A stretch of DNA of 39,956 bases, from assembly GCA_016201205.1 (NCBI GenBank), contig JACQDF010000246.1:1-39956 (forward strand). The letters are read 5' to 3'. The translations under genes were made by a program, and so were the position numbers. The notes beneath the pieces were generated by a model. It made no database searches and was not told the DNA's origin. It worked only from the letters and a program-made list of their open reading frames with translations. This DNA is from Acidobacteriota bacterium. GTDB taxonomy: Bacteria > Acidobacteriota > Terriglobia > Bryobacterales > Bryobacteraceae. Below, one piece after another: positions 1 through 39,956 of the stretch; within the stretch, counting starts at the first letter, position 1; every line of letters begins with the position of its first letter.

Positions 1-1
1 C

Positions 2-235
2 ACCGGGCAGATTTACAAGCTGCCCCAGACACGCATCGCCGGCTGGGCCATCGACAACGGAGTGCCGCTCGATCCGCTTTATGCCACCTACGACCGCGAG
101 GGGGGCACGCTGGCGATCCAGCAGCGTATCCCGGCGCTGACGCGAGCGCAACTCTCGGTTTTCGACGAAGCCTCCTGGCAGCGCCATCGGGAAGATCTGA
201 TCCACGAATCCTGGCTGGCGCGCATCAGGAACTGA
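2..235 (+). CDS. C-terminal fragment of an unrecognised protein (5' end outside window)
   Basis: The frame is open from the first bases of the window to a TGA at 233-235, giving about 77 residues that end in WLARIRN. Composition is protein-like (mixed hydrophobic and charged, several Trp and Tyr), and no other frame here reads as a gene on the same strand. I see no motif that names a family, so no function is given. Its 3' end overlaps the 3' end of the convergent GAF gene by 11 bp. Confidence 0.6.
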   Translation, partial: TGQIYKLPQTRIAGWAIDNGVPLDPLYATYDREGGTLAIQQRIPALTRAQLSVFDEASWQRHREDLIHESWLARIRN

Positions 236-692
236 GCGCGGAGGGCTGCCCTGCGGCCAGCCGCCGGCCGACTTCGAGCAGCAGCTCGATCTCTTCCTGA
301 GTAAAGGTGCGCTCATCGCGGTTGGCAATGCCGAGCGCCCCGGCGGCGCGCCGGCCGTCCATCACCGGCACGACGATCGCGCCCTCCATGCCTGTCTTCC
401 TGGCGCCAGGGCGCACATCGCCGCTGGTGTCGGTCTGGATGTTGCACACGCTGACCGGCTGTTTGCGCTCGACGGCGAGCCCGGCCATGCCCTTGCCGAC
501 CGGGACCGTTCGAACGACGTCCAGCACTGCTTCCGGAATGCCACTGGCGGCTCGAAGATGCAGAACGCCGCCGTCGCCGAGCAAATGGAGGGAGCCTGAA
601 TCCGCCCGGAAGTGCCGGATGGTGAGTTCCAGGGCGCGTGCAAGCGGATCAGGCCCGGCGAGGGCAGAGTCGAGATCGTCGAGGAAAGGCAT
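225..692 (-). CDS. Single-domain GAF protein
   Basis: The 155-residue protein is essentially one GAF domain. Seen in sequence: an N-terminal helix, the strand GSLHLLGDGG, the central GKGMAGLAVERKQPVSV stretch, and the C-terminal IVVPVMDGRRAAGALGI strand pair followed by a helix. GAF domains bind small ligands, haem or cyclic nucleotides, or mediate dimerisation in signalling proteins; the ligand here cannot be told. No kinase, GGDEF or HTH domain is attached, so it probably works as a free-standing sensor or as a partner of another protein. A single Cys lies mid-domain (SVCNIQTD), so an fRMsr-type methionine sulfoxide reductase, which needs several conserved Cys, is unlikely. It is encoded alone, convergent with the preceding gene. 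Confidence 0.8.
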   Translation of the reverse strand: MPFLDDLDSALAGPDPLARALELTIRHFRADSGSLHLLGDGGVLHLRAASGIPEAVLDVVRTVPVGKGMAGLAVERKQPVSVCNIQTDTSGDVRPGARKTGMEGAIVVPVMDGRRAAGALGIANRDERTFTQEEIELLLEVGRRLAAGQPSALSS

Positions 693-722
693 GCTTTATT
701 TTGTCCGGTGCAGCCTCCGGAT

Positions 723-1133
723 TCAATCAAGACCGTACTTGAGCTGACGCTGGTAAGCGGCATTGTCAAAGTAGCCCCGTGACTCGGCGATCAGCCCGTC
801 CACACCGATCTCCCATACCTCGAACCCGCTGATGCGAACCCGCTGCCCGGTCCCGCCCGGCCCGGTGTTGGCGCCGGCGAGTGTCCAATGGTAAACAGCA
901 TGGTCACCCTGAACGAGGACGTCGTTCATGAGCACCTCCAGATCCGGAAACGCGGTCATGAATCCCTGAGCGACCTCGCTGATGGCGTGCCGCCCCACTG
1001 CCGGAGCGTCACCGTTGACGCTGAGCGAGCCGTTGGGTGAGTAAAATGCGGCCACGCCGGCAGGGTTCTTACTGCACCACGCCGCGGTATAGCGTTGGGC
1101 AAGATCACGCAACTGAGCTGGTTCCAGGGTCAT
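723..1133 (-). CDS. NTF2-like / SnoaL-type small protein
   Basis: About 136 residues from the start MTLEPAQLRDLAQRYTAAW. The order of elements fits the NTF2-like cone fold used by SnoaL-like ester cyclases and limonene-epoxide-hydrolase relatives: an N-terminal helix with AAW, VAAFYSPNGSLSVNG, a GRHAISEVAQGFMTAFPDL helix and strand, HAVYHWTLAGANTGPGGTG, and VWEIGVDGLIAESRGYFD. The enzymatic role is unknown; many family members are annotated only as ester cyclases. The frame stays open upstream to 1274, but that extension is low-complexity and runs into the divergent sigma gene. The Met at 1133 begins the domain and was chosen for that reason. Confidence 0.8.
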   Translation of the reverse strand: MTLEPAQLRDLAQRYTAAWCSKNPAGVAAFYSPNGSLSVNGDAPAVGRHAISEVAQGFMTAFPDLEVLMNDVLVQGDHAVYHWTLAGANTGPGGTGQRVRISGFEVWEIGVDGLIAESRGYFDNAAYQRQLKYGLD

Positions 1134-1244
1134 CGGCTTGTCTCCTGCCGCGGAGTGCGTGTGCCGCGCGATCCTTGTCGCTTTATGGGTCTTTTTGTGC
1201 CGCTCATTCGTATGTGAATTGGTACCATGATCCTCGCGGCTGCC

Positions 1245-1324
1245 ATGAATCCGGAGAGGCTCTCCGCCGGCCACGATGAGATGGCACGCGTTAGACGCGG
1301 CGATATGGACGCGCTGGCCGGAAT
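1245..1324 (+). pseudogene. Out-of-frame 5' remnant of the ECF sigma gene
   Basis: Reading from ATG 1245 (or ATG 1227, same frame) gives MNPERLSAGHDEMARVRRGD followed by MDALAG, which is the normal N-terminus of an ECF sigma factor (the acidic 'ARVRRGDMDAL' start of region 2). After about position 1320 this frame loses similarity. The sigma protein resumes in the next frame at EYLFQQTWLRV. This stretch therefore looks like the original start of the gene at 1276-1761, separated from it by a deletion that also shifted the frame. Confidence 0.6.
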
Positions 1325-1761
1325 ATCTTTTTCAGCAAACCTGGCTGCGCGTGATGGAGAAGATCCGTCACTACGACGGACGCTCAAGTTTCGACACGTG
1401 GCTGTTCTCGGTGGCTCGCAACCTCGCGATCGATCATTTGCGGCGGAAACGCAACATCAGCCTGGATGAGCCGGACGAATCCGGGGCGGCGCGGGTAGAG
1501 CGGCTGGCGGCGGGCAGCGCGGACCCGCTCGGACAGTTGCTCGAGTCCGAGCGCGGCGTGATTCTGGCGGCAGCGGTGCACCGGTTGCCGGCCATCCATC
1601 GCGAAGTGGTGAGTCTGCGTTTCGAAGAAGGGATGAGGCTGGACCAGATTGCCGAAGTTGCCGGAGTGCCGCTGTCCACTGTGAAGAGCCGGTTGCATCG
1701 GGCGTTGGAAAGCCTCCGCGGGGTGGTGGAATCGCAACTTTCAGGAGGACGGAGCAAATGA
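1276..1761 (+). CDS. ECF RNA polymerase sigma factor, internally deleted in region 2
   Basis: The frame encodes most of an ECF sigma factor. Present are the end of region 2 (LFQQTWLRVMEKI, then SSFDTWLFSVARNLAIDHLRRKR, the -10 recognition helices) and region 4 (LPAIHREVVSLRFEEGMRLDQIAEVAGVPLSTVKSRLHRAL, the -35 HTH). The N-terminus MRWHALDAAIWTRWP is not sigma-like. The genuine start lies in another frame just upstream (see 1245-1324), and roughly 25-30 residues of region 2.1/2.2 are missing. It overlaps the anti-sigma gene by 4 nt (ATGA), so the two were co-expressed. It may be inactive, or may act as a truncated regulator. Confidence 0.75.
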   Translation: MRWHALDAAIWTRWPEYLFQQTWLRVMEKIRHYDGRSSFDTWLFSVARNLAIDHLRRKRNISLDEPDESGAARVERLAAGSADPLGQLLESERGVILAAAVHRLPAIHREVVSLRFEEGMRLDQIAEVAGVPLSTVKSRLHRALESLRGVVESQLSGGRSK

Positions 1762-2243
1762 GCGAGCATGAGTGCGTTCGAGCAATGCTGGCGCTGGCGG
1801 CGGCGGGCGCGCTCGATCCCGCCGAGTCGATGCGCGTCGAGCGGCACGCGAACGCATGCCAGGACTGCCGCCGCGAATTGGACGCCTGGCGAACATACGC
1901 ACAAGGATTGCGACAACTGCCGCAGCCATCGGCGCCCGCGGACCTGATGGAGCGCACTCGGGCGCTGATCCTCGATCAGCGTGCAGCGAACGAGCGCGCC
2001 GTGGCGGCCGGCAGGTGCGGGAACGACCTTATGCTCGGCGCGCTGGCGGTTTTCGGCTGGGCCACAGGTCTGACGTTTTGGATTCTGGCACGGGTTTTCA
2101 CGGGAGGCGTCGTAAGCGTCCCAGGCGCCAATCTGGTGAACGGGTGGACCTGGTTCATGCTTTCGACCGTGGTTGTTTGGATGACGGCGGCTACGGCGGC
2201 GGTGATGTTAGGGAGAGGCCGCCAGATCAGGAGGGTTTTGTGA
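1758..2243 (+). CDS. Zinc-finger anti-sigma factor, membrane-bound
   Basis: 161 residues. The N-terminal half holds an anti-sigma zinc-finger (ZAS-type) signature, HANACQDC (HxxxCxxC, about residues 29-36), which binds Zn and clamps an ECF sigma factor. Two hydrophobic segments follow (LMLGALAVFGWATGLTFWIL and WTWFMLSTVVVWMTAATAAV), so it sits in the inner membrane with the ZAS domain in the cytoplasm. Its ATG overlaps the stop of the sigma gene, the standard sigma/anti-sigma arrangement, and its TGA overlaps the GTG of the next gene. If the sigma factor is truly broken, this gene may now be relaxed or may bind another sigma. Confidence 0.85.
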   Translation: MSEHECVRAMLALAAAGALDPAESMRVERHANACQDCRRELDAWRTYAQGLRQLPQPSAPADLMERTRALILDQRAANERAVAAGRCGNDLMLGALAVFGWATGLTFWILARVFTGGVVSVPGANLVNGWTWFMLSTVVVWMTAATAAVMLGRGRQIRRVL

Positions 2244-2746
2244 GCCGGATGCGGGAAGAGATGAAGGTGGTTCCGCGCGCAGCCTGGGTGACGGCCGGGT
2301 GCGTGTACCTGGGGCTGGTGCTCATTCTCTGGTTCGTCGCATATCGGCACGAACCGGGAATGGGCGCTTGGCCGGAATGGTTGAAGGTGGTGTTCTCCGC
2401 GGGCGTGCCGCTGATGATGTTCCTTTACGTCTTGTTCATCGGCTACGTCTACGGTGACGCCCGGCGGCGAGGGATGCGACACGTGATGTGGACCTTGCTG
2501 GCCATCCTGATCCCCAACGCGATCGGGATCATTCTATATTTCATCGTGCGCTATCCTCTCCCCCGAGGCTGCCCGAAGTGCGGCGCGGCTGTGAGCGCCC
2601 GGTTCCCCTTCTGCCCTTCGTGCGGAACGGCCCTGGCACAGACATGTCCCCAGTGCCATAGGCGCCTGGAACCAGCCTGGTCCCACTGCGCGCACTGCGG
2701 CGCGTCTTTACAAACAGCCAACTTGCGTCCCCCTGCCCCCTGCTGA
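2240..2746 (+). CDS. Membrane protein with C-terminal double zinc ribbon
   Basis: 168 residues from GTG 2240, chosen because AGGAGGG lies 4-5 nt upstream and the start overlaps the previous TGA. Three hydrophobic segments are visible (WVTAGCVYLGLVLILWFVAY, AGVPLMMFLYVLFIGYVYG, VMWTLLAILIPNAIGIILYF). They are followed by two zinc-ribbon knuckle pairs: CPKC with CPSC, and CPQC with CAHC. The tail is probably cytoplasmic and binds two Zn. It is the third gene of the sigma/anti-sigma operon, which suggests a role in the same envelope response. Its molecular function is unknown. The frame is open far upstream inside the anti-sigma gene, but only in shadow. Confidence 0.8.
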   Translation: MSRMREEMKVVPRAAWVTAGCVYLGLVLILWFVAYRHEPGMGAWPEWLKVVFSAGVPLMMFLYVLFIGYVYGDARRRGMRHVMWTLLAILIPNAIGIILYFIVRYPLPRGCPKCGAAVSARFPFCPSCGTALAQTCPQCHRRLEPAWSHCAHCGASLQTANLRPPAPC

Positions 2747-2758
2747 TACCTTCTTGTG

Positions 2759-2808
2759 AGGAACTCGCGCGCAAGCAGACCGGCCTCGACACGCAATCAC
2801 GAGTTCCT
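2759..2808. repeat. 9-bp inverted repeat in the leader of the peroxiredoxin gene
   Basis: AGGAACTCG at 2759-2767 and its exact reverse complement CGAGTTCCT at 2800-2808 are separated by 32 nt, in the 112-bp gap between the zinc-ribbon gene and the peroxiredoxin start. It could form a long-looped hairpin in the transcript or be a split operator. There is no T-run after it, so it is not a classical intrinsic terminator. Confidence 0.45.
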
Positions 2809-2858
2809 GGAGTGTTCAGTTGCGCGGGCCGGCGCTGTACGCTCTCAAAGGGGGGTTC

Positions 2859-3383
2859 ATGAATCGAGTCACATTCCTGCTGGCAGCCACTGGGACCGTT
2901 GCCAGCCTCTACGCGCAAGGCGGCAAGAGCCACCTGAAGGTCGGGGACATGGCGCCGGATTTCTCGCTCCCGTCCACGTCCGGCAAGCCGGTGAAACTCT
3001 CGGACTTCCGGGGCCAGAAGAACGTCGTGCTGGCGTTCTTTCCGGCCGCGTTCACCGGTGGTTGAACGAAGGAGATGAAAGGATACCAGGCTGGTATCTC
3101 CAATTTTGAGGGCAACGACACCCAGGTCTTCGGCATCAGCACGGACAACACGCCAAGCCTGAAGGTGTTCGCCGAGCAGACCGGAGCCACCTTCCCGCTG
3201 CTCAGCGATTTCATGCGCAAGGTGACCAAGGAGTACGGGGTGCTGAACGAAGAACGGGGCATTGCCAACCGGTCGACGTTCGTCATCGACACGCAGGGTA
3301 AGATCACCTACGTCGAAGAAGGCAACTCCGCAGTCGATCCGAACGGCGCCACTCAGGCTTGTAGCCGCCTGAAGAAGAAGTAA
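2859..3383 (+). CDS. Exported peroxiredoxin selenoprotein (Sec at peroxidatic position, TGA 3063-3065)
   Basis: Read through the in-frame TGA, this is one 174-residue AhpC/TSA-family thiol peroxidase. It has a signal peptide ([19 protein letters not shown]), then [74 protein letters not shown] and [17 protein letters not shown]. The TGA (residue 69) falls exactly where family members carry the peroxidatic Cys of the 'FTGGCTKEM' motif. Similarity continues in the same frame on both sides, and no other stop interrupts it. Cys168 near the C-terminus (ACSRL) is a candidate resolving residue. A hairpin at 3082-3098 fits a bacterial SECIS. The enzyme would reduce peroxides in the periplasm. Alternatives are a pseudogene or a base-call error (TGC to TGA); the intact flanking frame argues against decay. 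A purine-rich AAAGGGGGG precedes the ATG. Confidence 0.82.
3082..3098 (+). promoter_or_regulatory. Putative bacterial SECIS hairpin after the UGA codon
   Basis: GATACC (3082-3087) and GGTATC (3093-3098) form a perfect 6-bp stem around the five-base loop AGGCU, extendable by a G-U pair at 3081/3099. The loop begins 22 nt after the UGA. It contains the exposed G expected for SelB binding and resembles the AGGUCU loop of the E. coli fdhF SECIS (from memory). It lies inside the coding sequence, as bacterial SECIS elements do. The structure is judged by eye only. Confidence 0.6.
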
Positions 3384-3443
3384 CGACGACGGCCGTCATT
3401 GGAGCGAAGAAGCCGCCTCGCCGATGAGGGCCTTTGTGGCTCG

Positions 3444-6400
3444 ATGGAAGCCTCTTCCAAGCTCCGCTCCGCCGATTGGCGGCTGGCGGCCTTTGTGGCC
3501 GCCGTGATCGCCGCCAGCACGGCGTATGTGTGGAACAACTACAATGCGGCTTTTCCCCAGGCGTCGCTGTCGCTGCCTTTGTCCAGCGGCCAGATCACGG
3601 CGAAGGCGGAAGCATACCTCAGGAGCCGCGGCTTCAGCACAGCGGGCTTCCGCAATCTGACGCTCTTTGATCCGGACGAAGATGCGCGGCTCTATCTGGA
3701 GCGCGAGCTGGGGCTCGAGCGGGCCAACCAGCTCATCGAGTCACAGGCGCCGGTGTGGCGATGGCGCGCCCGCTGGTTCCGCCCGCCCGAAAAAGAAGAG
3801 CTGCTCGTCTACCTGCGTCCCGGCGGGGGCCTGGCAGGATTCGAGCACCGCATCAAAGAAAGCGACGCCGGCGCGCGCCTCGATCAGCCGGCGGCTCGAG
3901 CGCTGGCCGAATCGTTTCTGGAAAGCCAGACCAGCCTGCCGCACAAGCTGATCTCTGCCCAAACCGAAACCCGGCCGAATCGCGACGATCACGTGTTCAC
4001 CTGGGAGCAGCAGGGATTCAAGGCGAAGGACGCGACCATTCGCCGGACAGTGGTCATGCACGGGGATCGCGTGGGGCGCTACGCCGAATTCCTCTACGTA
4101 CCCGAGCAATGGCGGCGCGACTTCGCAAAGCTGCGCTCGAGCAATGAACTCTACGCCGGCGTTGCGCAAGGCCTTTATGCCTTGCTGGCGGTTGCATCGC
4201 TGGTTCTGTTGATCCGCGGGCTCCGGCAGCGAGCGATCCGGTGGCGCCCGCTCGTGAGCATCAGCGCGGTGGTGGCGGTTGTTTACCTGCTGAACGAAAT
4301 CAACACGCTGCCCTTCGCCATCGACCGCATGGCGACCACGTCTGGCTACCGCGAGATGCAGATCATCGGCCTGGTGGAGGCGCTGGGCGCCTCGGTGGGT
4401 ATTTTCCTCTATGTGCTGCTGCCAGCGGCCGCGGGCGCCTCTCTTTATGCAAAGCGCTTTCCGCAGCAGCTTCCGCTGGCCGCCGCTTTCACCCTGCGCG
4501 GGATGGCGACGCGCTCGTTCTTTCGCGCGACTGTCGCCGGTTTCGGACTCGCCGCCGCCCACATGGCGTTTCTTACGGCGTTCTACCTGATCGGGTCGCG
4601 CTTCGGCGTGTGGAGCCCGCAGGAAATCGACTACTCCGACGTGCTGGCGACGCCGGTAGCGTGGATCTATCCGGTGTCCACTGCGTTGATGGCGTCGACG
4701 GCGGAAGAATTCTGGTTCCGGCTGCTGGCGATCCCGCTGGTGGCGCGGCTGGTGCGGTGGCGCTGGGTGGCGATGCTGGCGCCTGCCCTGCTGTGGGGCT
4801 TCCTGCACGCCAATTATCCGCAGCAGCCCGGATACATTCGCGGCGTCGAGGTCGGCATCATCGGTGTGGCTGCGGCGTGGCTGCTGGGGCGGTTCGGCAT
4901 CGTCGCCACTCTGGTGTGGCACTATGTGATCGACGCGTTCCTGATCGGTTTGTTCCTGTTCCGCGCAGAGCACTGGCTCTACCGGCTGCACGGCGGGGCA
5001 GTCGCGCTGGCGATTCTGGCGCCGCTGATTGTGGCTGTGCTGTTGTACCGCAGGCATGGCGGATTCCTGCCGGAGCCGGAACCCGCTGAGCCCGCGGCCG
5101 GGCCGCACGCCGTCGAGCGCGCCCCCGAGCCGCCGGGAGAGCCTTTCCGCCCGCTGTTGCCCGCTCGCTATCTGTACATCACCGCGGCCGCGATCGGGCT
5201 GGTCGCGCTGGTGCTGCGGCCGGTCACCTTCGGCGATTTCATCCAGGTTCGCCTGAGCCGCTCCGAGGCCGTCCGGATCGCAGCGCGCGAGATGCGAAAC
5301 CGGGACCTCGAGCCGGCCCAGTGGCGCAGCGTCGCCGACTTCACGCCCAACCTGCGGCGGACGGACATCGAGTATCTGCGCCAGCAGCTTGGAGCGCGCC
5401 CCGCCAACGAAGTCCTTCGAGATCGGATGCAGACGGCCGTCTGGCGGGTCCGCTATTTCCGGCCGCTCGAGCACGAAGAATGGCTTGTGTATGTGAACCA
5501 GCAGGGCCAGGCCTATCGCGTCGATCATGTGCTGGATGAAAAAGCGCCGGGCGCCCGGTTGCCGGCCCCGGAGGCGCGCCGCCGCGCCGAGGAGTATCTG
5601 ACGCGGCGCCACGGCGTTCCCATCCACGGCTACACGCTGGTGGACTCGCAGGAGCAAAGGGAAGAGCGCCGCACGGATCACAGCTTCGTCTGGGAAGATC
5701 CGTCGTTCCGGGCCGGCGAGGCCCGCTTCCGCGTAGCCATACAAATGGTGGGCGATGAGCCATGCGAGTACCGGCGTTTCTTCAAGATCCCCGAGCAGTG
5801 GGCTCGCGACTATCAAAAAACGAGGCTCGCCTCTTTTTTGCAGCCGGCGTTGCTGGGAGCCGCCGGAGTGCCTTTGCTGATCGCGTTCGTGCGGCGGTTA
5901 GGCTCGCCGCGGCACCGGTTTCACTGGAGGGCTTACGTGCTGATCACGCTGGCGGGGCTGGCGCTGTCGCTCGCCGGCGCCGCCAACGACTACCCGGCGT
6001 GGCTGGCGGGCTATGACACGTCGGCGCCGCTGGAGAACTTCTACGGCCAATTGGCGGCCGGGCGGGCCACCTCGGCGTTGCTGGTGGCGGCTGCCTGTTT
6101 TCTGGGCTCGATGGCTGCGGATGCGTTTTTACAGATGGCCATCGGAGAGCGTTCCCTGCCGCGGCCGGAGATAAGGCGCGCGGCGGCGCTGGCGGCGTTG
6201 TTCGCCGCAGCGGGGTCGCTGCTCGAATGGGCGCGGCAGTATGCGCCTGGCCCTCATGTGAGCTTTTCCGTGTGGGACCTTGCAGGTATGGACAGCGCCG
6301 TGCCGGCGGTGGCGGCGCTGGCAATCGCAGCATTCGCCGCATTTACGGGAACGGTCGCCGTGGTCATTCTGCTCGGCGGCGGCATCGCGCTGCTGTCGCC

Positions 6401-6725
6401 GCGCATGCGCCGGATCATGTTGGCCATTGCGGTTGTGGTTGCCGCAGCCGGCAGCACTATGGAATTCGTGCAACTGCCTTTCTTTGTCATGCTCAGCCTG
6501 GCTGCATTCGCCTGCATCGCGCTGGCGGTGGCCACCTGCGGCGCCGATGTGGTGTCGTTCTCGATCGGCCTGTTCTGGGCTCTTGCGCTCGCCCCTACCT
6601 GGAGATATTTCGAGCAACCGCTCGCTTTCCTCCGTTGGAACGGAGCAGCCGCCATTGCTCTGGCTGTTCTTGCCGGCCTGTGCTTCAGAAACCGCAGACA
6701 GGCTGCCCGTTCCTCAATTCCTTAA
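3444..6725 (+). CDS. Giant CPBP (CAAX-type) intramembrane protease with a duplicated second half
   Basis: 1093 residues from ATG 3444; a TTG at 3399 is also possible, but neither has a convincing ribosome-binding site. A first extramembrane domain (about residues 44-230) is followed by many membrane helices that include the CPBP core: E421E422FWFR426 (EExxxR), H455 in FLHANY, and H493xxxD497. These are glutamate-protease metal or catalytic residues. From about residue 602 the extramembrane domain is repeated: VWRWRARWFRPPEKEELLVY pairs with VWRVRYFRPLEHEEWLVY, and YVPEQWRRDF with KIPEQWARDY. More helices follow, but I find no second EExxxR or HxxxD set. The protease half probably cleaves a membrane or prenylated substrate; the substrate is unknown. 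The S9 gene follows after 25 bp. Confidence 0.85.
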   Translation: MEASSKLRSADWRLAAFVAAVIAASTAYVWNNYNAAFPQASLSLPLSSGQITAKAEAYLRSRGFSTAGFRNLTLFDPDEDARLYLERELGLERANQLIESQAPVWRWRARWFRPPEKEELLVYLRPGGGLAGFEHRIKESDAGARLDQPAARALAESFLESQTSLPHKLISAQTETRPNRDDHVFTWEQQGFKAKDATIRRTVVMHGDRVGRYAEFLYVPEQWRRDFAKLRSSNELYAGVAQGLYALLAVASLVLLIRGLRQRAIRWRPLVSISAVVAVVYLLNEINTLPFAIDRMATTSGYREMQIIGLVEALGASVGIFLYVLLPAAAGASLYAKRFPQQLPLAAAFTLRGMATRSFFRATVAGFGLAAAHMAFLTAFYLIGSRFGVWSPQEIDYSDVLATPVAWIYPVSTALMASTAEEFWFRLLAIPLVARLVRWRWVAMLAPALLWGFLHANYPQQPGYIRGVEVGIIGVAAAWLLGRFGIVATLVWHYVIDAFLIGLFLFRAEHWLYRLHGGAVALAILAPLIVAVLLYRRHGGFLPEPEPAEPAAGPHAVERAPEPPGEPFRPLLPARYLYITAAAIGLVALVLRPVTFGDFIQVRLSRSEAVRIAAREMRNRDLEPAQWRSVADFTPNLRRTDIEYLRQQLGARPANEVLRDRMQTAVWRVRYFRPLEHEEWLVYVNQQGQAYRVDHVLDEKAPGARLPAPEARRRAEEYLTRRHGVPIHGYTLVDSQEQREERRTDHSFVWEDPSFRAGEARFRVAIQMVGDEPCEYRRFFKIPEQWARDYQKTRLASFLQPALLGAAGVPLLIAFVRRLGSPRHRFHWRAYVLITLAGLALSLAGAANDYPAWLAGYDTSAPLENFYGQLAAGRATSALLVAAACFLGSMAADAFLQMAIGERSLPRPEIRRAAALAALFAAAGSLLEWARQYAPGPHVSFSVWDLAGMDSAVPAVAALAIAAFAAFTGTVAVVILLGGGIALLSPRMRRIMLAIAVVVAAAGSTMEFVQLPFFVMLSLAAFACIALAVATCGADVVSFSIGLFWALALAPTWRYFEQPLAFLRWNGAAAIALAVLAGLCFRNRRQAARSSIP

Positions 6726-6750
6726 CGCTCAGTGATGAAAGGAGACTGAC

Positions 6751-8784
6751 ATGCACCTGTTTGCCGCACTGATGGGCGCATTCGTTTGCGCTCAGACACC
6801 ATCGGACCGGCTAACGGTCCAGGACATCTTTCACCTGGAAACAGCCGCCGAGCCGCAGATTTCGCCCGACGGCAAGCGCGTCCTGTACGTGCGCAATTTC
6901 GCGGACATCATGGCGGACCAGCGCCGCAGCAACCTGTGGATCCTCCACTTCGACGGCACGGACCACCGCCCGATCACCACTGGCAACTTCAGCGACACGT
7001 CCCCTCGCTGGTCGCCCGATGGCAGCCAACTGGTTTTCATTTCGGACCGCGACGGCTCGCCGCAGATCTACCGCCAGTGGATGGACACGGGGCAAACCGC
7101 GAAGCTGACAAGCCTGACGTCGCCGCCGTCCGGCATTGCGTGGTCGCCTGACGGCAAGTGGATCTCCTTCACCATGCACGTGCCGGAGGAGGCGCCACGA
7201 GTCGCGGGGATGCCTCTGCCGCCTGACGGGGCCAAGTGGGCGGATCCACCCCGCATCATGGACCGCCTTGTGTACCGCTTCAACGGACCCGGCTATCTGA
7301 AACCAGGCTACACCCACTTGTTTATCGCGCCAGCCGAAGGCGGCACTCCGCGCCAGATCTCGAGCGGCAAGTTCCAGCATGGCGGCGACGCCTTTCGCTC
7401 GAGCGAGGCCGTCTGGACGCCGGACAGCAGGTTTCTGCTGATGTCCGTGAACCGAAGACCCGATTACGAGCTCGAGCCGCTCGACAGCGAAGTCTACGAG
7501 TTCCGGGTGGCCGATGGGACGGTGCGCGCGCTCACCAAACGCAAAGGCCCCGATAACAACCCGCAGATTTCGCCCGACGGCAAGTGGATCGCGTATCTGG
7601 GCTTTGATGACAAGTACCAGGGCTACCAGGTCACCCGGCTCTACGTGATGGGCCGCGATGGCAGCGGCTCGCGTCTCGTGCGCGGTGACTTCGATCGCGA
7701 TGCCAGCGGCATCCGCTGGGCGCCCGATTCAGGCGGCGTGTATTTCCTTTCTGATGACCAGGGCAACACGGGCCTGCACTTCATCACCCTGGACGGCTCG
7801 ATGAAGAAGCTGGCGGGCAATCTCGGCAGCGGCGCGAGCGCCTACGGAGGCCGGGGCAGCGTCAGCGCGGCTGCGAACGGCAACTATGCGGTCACCTACA
7901 CGACGCCGTCCGTGCCGGGCGATATCGCGACAGGCAATCTGAAGACCGGCGGCCTGAAGGTGATCACCGCAGTGAACGAAGATCTGTTCGCCGGCAAGAA
8001 GCTCGGGCAAGTCGAGGAGATCTGGTATCCGTCGTCCAAAGACGGCCGCAAGATCCAGGGCTGGATCCTGAAGCCGCCGGGTTTCGACGCCTCGAAGAAA
8101 TACCCGCTCATTCTGGAGATTCACGGCGGCCCATTTGCCAACTACGGCGACCGCTTCGACATCGAGAAGCAATTGATGGCCGCCAAAGGCTACGTGGTGC
8201 TGTACACGAATCCGCGCGGCAGCACCAGCTACGGCCAGGAGTTCGGCAACCTGATTCACCATGCCTATCCCGGCGACGACTTCCACGATCTGAACTCGGG
8301 CGTTGACGCGGTGATCGGGAAAGGCTACGCCGACACCGGCAATCTCATGGTGACCGGCGGCAGCGGTGGCGGAGTTCTGACCTGCTGGGTGGTTGGCCAC
8401 ACAACACGCTTTCGGGCCGCGGTGACTGTCTATCCGGTGATCAACTGGTACAGCTTCAGCCTCACCGCCGACATCGGCAACTTCACGACCAAATACTGGT
8501 TCCCGGGCTTGCCGTGGGATCATGTCGAGCACTACGAGAAACGCTCGCTGCTGTCGGTGGTGAAGAACGTCAAGACGCCGACGATGGTGCTGACGGGCGA
8601 GGAGGATTACCGGACGCCGATGTCTGAATCCGAGCAGTACTACCAGGCGCTGAAGTTGTTAGGCGTCGAAAGCAGGCTGGTGCGGGTGCCCGGCGAGCCG
8701 CATGGCATCTCGCGGCGGCCGAGCCATCATATCGCCAAGGTGCTCAGCATCCTCGACTGGTTCGACAAGCATAAGAAGATGTGA
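6751..8784 (+). CDS. S9 family peptidase (DPP-IV / acylaminoacyl peptidase type), exported
   Basis: 677 residues with a short hydrophobic signal (MHLFAALMGAFVCAQ). The N-terminal part is a PD40-type beta-propeller, with repeated 'PQISPDGKRVLYV', 'SPRWSPDGSQLVFIS', 'IAWSPDGKWISF' and 'PQISPDGKWIAYL' motifs. The C-terminal alpha/beta-hydrolase domain has YPLILEIHGGPF, the nucleophile elbow GGS538GGG, Asp619 in GEEDYRTP and His651 in GEPHGIS, so the Ser-Asp-His triad is complete. It is expected to cleave short peptides or acyl-peptides in the periplasm. AAAGGAGA before the ATG gives a good ribosome-binding site. It may be co-transcribed with the preceding membrane protease. Confidence 0.93.
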   Translation: MHLFAALMGAFVCAQTPSDRLTVQDIFHLETAAEPQISPDGKRVLYVRNFADIMADQRRSNLWILHFDGTDHRPITTGNFSDTSPRWSPDGSQLVFISDRDGSPQIYRQWMDTGQTAKLTSLTSPPSGIAWSPDGKWISFTMHVPEEAPRVAGMPLPPDGAKWADPPRIMDRLVYRFNGPGYLKPGYTHLFIAPAEGGTPRQISSGKFQHGGDAFRSSEAVWTPDSRFLLMSVNRRPDYELEPLDSEVYEFRVADGTVRALTKRKGPDNNPQISPDGKWIAYLGFDDKYQGYQVTRLYVMGRDGSGSRLVRGDFDRDASGIRWAPDSGGVYFLSDDQGNTGLHFITLDGSMKKLAGNLGSGASAYGGRGSVSAAANGNYAVTYTTPSVPGDIATGNLKTGGLKVITAVNEDLFAGKKLGQVEEIWYPSSKDGRKIQGWILKPPGFDASKKYPLILEIHGGPFANYGDRFDIEKQLMAAKGYVVLYTNPRGSTSYGQEFGNLIHHAYPGDDFHDLNSGVDAVIGKGYADTGNLMVTGGSGGGVLTCWVVGHTTRFRAAVTVYPVINWYSFSLTADIGNFTTKYWFPGLPWDHVEHYEKRSLLSVVKNVKTPTMVLTGEEDYRTPMSESEQYYQALKLLGVESRLVRVPGEPHGISRRPSHHIAKVLSILDWFDKHKKM

Positions 8785-8805
8785 AGCATCCTCGCGATTG
8801 CGAAA

Positions 8806-9525
8806 CTAAGCTGCCTTGGCGATCGGAATGCGGTTTACTTTCGCCAGTCCCAGCTTCTCGAGCGCCACGATCACCGGCCAGGCCGGATCCAGCTCGCCCG
8901 GGCGCATCGCAAAGCGGGCTGAGGTGGGGTACTCGTGGTGGTTGTTGTGATACCCTTCGCCGCCCGTGAGCATCGCGATCAGGGTCACGTTGGTGGCCTG
9001 ATTGTCGAAGTTGCGGTAGCCGATCACATGGCAGATGCTGTTGATCGAGGAGTTGAGGAGGATGTAAATGGCGCCTTGGGCCAGGAACGCAATCAGGCCC
9101 GCGAGCCAGCCGAACATCAGCATGAAAATCGCCAGGCCTCCCAGAGCCGTCCAATCCTTAATGTGCGCTTTGTCGAGGATGTCTTCGCGGTAATCGGGCG
9201 TGTACTTGCAGACGGTGGCGGGGTTGGCGGCTTCCTTGCGGTACAGCAAGGCGTTTCCGAGAAGCACGGTCCACAAGCCATAGACCAGCGGGCTGTGTGG
9301 ATCGCCTTCCCCGTCGGAAAACTGATGGTGCTTGCGGTGGACCGCAACCCACTGCCGCGGTTGAATCCCGGTAAACAGCGCCAGGTGAAGATGGCAGATG
9401 AATCTCACCAGGGAGCTCAGCTCGAGGCCGCGATGCGTAAGCGAGCGGTGAAGATAAATCGTCGTCATAAAAACGGATATCTTCATGATGGCGAGCGTGA
9501 TGACGCAAATCCAAAAAAGGCTCAT
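8806..9525 (-). CDS. Acyl-lipid / acyl-CoA delta-9 type fatty acid desaturase
   Basis: 239 residues from MSLFWICVITLAIM, with GAGAGA just upstream. All three histidine boxes of the membrane di-iron desaturases are present: HRSLTH, HRKHHQFSD (HxxHH) and GYHNNHHEYP (HxxHH). Hydrophobic pairs lie before and between them. The enzyme introduces a double bond into saturated acyl chains using O2 and an electron donor, adjusting membrane fluidity. At 239 residues it is shorter than many delta-9 desaturases (about 280-320), missing part of the usual N-terminal helix pair. The frame is open upstream, but that extension is the shadow of the SDR gene and has no desaturase character. Confidence 0.9.
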   Translation of the reverse strand: MSLFWICVITLAIMKISVFMTTIYLHRSLTHRGLELSSLVRFICHLHLALFTGIQPRQWVAVHRKHHQFSDGEGDPHSPLVYGLWTVLLGNALLYRKEAANPATVCKYTPDYREDILDKAHIKDWTALGGLAIFMLMFGWLAGLIAFLAQGAIYILLNSSINSICHVIGYRNFDNQATNVTLIAMLTGGEGYHNNHHEYPTSARFAMRPGELDPAWPVIVALEKLGLAKVNRIPIAKAA

Positions 9526-9626
9526 TCTCTCTCCGAGTGGAGATCCGGTCCTGGCGAAGCGGGGGATCGCCAGGAAACAAACTGGCGGGCCGTCCGTGGG
9601 ATCTACCCTTAGTATCGTATCAGATG

Positions 9627-10406
9627 TCAGACACCCTTCGCGAGGAACCCGCCATCGACGGCGATAATCTGCCCGGTGGTAAACGAAGCGGCGTCGCCGG
9701 CCAGGTAGATGGCAATCCCTACCAGTTCGTCCACATGGCCGATGCGCCCCATGGGCGTCCGCGGCAGGATCACCGCCTTCCGCTCCGGAAGGTCGATGAC
9801 CTTCTCGTTCAAAGGCGTGCGGAACACGCCCGGGGCGATCGCATTCACCCGCACCCCGTGCGGCGCCCACTCGCAGGCAAGCTGCTTGGTGAGCATCGCC
9901 ACCCCGGACTTGCTGGCCGCGTACGCCGTCACTTCGCCGAAACTGACAAAGGTGGTGAGCGAGCAGGTATTGATGATCGAGCCGGATTTCTGCGCCAGCA
10001 TCTGGCGGCCGAAGATCTGGTTGGCGCGGAAGCTGCCGTTCAGGTTGACATCGATGATCCGCGTCCAGTCCTCTTCTTTCATGTCCGCCGTCGGTGTCTT
10101 CATCAGCGCGCCGGAGGTTACCATCAGGATGTCGACCCGGCCGAACTGCCGGATGGTCTCGTGGCAAAGCTTTTCAAGGCTGGCGCGGTCCTGGACATCG
10201 GAGGGTTGACGAAGTGTGGGAATGCCGGCCAGCTCGAATTCACGGGCCATGGCGTCCACCTTGGCGACATCCCGGCTGCTGGCGATGACGGCTGCTCCGG
10301 CCCCGGCATAGCCGCGTGCAATCGCCTGGCCGATGCCGCTGGTGCCTCCCAGGACCACGGCCACTTTGTCCTTCAGGGAGAACAGCTTTTCGATCGTCTC
10401 ATTCAT
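9627..10406 (-). CDS. SDR-family NAD(P)-dependent oxidoreductase
   Basis: 259 residues of classical short-chain dehydrogenase. The Rossmann motif is GGTSGIG (from about residue 20), the active-site pair is Y162xxxK166 in AYAASK, a Ser sits upstream in NTCSLTTF, and the end is TGQIIAVDGGFLAKGV. The usual NNAG motif is replaced by VTSGA. Arg after the second strand (ASSRD) suggests NADP or mixed cofactor use. Close motifs resemble gluconate-5-dehydrogenase/3-oxoacyl reductase types, so the substrate cannot be fixed. It is divergent from an FAH-family hydrolase only 35 bp away. A dehydrogenase/FAH pair of this kind occurs in L-fuconate and L-rhamnonate degradation, which is an inference here. 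Confidence 0.9.
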   Translation of the reverse strand: MNETIEKLFSLKDKVAVVLGGTSGIGQAIARGYAGAGAAVIASSRDVAKVDAMAREFELAGIPTLRQPSDVQDRASLEKLCHETIRQFGRVDILMVTSGALMKTPTADMKEEDWTRIIDVNLNGSFRANQIFGRQMLAQKSGSIINTCSLTTFVSFGEVTAYAASKSGVAMLTKQLACEWAPHGVRVNAIAPGVFRTPLNEKVIDLPERKAVILPRTPMGRIGHVDELVGIAIYLAGDAASFTTGQIIAVDGGFLAKGV

Positions 10407-10441
10407 ATTGTCCGAAACCGTGATGATACACTACTAGGTCC
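10407..10441. promoter_or_regulatory. 35-bp divergent start region with overlapping -10-like elements
   Basis: The SDR start (10406) and FAH start (10442) are only 35 bp apart and neither has a clear Shine-Dalgarno. ATGATA at 10423-10428 reads TATCAT on the minus strand. TACACT at 10427-10432 is a weaker -10 on the plus strand. If used, both transcripts would be nearly leaderless and the promoters would exclude each other. The call rests on hexamer resemblance only. Confidence 0.3.
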
Positions 10442-11299
10442 ATGCGATACGTTACATTCCGCAATCCTCGAGGGTTGGCCGAACCCGGCGTACTGGTGAA
10501 CGATCTCATTGCCGGCCTGCTTGAAGCAGGCTTCCCTTCTCTGATCGACGTGCTCGCCGGCGGCGGCGCCGCGCGCCGGAAAGTCGAACAGTGGGCGGCT
10601 CAACCGCCCGCCTCGAGCGTTCACCCGCTCGAAGGGACGAAGCTGCTGGCGCCCATTCCGAGGCCACCCAAGCTGATCTGTGTCGGCCTCAACTACCGCG
10701 ACCACGCGGCCGAGTCCAACATGGCGATCCCCGACCGCCCCACCATCTTTTCCAAGTTCTCGAATTGCGTCATCGGGCCCGGCGATCCGATCGTGCTGCC
10801 GAAGAACTCGGAGAAGCCCGATTACGAAGCCGAGTTCGCTTTTGTGATCGGCAAAGGCGGGCGGCACATCGCTGCCCGGAACTGGCAGGAGCACGTCTTT
10901 GGCTATACGAATCTCAATGACGTCAGCGCGCGCGATTTTCAGCTTGCCACTACGCAATGGCTGATGGGCAAGACGTTTGACACGTTTGCCCCGATGGGTC
11001 CCTGTCTGGTGAGCGCGGATGAGATCGGGGATCCGCACAACCTCGAAATCCGGATCACGATCAACGGCGAGGTGCTGCAAGACTCGAACACGAAGCACCT
11101 GATCTTCGGCGTACCGGACCTGGTCGCGTATCTGTCGAGCGTGTTTACACTCGAGCCGGGCGACGTGGTGTCGACGGGGACGCCTGCGGGCGTGGGCTTT
11201 GCGCGCAAGCCGCCGCGCTGGCTTCGGCCGGGCGACGATGTGGTGGTGGAAGTGCAGGGTCTGGGGCAGTTGCGGAACCCGGTGATCGCTGAATCGTAA
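10442..11299 (+). CDS. Fumarylacetoacetate hydrolase family protein
   Basis: 285 residues with a variable N-terminal domain (RYVTFRNPRGLAEPGVLVND) and the FAH catalytic domain: LICVGLNYRDHAAE, PTIFSKFSNCVIGPGDPI, the metal-binding Glu of DYEAEFAFVIGK, GYTNLNDVSARDFQ, GKTFDTFAPMGPCLV, and the closing GDVVSTGTPAGVGFA. The family uses Mg2+/Mn2+ to hydrolyse or decarboxylate beta-diketo acids. Sequence style fits the 2-hydroxyhepta-dienedioate isomerase / ureidoglycolate lyase / diketo-deoxy-sugar-acid hydrolase group. Its divergent SDR neighbour favours the last, acting on a 2,4-diketo-3-deoxy sugar acid (inference). Length and motifs are complete. Confidence 0.92.
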   Translation: MRYVTFRNPRGLAEPGVLVNDLIAGLLEAGFPSLIDVLAGGGAARRKVEQWAAQPPASSVHPLEGTKLLAPIPRPPKLICVGLNYRDHAAESNMAIPDRPTIFSKFSNCVIGPGDPIVLPKNSEKPDYEAEFAFVIGKGGRHIAARNWQEHVFGYTNLNDVSARDFQLATTQWLMGKTFDTFAPMGPCLVSADEIGDPHNLEIRITINGEVLQDSNTKHLIFGVPDLVAYLSSVFTLEPGDVVSTGTPAGVGFARKPPRWLRPGDDVVVEVQGLGQLRNPVIAES

Positions 11300-11321
11300 C
11301 GTCTTCGTGATTTCTTAATAC

Positions 11322-11337
11322 CGGACTCGTAAGTCCG
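11322..11337. repeat. 6-bp hairpin downstream of the FAH gene
   Basis: CGGACT (11322-11327) and AGTCCG (11332-11337) form a perfect stem with a CGTA tetraloop, 22 bp after the FAH stop codon. The sequence after it is A-rich (AAATAAATTCT) rather than T-rich, so it is a weak terminator candidate or a transcript-end stabiliser. Confidence 0.35.
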
Positions 11338-11351
11338 AAATAAATTCTGAC

Positions 11352-11379
11352 TTGTCCGGCTGGAATTCTCGGGTATAAT
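11352..11379 (+). promoter_or_regulatory. Sigma-70-like promoter for the receiver-like gene
   Basis: TTGTCC at 11352-11357 (4 of 6 to TTGACA) and a perfect TATAAT at 11374-11379 are separated by 16 bp, about 40 bp before ATG 11419. AAAGGAG at 11404-11410 supplies a strong ribosome-binding site. This is the best consensus promoter seen in the window. Confidence 0.6.
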
Positions 11380-11418
11380 ACCAGCGAGGGGATCGGAGGG
11401 AAGAAAGGAGCGAGCCCC

Positions 11419-11850
11419 ATGCGTTTTGTGGCTCCCCCTGGCTCCACTTCCGTCCTGGTGGTCACCTCCAGGCTGGAAGATTATCAACAGTTGCTGGTCA
11501 TGCTCTCCCCCCGTGACTGGCAGGTTCGACATGCCAAGACCTGGCGCGAGGCCGGCGAGGCTCTGCGCCGCGGCCCATGCTCCGTTGTTGTCACGGATTC
11601 CCAGTTGGAAGACGCCTCGTGGCGGGATGTGCTCGGCTGGCTGGCCGACGAATGCCCGGAACACACCCCGCGTCTGGTGGTCGCCGATGCCGCCGCGGAC
11701 GACTACCTTTGGTCTGAAGTGCTGAACCTTGGCGGCTACAACGTGCTCGCGAAACCTTTTGACGAAACGGAAGTCTGCTGGGTGCTCGATCCCGGGGCTC
11801 TGGCCTGGGACGAAGAGCACGCTAACGCCGACGCCGTGCTGGTTCACTGA
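11419..11850 (+). CDS. Stand-alone response-regulator receiver-like protein
   Basis: 143 residues with the shape of a CheY-like receiver: strand SVLVVTSRLEDYQQLL, a helix, then SVVVTDSQLEDASWRDVLGWL with a candidate phosphoacceptor Asp in VTDSQL, and the conserved Lys of NVLAKPFDETEV. The acidic pair after the first strand is displaced (SRLED rather than VDDD) and the Thr/Ser at the end of strand 4 is unclear, so phosphorylation may be impaired. There is no output domain and no adjacent kinase. It has its own good promoter and ribosome-binding site. It overlaps the convergent gamma-glutamyltransferase gene by 29 bp at the 3' ends. Confidence 0.75.
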   Translation: MRFVAPPGSTSVLVVTSRLEDYQQLLVMLSPRDWQVRHAKTWREAGEALRRGPCSVVVTDSQLEDASWRDVLGWLADECPEHTPRLVVADAAADDYLWSEVLNLGGYNVLAKPFDETEVCWVLDPGALAWDEEHANADAVLVH

Positions 11851-13519
11851 AGTAGGGGTCGGGTTCCGGGATAGCCGCTCCGTCTTTGCGCGGCGAGGAC
11901 GCGGCGAAGTTGATTTTTGTCTCGAGGTCGCGCATCACCACCTGCCCGCCCCCCATCCACCCTGAGAAATCGCCCTGCACCTCGAGCTGATGCCCTTTTT
12001 CGCTCAGCGTCTGGCGGACCGCCGGCGGCAGCCGCGCCTCGACCATCACGTCGCAGCCGCCAAAATTCAGCTTTGTGAATCGCGGCGCTTCGAGCGCCGC
12101 CTGGATGTTCATGCCATGGTCCACAACGTTGCTGACAAACTGCACATGCGCCTGGGCCTGGTTCAGCCCGCCCATGATTCCAAAACCCATCCGCACGCTG
12201 CCCTTTTCCATGAAGGCCGGAAGGATGGTGTGGAACGGGCGCTTTCTTGGCTCGAGCGCATTTGGATGCGACTCGTCGAACTCGAACATCCCGCCCCGGT
12301 TGTGCAAGTGAAAGCCGTATCCCTCGACAGCCACGCCGGAGCCGAAGCTCAGATAGATGCTCTGGATGAGCGAAGCGATATTGCCTTCCTTGTCGATGGC
12401 CGCCAGGTAGATGGTGTCGCCCGCCGAAGGGAGCGGATCGCCGTGAGTAAAATCGCAACGCGCTTTCTCGGGATCGATGAGCCTGGCGCGCTCGGCCGCG
12501 TATCTCTTCGACAGAATGCCCTCGAGCGGCACCGCACGGAAGCGCGGATCGGCGAGATAGCGCTTCAGATCCTGGTAGGCCAGCTTCTGCGCCTCGATTC
12601 TGGCGTGCCACACCTCGCTCGAATCGGCCGGCTTGCCTTCGAGCGGCAGCGTCTCGAGGATATTCAGCATCTCGAGCGCCGCCATCCCTTGCGAATTCGG
12701 CGGCAATTCATACACCGTCCAACCCCTGTACGTCGTGCGGATCGGCTCGACCCACTCGGCGGAAAACGCCGCCAGGTCCGAAGCTTCCATCAAGCCGCCC
12801 AGCTTTTTCGACGTCGCCAGGATGCCATCGCCAACGGGCCCGCGATAGAGCGCGTCCGGCCCTTTTTCGGCGATCAACGCCAGCGCCTTTTCCAGGTCCG
12901 GGTTCCGGATGATGTCGCCCACATCCGGCGTCCGGCCGTCGCGCAGGAACATCTTGCGCGAATACTCGCTGAAGTTGAGCTTGGCGACGCTCCCCTTCCA
13001 GTGATCCTGAATGACCTCGGTCAGCGGAAATCCTTCCCGCGCGTAGTATCGCGCCGGTTGAAACAGATCTTTCCATGGCACGCGTCCAAACTTGCGGTGG
13101 AGCTTTTGCCAGCCCTCGACGCAGCCAGGCACAGTGACGGAATGAATTCCCTCCTGCGGCATCGAACCGTGGCCCAGGGCCTTCAGCCTGGCGATGGTCA
13201 TCGCCGCCGGCGCCGGTCCACTCGAGTTCAGCCCATGCAATTTGCCGGTCTTGGCCTCGTAGTAGATGGCGAACAAATCGCCGCCAATTCCGCAGCTCAT
13301 CGGCTCGACGACGGTCAGGACTGCGTTGGCGGCGATGGCCGCATCCATGGCCGTGCCGCCGCGCGCCAGCACCACTGCCGCGGCCTGCGAAGCCAGCGTC
13401 TGGCTGGTGGCGGCGATTCCGGAGCGCGTGATCACCATCGAGCGCGCCTGCGAGCGCTGTTGTGCGGTGGCGGGGATTGCAGTCATGGCCAGGAAGGCGG
13501 CAACACGTGCGGCCGTCAT
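11822..13519 (-). CDS. Gamma-glutamyltransferase family protein, exported
   Basis: 565 residues with an N-terminal signal (MTAARVAAFLAMTAIPATAQ). The family layout is complete: the large-subunit motif GGTAMDAAIAANAVLTVVEP and CGIGGDLFAIYY, then the small-subunit start GDT369IYLAAIDKEGNIASLIQS. Thr369 is the expected autocleavage nucleophile. Family motifs SFGSGVAVEGYGFHLHNRG and GMGG-like GIMGGLNQAQ are also present. It should cleave or transfer gamma-glutamyl groups (glutathione or related amides) in the periplasm; acylase-type relatives are possible. It starts 1 bp after the stop of the PhoD gene, so the two form an operon. Confidence 0.92.
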   Translation of the reverse strand: MTAARVAAFLAMTAIPATAQQRSQARSMVITRSGIAATSQTLASQAAAVVLARGGTAMDAAIAANAVLTVVEPMSCGIGGDLFAIYYEAKTGKLHGLNSSGPAPAAMTIARLKALGHGSMPQEGIHSVTVPGCVEGWQKLHRKFGRVPWKDLFQPARYYAREGFPLTEVIQDHWKGSVAKLNFSEYSRKMFLRDGRTPDVGDIIRNPDLEKALALIAEKGPDALYRGPVGDGILATSKKLGGLMEASDLAAFSAEWVEPIRTTYRGWTVYELPPNSQGMAALEMLNILETLPLEGKPADSSEVWHARIEAQKLAYQDLKRYLADPRFRAVPLEGILSKRYAAERARLIDPEKARCDFTHGDPLPSAGDTIYLAAIDKEGNIASLIQSIYLSFGSGVAVEGYGFHLHNRGGMFEFDESHPNALEPRKRPFHTILPAFMEKGSVRMGFGIMGGLNQAQAHVQFVSNVVDHGMNIQAALEAPRFTKLNFGGCDVMVEARLPPAVRQTLSEKGHQLEVQGDFSGWMGGGQVVMRDLETKINFAASSPRKDGAAIPEPDPYFSEPARRRR

Positions 13520-15043
13520 TCAGCTTTTCTCCGTCGAGAGAGTCTTCGAGTATAACGCGGCGCCGGTCAGATCGCGCAAAGTCACCGTCAGCTCCCGGCT
13601 CTTGCCGCTGATCCGCACGTCGCCGAAAAACTGATAGCCTTCGGCCGGCGGCAGATTGAATCTGCCGGGCGGCGGCGCTTTCTGAAACACGACCTGCGGC
13701 CCAAAGGTGTTGTCGAGCCGGCCCGGACCGAAGGTTCCCGCGTTCAAGGGGCCGGAGACGAATTCCCAAAAAGGGGCGAACTCGGTGAACTGGGCTTTGG
13801 TTGGATCGTAGGAATGAGCGGCGGTGTAGTGCACATCGGCCGTCAGCCACACTGTGTTGCGCACATCGCTCTGCTTCCAGTCCTTCAGCAGCCCGGCAAT
13901 CTCCAGCTCGCGGCCCAGCGGCGGCCCGTCGCCGTTGGCGGAATTCTCGTATTTCGGCCTGCCTTGCTCGTCCTTGCCGTCCGGAACGATCAGACCCAGC
14001 GGCATGTCGGATGCGATGATCTTCCACACCGCGCGCGAGGCCTTCACTTCGCGTTTCAGCCAGTCCAACTGCCGCGCCCCAAGATACGCGGTTTCCGCCG
14101 ACTCCGTCTGCTGGCGGTTCCAGTTGTTTGGGCCGCGATAGGAGCGCATGTCGATGACGAACACATCAAGCAGGGGACCGTAGGGAATCCGGCGGTAGAT
14201 GCGGGGGCCTTTGAGACGCATCGGAGCGTATTCGAGAAACGCCTGCCGCGCCCGATCCACCAGCAGGCGGATGTCCTTCACCTGATAGCGCCTGTCGCCG
14301 CTCAGATCCAGCCCGGGCGACCAGTTGTTGATCACCTCGTGGTCATCCCATTGCCACACCTGAGCCACTTCGGCGGAGAAACGCCGCACGTTCTCGTCGA
14401 GCAGATTGTACCGGTAGCAGCCGCGGAATTCGTCCAGCGTTTCAGCGACTTTGCTTTTCGCTTCGGTCGTGATGTTCTTCCAGATGCGCCCATCGGCGAG
14501 CTTCACTTCAGGCAGCACCGGATTGTCAGCGTAGATCGTGTCCCCGTTATGAACAAAGAAGTGCGGCTCCAGTTTTCGCATGGCTTCGAAAATGCGAATC
14601 CCGCCGAGGTCCGGGTTGATGCCCCATCCTTGACCCGCCATGTCGCCGGACCAGAGCAGACGCACATCGGCCGGCCCGGCCGGCGGCGTCAGGAAATGCC
14701 CCTGAACCGGCCGGCTGACGGCCTTCGAGCCGGGGGTTTCGAACTGAACTTCAAATAGGATCCGCTGGCCCGCGGGCAGCCCGCTCAGATCGACGCGGCC
14801 GGTGAAGCCTGTCTCCGCTGTCACCAGGGGCCCGCGCACTTTGCGCGTCTCGCTCACCGGCCGGCCGGTGGTGCGCCATCGCACCACCATCCGGGCTTCG
14901 CGGCCGGCTCGCGCCCACACGATACCCCGCCCGGGGACGACATCGCCCGATTGCACAACCAGCGGTTCATCCTGGGCCGTCCCGCTCCATCCCCTGAGCA
15001 CCGCGGGAGCGCCCGCCCACCCCAGGAATTCGCGTCTTTGCAT
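13520..15043 (-). CDS. PhoD-type alkaline phosphatase / phosphodiesterase, Tat-exported
   Basis: 507 residues from Met at 15043, chosen because it opens a Tat-like signal, MQRREFLGWAGAPAVLRG. A beta-sandwich N-domain (RIVWARA-type 'VVPGRGIVWARAGREARMVV') precedes the metallophosphoesterase core with LLWSGDMAGQG, FVHNGDTIYAD, QWDDHEVINNW and WLTADVHYTAAHSY, which are the metal-binding Asp, His and Asn clusters of the PhoD family. The enzyme needs Fe3+/Ca2+ in characterised members and releases phosphate from mono- or diesters outside the cytoplasm. It is followed directly by the gamma-glutamyltransferase gene; a link between the two activities is not obvious. Confidence 0.92.
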   Translation of the reverse strand: MQRREFLGWAGAPAVLRGWSGTAQDEPLVVQSGDVVPGRGIVWARAGREARMVVRWRTTGRPVSETRKVRGPLVTAETGFTGRVDLSGLPAGQRILFEVQFETPGSKAVSRPVQGHFLTPPAGPADVRLLWSGDMAGQGWGINPDLGGIRIFEAMRKLEPHFFVHNGDTIYADNPVLPEVKLADGRIWKNITTEAKSKVAETLDEFRGCYRYNLLDENVRRFSAEVAQVWQWDDHEVINNWSPGLDLSGDRRYQVKDIRLLVDRARQAFLEYAPMRLKGPRIYRRIPYGPLLDVFVIDMRSYRGPNNWNRQQTESAETAYLGARQLDWLKREVKASRAVWKIIASDMPLGLIVPDGKDEQGRPKYENSANGDGPPLGRELEIAGLLKDWKQSDVRNTVWLTADVHYTAAHSYDPTKAQFTEFAPFWEFVSGPLNAGTFGPGRLDNTFGPQVVFQKAPPPGRFNLPPAEGYQFFGDVRISGKSRELTVTLRDLTGAALYSKTLSTEKS

Positions 15044-15064
15044 CCAGCAGCTATCATAAATCGA

Positions 15065-15826
15065 GTGGCCTGCTGGCTCCCCTTCTTTTTTGCGTTTCTT
15101 TCCGCGATGGCTGCCGAGCTGCAACCCGCCACCGAGCGCTCTTACCGGAACTACATCGCCCAGACGGAGAAAACGCTGGCCGGCCGGGCGCATTTCCTGC
15201 TGATCGATTCAGCCGCCGGGCGCCGTGAGCGCGCCGGCAACGGCGAAGTGTTCGTCGAGGAGCGGCGTCCGCGACAGGATCCCCCCGGAGGCCTCATTCA
15301 CCACTGGGAAGGCTCGGTTTTCATACCCGCGGTTCCGCTGACGCGGGTGCTCGAGCTGGTTCAGAAGTACGACAACCACAAGAACGTCTACGGTCCGGAA
15401 GTGATGGACTCGCAAACGCTCGAGCACAACGGCAACGATTTCCGGATTCGCCTCCGCCTGCTCAAGAAGAAGATTCTCACCGTGGTGCTGGAAACCGAGC
15501 ATGAGGTTCGCTACCGGCCCATCGACGCCACCCGCTGGGAGAGCCAGTCTCATACAACCCGGATCAGCGAAGTCGAGCATCCCGGCAGCCCCAATGAGCG
15601 CCTTCGGCCGCCGGGAACCGGCCACGGCTTTGTCTGGCGCATGGACACCTTCTGGCGCTTCCTGGAAGCAGATGTCGGTGTGTTCGTCGAGTGCACCTCG
15701 ATCTCGCTTTCCCGCAACATCCCGCTCGGCATGACCAGGCTGATCCGCCCGATCATCGCCGAGCTGCCCGAGGAATCGCTGCGCAACGTGCTGCGGCAGA
15801 CGCGGGACGCGCTGCGGAGCCGATGA
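15065..15826 (+). CDS. Secreted SRPBCC-like protein of unknown function
   Basis: 253 residues if started at GTG 15065, which opens a signal peptide (VACWLPFFFAFLSAMAAE). The frame remains open upstream, but only antisense to the PhoD gene. The mature protein has a long helix (RSYRNYIAQTEKTL), then IHHWEGSVFIPAVPLTRVLELVQKYDNHKNVYGPEV, repeated strands (NDFRIRLRLLKKKILTVVLE, HEVRYRPIDATRWESQSH) and a C-terminal helix (LRNVLRQTRDAL). This resembles the START/polyketide-cyclase (SRPBCC) helix-grip layout. No catalytic motif is recognised. It is divergent from phoD by 21 bp. Confidence 0.7.
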   Translation: MACWLPFFFAFLSAMAAELQPATERSYRNYIAQTEKTLAGRAHFLLIDSAAGRRERAGNGEVFVEERRPRQDPPGGLIHHWEGSVFIPAVPLTRVLELVQKYDNHKNVYGPEVMDSQTLEHNGNDFRIRLRLLKKKILTVVLETEHEVRYRPIDATRWESQSHTTRISEVEHPGSPNERLRPPGTGHGFVWRMDTFWRFLEADVGVFVECTSISLSRNIPLGMTRLIRPIIAELPEESLRNVLRQTRDALRSR

Positions 15827-15827
15827 T

Positions 15828-15856
15828 AAGGTTAGGGCCTGTCATTAAATAACCTT
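15828..15856. repeat. 7-bp inverted repeat next to the convergent-gene hairpin
   Basis: AAGGTTA (15828-15834) and TAACCTT (15850-15856) flank 15 nt, starting 2 bp after the upstream stop codon. The inside (GGGCCTGTCATTAAA) vaguely recalls insertion-sequence ends, but no transposase or target duplication is visible. Confidence 0.35.
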
Positions 15857-15868
15857 TCCAACCGGTCC

Positions 15869-15913
15869 CTCACGGTCGCGGCTCGGAAGCCCTTTCTGAG
15901 CCGCGCGCGTGAG
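15869..15913. terminator. Long interrupted hairpin between convergent genes
   Basis: CTCACG (15869-15874) pairs with CGTGAG (15908-15913), and CGCGGCTC (15877-15884) pairs with GAGCCGCG (15898-15905). A 2x2 internal mismatch separates the stems and the loop is 13 nt. That is 14 base pairs, mostly GC, between two convergent stop codons (15826 and 15927). It could end transcription from both sides, though T-runs are poor, or be a REP-like palindrome. Confidence 0.5.
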
Positions 15914-15926
15914 CAAGCGGATTAGT

Positions 15927-16832
15927 TTAGCGGGGCTTTTCGGCTCCGGTGTGTTTCACAAACGGGCCTTTGCTTCCATTGGGGAGCACGGTTTGGTCAT
16001 CAGTCAGCGCCTGCATCAGTTGTTCCTGCGTCAGCTCGCGAGCGCCGCGCAAGTTGGCCCCGCGCAAATCGGCGGTGAACAGTTTGGCGCCCTGGAACCG
16101 GGCGCCGTTCAGCTCGGCGTCGCGAAAGCTCGCTCCCTTCAGAACCGCTTCCCGGAAATCGCAATACGAAAGCGTGGCTCGGGTGAACGAGCTGCGGCTC
16201 AGATCCGCCTGGGCGAATTTCGAGTCGGTGAAGTCCGCATTCAAGCAATCGCAATCCTGAATGCGCGCTCCGGAGAAGACGCACTCCCGGAAGACGCTGT
16301 TGGCGAAGCGGCAAAGCTGAAGCCTGGCGTGGTAGAAGAGCGCCCCTTCGAAAGCGGCCTCGCTGAAGGTGGTGTCAAAAATGCGGGCCTGGTGAAAAGA
16401 GACCTTCTCGCCTTTGGACCAGCTAAAGTCGCAGTTCTGAATGACGGCATCGAGCAACCGCGCCTGGCGCATGTAGGCTTTGCGAATCGCCACTCCGCGC
16501 ATTTTTGCTTCGCAAAGGCTGGCCTCGGCCAGCCACGCCATGTCCAGCTTCGCCTCGCCCAGTTCGGCGCCGGTGAGATCCGCATTCCCCAGCACAGCTT
16601 TGCGCAGGTCGGCTCGCTCGAGGTTGGCCCCCGCCAGGTCGGCGCCGGTCAGATCCGCTTCGAGAAAGCTGGTTTCCCGCAAGAAAGCCTGCCGCAGGTT
16701 CGCCCCTTCGAGCTTGATTTCGTTCAAGGCGAGTCCGCTCAGGTCCGCTCGCGCGCCGCCGGTGCGCTGTTCCAGCCATGCCTGGTGTTTCTCGAGCAGT
16801 TTTCCGAGTGCACGGTCACCGGCAACGGGCAT
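15927..16832 (-). CDS. Pentapeptide-repeat protein
   Basis: 301 residues, nearly all of them A(D/N)LXX-type pentapeptide repeats from about residue 27 to 280. Examples are ADLSG, ANLRQ, ADLTGADLAGANLERADLRK, ADLTGAELGEAKLD and, at the end, ADLRGANLRGA. A central block uses Phe or Cys at the core position (CDFSW, FEGAL, CRFANSVFRECVFSG). The fold is a right-handed quadrilateral beta-helix. Known members mimic DNA (Qnr/MfpA) or have unknown roles; nothing here points to gyrase protection. The N-terminus (ALGKLLEKHQAWLEQ) is a short helix and the last 25 residues are non-repeat. There is no signal peptide, so it is probably cytoplasmic. Confidence 0.9.
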   Translation of the reverse strand: MPVAGDRALGKLLEKHQAWLEQRTGGARADLSGLALNEIKLEGANLRQAFLRETSFLEADLTGADLAGANLERADLRKAVLGNADLTGAELGEAKLDMAWLAEASLCEAKMRGVAIRKAYMRQARLLDAVIQNCDFSWSKGEKVSFHQARIFDTTFSEAAFEGALFYHARLQLCRFANSVFRECVFSGARIQDCDCLNADFTDSKFAQADLSRSSFTRATLSYCDFREAVLKGASFRDAELNGARFQGAKLFTADLRGANLRGARELTQEQLMQALTDDQTVLPNGSKGPFVKHTGAEKPR

Positions 16833-16883
16833 TCCTCTTCCCTCATCTCGCTTATCGGGAAGGGGTTTAGGAATGTGAGCGGC

Positions 16884-17984
16884 TTAGTCCACTTCGGCTA
16901 AAGGCGTTTGCTCGAATCGCGCCTTAGCCCACTCCCGGATCTCGTTCCAGCGCGTGCGGAGGACGGACAGGCCCAGCATCAGAAAGATCACGGCCACCGA
17001 CAGCAGGAACGTTGGCATCACCGGCAGCGTCTCCTTCCACGCCCCCAGCCAGCGCCCATAAACCAGCTCGGTATGCACCCAGTAGATCAGCAGCGAGGTC
17101 ATGCCCAACTGCCGCACCCAGCTCCAGCCGGTGATCAGATACGTATTCCATACGTAGGCAAAGGCCAGCATCATCAGAATGACGCCAAGCTTGATCAGAA
17201 CCAGCGCCGGGCTGTCCAGCCAGAACTCAGATTTCGGGTAGAGCGAATAGGGGATGCTGGAAAAGTATTGCCCCCCAACCGCCAGAACCAGGCCCAACCA
17301 GCCGGCCCACTGCATCACCCGGGGCAGCTCACTCGCCGGCGCCAGCTTTAGAATGCTGCCTGCGCTGATTCCGAAGGCCAGGAACGCCGCCCAAGGGAAG
17401 AAGCTGAAACTGTCGACGTGAGGGACGAGGTAGTTCCTGAGAAACGGGTGCAGGACGCTGGTATCGAGCAGGGAGATCAAGGGCGAGGCGCCCGCGATGG
17501 CCAGACCCAGAATCCCGCAGAGCCGCACCCGCTCCAGCGTGGTGAACACGGCCATCACCGCCATCACCGCGATACCAACACCCATCGAGTTCAGGATGTC
17601 CACGCGGAACAGCCCCGCCCAGTCGCTGTTGGGAAGGCCGAATATCCAGAGCTGCAAACGGAATAACACCGCAATCGCAGCCAGGTAAGCCGCCCGCCGG
17701 AGCGACGCCTTCACGCGCCCCCAGCCATCCAGCCCTTGCCTTTCCCGCCTCTCCATCAGGAAAGCCAGAGTCACCCCGGTGAGAAACAGGAAGATCGCCG
17801 GCGGCATCCCACCCAGGAACTGCGAAAGGACGAAGGTGTCCTGCTGCCGCAGGTCGCCTCGGGTAAACGAATGAAATACGTGGCCCTGGAGCATGATCAC
17901 CGCGGCCAAACCGCGTGTCCAGTCCAGAAAACCAAGCCTCGATGTGGATTTCGGCGCTTCCGCCGTTTTCATGTCCGATGTCAT
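16884..17984 (-). CDS. Multi-pass membrane acyltransferase-like protein (DUF1624/HGSNAT or acyltransferase-3 type)
   Basis: 366 residues with about ten hydrophobic segments. The opening SRLGFLDWTRGLAAVIMLQGHVFHSF has the 'LDxxRGLA...H' signature shared by DUF1624/heparan-glucosaminide-acetyltransferase-like and acyltransferase-3 proteins. FLFLTGVTLAFLMERR follows. It probably transfers an acyl group to an extracytoplasmic carbohydrate using a cytoplasmic acyl donor. The acceptor is unknown and no glycan-synthesis genes are adjacent. The stop of the LolA-like gene lies 11 bp away, upstream on the transcribed strand, so the acyltransferase may be the last gene of the 19.0-16.9 kb operon. Confidence 0.85.
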   Translation of the reverse strand: MTSDMKTAEAPKSTSRLGFLDWTRGLAAVIMLQGHVFHSFTRGDLRQQDTFVLSQFLGGMPPAIFLFLTGVTLAFLMERRERQGLDGWGRVKASLRRAAYLAAIAVLFRLQLWIFGLPNSDWAGLFRVDILNSMGVGIAVMAVMAVFTTLERVRLCGILGLAIAGASPLISLLDTSVLHPFLRNYLVPHVDSFSFFPWAAFLAFGISAGSILKLAPASELPRVMQWAGWLGLVLAVGGQYFSSIPYSLYPKSEFWLDSPALVLIKLGVILMMLAFAYVWNTYLITGWSWVRQLGMTSLLIYWVHTELVYGRWLGAWKETLPVMPTFLLSVAVIFLMLGLSVLRTRWNEIREWAKARFEQTPLAEVD

Positions 17985-17995
17985 CTTAGGAAAGC

Positions 17996-18688
17996 CTACT
18001 TCTGTGGATACTCCCGTTTGACGTTCTTGGGGAGATTCAATCGCACCGCCGAGTCCGGCAGATTCGGATCAAGTTTGATGTCCGAATACCCCACAAGGAC
18101 ATAATCGCCGGAAGCGAGGTGAAACTTTTGCTGAATCGGAAAGCCGCTGTCGTGGGGAAACCAGATTTCCACCCGTTTCAGGTGCCGGCGGGCCTCCTCC
18201 TGAAGGGGCGCCAGCTCGACCTTCGACGTCCGCTGCCCCTGCAACACCTCATCGCCCTCCAGTTTGAGCGTGTAACTCCTGGCGAGATCCTTGCTCGAGG
18301 AGCCGAATCCCAGCAGCAGAAACTGGTCCAGGAGCCGGGCGTGTTTGCCTAAGTCGTACTCCTGAACGGTATTGATTTTCGGGACGTATAACTCGGCCTT
18401 CTTGCCGCGGAAAGCCCAGGACTTTTGGTCGGGGCTGGTGAAATCGATCTTCAGTTGCAGGTCGCGGGCTTTGGTCTGTTTCATCGCCAGGGCGCCAGTC
18501 TCTTCCGAGGTATCTTTGATGACCGCCGTATACTGGACGCGGTGCAGCCTGGCCGTCATGCCGCGGAACGAGGCCGCGGCTTTGTCGATGCGCGCCAGTA
18601 CGTCCTCGAGAGACTCCGCATGGGCGGCGCCAGGGCCGGCGCCCCAAACGCACAAGAACATTGCTGTCGTCGATCGATTCATCCTCAT
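17996..18688 (-). CDS. LolA-like outer-membrane lipoprotein-sorting protein
   Basis: 230 residues with a signal peptide (MNRSTTAMFLCVWGAGPGAAHA) and an N-terminal helix ESLEDVLARIDKAAASFRGM typical of LolA/LolB-fold proteins. These are followed by alternating strands (LQLKIDFTSPDQKSWAFRG, AELYVPKINTVQEYDLG, KVELAPLQEEARRHLKRVEIWF, DYVLVGYSDIKL). The half-barrel fold binds lipid chains; homologues carry lipoproteins or other lipids across the periplasm. No LolCDE is present in the window, so the cargo is unknown. It follows the small membrane-protein gene by 20 bp, suggesting co-expression. A second in-frame Met at 18682 is an equally good start. Confidence 0.8.
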   Translation of the reverse strand: MRMNRSTTAMFLCVWGAGPGAAHAESLEDVLARIDKAAASFRGMTARLHRVQYTAVIKDTSEETGALAMKQTKARDLQLKIDFTSPDQKSWAFRGKKAELYVPKINTVQEYDLGKHARLLDQFLLLGFGSSSKDLARSYTLKLEGDEVLQGQRTSKVELAPLQEEARRHLKRVEIWFPHDSGFPIQQKFHLASGDYVLVGYSDIKLDPNLPDSAVRLNLPKNVKREYPQK

Positions 18689-18708
18689 TCTTGGGATGGC
18701 GTGGGATC

Positions 18709-19044
18709 CTATTCGGTTGCGTACGCCATGTAGCCCCTGATGTCCTGCTCGGAGTCGAAGATCGGTTCCAGACGCGTCACCCGATGCTGTTTTCCCGTTC
18801 TGTTCTTCAGCAACTGGTTGGCGCGCTCCAGCCGGCGGGCCTCATCCAGGCCGGCCAGCAAATCCGGCTCGATCCAGAAATGCGTGCTCCCTCTCTCGGC
18901 CGGGAGCATCACGATGTTGCTGGCCCGGGGCTGATCGCGAAACCACTCGCGGGGGGTCAGGAACACGAACGCCAGAATCAAGCCGACCATCAGGTCATAT
19001 TGCCAGGATGCCCGCGGGTATTCCCAAAAGATGAACTTACGCAA
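18709..19044 (-). CDS. Small single-pass membrane protein, unrecognised
   Basis: 111 residues from TTG 19044, chosen because GGAG lies 8 nt upstream; a TTG at 19074 adds 10 residues. It begins LRKFIFWEYPRASWQYDL, continues with one transmembrane helix (MVGLILAFVFLT), and ends in a roughly 75-residue periplasmic tail rich in charged residues. The tail contains a helix EARRLERANQLLKN. I do not recognise a domain. Its place directly before the LolA-like gene suggests a partner or anchor for that protein (inference). Confidence 0.65.
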   Translation of the reverse strand: MRKFIFWEYPRASWQYDLMVGLILAFVFLTPREWFRDQPRASNIVMLPAERGSTHFWIEPDLLAGLDEARRLERANQLLKNRTGKQHRVTRLEPIFDSEQDIRGYMAYATE

Positions 19045-19149
19045 GATCCAAACTCCATTGGGCCGAGCGGCCAACTCTCATGTTACCAAAGCAGGCAGGC
19101 GGCGTGTTTCCCCCTCACAACATCGGCCGCTGATACGATAAAATTCACC

Positions 19150-20706
19150 ATGAAGCGAAGGACTCTTCTTGGCCAGGTTCTGGCAGCCTCCGGCGCGCCG
19201 GCGATTCTGCGGGCGCAGCAATCGAATCGCGTCGTCATCGATCCATCACGCATCAAAGCCCAGCTCGACCGGCGCCTGTTCGGCTCCTTCCTCGAGCATC
19301 TCGGGCGCGCCATTTACCAGGGCATCTACGAACCCGGCTCGCCGCAGGCGGACTCGAGCGGCTTCCGCAAAGATGTGCTCGACGAGATCAAGACGATGGG
19401 CGTGCCCATCATTCGCTATCCAGGCGGCAATTTCGTTTCCGGCTACAACTGGCTGGACGGCGTCGGTCCCAGGGAAAAGCGGCCCCGCGTGCATGAACGG
19501 GCCTGGAATTCCATCGAGACGAACCAGTTCGGCGTCAACGAATTCCTGACGTGGTGCCGCCTGGCGGCTACCGAGCCGCTGCTGGCGGTGAACCTGGGCT
19601 GGGGTACGCCGGAGATGGCCGCGGCGCTGGTGGAATACTGCAACTTCGAGCGCGGCACGAAATGGTCGGACCTGCGCCGGGAACACGGCTTCATGCAACC
19701 GCACAACGTGCGCTACTGGTGCCTGGGCAATGAAATGGACGGCCCATGGCAAATCGGCCACATGACCGCACGCGAGTATGGCCGCAAGGCGGTGGACGCG
19801 GCCCGGCAGATGCGCGCCGTCGACCGCTCGCTGCAATTGATCGCCTGCGGATCGAGCAGCCCCGGTATGCCCACGTTCCTCGAATGGGATCGGGAGGTGC
19901 TCGAGGAAAGCTACCCGCAGGTGGATGCCATCAGCCTGCACCGCTACTACAGCAATGCGCCGGGCGGCGAAACCAAGGGCGATTCGCGCAAATACCTGGC
20001 GATGAACCTCGACATGGAGCAGCAGATCGATCAGGTGGCCGCCGTGTGCGACTACGTGCAGAAGCGTCTGCGCTCGAGCAAGCGGCTCTGGCTCTCCTTT
20101 GATGAATGGAACGTGTGGTACCGCGCCCGGAGCGGCGACGGCAAGCGCCACGAAGCGCCGCAACTGCTCGAGGAGATTTACAATCTCGAGGACGCCCTGC
20201 TGGCCGGCGGATTGCTCAACACGCTCATGCGCCGCGCCGATCGGGTGAGGATTGCCTGCCTGGCGCAGTTGGTCAACGTGATTGCACCGCTGATGACGGA
20301 TGCCAGGTCCGTGGTGCGGCAGACGATCTACTATCCCTACGCCTGGGCGCTGGCGCACTGCCGCGGGCAGGTTCTGGACGTTGGCGTCGAAGCGGCGTCC
20401 GAGGACGGCATTGCGAACATCGACGCCGCCGTCACCTTCGACCCGGCCAAACGCGAGTACGCGGTGCTTGTGCTGAACCGGCATCTCAGCCGCGACCAGG
20501 AGGTGCGGGTCGTGTTCCGTGAATCCACGCCGGCCAAGGCAGCGGAGTTTCTTACGCTGACCGGCAACGACCTGAAGGCGGCCAACACCTTCGACAAACC
20601 AAAGAACGTGCTGCCTCAGAAGCTCGAGCTGCCGCTTACCTCGGACAATATGGTTCTCAAGCTGCCCCGGCAGTCCTATTCCATGCTGCGGCTGCCGGTA
20701 GCGTAA
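19150..20706 (+). CDS. GH51 alpha-L-arabinofuranosidase, Tat-exported
   Basis: 518 residues from ATG 19150, chosen because it opens a Tat-like signal, MKRRTLLGQVLAASGAPAIL. The catalytic domain shows RLFGSFLEHLGRAIYQGIYE, IRYPGGNFVSGYNWLDG, the acid/base Glu195 in CLGNEMDGPW and the nucleophile Glu319 in LSFDEWNVWY, all GH51 hallmarks, followed by a C-terminal beta-sandwich. It should release terminal arabinofuranosyl groups from arabinan or arabinoxylan outside the cytoplasm. It ends 18 bp from the convergent PmoA-toroid gene. The 105-bp gap before it shows no strong promoter to the eye. Confidence 0.94.
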   Translation: MKRRTLLGQVLAASGAPAILRAQQSNRVVIDPSRIKAQLDRRLFGSFLEHLGRAIYQGIYEPGSPQADSSGFRKDVLDEIKTMGVPIIRYPGGNFVSGYNWLDGVGPREKRPRVHERAWNSIETNQFGVNEFLTWCRLAATEPLLAVNLGWGTPEMAAALVEYCNFERGTKWSDLRREHGFMQPHNVRYWCLGNEMDGPWQIGHMTAREYGRKAVDAARQMRAVDRSLQLIACGSSSPGMPTFLEWDREVLEESYPQVDAISLHRYYSNAPGGETKGDSRKYLAMNLDMEQQIDQVAAVCDYVQKRLRSSKRLWLSFDEWNVWYRARSGDGKRHEAPQLLEEIYNLEDALLAGGLLNTLMRRADRVRIACLAQLVNVIAPLMTDARSVVRQTIYYPYAWALAHCRGQVLDVGVEAASEDGIANIDAAVTFDPAKREYAVLVLNRHLSRDQEVRVVFRESTPAKAAEFLTLTGNDLKAANTFDKPKNVLPQKLELPLTSDNMVLKLPRQSYSMLRLPVA

Positions 20707-20724
20707 TTGATGCCGCTTGCCGCT

Positions 20725-23112
20725 TCAGCGCAGAGGCTCCGCCGTCCAACGCCCGGCGCTCAGCGCGACTCCGGCGATCAGCTCCGAACCCAGGAACACC
20801 TGCCCGGCGTCCTCTTTCCGCAGCCGGTACAAGCGGTTCTCCTCGACCGTGTACCACTCCGGAAACTCGTTGAGACGCACGTAATTCTTCGCGTATTGCA
20901 GCACGCTGCGATGACGCGCGAAATCAAAGCGGACTACGGCATCCTTTTTCAGAGACAGCAGGAGCCGCTCCCCTTCCCGCACGGCGCCCAGCTCGACGCC
21001 GGGGCGCCACTCAGCCGGCCGGCAGCCTTGCGATTTCCACAACGCATAGAGATACACCGTCCGAATGAAGTTGCCTTCGCCATACCAGCGCTCGAGAAAC
21101 CCCGAAGGCTCCTGCCGCGCCAGCAGCGCGTCGGTCTCGCTATCCAGCCAGGCCGCCGCCGCGGGCGCGGGCTCGCGGTTGTACAAGTAGACAGCGCTCT
21201 CGACGGAATCGGCAATCCCGTCGAAGGAGCCGTTCTCCCAATCGTAGTTGCGATACTTGGGCAGGCCGGCGAGCACATGGCGAACCGCGTCCCGATACTT
21301 CGTCTCGCCGGTCACCTGATAAAAGGTGTACATCGCGCCATAGAGATAGCCCCAGTTGTCTGAAAGACGCTCTCGGACCGGCTTCAGCGTGGCCGGATCG
21401 ATCGCGTCATAGAACATGCCGTCCGGATTCGCGGAAGCGAGAATGCGATCGAACATGCGCGCCAGCACAGGACGGTAGCGGCGCGCGCGCTCCGTGCGCC
21501 CTTCCATTTCCAGCGCAAACAACAACGCCAGACCGACGACGGTTTCATTTCCATGGTCGCGAAGCTGAACCCGATTGTCGCCGCGATGGGCGGCGAAGTC
21601 CCAGCGCATGCACGGCAGATCGTGACACCCGGGGAGCACCTCCTCGAGGTAGGCATCCGCAATGCGCCGCGCCCACTCGAGGTAGCGGGGATCGCCGGTC
21701 ATCGGAATCAGCCGGGCGAGCACTTGCAGCACGTCGCCGTTGATCTCCGCGTCCGCGCCCGGCAGATTTCCCCAGCGCGTGGCCACCGGCGCGTGCTTCA
21801 TGATGTCCGCCGTGATGTCCTTCATCCGGTAGAACCAGGGCGTGCGGCCGAGCAATTCCGTCACCGCCAGCAGGCCATCCTTGGCATACTCGGCGGCGCC
21901 AAACAGATTCAGCGGCCCGAGCTTGCCGGTGTCGAGGTCCAGATCGCCGGGAAGCGAGTCGACCACAGTCGTGTAGCGGATCTCGTTGCGGAGCATCTCG
22001 AGCATGCGGCCGCGATACAGCGCGGGATCGGTCAGCTCGGCGCACAGGATCAGATACGGATACAGATCAGCGCCGGTGTTGTGCGCGGTGTAGCGCCGCG
22101 TCCTCTCCCCCGGCCGCATCCCGCGGCCGCCCGGAAGCCGCTCGGGGATCAGGCCGGTGCGCGCATCCGCCACCTGAAGCCACGCCCGCATGGTGCGATC
22201 CATGGCGGCGGCTGCTTTATCAAAGCGGCGTCCATTGTCCTCGGCCTGCGCCCAGGAATCGCGTGCGGCATCCCAGACGCTCACGTTGTAGCGCAGCGTG
22301 ACGGGCTGTCCTGGAGAGAGCCGGAAGCTCCGGGTTCCGGGAAACGATGCGCCGATAAAGCCGTACTGCCGCAAGCACCATACATTCGGATAGCCTGGAT
22401 TGAGGGAATCCGCCGTGATCCGCAGCCCCGCACGCCGGCCGCCGAATTCGGCTTCCATCCCGGCCCAGGCATGGGCGCCGTGATCCTCATCGCCCGGCAG
22501 GATTCCGTCGCTGGTGCGGATGGTGGTTCCCGTGCGCGGCGCAAAGCGGCAACTGAGGCCGCCGTATCCTTTGTTCTGATCCGGGGAGCCGGCAATCTCG
22601 ATCGCGGCGAGTGCGTCGAGCGTCAATCGAAAGTCGAATTCGCGCGCTCCATCGCGCGCCGGATGCACCGTGATGCGCACCGTTTCCCGCAGCACCGGCT
22701 TTCCAGCGACCGTCCAGTGATTCTCCACCGCGAGCGTTGCTTTCTCAGCGGTGGCCTCTCGCTCGAGCCACTTCACAAAGCTGTGCCCGGCGCCGCGCAG
22801 TGTCCACAGGTCGTACCGGTCCGCGCCCAGCTTCACCACCGGCCACGCCCAGAAGACGCCGCGGTGATGGTAGTGATCTTTGGGAAAATCGTCCGTGAGA
22901 ACAACGCCGCCCGGCGACCACACCGGGTGCAGATAACTCGAACGCCGCCGGTCCGCGGGAACGCCGTCAGGGAGCTGCGGGCCGTGGTTGTAGACAAAGA
23001 CGGGTGCGCCGTTTTCGGAAAGCTCGAGACGGCCGCCCCCGAGTTCGCGGAACGCGAAGCGCGGCTCGACTGCCGCAAGAGCGATCGGCGCCATCCACAA
23101 AAACAGGTTCAT
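20725..23112 (-). CDS. DUF6807 (PmoA-like) domain fused to an alpha/alpha-toroid domain, exported
   Basis: 795 residues from Met at 23112, which gives a short signal (MNLFLWMAPIALAAVEP) and a 4-nt ATGA overlap with the upstream enolase-type gene. The N-terminal third matches the DUF6807/'PmoA' style: GAPVFVYNHGPQLPDGV, SSYLHPVWSPGGVVLTDDFP, KDHYHHRGVFWAW. Despite the name, this family is linked to carbohydrate operons rather than methane oxidation. From about residue 340 the protein is helical with repeated Trp/Tyr-rich turns (NTGADLYPYLILCAEL, LSDNWGYLYGAMYTFYQVTG, SFDGIADSVESAVYLYN), suggesting a six-hairpin toroid as in several glycoside hydrolase and lyase families. The catalytic residues and substrate are unknown. 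It is the last gene of the leftward operon. Confidence 0.8.
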   Translation of the reverse strand: MNLFLWMAPIALAAVEPRFAFRELGGGRLELSENGAPVFVYNHGPQLPDGVPADRRRSSYLHPVWSPGGVVLTDDFPKDHYHHRGVFWAWPVVKLGADRYDLWTLRGAGHSFVKWLEREATAEKATLAVENHWTVAGKPVLRETVRITVHPARDGAREFDFRLTLDALAAIEIAGSPDQNKGYGGLSCRFAPRTGTTIRTSDGILPGDEDHGAHAWAGMEAEFGGRRAGLRITADSLNPGYPNVWCLRQYGFIGASFPGTRSFRLSPGQPVTLRYNVSVWDAARDSWAQAEDNGRRFDKAAAAMDRTMRAWLQVADARTGLIPERLPGGRGMRPGERTRRYTAHNTGADLYPYLILCAELTDPALYRGRMLEMLRNEIRYTTVVDSLPGDLDLDTGKLGPLNLFGAAEYAKDGLLAVTELLGRTPWFYRMKDITADIMKHAPVATRWGNLPGADAEINGDVLQVLARLIPMTGDPRYLEWARRIADAYLEEVLPGCHDLPCMRWDFAAHRGDNRVQLRDHGNETVVGLALLFALEMEGRTERARRYRPVLARMFDRILASANPDGMFYDAIDPATLKPVRERLSDNWGYLYGAMYTFYQVTGETKYRDAVRHVLAGLPKYRNYDWENGSFDGIADSVESAVYLYNREPAPAAAAWLDSETDALLARQEPSGFLERWYGEGNFIRTVYLYALWKSQGCRPAEWRPGVELGAVREGERLLLSLKKDAVVRFDFARHRSVLQYAKNYVRLNEFPEWYTVEENRLYRLRKEDAGQVFLGSELIAGVALSAGRWTAEPLR

Positions 23113-24260
23113 CGGGCCGCTCTCCTCACCGCCTCTTCCTCCACCTCGACGCCAAGCCCCTGACCGGCGGGAACCGCCAGCGCGCCGTCCTCGAGGCGAA
23201 ACGGCTTTTTCAAAAAGCTCCCGGCGAGAAATTGCAATCCGTTGAGCGCCGCCGGATGCTTCACCTGATAAGCGCCGAACAGGCACAGCGACGCCGCCAG
23301 CGAAACATCCGGATCGGTCAATCCGCTGCCCAGCACCAGCAGACCCGCATCCTGGAGAATCTCCGCCTGCCGCCGCGCGTCATAGAGACCTGCCGTCCGC
23401 GCCGGTTTCATCGCCACTCCATCGAGCAGGCCGAGGCGGATGAACTCGACGAGCTCAACACTGGAGACCACGCCTTCGTCCATCAGAATCGGCAGCGCGC
23501 CCTGCTTTTTCAATTCGCGAAAGCCGGAGAGGCGATTGGCGGCCACCGGCTGCTCGAGCACATTGACGCCGGCCCGGGCGAGCCTGGGCGCCACTTCGAG
23601 CGCCGTTGCCGTGTCGTAGCCGCCATTGGCATCGGCCCACAAGAACGAATCCGGCTCGAGCTTGCGCACCAGCCGCGCCAGCGCCACATCGAACGCCGGG
23701 TCCGGCGCAACCTTGATGTTGAAGTGGCGGTAGCCGCGCTTGCGGCCCTCTTCCACCAGCGTTTCCGCTTCCTCGAGAGTCCGCGGATTGACGGTCCAGC
23801 TCAGCGTGATCCGATCGAGAGGTTTGCGGCCCCACAGCGTGGCGACAGCCTGCCGCGCCAGTTTGCCGGCCAGATCATGCAACGCCAGATCGATGCCCGC
23901 CTTGGCGATCGGCATCCCGGTCGAGAACGACGGCGCGATCGCTTTGTTCATCGCCTGGTGCGCGCCCGCGATGTCGAGCGGATTCCTTCCTTCGAGCGCC
24001 GGGGCGAGATAGTTGCGAATCGTGCTCACGACCGATTCCGGCGTCTCGTAGCTCCAGGTGTGCGTCGGGACACTCTGGCCCCAACCGGCCGAGCCGTCTT
24101 CACAAGTGATCTTGACGAAGACAGCGGGCCGCTCGGGCTTCGGAAAGAAGCGGAAAAAGCCGGTGACCGGATACACGACCGGGAACAACTCGACGCCGCG
24201 GATGCGAGGAGCATCCGCCGCGGCCAGCAAAGGCGCCGCCAGAAGCTGCCGCCGCGTCAT
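23109..24260 (-). CDS. Enolase-superfamily (MLE-subgroup-like) protein, Tat-type signal
   Basis: 383 residues from Met at 24260, chosen for the ATGA overlap with the preceding oxidoreductase gene. It begins MTRRQLLAAPLLAAADA, a Tat-like leader. The mandelate-racemase/muconate-lactonizing N- and C-domains are complete. The metal ligands are D200 (ADANGGYD), E226 (LEQPV) and D251 (MDEG), and candidate bases are K173 (NIKV) and K275 (AMKPA). Lysines on both sides resemble the MLE subgroup (epimerases, cycloisomerases, OSBS) rather than His-based sugar-acid dehydratases. The operon context is sugar processing, so a novel epimerase or eliminase acting on an oxidised sugar is plausible (inference). 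Many acidobacterial and planctomycete homologues carry such leaders. Confidence 0.88.
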   Translation of the reverse strand: MTRRQLLAAPLLAAADAPRIRGVELFPVVYPVTGFFRFFPKPERPAVFVKITCEDGSAGWGQSVPTHTWSYETPESVVSTIRNYLAPALEGRNPLDIAGAHQAMNKAIAPSFSTGMPIAKAGIDLALHDLAGKLARQAVATLWGRKPLDRITLSWTVNPRTLEEAETLVEEGRKRGYRHFNIKVAPDPAFDVALARLVRKLEPDSFLWADANGGYDTATALEVAPRLARAGVNVLEQPVAANRLSGFRELKKQGALPILMDEGVVSSVELVEFIRLGLLDGVAMKPARTAGLYDARRQAEILQDAGLLVLGSGLTDPDVSLAASLCLFGAYQVKHPAALNGLQFLAGSFLKKPFRLEDGALAVPAGQGLGVEVEEEAVRRAAR

Positions 24261-25453
24261 CCCATTTCGCACGTCTCATCGTTGAACGTAACACGACGGC
24301 CGGTGCGCAGGGCTTCCGCCGCCATGCAGCCGGCCACTGCGTGCGAGAAGCCGGCATCGATACAGGCACGCGGCTTCTGGCGCGACCGCATCGAGCGCAG
24401 AAAATTCGCCATGTGAGACTCGACCGCCTCGGGCTTGATCTCGATCTCGCGCTCGATCCTGTCTGACTCCTTGCTGCCCGCTCCGGTGATGCGCAGCGCG
24501 TCCGCGTCAAACGTGCCGCGCGAGCCGTACCACAGGTTCCGGCTTCCCTCGGAGTTCGTCAGCGTCATGGCGAAGGAGACGGTGAGATCCTCCGGGTACT
24601 CGAGCAGCGTGTAGAAGACGTCTTCCGTCTCGCGCCCATCCTTCCAGAAGTAGACGCCGCCGGAGGAGACCGCGCTGCTGGGGTAGGGCGTGTTGAGGAA
24701 CCACGGCACCAGGTCGATGAAGTGGCTCATCCACAACCCCGGAATGCCGTTGGTGTAATCGCGGAAGAGCTGCCACTGGCGGAAGCGCCGGGGATTGAAC
24801 GGCCGGTTGGCGCGGCCGAACTGAAAGCGGTTCCAGTCGAGGTCTTCCACCGTGACGCCGTCATAGGAGCGCCGCCAGCGGGCTTCCTGGAAGTGCACCG
24901 CCATCTCGACGCGGGTGACTTTGCCGAGCAGGCCCGCCCTCAGCAGCCGGGAAGCGGCGATGTGCCCGGGATCGCTCCGCCGCTGCGTGCCGATCTGCAC
25001 AATGCGATCGGTGCGCTGGACGGCAAGCCAGGCCCGTTTGGCTTCCACGAAGCTGGTGCCCATCGGTTTCTCACAATACGCATCTTTGCCCGCTTCCACC
25101 GCGTCGTGCAGAATCTGGCTGTGGGTGAAGTCGGGCGAAGCGATGACCACCGCGTCTATGTCTTTCCAGGCGAGCAGTTCGCGGTAGTCCGAAGTCCGCT
25201 GGGGCCGGATGCCGAATGCCTTCATGGCAAGATCGATGCCCCGATCGAGGTGCGGGCGATAAACATCGCACACGGCGTTGATGACTACATTGTTCTCGCG
25301 CGCTTTGGCGATCTCGTTCAGCAGATACGTGCCGCGGCCGCCCGCGCCGATCAGGCCGATGGCGATGCGATCATTAGGGGATTTCGGATCGATGGCGCCG
25401 GCAGCGGGGACGGCGGCCGTGGTGGAGAGGAAAGTGCGTCGGGTGGTCTGCAC
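24257..25453 (-). CDS. Gfo/Idh/MocA family oxidoreductase, Tat-exported (copy 1)
   Basis: 398 residues with the Tat signal MQTTRRTFLSTTAAVPAAGA. The Rossmann fold has GLIGAGGRGTYL, then VCDVY, VIASPDFTHS and the conserved E128-K129-P130; H244 and D247 of WMSHFIDLVPWF complete the usual Lys/Asp/His active-site set. Exported members such as Zymomonas GFOR keep a tightly bound NAD(P) and work as ping-pong oxidoreductases, which is the likely mode here. The substrate is probably a sugar or sugar derivative. It is the first gene of the leftward operon and is divergent from a paralogue 194 bp away. Confidence 0.92.
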   Translation of the reverse strand: MQTTRRTFLSTTAAVPAAGAIDPKSPNDRIAIGLIGAGGRGTYLLNEIAKARENNVVINAVCDVYRPHLDRGIDLAMKAFGIRPQRTSDYRELLAWKDIDAVVIASPDFTHSQILHDAVEAGKDAYCEKPMGTSFVEAKRAWLAVQRTDRIVQIGTQRRSDPGHIAASRLLRAGLLGKVTRVEMAVHFQEARWRRSYDGVTVEDLDWNRFQFGRANRPFNPRRFRQWQLFRDYTNGIPGLWMSHFIDLVPWFLNTPYPSSAVSSGGVYFWKDGRETEDVFYTLLEYPEDLTVSFAMTLTNSEGSRNLWYGSRGTFDADALRITGAGSKESDRIEREIEIKPEAVESHMANFLRSMRSRQKPRACIDAGFSHAVAGCMAAEALRTGRRVTFNDETCEMG

Positions 25454-25476
25454 GCTGTTCTCCCTGATTGGCAGTG

Positions 25477-25499
25477 AACGCAGGCCGGACGTCTGCGTT
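25477..25499. promoter_or_regulatory. 7+9+7 palindrome, candidate operator
   Basis: AACGCAG (25477-25483) and CTGCGTT (25493-25499) form an exact inverted repeat with a 9-nt spacer, centred 35 bp upstream of the leftward oxidoreductase start. Position and size suit a dimeric repressor or activator that controls the divergent sugar operons. No regulator gene is adjacent. Confidence 0.45.
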
Positions 25500-25511
25500 A
25501 CGGAAGTCGAA

Positions 25512-25532
25512 TTGCTCCCTTTTCCGGAGCAA
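25512..25532. promoter_or_regulatory. 7+7+7 palindrome, candidate operator or hairpin
   Basis: TTGCTCC (25512-25518) and GGAGCAA (25526-25532) are exact inverted repeats around CTTTTCC, in the same 194-bp divergent region. A third, weaker one follows (GGGTG 25580-25584 with CACCC 25593-25597). Together they suggest a controlled region, but no promoter hexamers stand out. Confidence 0.4.
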
Positions 25533-25647
25533 GCCGGCTGCCAGAGAAAGCGGGGCGGTTCGGCATTCTCGAGCGCCCCGGGTGGGGTAGTTCACCCAAA
25601 CGGCTGGGGTTGGCTGCGGCATATCTCGCATGACTGAGGTGCACCTT

Positions 25648-26823
25648 ATGGAATCCTCCCGAAGAACCTTCCTCCAAACAGCGACCGCCGTTTCCGCCGG
25701 CCGCGTGCTCGGAGCAAATGACCGCATCCGGCTCGGCATCATCGGAACCGGCGGCCGGGGCACTCATCTGATCCGCATGGCGAACCAGGCCGGCGGCATC
25801 GAATGGGTCGCGGTCTGCGACGCGTGGGATGCGCGCCGCGAGAAAGCGAAACAACTGCTCGACCGCCCGGTCGAGTTGTACGCGGATTACCACCGCCTGC
25901 TGGACCGCAAGGACATCGATGGCGTGATCGTAGCGACGCTCGACCATCTGCACGCGCCAATGACAGTGGACGCCTGCCGGGCCGGCAAGGATGTCTTTGT
26001 CGAGAAGCCCATGACGTCGCTCCCGATGCAGGGGCACGAGATCGTGAAGGCGGTGCGCGAGACGCGGCGCGTCGTCCAAGTGGGCGTGCAGCAGCGCAGC
26101 CTGGCGCACTTCGCGGAAGCCAGGCAGCGATTCTTCGACAGCGGGCGCATCGGCAACGTGAATATGGTTCGCACGGTGTGGAACGCGAACGGCGGATATC
26201 TGACGCCCGTGCCGGAGGGCATGGAGAAGAAGCCCGCCGGTCTGGACTGGAACGCGGTCCTCGGCTGGCTGCCCAGGATTCCCTGGGACCCGAAGCGCTA
26301 TTTCAACCGTTTTGCGTATTGGGATTTCGCCACCGGCGGGCAGACGGGCGGTTTGTTCGTGCACATGGTGGACGTCGTTCACTGGTTCCTGGGTCTGACG
26401 CGGCCTGTCTCGGCCGTGGCCTTGGGCGGTATCTATTGCTATGACGACGGACGTGACACGCCGGACAATGTCAACCTGATCCTCGACTATCCGCAGAAAC
26501 TAAACGTGACGTTCGAGGCCACCATCACCGATCTGATCGCGAAAGAATCGGCCGACATCGTGTTCTTCGGCACGGGCGGCCGTCTGTCGATTTTTCGCAG
26601 TGGCTATCGCTTCCTGCCGGCGGGCGAGAAAGAGGCGGAAATCACTGCCGGCCCATCGCCCGAAGCGGCGCACATGGCGAACTGGCTCGAGTGCATGCGG
26701 TCGCGCAAACAACCGAACGCCAATGCCGTGGACGGGCACTACGCTGCCATGGCCTGCCACATCGGCAACATCGCTTACCGCGAGAAAACGCGGATCGCAT
26801 GGCGTCAGAAGTGGGATGTATGA
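25648..26823 (+). CDS. Gfo/Idh/MocA family oxidoreductase, Tat-exported (copy 2)
   Basis: 391 residues from ATG 25648 (MESSRRTFLQTATAVSAG), preferred over ATG 25630 because GAGGTG lies at a proper distance and the twin-arginine then sits at residues 5-6. The motifs GIIGTGGRGTHL, VCDAWD, VIVATLDHLHA, E119-K120-P121 and H239/D242 (FVHMVDVVHWF) give a complete active site. It is only distantly similar to copy 1 outside the core, so it probably uses a different substrate or the reverse direction. It is the first gene of the rightward operon and overlaps the TIM-barrel gene by ATGA. Confidence 0.92.
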   Translation: MESSRRTFLQTATAVSAGRVLGANDRIRLGIIGTGGRGTHLIRMANQAGGIEWVAVCDAWDARREKAKQLLDRPVELYADYHRLLDRKDIDGVIVATLDHLHAPMTVDACRAGKDVFVEKPMTSLPMQGHEIVKAVRETRRVVQVGVQQRSLAHFAEARQRFFDSGRIGNVNMVRTVWNANGGYLTPVPEGMEKKPAGLDWNAVLGWLPRIPWDPKRYFNRFAYWDFATGGQTGGLFVHMVDVVHWFLGLTRPVSAVALGGIYCYDDGRDTPDNVNLILDYPQKLNVTFEATITDLIAKESADIVFFGTGGRLSIFRSGYRFLPAGEKEAEITAGPSPEAAHMANWLECMRSRKQPNANAVDGHYAAMACHIGNIAYREKTRIAWRQKWDV

Positions 26824-27668
26824 GCATCGAGATCGGCCTCAACATGGAGTTCATCCGCTCGGAGGACCAGCCGTTCGCCGAGGGAGCGCGCCGGGCGGCG
26901 GAGATCGGATATCACATCATCGAGCCGATGGTGCACAACGGGCGCGAGCTGCTGAGCGAAGCGGGCTACTTCCATTCCATCTCGATGGACGAAGACCCGC
27001 TCGAGATCAAGGACGTTCTCGAGCAATACCGCCTGCGGGCGAGCGGTCTGAGCGCGCACACCCCGCTGATGCGCCCCGAGATCAGCGTGCCGTACTTGCA
27101 GAAGGCGATCCGCTTCGCAGCCGCTTTGGGAGCGCCGGTGGTGAACACGGACGAAGGAATCCGGCCGGCCTGGGTTCCCCTCGAGGAAGCCTGGGGCATC
27201 ATGCGATACACGCTGAAGACCGTGCTGCGAACGGCGGAGCGCTATGGCGTGTCGATCGGGATCGAGCCGCACCAAAGCATTTCCAGGACGACGGAGGGGC
27301 TGCTGCGGATTCAAGCGCTGGTCGACTCGCGGTTCCTGCGCATCAACTACGACACCGGCAATGCGTATCTGGCGGGCGAAGATCCGTACGCCGGTCTGAA
27401 GGCGATGGCCGATCGCCTGGTGCACGTGCATGCCAAGGATATCAGCCTCCGGATGGCGGACGCGGAAAAAGGAAAGCGGACGGGCACGCCGGTGGGATGC
27501 GCCTGCGGCGACGGTGTGATCGACTGGGCGCGAGTGATCCGTATTCTGCGCGAAGCCGGCTACCAGGGCGTGCTGAGCGTCGAGTGCGGCACGGCGGACC
27601 AGGCGGCGCGAAGTTTGCGACACTTGTGTTCGCTGGTCCAGGAGGAAGCCCATGCCCGGCGTGCGTGA
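26820..27668 (+). CDS. Sugar phosphate isomerase/epimerase-type TIM barrel
   Basis: 282 residues from ATG 26820 (4-nt overlap with the preceding stop). Xylose-isomerase-like (AP endonuclease 2) barrel motifs are visible with four probable metal ligands: Glu in GIEPHQS, Asp in NYDTGNAY, His in VHVHAKD and Glu in LSVECG. No signal peptide is present, so it is cytoplasmic, unlike its exported neighbours. Family activities include sugar epimerases, inosose dehydratases and C-glycoside or 3-keto-glycoside lyases. Pairing with a Gfo/Idh/MocA oxidoreductase fits epimerisation or elimination on a keto-sugar (inference). Confidence 0.88.
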   Translation: MSIEIGLNMEFIRSEDQPFAEGARRAAEIGYHIIEPMVHNGRELLSEAGYFHSISMDEDPLEIKDVLEQYRLRASGLSAHTPLMRPEISVPYLQKAIRFAAALGAPVVNTDEGIRPAWVPLEEAWGIMRYTLKTVLRTAERYGVSIGIEPHQSISRTTEGLLRIQALVDSRFLRINYDTGNAYLAGEDPYAGLKAMADRLVHVHAKDISLRMADAEKGKRTGTPVGCACGDGVIDWARVIRILREAGYQGVLSVECGTADQAARSLRHLCSLVQEEAHARRA

Positions 27669-29097
27669 GCTGGCGCTGCTGGTGACGGCTTCGGCCGGCG
27701 CCTTCGGGGCGGACCGGCTGGGCGCGCTGATCATCAGCGGCCGCAACAACCATGACTGGCGCGAGACGACGCCATTCTTGCGTCAGGCGCTCGATGCGAC
27801 CGGGCGATTCGACGTCCGCGTCACCGAAGAGGCGGCCGGATTGAACGCGTCCGCGCTGGGCGCCTGCCAGGTGCTGGTGCTCAATTACAACGGCAAGCGC
27901 TGGGGCGCGACGGCCGAGAACGCAGTCGAGCAATTCGTGCGCTCGGGCAAGGGAATGGTGGTGGTGCATGGCGCCAGCTACGCCTTTGGCGAGATGGAAG
28001 TGCTCGGCGACAATCACAAACGCACCGGCGTGTTCGAGCCGCCCTGGCCGGAATACGCGCGCATGACCGGAGTCAAGTGGAGCGAAGGGCCGCCGCGCAG
28101 CGGCCATGGCAAGCGGCACATCTTCGAGGTGAAATGGGCCGACCGCGCGCATCCGGTGGCCGCCGGATTGCCGGAGACGTTTTTGGCGAGCGATGAGTTG
28201 TATCATCACCTGATTTTCGAGCCCGGGGTGCATGTGCTGGCGACCGCGTTTGATGACCCCAGGATCAACGGCACGGGAAAAGACGAGCCTGTGTTGTGGA
28301 CGGTGAACTACGGCAAAGGGCGTGTGTTTCACACCACGCTGGGGCATGATGCGGCGGCCATGCTGGGCGAGGGGTTCATGGCGTCGTTTGCGCGCGGCGC
28401 GGAGTGGGCGGCTTCCGGCATCGTGACGCCAGCGGCTGTGTCCACCGGCCCGGGCGGCGGCGTCCGCGCTCTGGTCGTCACCGGCGGGCATGATCACGAG
28501 GCGTCGTTCTACTCTCTGTTCGAGGGATACAAGGATCTGCGCGCGACCGTAAGTCCGCACCCCATTGCGTTTCGCGGCGATCCCGGCCAGCGCTATGACG
28601 TGCTGGTGTTGTACGACATGGCGCAGGAAATCGGCGAGGCGCAGAAGAAGAATCTGCGTGCGTTTGTTGAGAGCGGCAAAGGACTGGTGGTGCTGCATCA
28701 TGCGCTGGCCGATTACAACGGCTGGGCGTGGTGGCATCGGGAAGTGGTCGGAGGCCGCTACCTGCTCGAACCCGATGGGGAGCGGCCGAAGTCCGCCTTC
28801 AAGCACGATGAGTGGATCCGGGCGACTCCGGTCGGGGAACATCCGGTGCTGAAGGGAGTCTCACCGATGCTTCTGTTCGATGAGACTTACAAACACATGG
28901 AGATTTCGCCGCAGGCAAAGGTGCTGCTGAAGACGGACAATCCGACCAGCGACGGCCCGCTGGCCTGGATCAGCCCTTACGCAAAATCGCGTGTCGTGGT
29001 CATCCAGTTGGGCCACGGTCGTGAGGCGCATATGCATCCCGGTTACCGGCAACTGGTGCGCAATGCGGTGATGTGGGCAGCAGGGCGGCTGCGGTAA
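27652..29097 (+). CDS. Tandem ThuA-domain protein
   Basis: 481 residues built of two ThuA (type 1 glutamine amidotransferase-like) domains. Domain 1, about residues 22-255, has ALIISGRNNHDWRETTPFL, SGKGMVVVHGASYAF and LWTVNYGKGRVFHTTLGHD. Domain 2, about 266-481, has ALVVTGGHDHEASFYSLF, SGKGLVVLHHALADYNGW and ISPYAKSRVVVIQLGHG. ThuA proteins take part in trehalose and other 3-keto-sugar utilisation; the exact reaction is not settled. A hydrophobic N-terminus (LALLVTASAGAFGA) could be a signal. The gene overlaps the isomerase gene by 17 bp and ends the rightward operon. The usual length for one domain is about 220-260, so this is a clear duplication. Confidence 0.88.
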   Translation: MPGVRELALLVTASAGAFGADRLGALIISGRNNHDWRETTPFLRQALDATGRFDVRVTEEAAGLNASALGACQVLVLNYNGKRWGATAENAVEQFVRSGKGMVVVHGASYAFGEMEVLGDNHKRTGVFEPPWPEYARMTGVKWSEGPPRSGHGKRHIFEVKWADRAHPVAAGLPETFLASDELYHHLIFEPGVHVLATAFDDPRINGTGKDEPVLWTVNYGKGRVFHTTLGHDAAAMLGEGFMASFARGAEWAASGIVTPAAVSTGPGGGVRALVVTGGHDHEASFYSLFEGYKDLRATVSPHPIAFRGDPGQRYDVLVLYDMAQEIGEAQKKNLRAFVESGKGLVVLHHALADYNGWAWWHREVVGGRYLLEPDGERPKSAFKHDEWIRATPVGEHPVLKGVSPMLLFDETYKHMEISPQAKVLLKTDNPTSDGPLAWISPYAKSRVVVIQLGHGREAHMHPGYRQLVRNAVMWAAGRLR

Positions 29098-29131
29098 GAG
29101 AGGCGTCGTTCCCGCCGCAAGCGAGTTAAAC

Positions 29132-29752
29132 TTAAAACCCCTCGATCAGGTGCCCCAGCTTCTCTTTCTTGGTGCGCAAGTAATCCTCCGTTCGCCCGGC
29201 AACCTCGACGATGCACGGCACGCGCTCGGCCACCTTCACTCCGCACCGCTCGACCGCTTCCATCTTCTCCGGGTTGTTCGACAGCAGCCGCACGCTCCGG
29301 ACGCCGAAATGCCGGAGAATCGCCCCCGGAAGCTGGTAGCTTCGCAAATCGGCTTCAAAGCCCAGACGCTCGTTGGCCTCCACCGTGTCCGCGCCCCCGT
29401 CCTGCAAAGCATAGGCCCGCAGCTTGTTCATCAGCCCGATGCCCCGCCCCTCCTGCATTTCGTAGATCAGAATGCCGCGGCCTTCTTCGGCAATGCTGGC
29501 GAGCGCCAGCTCGAGCTGCGAGCGGCAATCGCACCGCAGGCTGTGAAAGACATCGCCCGTCAGGCATTGCGAGTGTATCCGCACCAGCGGCGGGCGGCCC
29601 TCTTGCTCGAGATCGCCCATCACCAGCACCGCCGCCTCCTCGACATGGCTGTCAAAACGCCCTTCAAAGCCGTAAATGCGGAAGCGTCCGAAGCGGGTCG
29701 GAAAATCCGCCTCAGCGGTCATTTCAAGCCGGAATGGGGAGGTTGCGCTCAT
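29132..29752 (-). CDS. ribA: GTP cyclohydrolase II
   Basis: 206 residues covering the whole GTP cyclohydrolase II fold. It has the zinc ligands C63, C74 and C76 (SQCLTGDVFHSLRCDC), LVRIHSQ before them, YEMQEGRGIGLMNKLRAYALQD, and ANERLGF with RSYQLPGAILRHFGV and LLSNNPEKMEAVE. It opens GTP to 2,5-diamino-6-ribosylamino-pyrimidinone phosphate, the first step of riboflavin synthesis. No DHBP synthase (RibB) domain is fused, unlike many bacteria, so that activity must be elsewhere. It is convergent with the ThuA gene and divergent from the kinase gene. No FMN riboswitch was recognised in the 59-bp upstream gap. Confidence 0.95.
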   Translation of the reverse strand: MSATSPFRLEMTAEADFPTRFGRFRIYGFEGRFDSHVEEAAVLVMGDLEQEGRPPLVRIHSQCLTGDVFHSLRCDCRSQLELALASIAEEGRGILIYEMQEGRGIGLMNKLRAYALQDGGADTVEANERLGFEADLRSYQLPGAILRHFGVRSVRLLSNNPEKMEAVERCGVKVAERVPCIVEVAGRTEDYLRTKKEKLGHLIEGF

Positions 29753-29790
29753 GAACTTCGGTGAGCCTGAATGGGGATCGCTCGATTCAT

Positions 29791-29796
29791 TATAAT
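29791..29796 (+). promoter_or_regulatory. TATAAT -10 element before the LytS-like kinase
   Basis: A perfect TATAAT lies 15 nt before ATG 29812, in the 59-bp divergent gap. No good -35 is seen at 16-18 bp. If used, the transcript would have a leader of only about 9 nt, matching the weak ribosome-binding site. Confidence 0.35.
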
Positions 29797-29811
29797 GGCG
29801 GACGAAGCGCG

Positions 29812-31125
29812 ATGCTGGAACAGTATCTGGTCATCCTCTTCGTCAAACTGGCGGTTTCGGCGTCTCTGGCCACCGTTCTTGCCCGTCCGGCCGCCGTCCA
29901 GCGCATGCTTTTGCAGGAGGAGCGCACGCTCGGGCAGCGTCTGCGCCTGGCGGTCGCGTTCTCGGTCGTGTTCGGCACCGGCGCCGCCACCCGCGTGCTT
30001 TCCCGCAACAGCTACCAGGCCGTCGATCTGGGCCTCGAAGGCAGCCTGTTGTGCGGCCTGCTTGGCGGCTATGTGACCGGCCTGCTCTCCGGCGTCCTCA
30101 TCTCGATCCCGGCGATGATCAACGGCGAGCTGCTGACCATGCCGCTCTATGCCAGCCTCGGCGTCATGGGCGGCCTGCTGCGCGATCTGGCGCCGGCAAA
30201 AGAAGACGTCTGGCGGTTTTCGCCTTTCTTTGATCTGAGCATCTGGCGCATCCTGCGCCGCAAAGATTATTGGCACTCTCTGTTCCATCTGTCTTTCTTG
30301 TGCTCGGTTCTGTTCGCCGAGTTCCTGCGCGTGAACCTCAGCCGCCTGTTCGGCGAGCGCTATCTGCACGTGCTGTACCCGAGCTGGCCCGATCCGCACC
30401 CGGCGGCGGTTCTGTGCGCTTATGCGGCCACCCTCTTTTCGGTCACCCTTCCCCTGAAGGTCTGGAACAACACCCGCAACGAGCGCAAGCTGGAAGCCCA
30501 GCAAGCGCTGCTCAGCGAAGCGCGCCTGGCCGCGCTGACGCGCCAGATCAATCCGCACTTCCTGTTCAATACCCTGAATTCAGTTTCCACCCTCATTCGC
30601 ATCAATCCGGAGCAGGCGCGAGCCATGGTCCATAAGCTTTCCAACATCCTGCGCCGCCTTCTCAGAAAGCAGGAGAGCCTGTCTCCGCTGCGCGATGAGC
30701 TTGCGTTCATCGAAGATTACCTCTCCATCGAGATGGTCCGCTTCGGCAGCAACCTGCGAGTGGAGAAGGAAATCGATCCGGCGACCCTCGATTTTCTCGT
30801 GCCAAGCATGGTTCTGCAGCCGCTGGTCGAGAACAGCATCAAGCACGGGCTCAGCAGCAAAGTGGAAGGCGGCTCTATCCGCATCCAGAGCCAGACTCAG
30901 GGCGGCCGGCTGCTGCTCGTCGTCCAGGATGACGGAGTGGGCATCACCGAAGACACGCTGGCCACGCTCTTCGAGCAGGGAATCGGCGTCAGCAATGTCA
31001 ACGAGCGGCTGCGTGTCCTGTTCGGCCATGATTTTCGCTTCTCGGTCCTCAGCAATCCAAACGAGGGCACCCGCACCGAAATCGAGATTCCACAGCTTAC
31101 AGCGGCGCTTGCGGCGGTATCCTAG
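29812..31125 (+). CDS. LytS-like membrane histidine kinase (5TMR_LYT plus HisKA_7TM-type HATPase)
   Basis: 437 residues from ATG 29812. The N-terminal half has several membrane helices with the LytS-type pattern GLLGGYVTGLLSGVLISIPA and MPLYASLGVMGGLLRDL. The cytoplasmic kinase part has the phospho-His H249 in RQINPHFLFNTLNS, the N-box MVLQPLVENSIKHGL and the G-box DDGVGITEDTL with GIGVSNVNERLRVLFG. This is a complete His_kinase/HATPase pair of the LytS/YehU group. Such kinases usually sit next to a LytTR response regulator; none is adjacent here. The signal is unknown, possibly a cell-wall or small-metabolite cue. Confidence 0.9.
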   Translation: MLEQYLVILFVKLAVSASLATVLARPAAVQRMLLQEERTLGQRLRLAVAFSVVFGTGAATRVLSRNSYQAVDLGLEGSLLCGLLGGYVTGLLSGVLISIPAMINGELLTMPLYASLGVMGGLLRDLAPAKEDVWRFSPFFDLSIWRILRRKDYWHSLFHLSFLCSVLFAEFLRVNLSRLFGERYLHVLYPSWPDPHPAAVLCAYAATLFSVTLPLKVWNNTRNERKLEAQQALLSEARLAALTRQINPHFLFNTLNSVSTLIRINPEQARAMVHKLSNILRRLLRKQESLSPLRDELAFIEDYLSIEMVRFGSNLRVEKEIDPATLDFLVPSMVLQPLVENSIKHGLSSKVEGGSIRIQSQTQGGRLLLVVQDDGVGITEDTLATLFEQGIGVSNVNERLRVLFGHDFRFSVLSNPNEGTRTEIEIPQLTAALAAVS

Positions 31126-31139
31126 GGCGGCGGTATCCT
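31111..31139. repeat. 16-bp-period tandem duplication across the kinase stop codon
   Basis: GCGGCGGTATCCT occurs at 31111-31123 and again at 31127-31139. The first copy leads into the TAG stop of the kinase gene (31123-31125) and the second is non-coding, 17 bp before the methyltransferase ATG. It looks like a recent slippage or unequal-repair event. Confidence 0.6.
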
Positions 31140-31155
31140 GGAAAGGATTCGCCCC

Positions 31156-31848
31156 ATGCAGAATCTGCTCAACCACCCTGCCCTGGCGGCCGCCCTTCCG
31201 GACCGCTTGCCTTTCACCATCGCCCAGCGCACCCGCCGCGTCTACGACCGCCTGGCCGCGTTCTACCCGCTGTCGACGATGTTCTTCCACTCGAGAGCCC
31301 ACCGCCGCGCCATGGCCGATTCCGGCATTCGCGACGGCATGCAGGTGCTGGAAATCGCCACCGGCTCCGGCGAAATGTTTCGCCGCCTGGTGCGCGTCAA
31401 CCGCGGCGGCGCCACTCTCGGTCTGGATCTCTCCCCCAACATGGCCGCGCGCACGCAGCACCGGGTCTCGAAGGAATTTCCCGGTTCCGTCGCCCGCTGC
31501 CATGCTGTCGACGCCCGCTTCCTCCCTTTCCGTGATGAATTCTTTGACGCCATCGTCTGCTGCTATCTGCTCGAATTACTAAGCCAGGACGACATCCTGC
31601 GCACCCTGTCCGAGATTCGCCGCGTGCTCAAGTGCGGCGGCACCTTCACTCTTGTGCTGATCGGCGAGAAGACCGAACTGTTCAACCGCCTCTACCGCGT
31701 GCTGGGCAGTCTGGCGCCGGCCTTCTGGGGACGCCAGATCGAGCAGCGTGTCACGGATTTCCTCACCCTGCATGATCTGCGCATCTTGAGCGACTGCACG
31801 GTTCGCCAGTCCTTTTATCCATCCCGCGTGCTCACCGCCCGCAAGTGA
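31156..31848 (+). CDS. Class I SAM-dependent methyltransferase
   Basis: 230 residues with the Rossmann-type methyltransferase core. Motif I is VLEIATGSGEMFRRL, the acidic end of strand 2 is LGLDLSPNM, motif II is CHAVDARFLPF, then FDAIVCCYLLELL, and post-I is EIRRVLKCGGTFTLVLIG. The style is like UbiE/COQ5 and phospholipid or small-lipid methyltransferases (YDRLAAFYPLSTMFF near the start is also typical). The substrate cannot be named. It lies 30 bp after the kinase gene on the same strand and is probably co-transcribed. Confidence 0.88.
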   Translation: MQNLLNHPALAAALPDRLPFTIAQRTRRVYDRLAAFYPLSTMFFHSRAHRRAMADSGIRDGMQVLEIATGSGEMFRRLVRVNRGGATLGLDLSPNMAARTQHRVSKEFPGSVARCHAVDARFLPFRDEFFDAIVCCYLLELLSQDDILRTLSEIRRVLKCGGTFTLVLIGEKTELFNRLYRVLGSLAPAFWGRQIEQRVTDFLTLHDLRILSDCTVRQSFYPSRVLTARK

Positions 31849-31873
31849 TATAGTTCTGCCTAAGGAGCCCGTT

Positions 31874-33037
31874 ATGTCAGATCGCCGCACTTTTCTCTCT
31901 TCTCTTGCCGCCGCGCCGGTGTTTGTGCCCTCTTCCGCCTTCGGCGCCAATGAGCGCGTTCGCTACGGACTGATTGCCGCCGGAGGCCGGGGCCGCTACC
32001 TCAATCGCATCTTTACCAAAGCCGGCGCCGAGTGCGCCGCTCTCTGCGACGTTTACGAGCCCCACCTCGAGATGGCCAGGAAAGACTCGCCGGATGCGCA
32101 GACCTCGGTCGAGTATCGCGAGCTGCTCGAGCGCAAGGACATCGACTGCGTGGTGATCGCTTCACCCGACCACTGGCATTGCCCGATGCTGATGGACTCG
32201 CTGGCCGCCGGCAAGGACGTGTATCTGGAAAAACCGCTCTCCAAGTCCCTCGAGGAAAGCGCGAAGATGATCCACGCCGTGCGCAAATCAAAGCAGGTTG
32301 TGCAGATCGGCATGCAGCGCCGCAGCGCCGAATCCATTCGGAAGGCCGCCAAGCTGGTCGAGGACGGCGTACTGGGCCGGATCACGCTGGTCAAGCCGCA
32401 GTGGCATTGGAACATCGCCGGTCCACTCGATAACTCGCCGCTGCCCGGCAAGCTCGATTGGAAGCGCTTCCTGGGCAATGCAAAGAAGCGCGACCTCGAG
32501 CCCATGCGCTTCCGCCGCTGGCGTTACTTCTGGGATTACGCCGGCGGCAACATGACCGATCAGGGGACGCACCTGATGGACGTCGTGCAATGGTTCACCA
32601 GGTCCGGCCCCCCGAAATCCGCCATCTGCCACGGCTACGTCGCGAAAATGACTGGCGCCGAGCACCCCGATGTCTTCAGCGCCGTCTTCGAGTACGCCGA
32701 CTTCATGGTCACCTGGACGCTCGATTACTGCAACGCTTATCAGAACGGCTGGTCGATCACCTTCCTGGGCGACAAGGCTACGATGATCCTCGACGACGCC
32801 GGCTTCGCCGTCTATGCCGAGCCATGGAAGAAGAACGCCGAGCCGCTCCACGAAGAGAAAGCGCCGGTGCCGGTGGAATCGCACGTGCAAAACTTCCTCG
32901 ATTGCATCAAGTCGCGCCAGGATCCCAACTGCACCGTCGAGATTGCCGCCGAGGCAGTGGCCGGCCCGCACCTGGCCAACCTGGCCATGGTCAAGGGCCG
33001 CAAGGTCGCCTATCGCGAGGCGGCCAAAGCCACCTGA
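31874..33037 (+). CDS. Gfo/Idh/MocA family oxidoreductase, Tat-exported (copy 3)
   Basis: 387 residues with the Tat signal MSDRRTFLSSLAAAPVFVPS. It has GLIAAGGRGRYL (one Ala where Gly is usual in the Rossmann loop), LCDVYEPHL, VIASPDHWHCPM, E119-K120-P121 and H232/D235 in QGTHLMDVVQWF. AAGGAG seven nt before the ATG is a good ribosome-binding site. Motif details (SPDHWH, RWRYFWDYAGGNMTDQG) follow the common acidobacterial/planctomycete exported subgroup. It stands outside the bidirectional sugar operon, 26 bp after the methyltransferase gene, so its pathway is not clear from context. Confidence 0.92.
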   Translation: MSDRRTFLSSLAAAPVFVPSSAFGANERVRYGLIAAGGRGRYLNRIFTKAGAECAALCDVYEPHLEMARKDSPDAQTSVEYRELLERKDIDCVVIASPDHWHCPMLMDSLAAGKDVYLEKPLSKSLEESAKMIHAVRKSKQVVQIGMQRRSAESIRKAAKLVEDGVLGRITLVKPQWHWNIAGPLDNSPLPGKLDWKRFLGNAKKRDLEPMRFRRWRYFWDYAGGNMTDQGTHLMDVVQWFTRSGPPKSAICHGYVAKMTGAEHPDVFSAVFEYADFMVTWTLDYCNAYQNGWSITFLGDKATMILDDAGFAVYAEPWKKNAEPLHEEKAPVPVESHVQNFLDCIKSRQDPNCTVEIAAEAVAGPHLANLAMVKGRKVAYREAAKAT

Positions 33038-33062
33038 CGTTGCACGAATCGATGGGCTGTGA

Positions 33063-33806
33063 TCACTGCGGATCCTTCGCGCAGCGGAAACCCAGGTTGG
33101 GCGTCCTTTGATTCGGCCGCACCCAGTTGCGGAAGAAAACCGTAATCCGCGCCGGGCTGTCGGACCATGCGCCTCCCCGAATCACTTTGTAAACGCCGGT
33201 CTCGGGCCCGCGGGGATTCCTGGAAGGCGACTTCGCGTAGTATTCGCGCTCGAACCAATCGAAGCACCATTCGGACACGCTGCCGGCCATGTCGTGCAGG
33301 CCGAATTCATTGGGCGGGAAGCGGGCGACGGCCCCGGCGCCGTCCTGGATGTCGTAGAGCGCGAGTTTGCGGTCTGCTTTGTCGCCCCACGGGTAGTTGA
33401 ACCCGTCCTTCCCGCCTCTGGCGGCGCGCTCCCACTCAGCCTCGGACGGCAGGCGTTTTCCGCGCCAACCGCAATAGGCCATCGCGTCTTCCCAATCGAC
33501 GTTGTAGATCGGATCGTTCGTCCGATCGGCCGGCAGTTGCCCGTCCCGCCAGTGATACGGAGGGTTTCGGCTGGTAGCTTTGACAAATTCCGCATACTGG
33601 CCGTGCGTGACCTCGGTTTTGTCCATCCAATACGCGTCGAGATAGACCTTGTGATCGGGGCGGTCATCCAATAAGACGAGCGGCCGCATCCTGGTCTGAT
33701 CGTCCGGAGTCAGCCGCGTACGGCCCATAGTGAACTCGCCGGCCGGAATCAGGACCATGCCCTCTTCGGCGGTCAACAAAGAAGCCCAGAGCCAGAAGAA
33801 CCGCAT
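33063..33806 (-). CDS. FGE-sulfatase-fold (SUMF1-like) protein without catalytic cysteines
   Basis: 247 residues with a short signal (MRFFWLWASLLTAEEG). The formylglycine-generating-enzyme fold is evident: VLIPAGEFTMGRT, YWMDKTEVTHGQYAEFV, VDWEDAMAYCGWRGKRLPSE, AEWERAARGG, NEFGLHDMAGSVSEWCFDW, VIRGGAWSD and NLGFRCA. True FGEs carry two cysteines shortly after the RGGSW motif; here that stretch reads SDSPARITVFFRN with none. It is therefore unlikely to make formylglycine. Such proteins are often binding or scaffold domains, or unrelated enzymes on this fold. It overlaps the DUF1501 gene by one base (TGATG) and ends the operon. Confidence 0.88.
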   Translation of the reverse strand: MRFFWLWASLLTAEEGMVLIPAGEFTMGRTRLTPDDQTRMRPLVLLDDRPDHKVYLDAYWMDKTEVTHGQYAEFVKATSRNPPYHWRDGQLPADRTNDPIYNVDWEDAMAYCGWRGKRLPSEAEWERAARGGKDGFNYPWGDKADRKLALYDIQDGAGAVARFPPNEFGLHDMAGSVSEWCFDWFEREYYAKSPSRNPRGPETGVYKVIRGGAWSDSPARITVFFRNWVRPNQRTPNLGFRCAKDPQ

Positions 33807-35206
33807 CAGACGAACAGGTCCGCAATCTCGTCGTCGATCACCATTTCCGTTGCGCCAAGCACATCGACATAGCGATAGGCCCGCCGGGAAGGCGTGTTCG
33901 TAATCTCTTTTTTCCAGTCGATGCCGAGAGCCGAATAGATGGTGGCGTACACGTTCTCGGTCTTGGGCTGCATCTTCTTGTACTTCCAGCCAGTGTCCAC
34001 GATCTGCGCGCCGTCCTTGCCGGTGGCGCCAATGACACGGCCCCCTTTGATGCCGCCGCCGGCGAACAGCGACAGGTAGGCAAGGTTGTAATGGTGCCGG
34101 CCCTTGACGCCGTTCAGCGGGCCGGGCGTGCGTCCGAATTCGGTCGCCATGACCACCAGCGTCTCATCCAGCAGCGTCTTGCCGTTCTGCCGCGGCGAGG
34201 GCGAAGCGGCGAGATCGCGCAACAGGTTCGCCATGGCGCGGTCAAACTCGTTGCAGCGGACGTAGTGGTTCGACTTTGTCGAGTGATCGAAGATGTTCTT
34301 ATGATGGTCCCAATCGGGATGCACGATGTGGATGTAACGCGTGCCCGCATCGGCCAGAATGACATTGCGCGCCAGCAGGCAGCCGAGGCCTGCCTCGTTG
34401 TCTCCGTAACGCTCGCGCTCCTGCTTTGTCATCTGGAAGGACTTCGGCCAGCGCGGATCCCCGAGCGCCTGATAGGCGCTCTGCTGGAAGTCGCGGAATG
34501 AGCCGAAGCTGCGCTCTCGGCCCGTGCGGGAAGGCGCCATCGCCTTGTCGAGCTCGTTCAGCAGCCGATAGCGTTCTTCCAGCACCTCCATCGCTTCCTC
34601 ATCCAGCGCCGAGCCGCCCACGCCCGACTTCACGTTGATATCCAGCACGGAGTGCTTCGGGTGCAGAAAGCCGGTGGACAGCGCGCCGCATCCGGAGGTG
34701 TCGAGATTGCAGCCGATATACGTCGGGAAGGTGTCCTTCTCCCGGCGCTGCTTTTCCAACTCGTATGCGATCACCGAACCAACCGACGGGATCTCGGGCG
34801 CCAGCGCCGGATTCAGGGGACGGCCCGCTTGCGTGTAATACTGGCCCCGGAAGTGCACCACCTCGTGGCTCTTCATGGAACGGATAATCGACACCCTGTC
34901 CATTTCCTTCGACAGCTCGGGGAAGAGGCGGTGACTCAGGTAGAGTCCGTTGCGAATCTCGCGGACGTCGAGATCCTCAGGCGTGCCTTCGGACTCCTTG
35001 AAGTCGAAGGTGTCCAGATGGCTGATGGCGCCGGCGATCTCGATCAGCACGCAAAAGCGCGCCGTGCCGCGAGGATTGGCCCGGCCGGCGGCGCGGGCGC
35101 AAACAGGGCTTAGCGCTTGATCGGCGAACGAGGCCAGAAGCCCGTATCCGCCCAGACGCAGGATATCGCGGCGGTGCGCGAGCAGATCTTGAACACGGCG
35201 TTGCAT
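33806..35206 (-). CDS. DUF1501 family protein, Tat-type leader
   Basis: 466 residues with RRDILRLGGYGLLASFADQAL, a Tat-like leader. DUF1501 belongs to the alkaline phosphatase/sulfatase-like superfamily. Visible family motifs are CVLIEIAGAISHLDTFDFK, VSIIRSMKSHEVVHFRGQYYTQ, PSVGSVIAYELE, FPTYIGCN, YIHIVHPDWDHHKN, LVVMATEFGRTPG and KGRHHYNLAYLSLFAGGGIKGG with conserved His and Asp. I see no CxPxR formylglycine site. DUF1501 genes nearly always follow a DUF1549/DUF1553 partner, as here (1-bp gap), but their biochemical role is unproven. It is probably periplasmic. Confidence 0.9.
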   Translation of the reverse strand: MQRRVQDLLAHRRDILRLGGYGLLASFADQALSPVCARAAGRANPRGTARFCVLIEIAGAISHLDTFDFKESEGTPEDLDVREIRNGLYLSHRLFPELSKEMDRVSIIRSMKSHEVVHFRGQYYTQAGRPLNPALAPEIPSVGSVIAYELEKQRREKDTFPTYIGCNLDTSGCGALSTGFLHPKHSVLDINVKSGVGGSALDEEAMEVLEERYRLLNELDKAMAPSRTGRERSFGSFRDFQQSAYQALGDPRWPKSFQMTKQERERYGDNEAGLGCLLARNVILADAGTRYIHIVHPDWDHHKNIFDHSTKSNHYVRCNEFDRAMANLLRDLAASPSPRQNGKTLLDETLVVMATEFGRTPGPLNGVKGRHHYNLAYLSLFAGGGIKGGRVIGATGKDGAQIVDTGWKYKKMQPKTENVYATIYSALGIDWKKEITNTPSRRAYRYVDVLGATEMVIDDEIADLFV

Positions 35207-35207
35207 A

Positions 35208-37781
35208 TCAGTAATTGAAAATGAACTCGGGGCTGTTGATCAGCGCCCATTGCAGATTCTCAGCGCCGCGGCGCCGGTCTTTGGCGAGCGTTCTCAACCC
35301 GACTTCGCGTTCGGCCGCGGTCGGACGCCGGGAAATGGTGGCCAGGAAGAGTTTCTCCATCAGCGCTTCATCGCTGGGGTCCTGAAGTAAAGTCTCGACG
35401 CTGCTGCCGCCGATGGCCAGCACGCGATCGGTGACAATCTTCGATTGCATCAGCAGCATCGCTTGCAACGAACTGGGCGGAGTCTTCTTCGGCATGTCGT
35501 CGCGGTTGGATTGCCCGAAGACTTTCATGAAGCCTTGGACCTCCTTGTCGGCTTTCTTGGGCTCCGACATCTGCTGCACCATCGGCACTTTGCCGGCGCC
35601 GCTCGACAGCTTCGCCGGTCGCGCCGTGGCCAGTGTGATGGCGTCATGCAATTCGGCGGCGGTCAGCATCCGCACGTATTTGCGCGCGTAGTAGGGCGCG
35701 TAGCGGTCCTGCCACTGGCCGTCAAAGCGTGAAGAAAGCTGGTAGGCGGACGAGTTCAGGATGGTGCGCATGAGCTTGCGGAAGCGGTACCCCGACTGCT
35801 GGAAGTCGCGCGCCATGGCATCGAGCAGCGCGGCGTTGGCGGACTGATCCAGGCGTGCCAGATCGAAGTCGTCCACCGGCTCGACGATGCCAAAGCCCAT
35901 CAATTCCGCCCAGATGCGATTCGCAAACGCCCGTGAGAACTGAATGTGAGAAGTGATCATGCGCGTCAGTTCGTCGCGCTCATTGCGCCCCGGCGCCGGC
36001 TCTTCGCCCGTCAGCAGGAAGCGCGGTTTGCCGCTGCCGCCCGAGCGTGGAAAGCGGACGATGCTTTCGGCTTTGGTGTCGTAGCCCGCCGCCGCGTCGT
36101 CCACCGTGTATTCGGTGTTGGCCTGATAACCGTTCTCCCAGTTCATGATCTGGCGTGTTTTTCCAAAGAAACCGGCCTGGCGGAAGAAATCCTCGCGCTT
36201 CTTTCCGGTCAGAAAGAGGTTCACCTTTTCCAAATGCCCCCTGCCGTCATGGCAGGAAATACAAGCAAGGTTCAGCCCGAGGAAGACTTTCGAGTACGTA
36301 ATCGTGAACTCATCGATCGTGTCGGGGATATTGACAAGATCCATCGCGTCGGGCGCCTCGGGATCGTCCTTGGCTTTCACAAAATCGCGGGCGAAATAGA
36401 GCCCCCCGGGCGCCGAGAAGCTCGATTTGCCGGCGCCCGTCAGCAGATCCGCGACGACTTCATTGTAGGGACGGTCCAGCCGGAGCCATTCGCGCAACCA
36501 GTAGTGAAACAGGTTCAGGCCGTAGCCCATCCGCGAGCCGGCGCGGAAAAGATCTTCAAAATAATAAGTCCACTTGTCGAGGAAGCCCTCGCCGTCGAGC
36601 AGACGATCGATGAGCTTTTCGCGCTTTCCCGGATCCGGGTCTCTCAGAAACGCCACCAGCTCTTCATAAGGCGGGATGCGGCCGGTTGTATCGAGCCAGA
36701 CGCGGCGCGCGAATTCTTCCTCCGAGGCAGGAGGCGCATGCCGAATCCCGTCGCGCTCCATGCGGCTGAAGATATGCTCATCGATGTAATTTCCGTAAGG
36801 CCGGGCCGCGTGCGTGAGCGATCGGCTCCGGGCCGGGAGCGTCTGCGACACCTGCTGCGTGATCGAGGACGCCGTCTTCTTTCGGTCTTCCGGAGCCTGG
36901 AACAGGGCGCGGTGGGCCGCATCGATCGTATCCTGGCGGTGCATGCCGGAAAGCGAATCGGCCATGCGAAAGATCTGCACGCGCTTGCCGTTCACCTCGG
37001 CGATGAACAGCCGGCCCTTGGAATCCGCCGCCATCAGATGCGGCAGTTGGAGCATCTTGGGATCGCCCCATTGAAGTGCAACCGCGCCGCCGGCGAGCCC
37101 GAGATGCGTTATGCGGTGGGCGTCGCCGTCGGACACCAGCAACTGCCCGCCGGCGACGAGCAGGCCGAAGGGATTCCCGAACCCATTCCATTGAGTCACA
37201 AACCGGCCATCCAGGGAAAAAACCTGCACCCGGTTATTCCCGCGGTCGGCTACATAAATGCGGTCCTGGCTGTCGATGGCGAGTCCGTGCGCGGTGGCGA
37301 ACTCACCCGATCCCTTGCCCTTCTTGCCCCAGCTCGCCAGGATCTTGCCGCCGGCAGCCAGCTTCACCAATCGCCCGTGGCCCGTGTCGGCAACGACGAT
37401 TTCGCCCGTCGAGGCAAACACCAGGTCGTCCGGAGCGCGGAACGGCCCCTCGATGGTTGCCAGGAGCTTGCCATCCGTCGAGAATTTGCGCAGGTTGTCG
37501 AGCCCGTTGTCCGTGGTCCAGATATTGCCGTCCCGATCCACGCGGAGACCGTGCGGCACTTTGAACATGCCTTCGCCGAGGCTGCGCACGTGGCGGCCGG
37601 CCGGATCGAAAACCATCAGCGGTTTTGGACCGCGATGAAGAACATAGATGCGATCCTGGCGGTCGATCGCCACGGCGGAAAGCGCGCCGATCTCTTCGCC
37701 GGGCGGCATGGCCAGAAAGCCTTCCGGCACGGGCGCCTGGGCGTGCAGGGCGGCGGCGGCCAGCAAGAGCGCGATCCACAT
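35208..37781 (-). CDS. NHL beta-propeller fused to DUF1549-DUF1553, with one haem c motif
   Basis: 857 residues with a signal (MWIALLLAAAALHAQA). Residues about 20-275 are NHL repeats (VPHGLRVDRDGNIWTTDNG, AHGLAIDSQDRIYVADRGNN). They are followed by DUF1549 (FARRVWLDTTGRIPPYEEL, FLDKWTYYFEDLFR, YNEVVADLLTG), a single haem-binding C507-I-S-C510-H511, and DUF1553 (SRAFANRIWAELMGFGIVEPVDDF, LMRTILNSSAYQ, LQWALINSPEFIFNY). In the common version the partner domain is a PSCyt cytochrome or Ig-like domain; the NHL front end is less usual. It is co-transcribed after the receptor gene (8-bp gap) and before DUF1501. The function is unknown, probably periplasmic redox or glycan handling. Confidence 0.9.
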   Translation of the reverse strand: MWIALLLAAAALHAQAPVPEGFLAMPPGEEIGALSAVAIDRQDRIYVLHRGPKPLMVFDPAGRHVRSLGEGMFKVPHGLRVDRDGNIWTTDNGLDNLRKFSTDGKLLATIEGPFRAPDDLVFASTGEIVVADTGHGRLVKLAAGGKILASWGKKGKGSGEFATAHGLAIDSQDRIYVADRGNNRVQVFSLDGRFVTQWNGFGNPFGLLVAGGQLLVSDGDAHRITHLGLAGGAVALQWGDPKMLQLPHLMAADSKGRLFIAEVNGKRVQIFRMADSLSGMHRQDTIDAAHRALFQAPEDRKKTASSITQQVSQTLPARSRSLTHAARPYGNYIDEHIFSRMERDGIRHAPPASEEEFARRVWLDTTGRIPPYEELVAFLRDPDPGKREKLIDRLLDGEGFLDKWTYYFEDLFRAGSRMGYGLNLFHYWLREWLRLDRPYNEVVADLLTGAGKSSFSAPGGLYFARDFVKAKDDPEAPDAMDLVNIPDTIDEFTITYSKVFLGLNLACISCHDGRGHLEKVNLFLTGKKREDFFRQAGFFGKTRQIMNWENGYQANTEYTVDDAAAGYDTKAESIVRFPRSGGSGKPRFLLTGEEPAPGRNERDELTRMITSHIQFSRAFANRIWAELMGFGIVEPVDDFDLARLDQSANAALLDAMARDFQQSGYRFRKLMRTILNSSAYQLSSRFDGQWQDRYAPYYARKYVRMLTAAELHDAITLATARPAKLSSGAGKVPMVQQMSEPKKADKEVQGFMKVFGQSNRDDMPKKTPPSSLQAMLLMQSKIVTDRVLAIGGSSVETLLQDPSDEALMEKLFLATISRRPTAAEREVGLRTLAKDRRRGAENLQWALINSPEFIFNY

Positions 37782-37789
37782 GCTGATTC

Positions 37790-39956
37790 CTAGAATACTA
37801 GCTTCAGCGCAAGCTGGCCGATGCGGGCGTCTCGCGCGCTGGTGATCAGCCCGAAGCTCCCGCTGCGGTTTCGCCCATCCGCGCCGGGGGAAAAACCTGC
37901 GTTCGGCGACCCATAGTTGACATGGTTCAGGAAGTTGAAGGCCTCGGCGCGGAACTGCAACACCATGCGCTCGGTGATGCGCGTGTTCTTGATCAGCGAC
38001 AAATCCCAGTTGACGGTGCCCGGCGTGCGCACGTCCGGCAGTACCCGGCCGATGTTTCCGAATGTCCAGTTGGGCGGATTCACGAATTGATCCGTGTCAA
38101 ACCAGCGGCTGGGAGTGCGATCTTCCAGCCGGGCGGTGACTCCCGTCGAGTTCGGGCGATTGGCCAGGAAGTTGTTCGCGCCGCGCAGGATGATGGGAAT
38201 TCCCATCTGCATGGTGCCGATCGTGTTCCACTGCCAGCCGCCGAGGATCTGATTCAAGGCGCCCGAGCGGGACTGCCAGTGCTTGCCGCGTCCGAAGGGC
38301 AAATCGTAGAGAACGCTCAGCACCGCCCGCTGGCTCACATCGGTCGGGTCCACGGAGCGGTTCGAGCGCCGGTCGAACTTGCCGTTTTGATAACCGGTCT
38401 CATTGGTCTGCTCGATCAGGCCGAAATCGACCGGAGTCGCCAGGCTGTCGGAGATGACCTTGCCCGCGGTATAGGAGAGCAGCACCGTCACGCCAGTCGA
38501 GCTCTTGCGCTCCACGCTCAGCAGGAACAGGTTCGAGAGAAAGTTGCCGCTGGGCGGGTTATTCACGTTGATGCCCTGATAGTGGGGATAGGGACGCAAA
38601 GACTGGGAGCGGCTGATGCTGCCGGCTCCCAGCGCACCGGGCACTTTGCCCGCGTTGGGATTCGGCACCTGGTCGTTCAGCGCGTTTCCCAACGAAAGGT
38701 ACTGATTGTCCAGTTGGTTGAATTCGTAACCGCCGGCATCGAAGTGGTTGCCTTTATTGGCGGTGTATGTGGCCTCGAGGACAAACTTCCCCGGCAACCT
38801 CTGTTGCAGCGAAAGATTCCACTGCTGAGACATCGGCGTCGGAAAGCTGGGTTCGGCGAAGCTCGCACCCTGGCCGAGAAAAGCACTCGGGCCGAGTTTC
38901 GAGCCTTGCGGCTCGATGGGTGGACGCGGGAAGCCGTCCCTGAGTTGAAATGCGGCAAAGTCCGCGCCCGAGGAAGTGTAACTGGTGGTGGTGTTGGCAA
39001 AGCCGGCGAACGAGCCGAAGTTGTTACGGAAAAAGATCGACGGGTAGAAAATCGCGTAGCCGCCGCGCAGGACGCTCTTGTTGTTGGCGAAAACATCCAG
39101 AGCGAAGCCGATGCGCGGACCCAGATCGGTGTAGTCTTCTTTCCGGAAGGAACGCGGCTGGCCGTCAACGCCGGCAAACACGGTGCGGCCGGGCAGACCG
39201 GAGACCGGGTCGCGCGAGAAGGGATCGAAGTTGCTGGCGCCGTTGTTGCGCTCATAAGGCTTCTGCTGGTAGTCCCAGCGCAGGCCGACGTTGAGCGTCA
39301 GCCGCTTGTTCAGCCGCCAATCGTCCTGGAAGAAGAAACTCGTGTTGTAAGCGTGCTGCGATGTGCCCAGAACGCGGTCCACGCTGGCGCTGGCCGTGCT
39401 GCCGAGCACGAACGAAGCGAGCCCCGAGCCGTTGCCGGCCGGCGATTGCGGATCGCCCGTCAGCCGCGCGGTGAAATTGAACGTGCCCGAAGGATTCGAG
39501 GACTGGCGGTTGTTTCCTTGCAGGATCCGGTGGTTCCAGCCAGCCTTCATCGTGTGGCCGCTCCGGATCTTGGTCACCATTTCCTGGAAGTCCCAGTTCA
39601 GGGAGCCGCGCGCGCCGACCGTCGGGTTTCCGATGTTGGTGAACCCGAACGAGAACGTGGGCATCACATCGGAGGGCACCACCGCGGGCAGCCCCAGCTT
39701 CTGCGGCCAGCCCTGACCGAAACTGGCGGAAATGAATGTGAAGTATTGCCGCGCCAGCCCGACACGAAGCTCATTGATCAGCGAGGGCGAGAAGACGTGC
39801 GTGTCGGCGATGACGATGTTCTTGTTCGCGACATCATCGTTGCGGGAATTTCCCACCGCGTCCTCGAAGAATCCTGTGCCGAACGGCTCGTGGCCGAACC
39901 AGGAAAAGCGGCCGTAGAGAGAGTTGCTGGTGCTGAAGCGGTGATCGATCTTCGCA
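37790..39956 (-). CDS. TonB-dependent receptor, Oar-like (N-terminus beyond window end)
   Basis: The frame is open to the window edge, giving about 721 residues of C-terminal barrel; the plug and any carboxypeptidase-regulatory-like domain lie outside. Typical acidobacterial Oar-like barrel motifs are visible: RLTLNVGLRWDYQQKPYE, DLGPRIGFALDVF, VLRGGYAIFYP, QQWNLSLQQRLPGKFVLEAT, GVTVLLSYTAGKVISD, RAVLSVLYDLPFGRG, QFRAEAFNFLNHVNYGSPN, and the ending GQLALKLVF, with a C-terminal Phe that suits BAM-dependent insertion. It should import or bind a large substrate (oligosaccharide or peptide) at the outer membrane. Three further genes follow at 8, 1 and -1 bp, so the receptor probably heads the operon. 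Confidence 0.93.
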   Translation of the reverse strand, partial: AKIDHRFSTSNSLYGRFSWFGHEPFGTGFFEDAVGNSRNDDVANKNIVIADTHVFSPSLINELRVGLARQYFTFISASFGQGWPQKLGLPAVVPSDVMPTFSFGFTNIGNPTVGARGSLNWDFQEMVTKIRSGHTMKAGWNHRILQGNNRQSSNPSGTFNFTARLTGDPQSPAGNGSGLASFVLGSTASASVDRVLGTSQHAYNTSFFFQDDWRLNKRLTLNVGLRWDYQQKPYERNNGASNFDPFSRDPVSGLPGRTVFAGVDGQPRSFRKEDYTDLGPRIGFALDVFANNKSVLRGGYAIFYPSIFFRNNFGSFAGFANTTTSYTSSGADFAAFQLRDGFPRPPIEPQGSKLGPSAFLGQGASFAEPSFPTPMSQQWNLSLQQRLPGKFVLEATYTANKGNHFDAGGYEFNQLDNQYLSLGNALNDQVPNPNAGKVPGALGAGSISRSQSLRPYPHYQGINVNNPPSGNFLSNLFLLSVERKSSTGVTVLLSYTAGKVISDSLATPVDFGLIEQTNETGYQNGKFDRRSNRSVDPTDVSQRAVLSVLYDLPFGRGKHWQSRSGALNQILGGWQWNTIGTMQMGIPIILRGANNFLANRPNSTGVTARLEDRTPSRWFDTDQFVNPPNWTFGNIGRVLPDVRTPGTVNWDLSLIKNTRITERMVLQFRAEAFNFLNHVNYGSPNAGFSPGADGRNRSGSFGLITSARDARIGQLALKLVF

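Follow-up and report, generated by a model that had tools for sequence, protein, structure and literature searches.

A probable exported selenocysteine peroxiredoxin with an invariant C-terminal cysteine in Acidobacteriota

In peroxiredoxins of the Prx5 (atypical 2-Cys) type the resolving Cys is C-terminal and engages in an intrasubunit bond. The Prx5 active site is given as P(G/A)A(F/Y)(T/S)(P/G)xCP in the pertinent passages of PMC5302317, and AhpE is described in the available part of PMC8945050 as a single-Cys enzyme that is reduced by mycothiol or mycoredoxin. Peroxiredoxins with selenocysteine (Sec) are known as a class, as the original prediction for the present locus stated: the TxxU group, exemplified by PrxU of Eubacterium acidaminophilum, is listed in the consulted sections of PMC13188914. 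For the Acidobacteria, a 2006 survey counted four selenoproteins, which the consulted passages do not name (PMC1794560), and one acidobacterial test genome yielded three, according to the relevant part of PMC12013277.

Here, we analyse a gene from a window of acidobacterial DNA (the term denotes the whole stretch under study, 39,956 nucleotides) that had been predicted, from its letters, to encode an exported peroxiredoxin with Sec at the peroxidatic site. We consider it likely that the gene encodes an exported selenocysteine peroxiredoxin; taken part by part, it is almost certainly a real selenoprotein, and a peroxidase function is very probable on the strength of its conserved sequence. Sec peroxiredoxins being already known, what appears new is an AhpE-like branch, probably exported, in which a tail Cys is invariant; no description of it was found in the consulted passages of openly accessible papers. 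The original prediction mentioned neither the invariant C-terminal Cys nor the affinity to AhpE, and it did not cover the hairpin, the decay of that element where Cys stands at the site, or how widely the family occurs in the phylum. The features of the locus are collected in Table 1.

Table 1. Positions of the features discussed, numbered from the first letter of the window.
Feature	Position	Strand	Basis
Possible ribosome-binding site AAAGGGGGG, G-rich, 3 nt before the ATG at 2859	2847..2855	+	read from sequence
Probable selenoperoxiredoxin CDS, 174 aa with Sec69, stop TAA	2859..3383	+	translation, Pfam match, orthologue alignment
Putative N-terminal signal peptide, residues 1-19	2859..2915	+	by eye, hydropathy value
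Active-site stretch PAAFTGGUT, residues 62-70	3042..3068	+	translation, column counts
In-frame TGA, very probable Sec codon for the peroxidatic residue 69	3063..3065	+	orthologue alignments
SECIS-like hairpin, variable lower stem	3081..3100	+	comparison of orthologues
Hairpin upper stem, with loop AGGCT at 3088..3092	3084..3087 with 3093..3096	+	comparison of orthologues
Cys168 codon, invariant C-terminal Cys, proposed resolving residue	3360..3362	+	orthologue columns
Downstream membrane protein, 1093 aa, Rce1/CPBP-like protease domain, weak YcdB-like match	3444..6725	+	Pfam

Reading frame, export and orthologues

Translation bore out the claim that the frame is interrupted only by the TGA at 3063-3065 (codon 69), as no other disruption is found between its start and its TAA stop. 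Read through, with C written for Sec, the product matches the Pfam family AhpC-TSA (2e-39) over residues 28-151, and hence on both sides of the TGA in the same frame, as had been asserted. The TGA itself sits where peroxiredoxins have the peroxidatic Cys (PAAFTGG-U-TKEM), and the protein combines the TxxU motif with the AhpC-TSA domain, the two marks by which Sec peroxiredoxins are recognised. Across the 66 distinct family proteins assembled below, Thr/Ser66, Gly68 and Arg138 are each present in 66/66 and Thr70 in 65/66; Pro62 (of the PxxxTxxC motif) is found in 51, the window member included, and is replaced by V (8), K (3), I (2) or T (2) in the others. A composition scan of the window returned seven in-frame TGA candidates with coding-like flanks, among which only that at 3063 was convincing by eye.

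The gene had also been called unannotated-looking. The window protein falls under the cut-off of every one of the 15 NCBIfam models listed, so that standard annotation probably misses the gene, and the TGA-bearing genes of the family are, for the same reason, probably annotated as broken.

A hydrophobic N-terminal stretch recurs in many members of the family (start sites were chosen by a script rule, and those of L041, L042 and L136 are doubtful), and a twin-arginine-like motif occurs in 16/66 members, the window protein not being among them. Judged by these N-terminal features, export of the selenoperoxiredoxin is very likely, and export of most family members is plausible.

A scan of genome contigs gave 60 loci; at position 69 these align a TGA in 12 cases, TGC/TGT in 41 and another codon or none in 7 (poor matches). 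The closer orthologues, 67 loci in all, show TGA there 61 times and TGC/TGT 6 times, and only Cys codons stand in for TGA. With the addition of a seventh Cys copy (the tandem copy L135b) and the removal of duplicates (L099 and L135, for instance, are the same gene counted twice), these loci reduce to 66 distinct proteins, 59 with TGA (Sec) and 7 with Cys at position 69; an in-frame UGA where homologues carry Cys is the mark of a bacterial selenoprotein. A draw of 396 Acidobacteriota genomes (threshold E <= 1e-36) gave 56 matches in 55 genomes, and the 55 matches besides the window gene have TGA at this position without exception (55/55). The original prediction had asked whether homologues carry Cys or TGA at the site, and the answer from the closer orthologues and the phylum draw is predominantly TGA.

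Counted by genome (by eye, at E <= 1e-42), a TGA copy is present in 51 of 61 related genomes, the own genome included; three of these 51 also hold a Cys copy, whereas three of the 61 have the Cys copy alone and seven have neither. That a single family should have a TGA copy in 51/61 related genomes and in 55/396 genomes of the phylum draw may be set against the few selenoproteins surveyed in these bacteria. One family member (L042, at 53% identity) lies on a contig named Betaproteobacteria, and the family may thus extend beyond a single phylum. Comparison of the part behind the TGA with ten near relatives gave dN of 0.17-0.24 (10 pairs) and dS of 0.66-1.70 (in the nine pairs where it was unsaturated or computable), values that indicate purifying selection on this part. 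The occurrence of TAG in some orthologues (listed as '1 TGA, 1 TAG' for a genus and one neighbour) was considered as a second recoding and rejected: TAG is simply the terminator of these genes and in L144 comes 103 codons behind Sec.

SECIS-like hairpin and Sec-decoding genes

In the bSECIS model, as set out in the consulted sections of PMC13188914, a loop of 3-9 nt with a G in its first two positions tops an upper stem of 4-16 bp, at 16-37 nt from the UGA. The window hairpin agrees with the loop, stem, G and distance constraints of that model, having a 5-nt loop with G at loop position 2, a 4-bp upper stem and 22 nt from UGA to loop (same sections of PMC13188914). Folded as a single sequence it does little better than shuffles (z of -0.65 and -1.79). 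Its minimum-energy structure has other pairs, although the conserved hairpin is the centroid of the longer piece; the case for the hairpin therefore rests on comparison. Rfam gave 0 matches in the window, and 0 tRNAs were found there.

When the 59 distinct Sec sequences are compared, pairing at the four upper-stem positions holds in 96.6% of cells (89.6% in shuffled data) and 19 cells carry double changes (5.2 in shuffled data), with 0/1000 shuffles as high for either measure. All four pairs are present in 51 of the 59 genes and three in the remaining 8, while the full upper stem occurs at 86/4598 codon positions further downstream in the same genes; the loop has G at position 1 or 2 in 59/59. 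A hand-picked set of 42 of these sequences gave the same picture of the hairpin, with double changes in 2/4 pairs, a count reached by 125/500 shuffles (few pairs being involved). Codon choice points the same way in that the hairpin Ala codon is GCT in 49/49 cases (154/1305 elsewhere) and the hairpin Gly codon GGT in 41/44 (174/926 elsewhere), which indicates that less used codons are retained within the hairpin.

The seven Cys copies keep 0, 0, 1, 2, 2, 3 and 4 of the four upper pairs; in the one with all four (L114) the loop is altered and the lower stem pairs poorly, and the one with three (L105) has the look of a remnant. We read these counts as a hairpin weakened or lost in all seven. Genome G004 (locus L135, G004:C135:15800-18000) has two copies of the gene in tandem, one with Sec and one with Cys (at about 330-860 and 1040-1560), and it is in the hairpin that their DNA differs most, in 14/20 bases versus 3/15 before and 5/19 after it. 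Such paired hairpins appear to display the decay of the element once Sec has been lost. Among 55 more distant Sec genes, 42 form all four upper pairs, 3 form three and 10 (L204, L226 and L228-L235) form two or fewer at the usual register, and a hairpin universal in the family was accordingly rejected; these ten genes must have either a different SECIS form or a shifted alignment register.

The original prediction proposed searching the genome for selA, selB, selD and tRNA-Sec (selC), and regarded the absence of all Sec machinery as fatal to it. Three of the four components are present in the own genome: tRNA-Sec (77 bits, with ARAGORN concurring and anticodon tca), SelB (391 bits) and SelD (366 bits, itself TGA-containing, AAGUASK). 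A search of the assembly for SelA gave nothing above the cut-off of 268 bits, the best match reaching 37. A second match above cut-off in the tRNA-Sec search (48.6 bits) is a tRNA-Ser.

Considering that the assembly consists of 392 contigs and is 94.3% complete, the missing selA is likely an assembly gap. SelA was recovered from 11/11 other genomes of the genus, and it exceeds the cut-off in 48/51 genomes with a TGA copy, in 1/3 genomes with the Cys copy only and in 6/7 genomes without the gene. In the phylum draw, a SelA match (E <= 1e-60) accompanies 50/55 genomes with the gene versus 201/341 without it (Fisher p 1.5e-6, with the overlap taken by eye and the genomes treated as unrelated), the carriers lacking a match being G000, G200, G285, G325 and G373. 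At two of four same-genus selA loci inspected (G001 and G008), selA is preceded by a gene that we take to be PIG-L-like; nothing closer than 33% identity to the G001 protein occurs in the own genome, which fits a gap without proving it. A true loss of selA was set aside in favour of the gap.

The failure to find SelA in the assembly, and the circumstance that a stop inside a gene is often a mutation, would suit a pseudogene or a sequencing error, with the TGA a nonsense change or a misread TGC/TGT. We regard this as scarcely conceivable and take the TGA for a Sec codon, because the same TGA is conserved in orthologues from many other genomes and the frame behind it is under selection; the frame has no further disruption and carries the conserved hairpin. 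No positive evidence emerged for decoding of the TGA as an ordinary amino acid (Trp or Cys, by near-cognate read-through) or for a code altered throughout the genome, and either is very improbable: TGA is an ordinary stop that ends 17/28 long coding-like frames of the window, nothing but Cys codons replaces it in the 67 loci, and both the hairpin and the Sec genes fit the insertion of Sec. Conservation, hairpin and stop-codon use thus led us to reject pseudogene, sequencing error and code change alike. A conserved UGA, a hairpin 3' of it in the close orthologues, the Sec genes (SelA excepted) and purifying selection are what can be read off the sequences, and TGA conservation, the hairpin and the decoding genes support the placement of Sec at the peroxidatic site, as predicted.

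Sec-Cys replacement and the possible catalytic cycle

On a tree of the 66 proteins (midpoint-rooted, no outgroup), six changes account for the seven Cys rows, at least five of them forced by well-supported branches, and the Cys rows are no more clustered than shuffled labels (100/500 as low). On this midpoint-rooted tree Cys would have replaced Sec about six times, the direction being taken not from an outgroup but from Cys being rare and nested and from the damaged hairpins. If that direction is true, the Sec-to-Cys changes in this branch oppose the Cys-to-Sec trend of the 2006 survey, whose consulted passages give five Cys-to-Sec events and no Sec-to-Cys event for peroxiredoxins (PMC1794560). 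The natural Sec and Cys copies, which in G004 stand side by side, make it possible to ask directly what a peroxidase gains from selenium.

The only alignment columns with Cys or Sec in more than 5 of the 66 proteins are 69 and 168, each at 66/66, and Cys168 is kept in 55/55 further members from the phylum draw. The tail that holds it is short and varies around the Cys in the family (ACSRLKKK in the window protein). Among twelve scan loci printed in full, the family member L042 has the tail Cys and the 11 distant relatives (5 Sec and 6 Cys, hand-chosen from the scan) lack it. We reason from this pattern, with moderate confidence, that Cys168 may resolve oxidised Sec69.

The following course of events can be proposed. 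SelB and Sec-tRNA would insert Sec at the UGA at 3063, and the signal peptide would take the protein across the inner membrane, to act in the periplasm. There the Sec69 selenolate would attack H2O2 or organic peroxides and become a selenenic acid; the C-terminal tail thiol, that of Cys168, would attack this in turn to give a selenenylsulfide, and a putative periplasmic thioredoxin-like protein would reduce the latter. No reductant gene was found among the neighbours of the peroxiredoxin loci (65 loci, mostly with short flanks). For the broader proposition, that of a distinct branch scattered through the Acidobacteriota whose exported Sec protein runs a periplasmic Sec69-Cys168 cycle, with Sec ancestral and repeatedly replaced by Cys, we see even chances; were it true, selenium supply may set which of the two forms persists.

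The Rce1-like Pfam match of the downstream membrane protein (9e-10) was obtained on a fragment of it. A membrane-protease-like neighbour, the single recurrent one that was followed in the search for a conserved operon partner, occurs at 12/65 loci (directly downstream at 11 and behind the tandem copy at 1, most loci having short flanks), and we treat the protein as genomic context for the peroxiredoxin, a putative partner at most. Upstream in the window are an ECF sigma factor, a zf-HC2 protein and a zinc-ribbon frame; the first two follow one another at 1276-2243, near the peroxiredoxin, and could possibly be a redox- or zinc-sensing pair.

Besides the window gene, at least three redoxin frames of the own genome contain a TGA. 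Two of them (L019 on C319 and L024 on C362) bear UPYC/UPFC and extend into a long C-terminal region; a hairpin is predicted downstream of the TGA in each, at -12.9 and -16.1 kcal/mol, respectively. The third (L021 on C358) is a PrxQ-like TPGU frame (TPGUTVEACEF) that forms one open frame with the region upstream, presumably glycosyltransferase-like; it is either a fusion or a chance open frame. Farther afield, an AhpE-like TGA frame from Anaerolineales (L044, CALFWB010000046.1, TPIU) runs into a glutaredoxin-like domain (CTPWCPAC), with no tail Cys before that domain, and its layout suggests a built-in reductant. An exported-looking, AhpE-like Sec frame from Deltaproteobacteria (L060, JAFDCC010000100.1) likewise has no tail Cys and is possibly a one-Sec counterpart.

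The six best relatives among solved structures are M. tuberculosis Rv2238c/MT2298 chains (6e-31 to 1.6e-29), the best match covering residues 22-153. We take Rv2238c/MT2298 to be AhpE. Its closeness raises the possibility that the window protein too works with one redox residue, such that Cys168 has no resolving role and the direct reductant of the selenenic acid is a small thiol or a glutaredoxin-like protein. The glutaredoxin-like domain in frame with the distant Anaerolineales TGA protein, which lacks a tail Cys before it, is in keeping with this, as is the reduction of single-Cys AhpE by mycothiol or mycoredoxin given in the available part of PMC8945050. The invariance of Cys168 in both sets amid a varying tail, and its absence from the 11 distant relatives, speak against such a one-Sec enzyme, which we hold to be possible but unlikely. 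A further reading would be a selenoprotein of peroxiredoxin fold whose main role is that of a sensor, redox relay or chaperone in the periplasm. Its probable extracytoplasmic site, the membrane-protease-like neighbour at some loci, the ECF sigma factor and zf-HC2 protein upstream in the window and the replacement of the motif Pro in 15/66 members could all be accommodated by it; the family-wide retention of Thr/Ser66, Gly68 and Arg138, and the presence of the Pro in the window member, make it improbable, and a peroxidase remains the preferred reading.

Comparison with described peroxiredoxins

The window protein shares with AhpE its closest full-length similarity among solved structures. It differs in that AhpE has one Cys (PMC8945050, in the available part), whereas here Sec, the tail Cys168 and a putative signal peptide are found; with Cys168 invariant as a second residue, the protein departs from the single-Cys definition of AhpE.

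With Prx5 the protein may have in common a C-terminal resolving Cys, for which the conserved C168 is the candidate. Its active site (PAAFTGGUT) is one step from the Prx5 motif in the pertinent passages of PMC5302317, departing from it by Thr for the last Pro and by Sec for Cys. The best full-length similarity, on the other hand, is to Rv2238c, and no molecule named Prx5 occurs among the best 60 of 149 solved-structure matches.

From PrxQ/BCP the protein is set apart by its score against PRK09437 (89.4 bits, cut-off 140). A Sec-containing PrxQ/BCP (TPGU) is what the paralogue L021 of the own genome looks like, and that paralogue is separate, being 34% identical and having other active-site letters.

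With PrxU the protein has in common the PF00578 domain and Sec at the peroxidatic site within a TxxU motif (PMC13188914, consulted sections). It scores 70.3 bits against NF040737, whose cut-off is 270, and it contrasts with PrxU in being probably exported and, perhaps, in its invariant C-terminal Cys.
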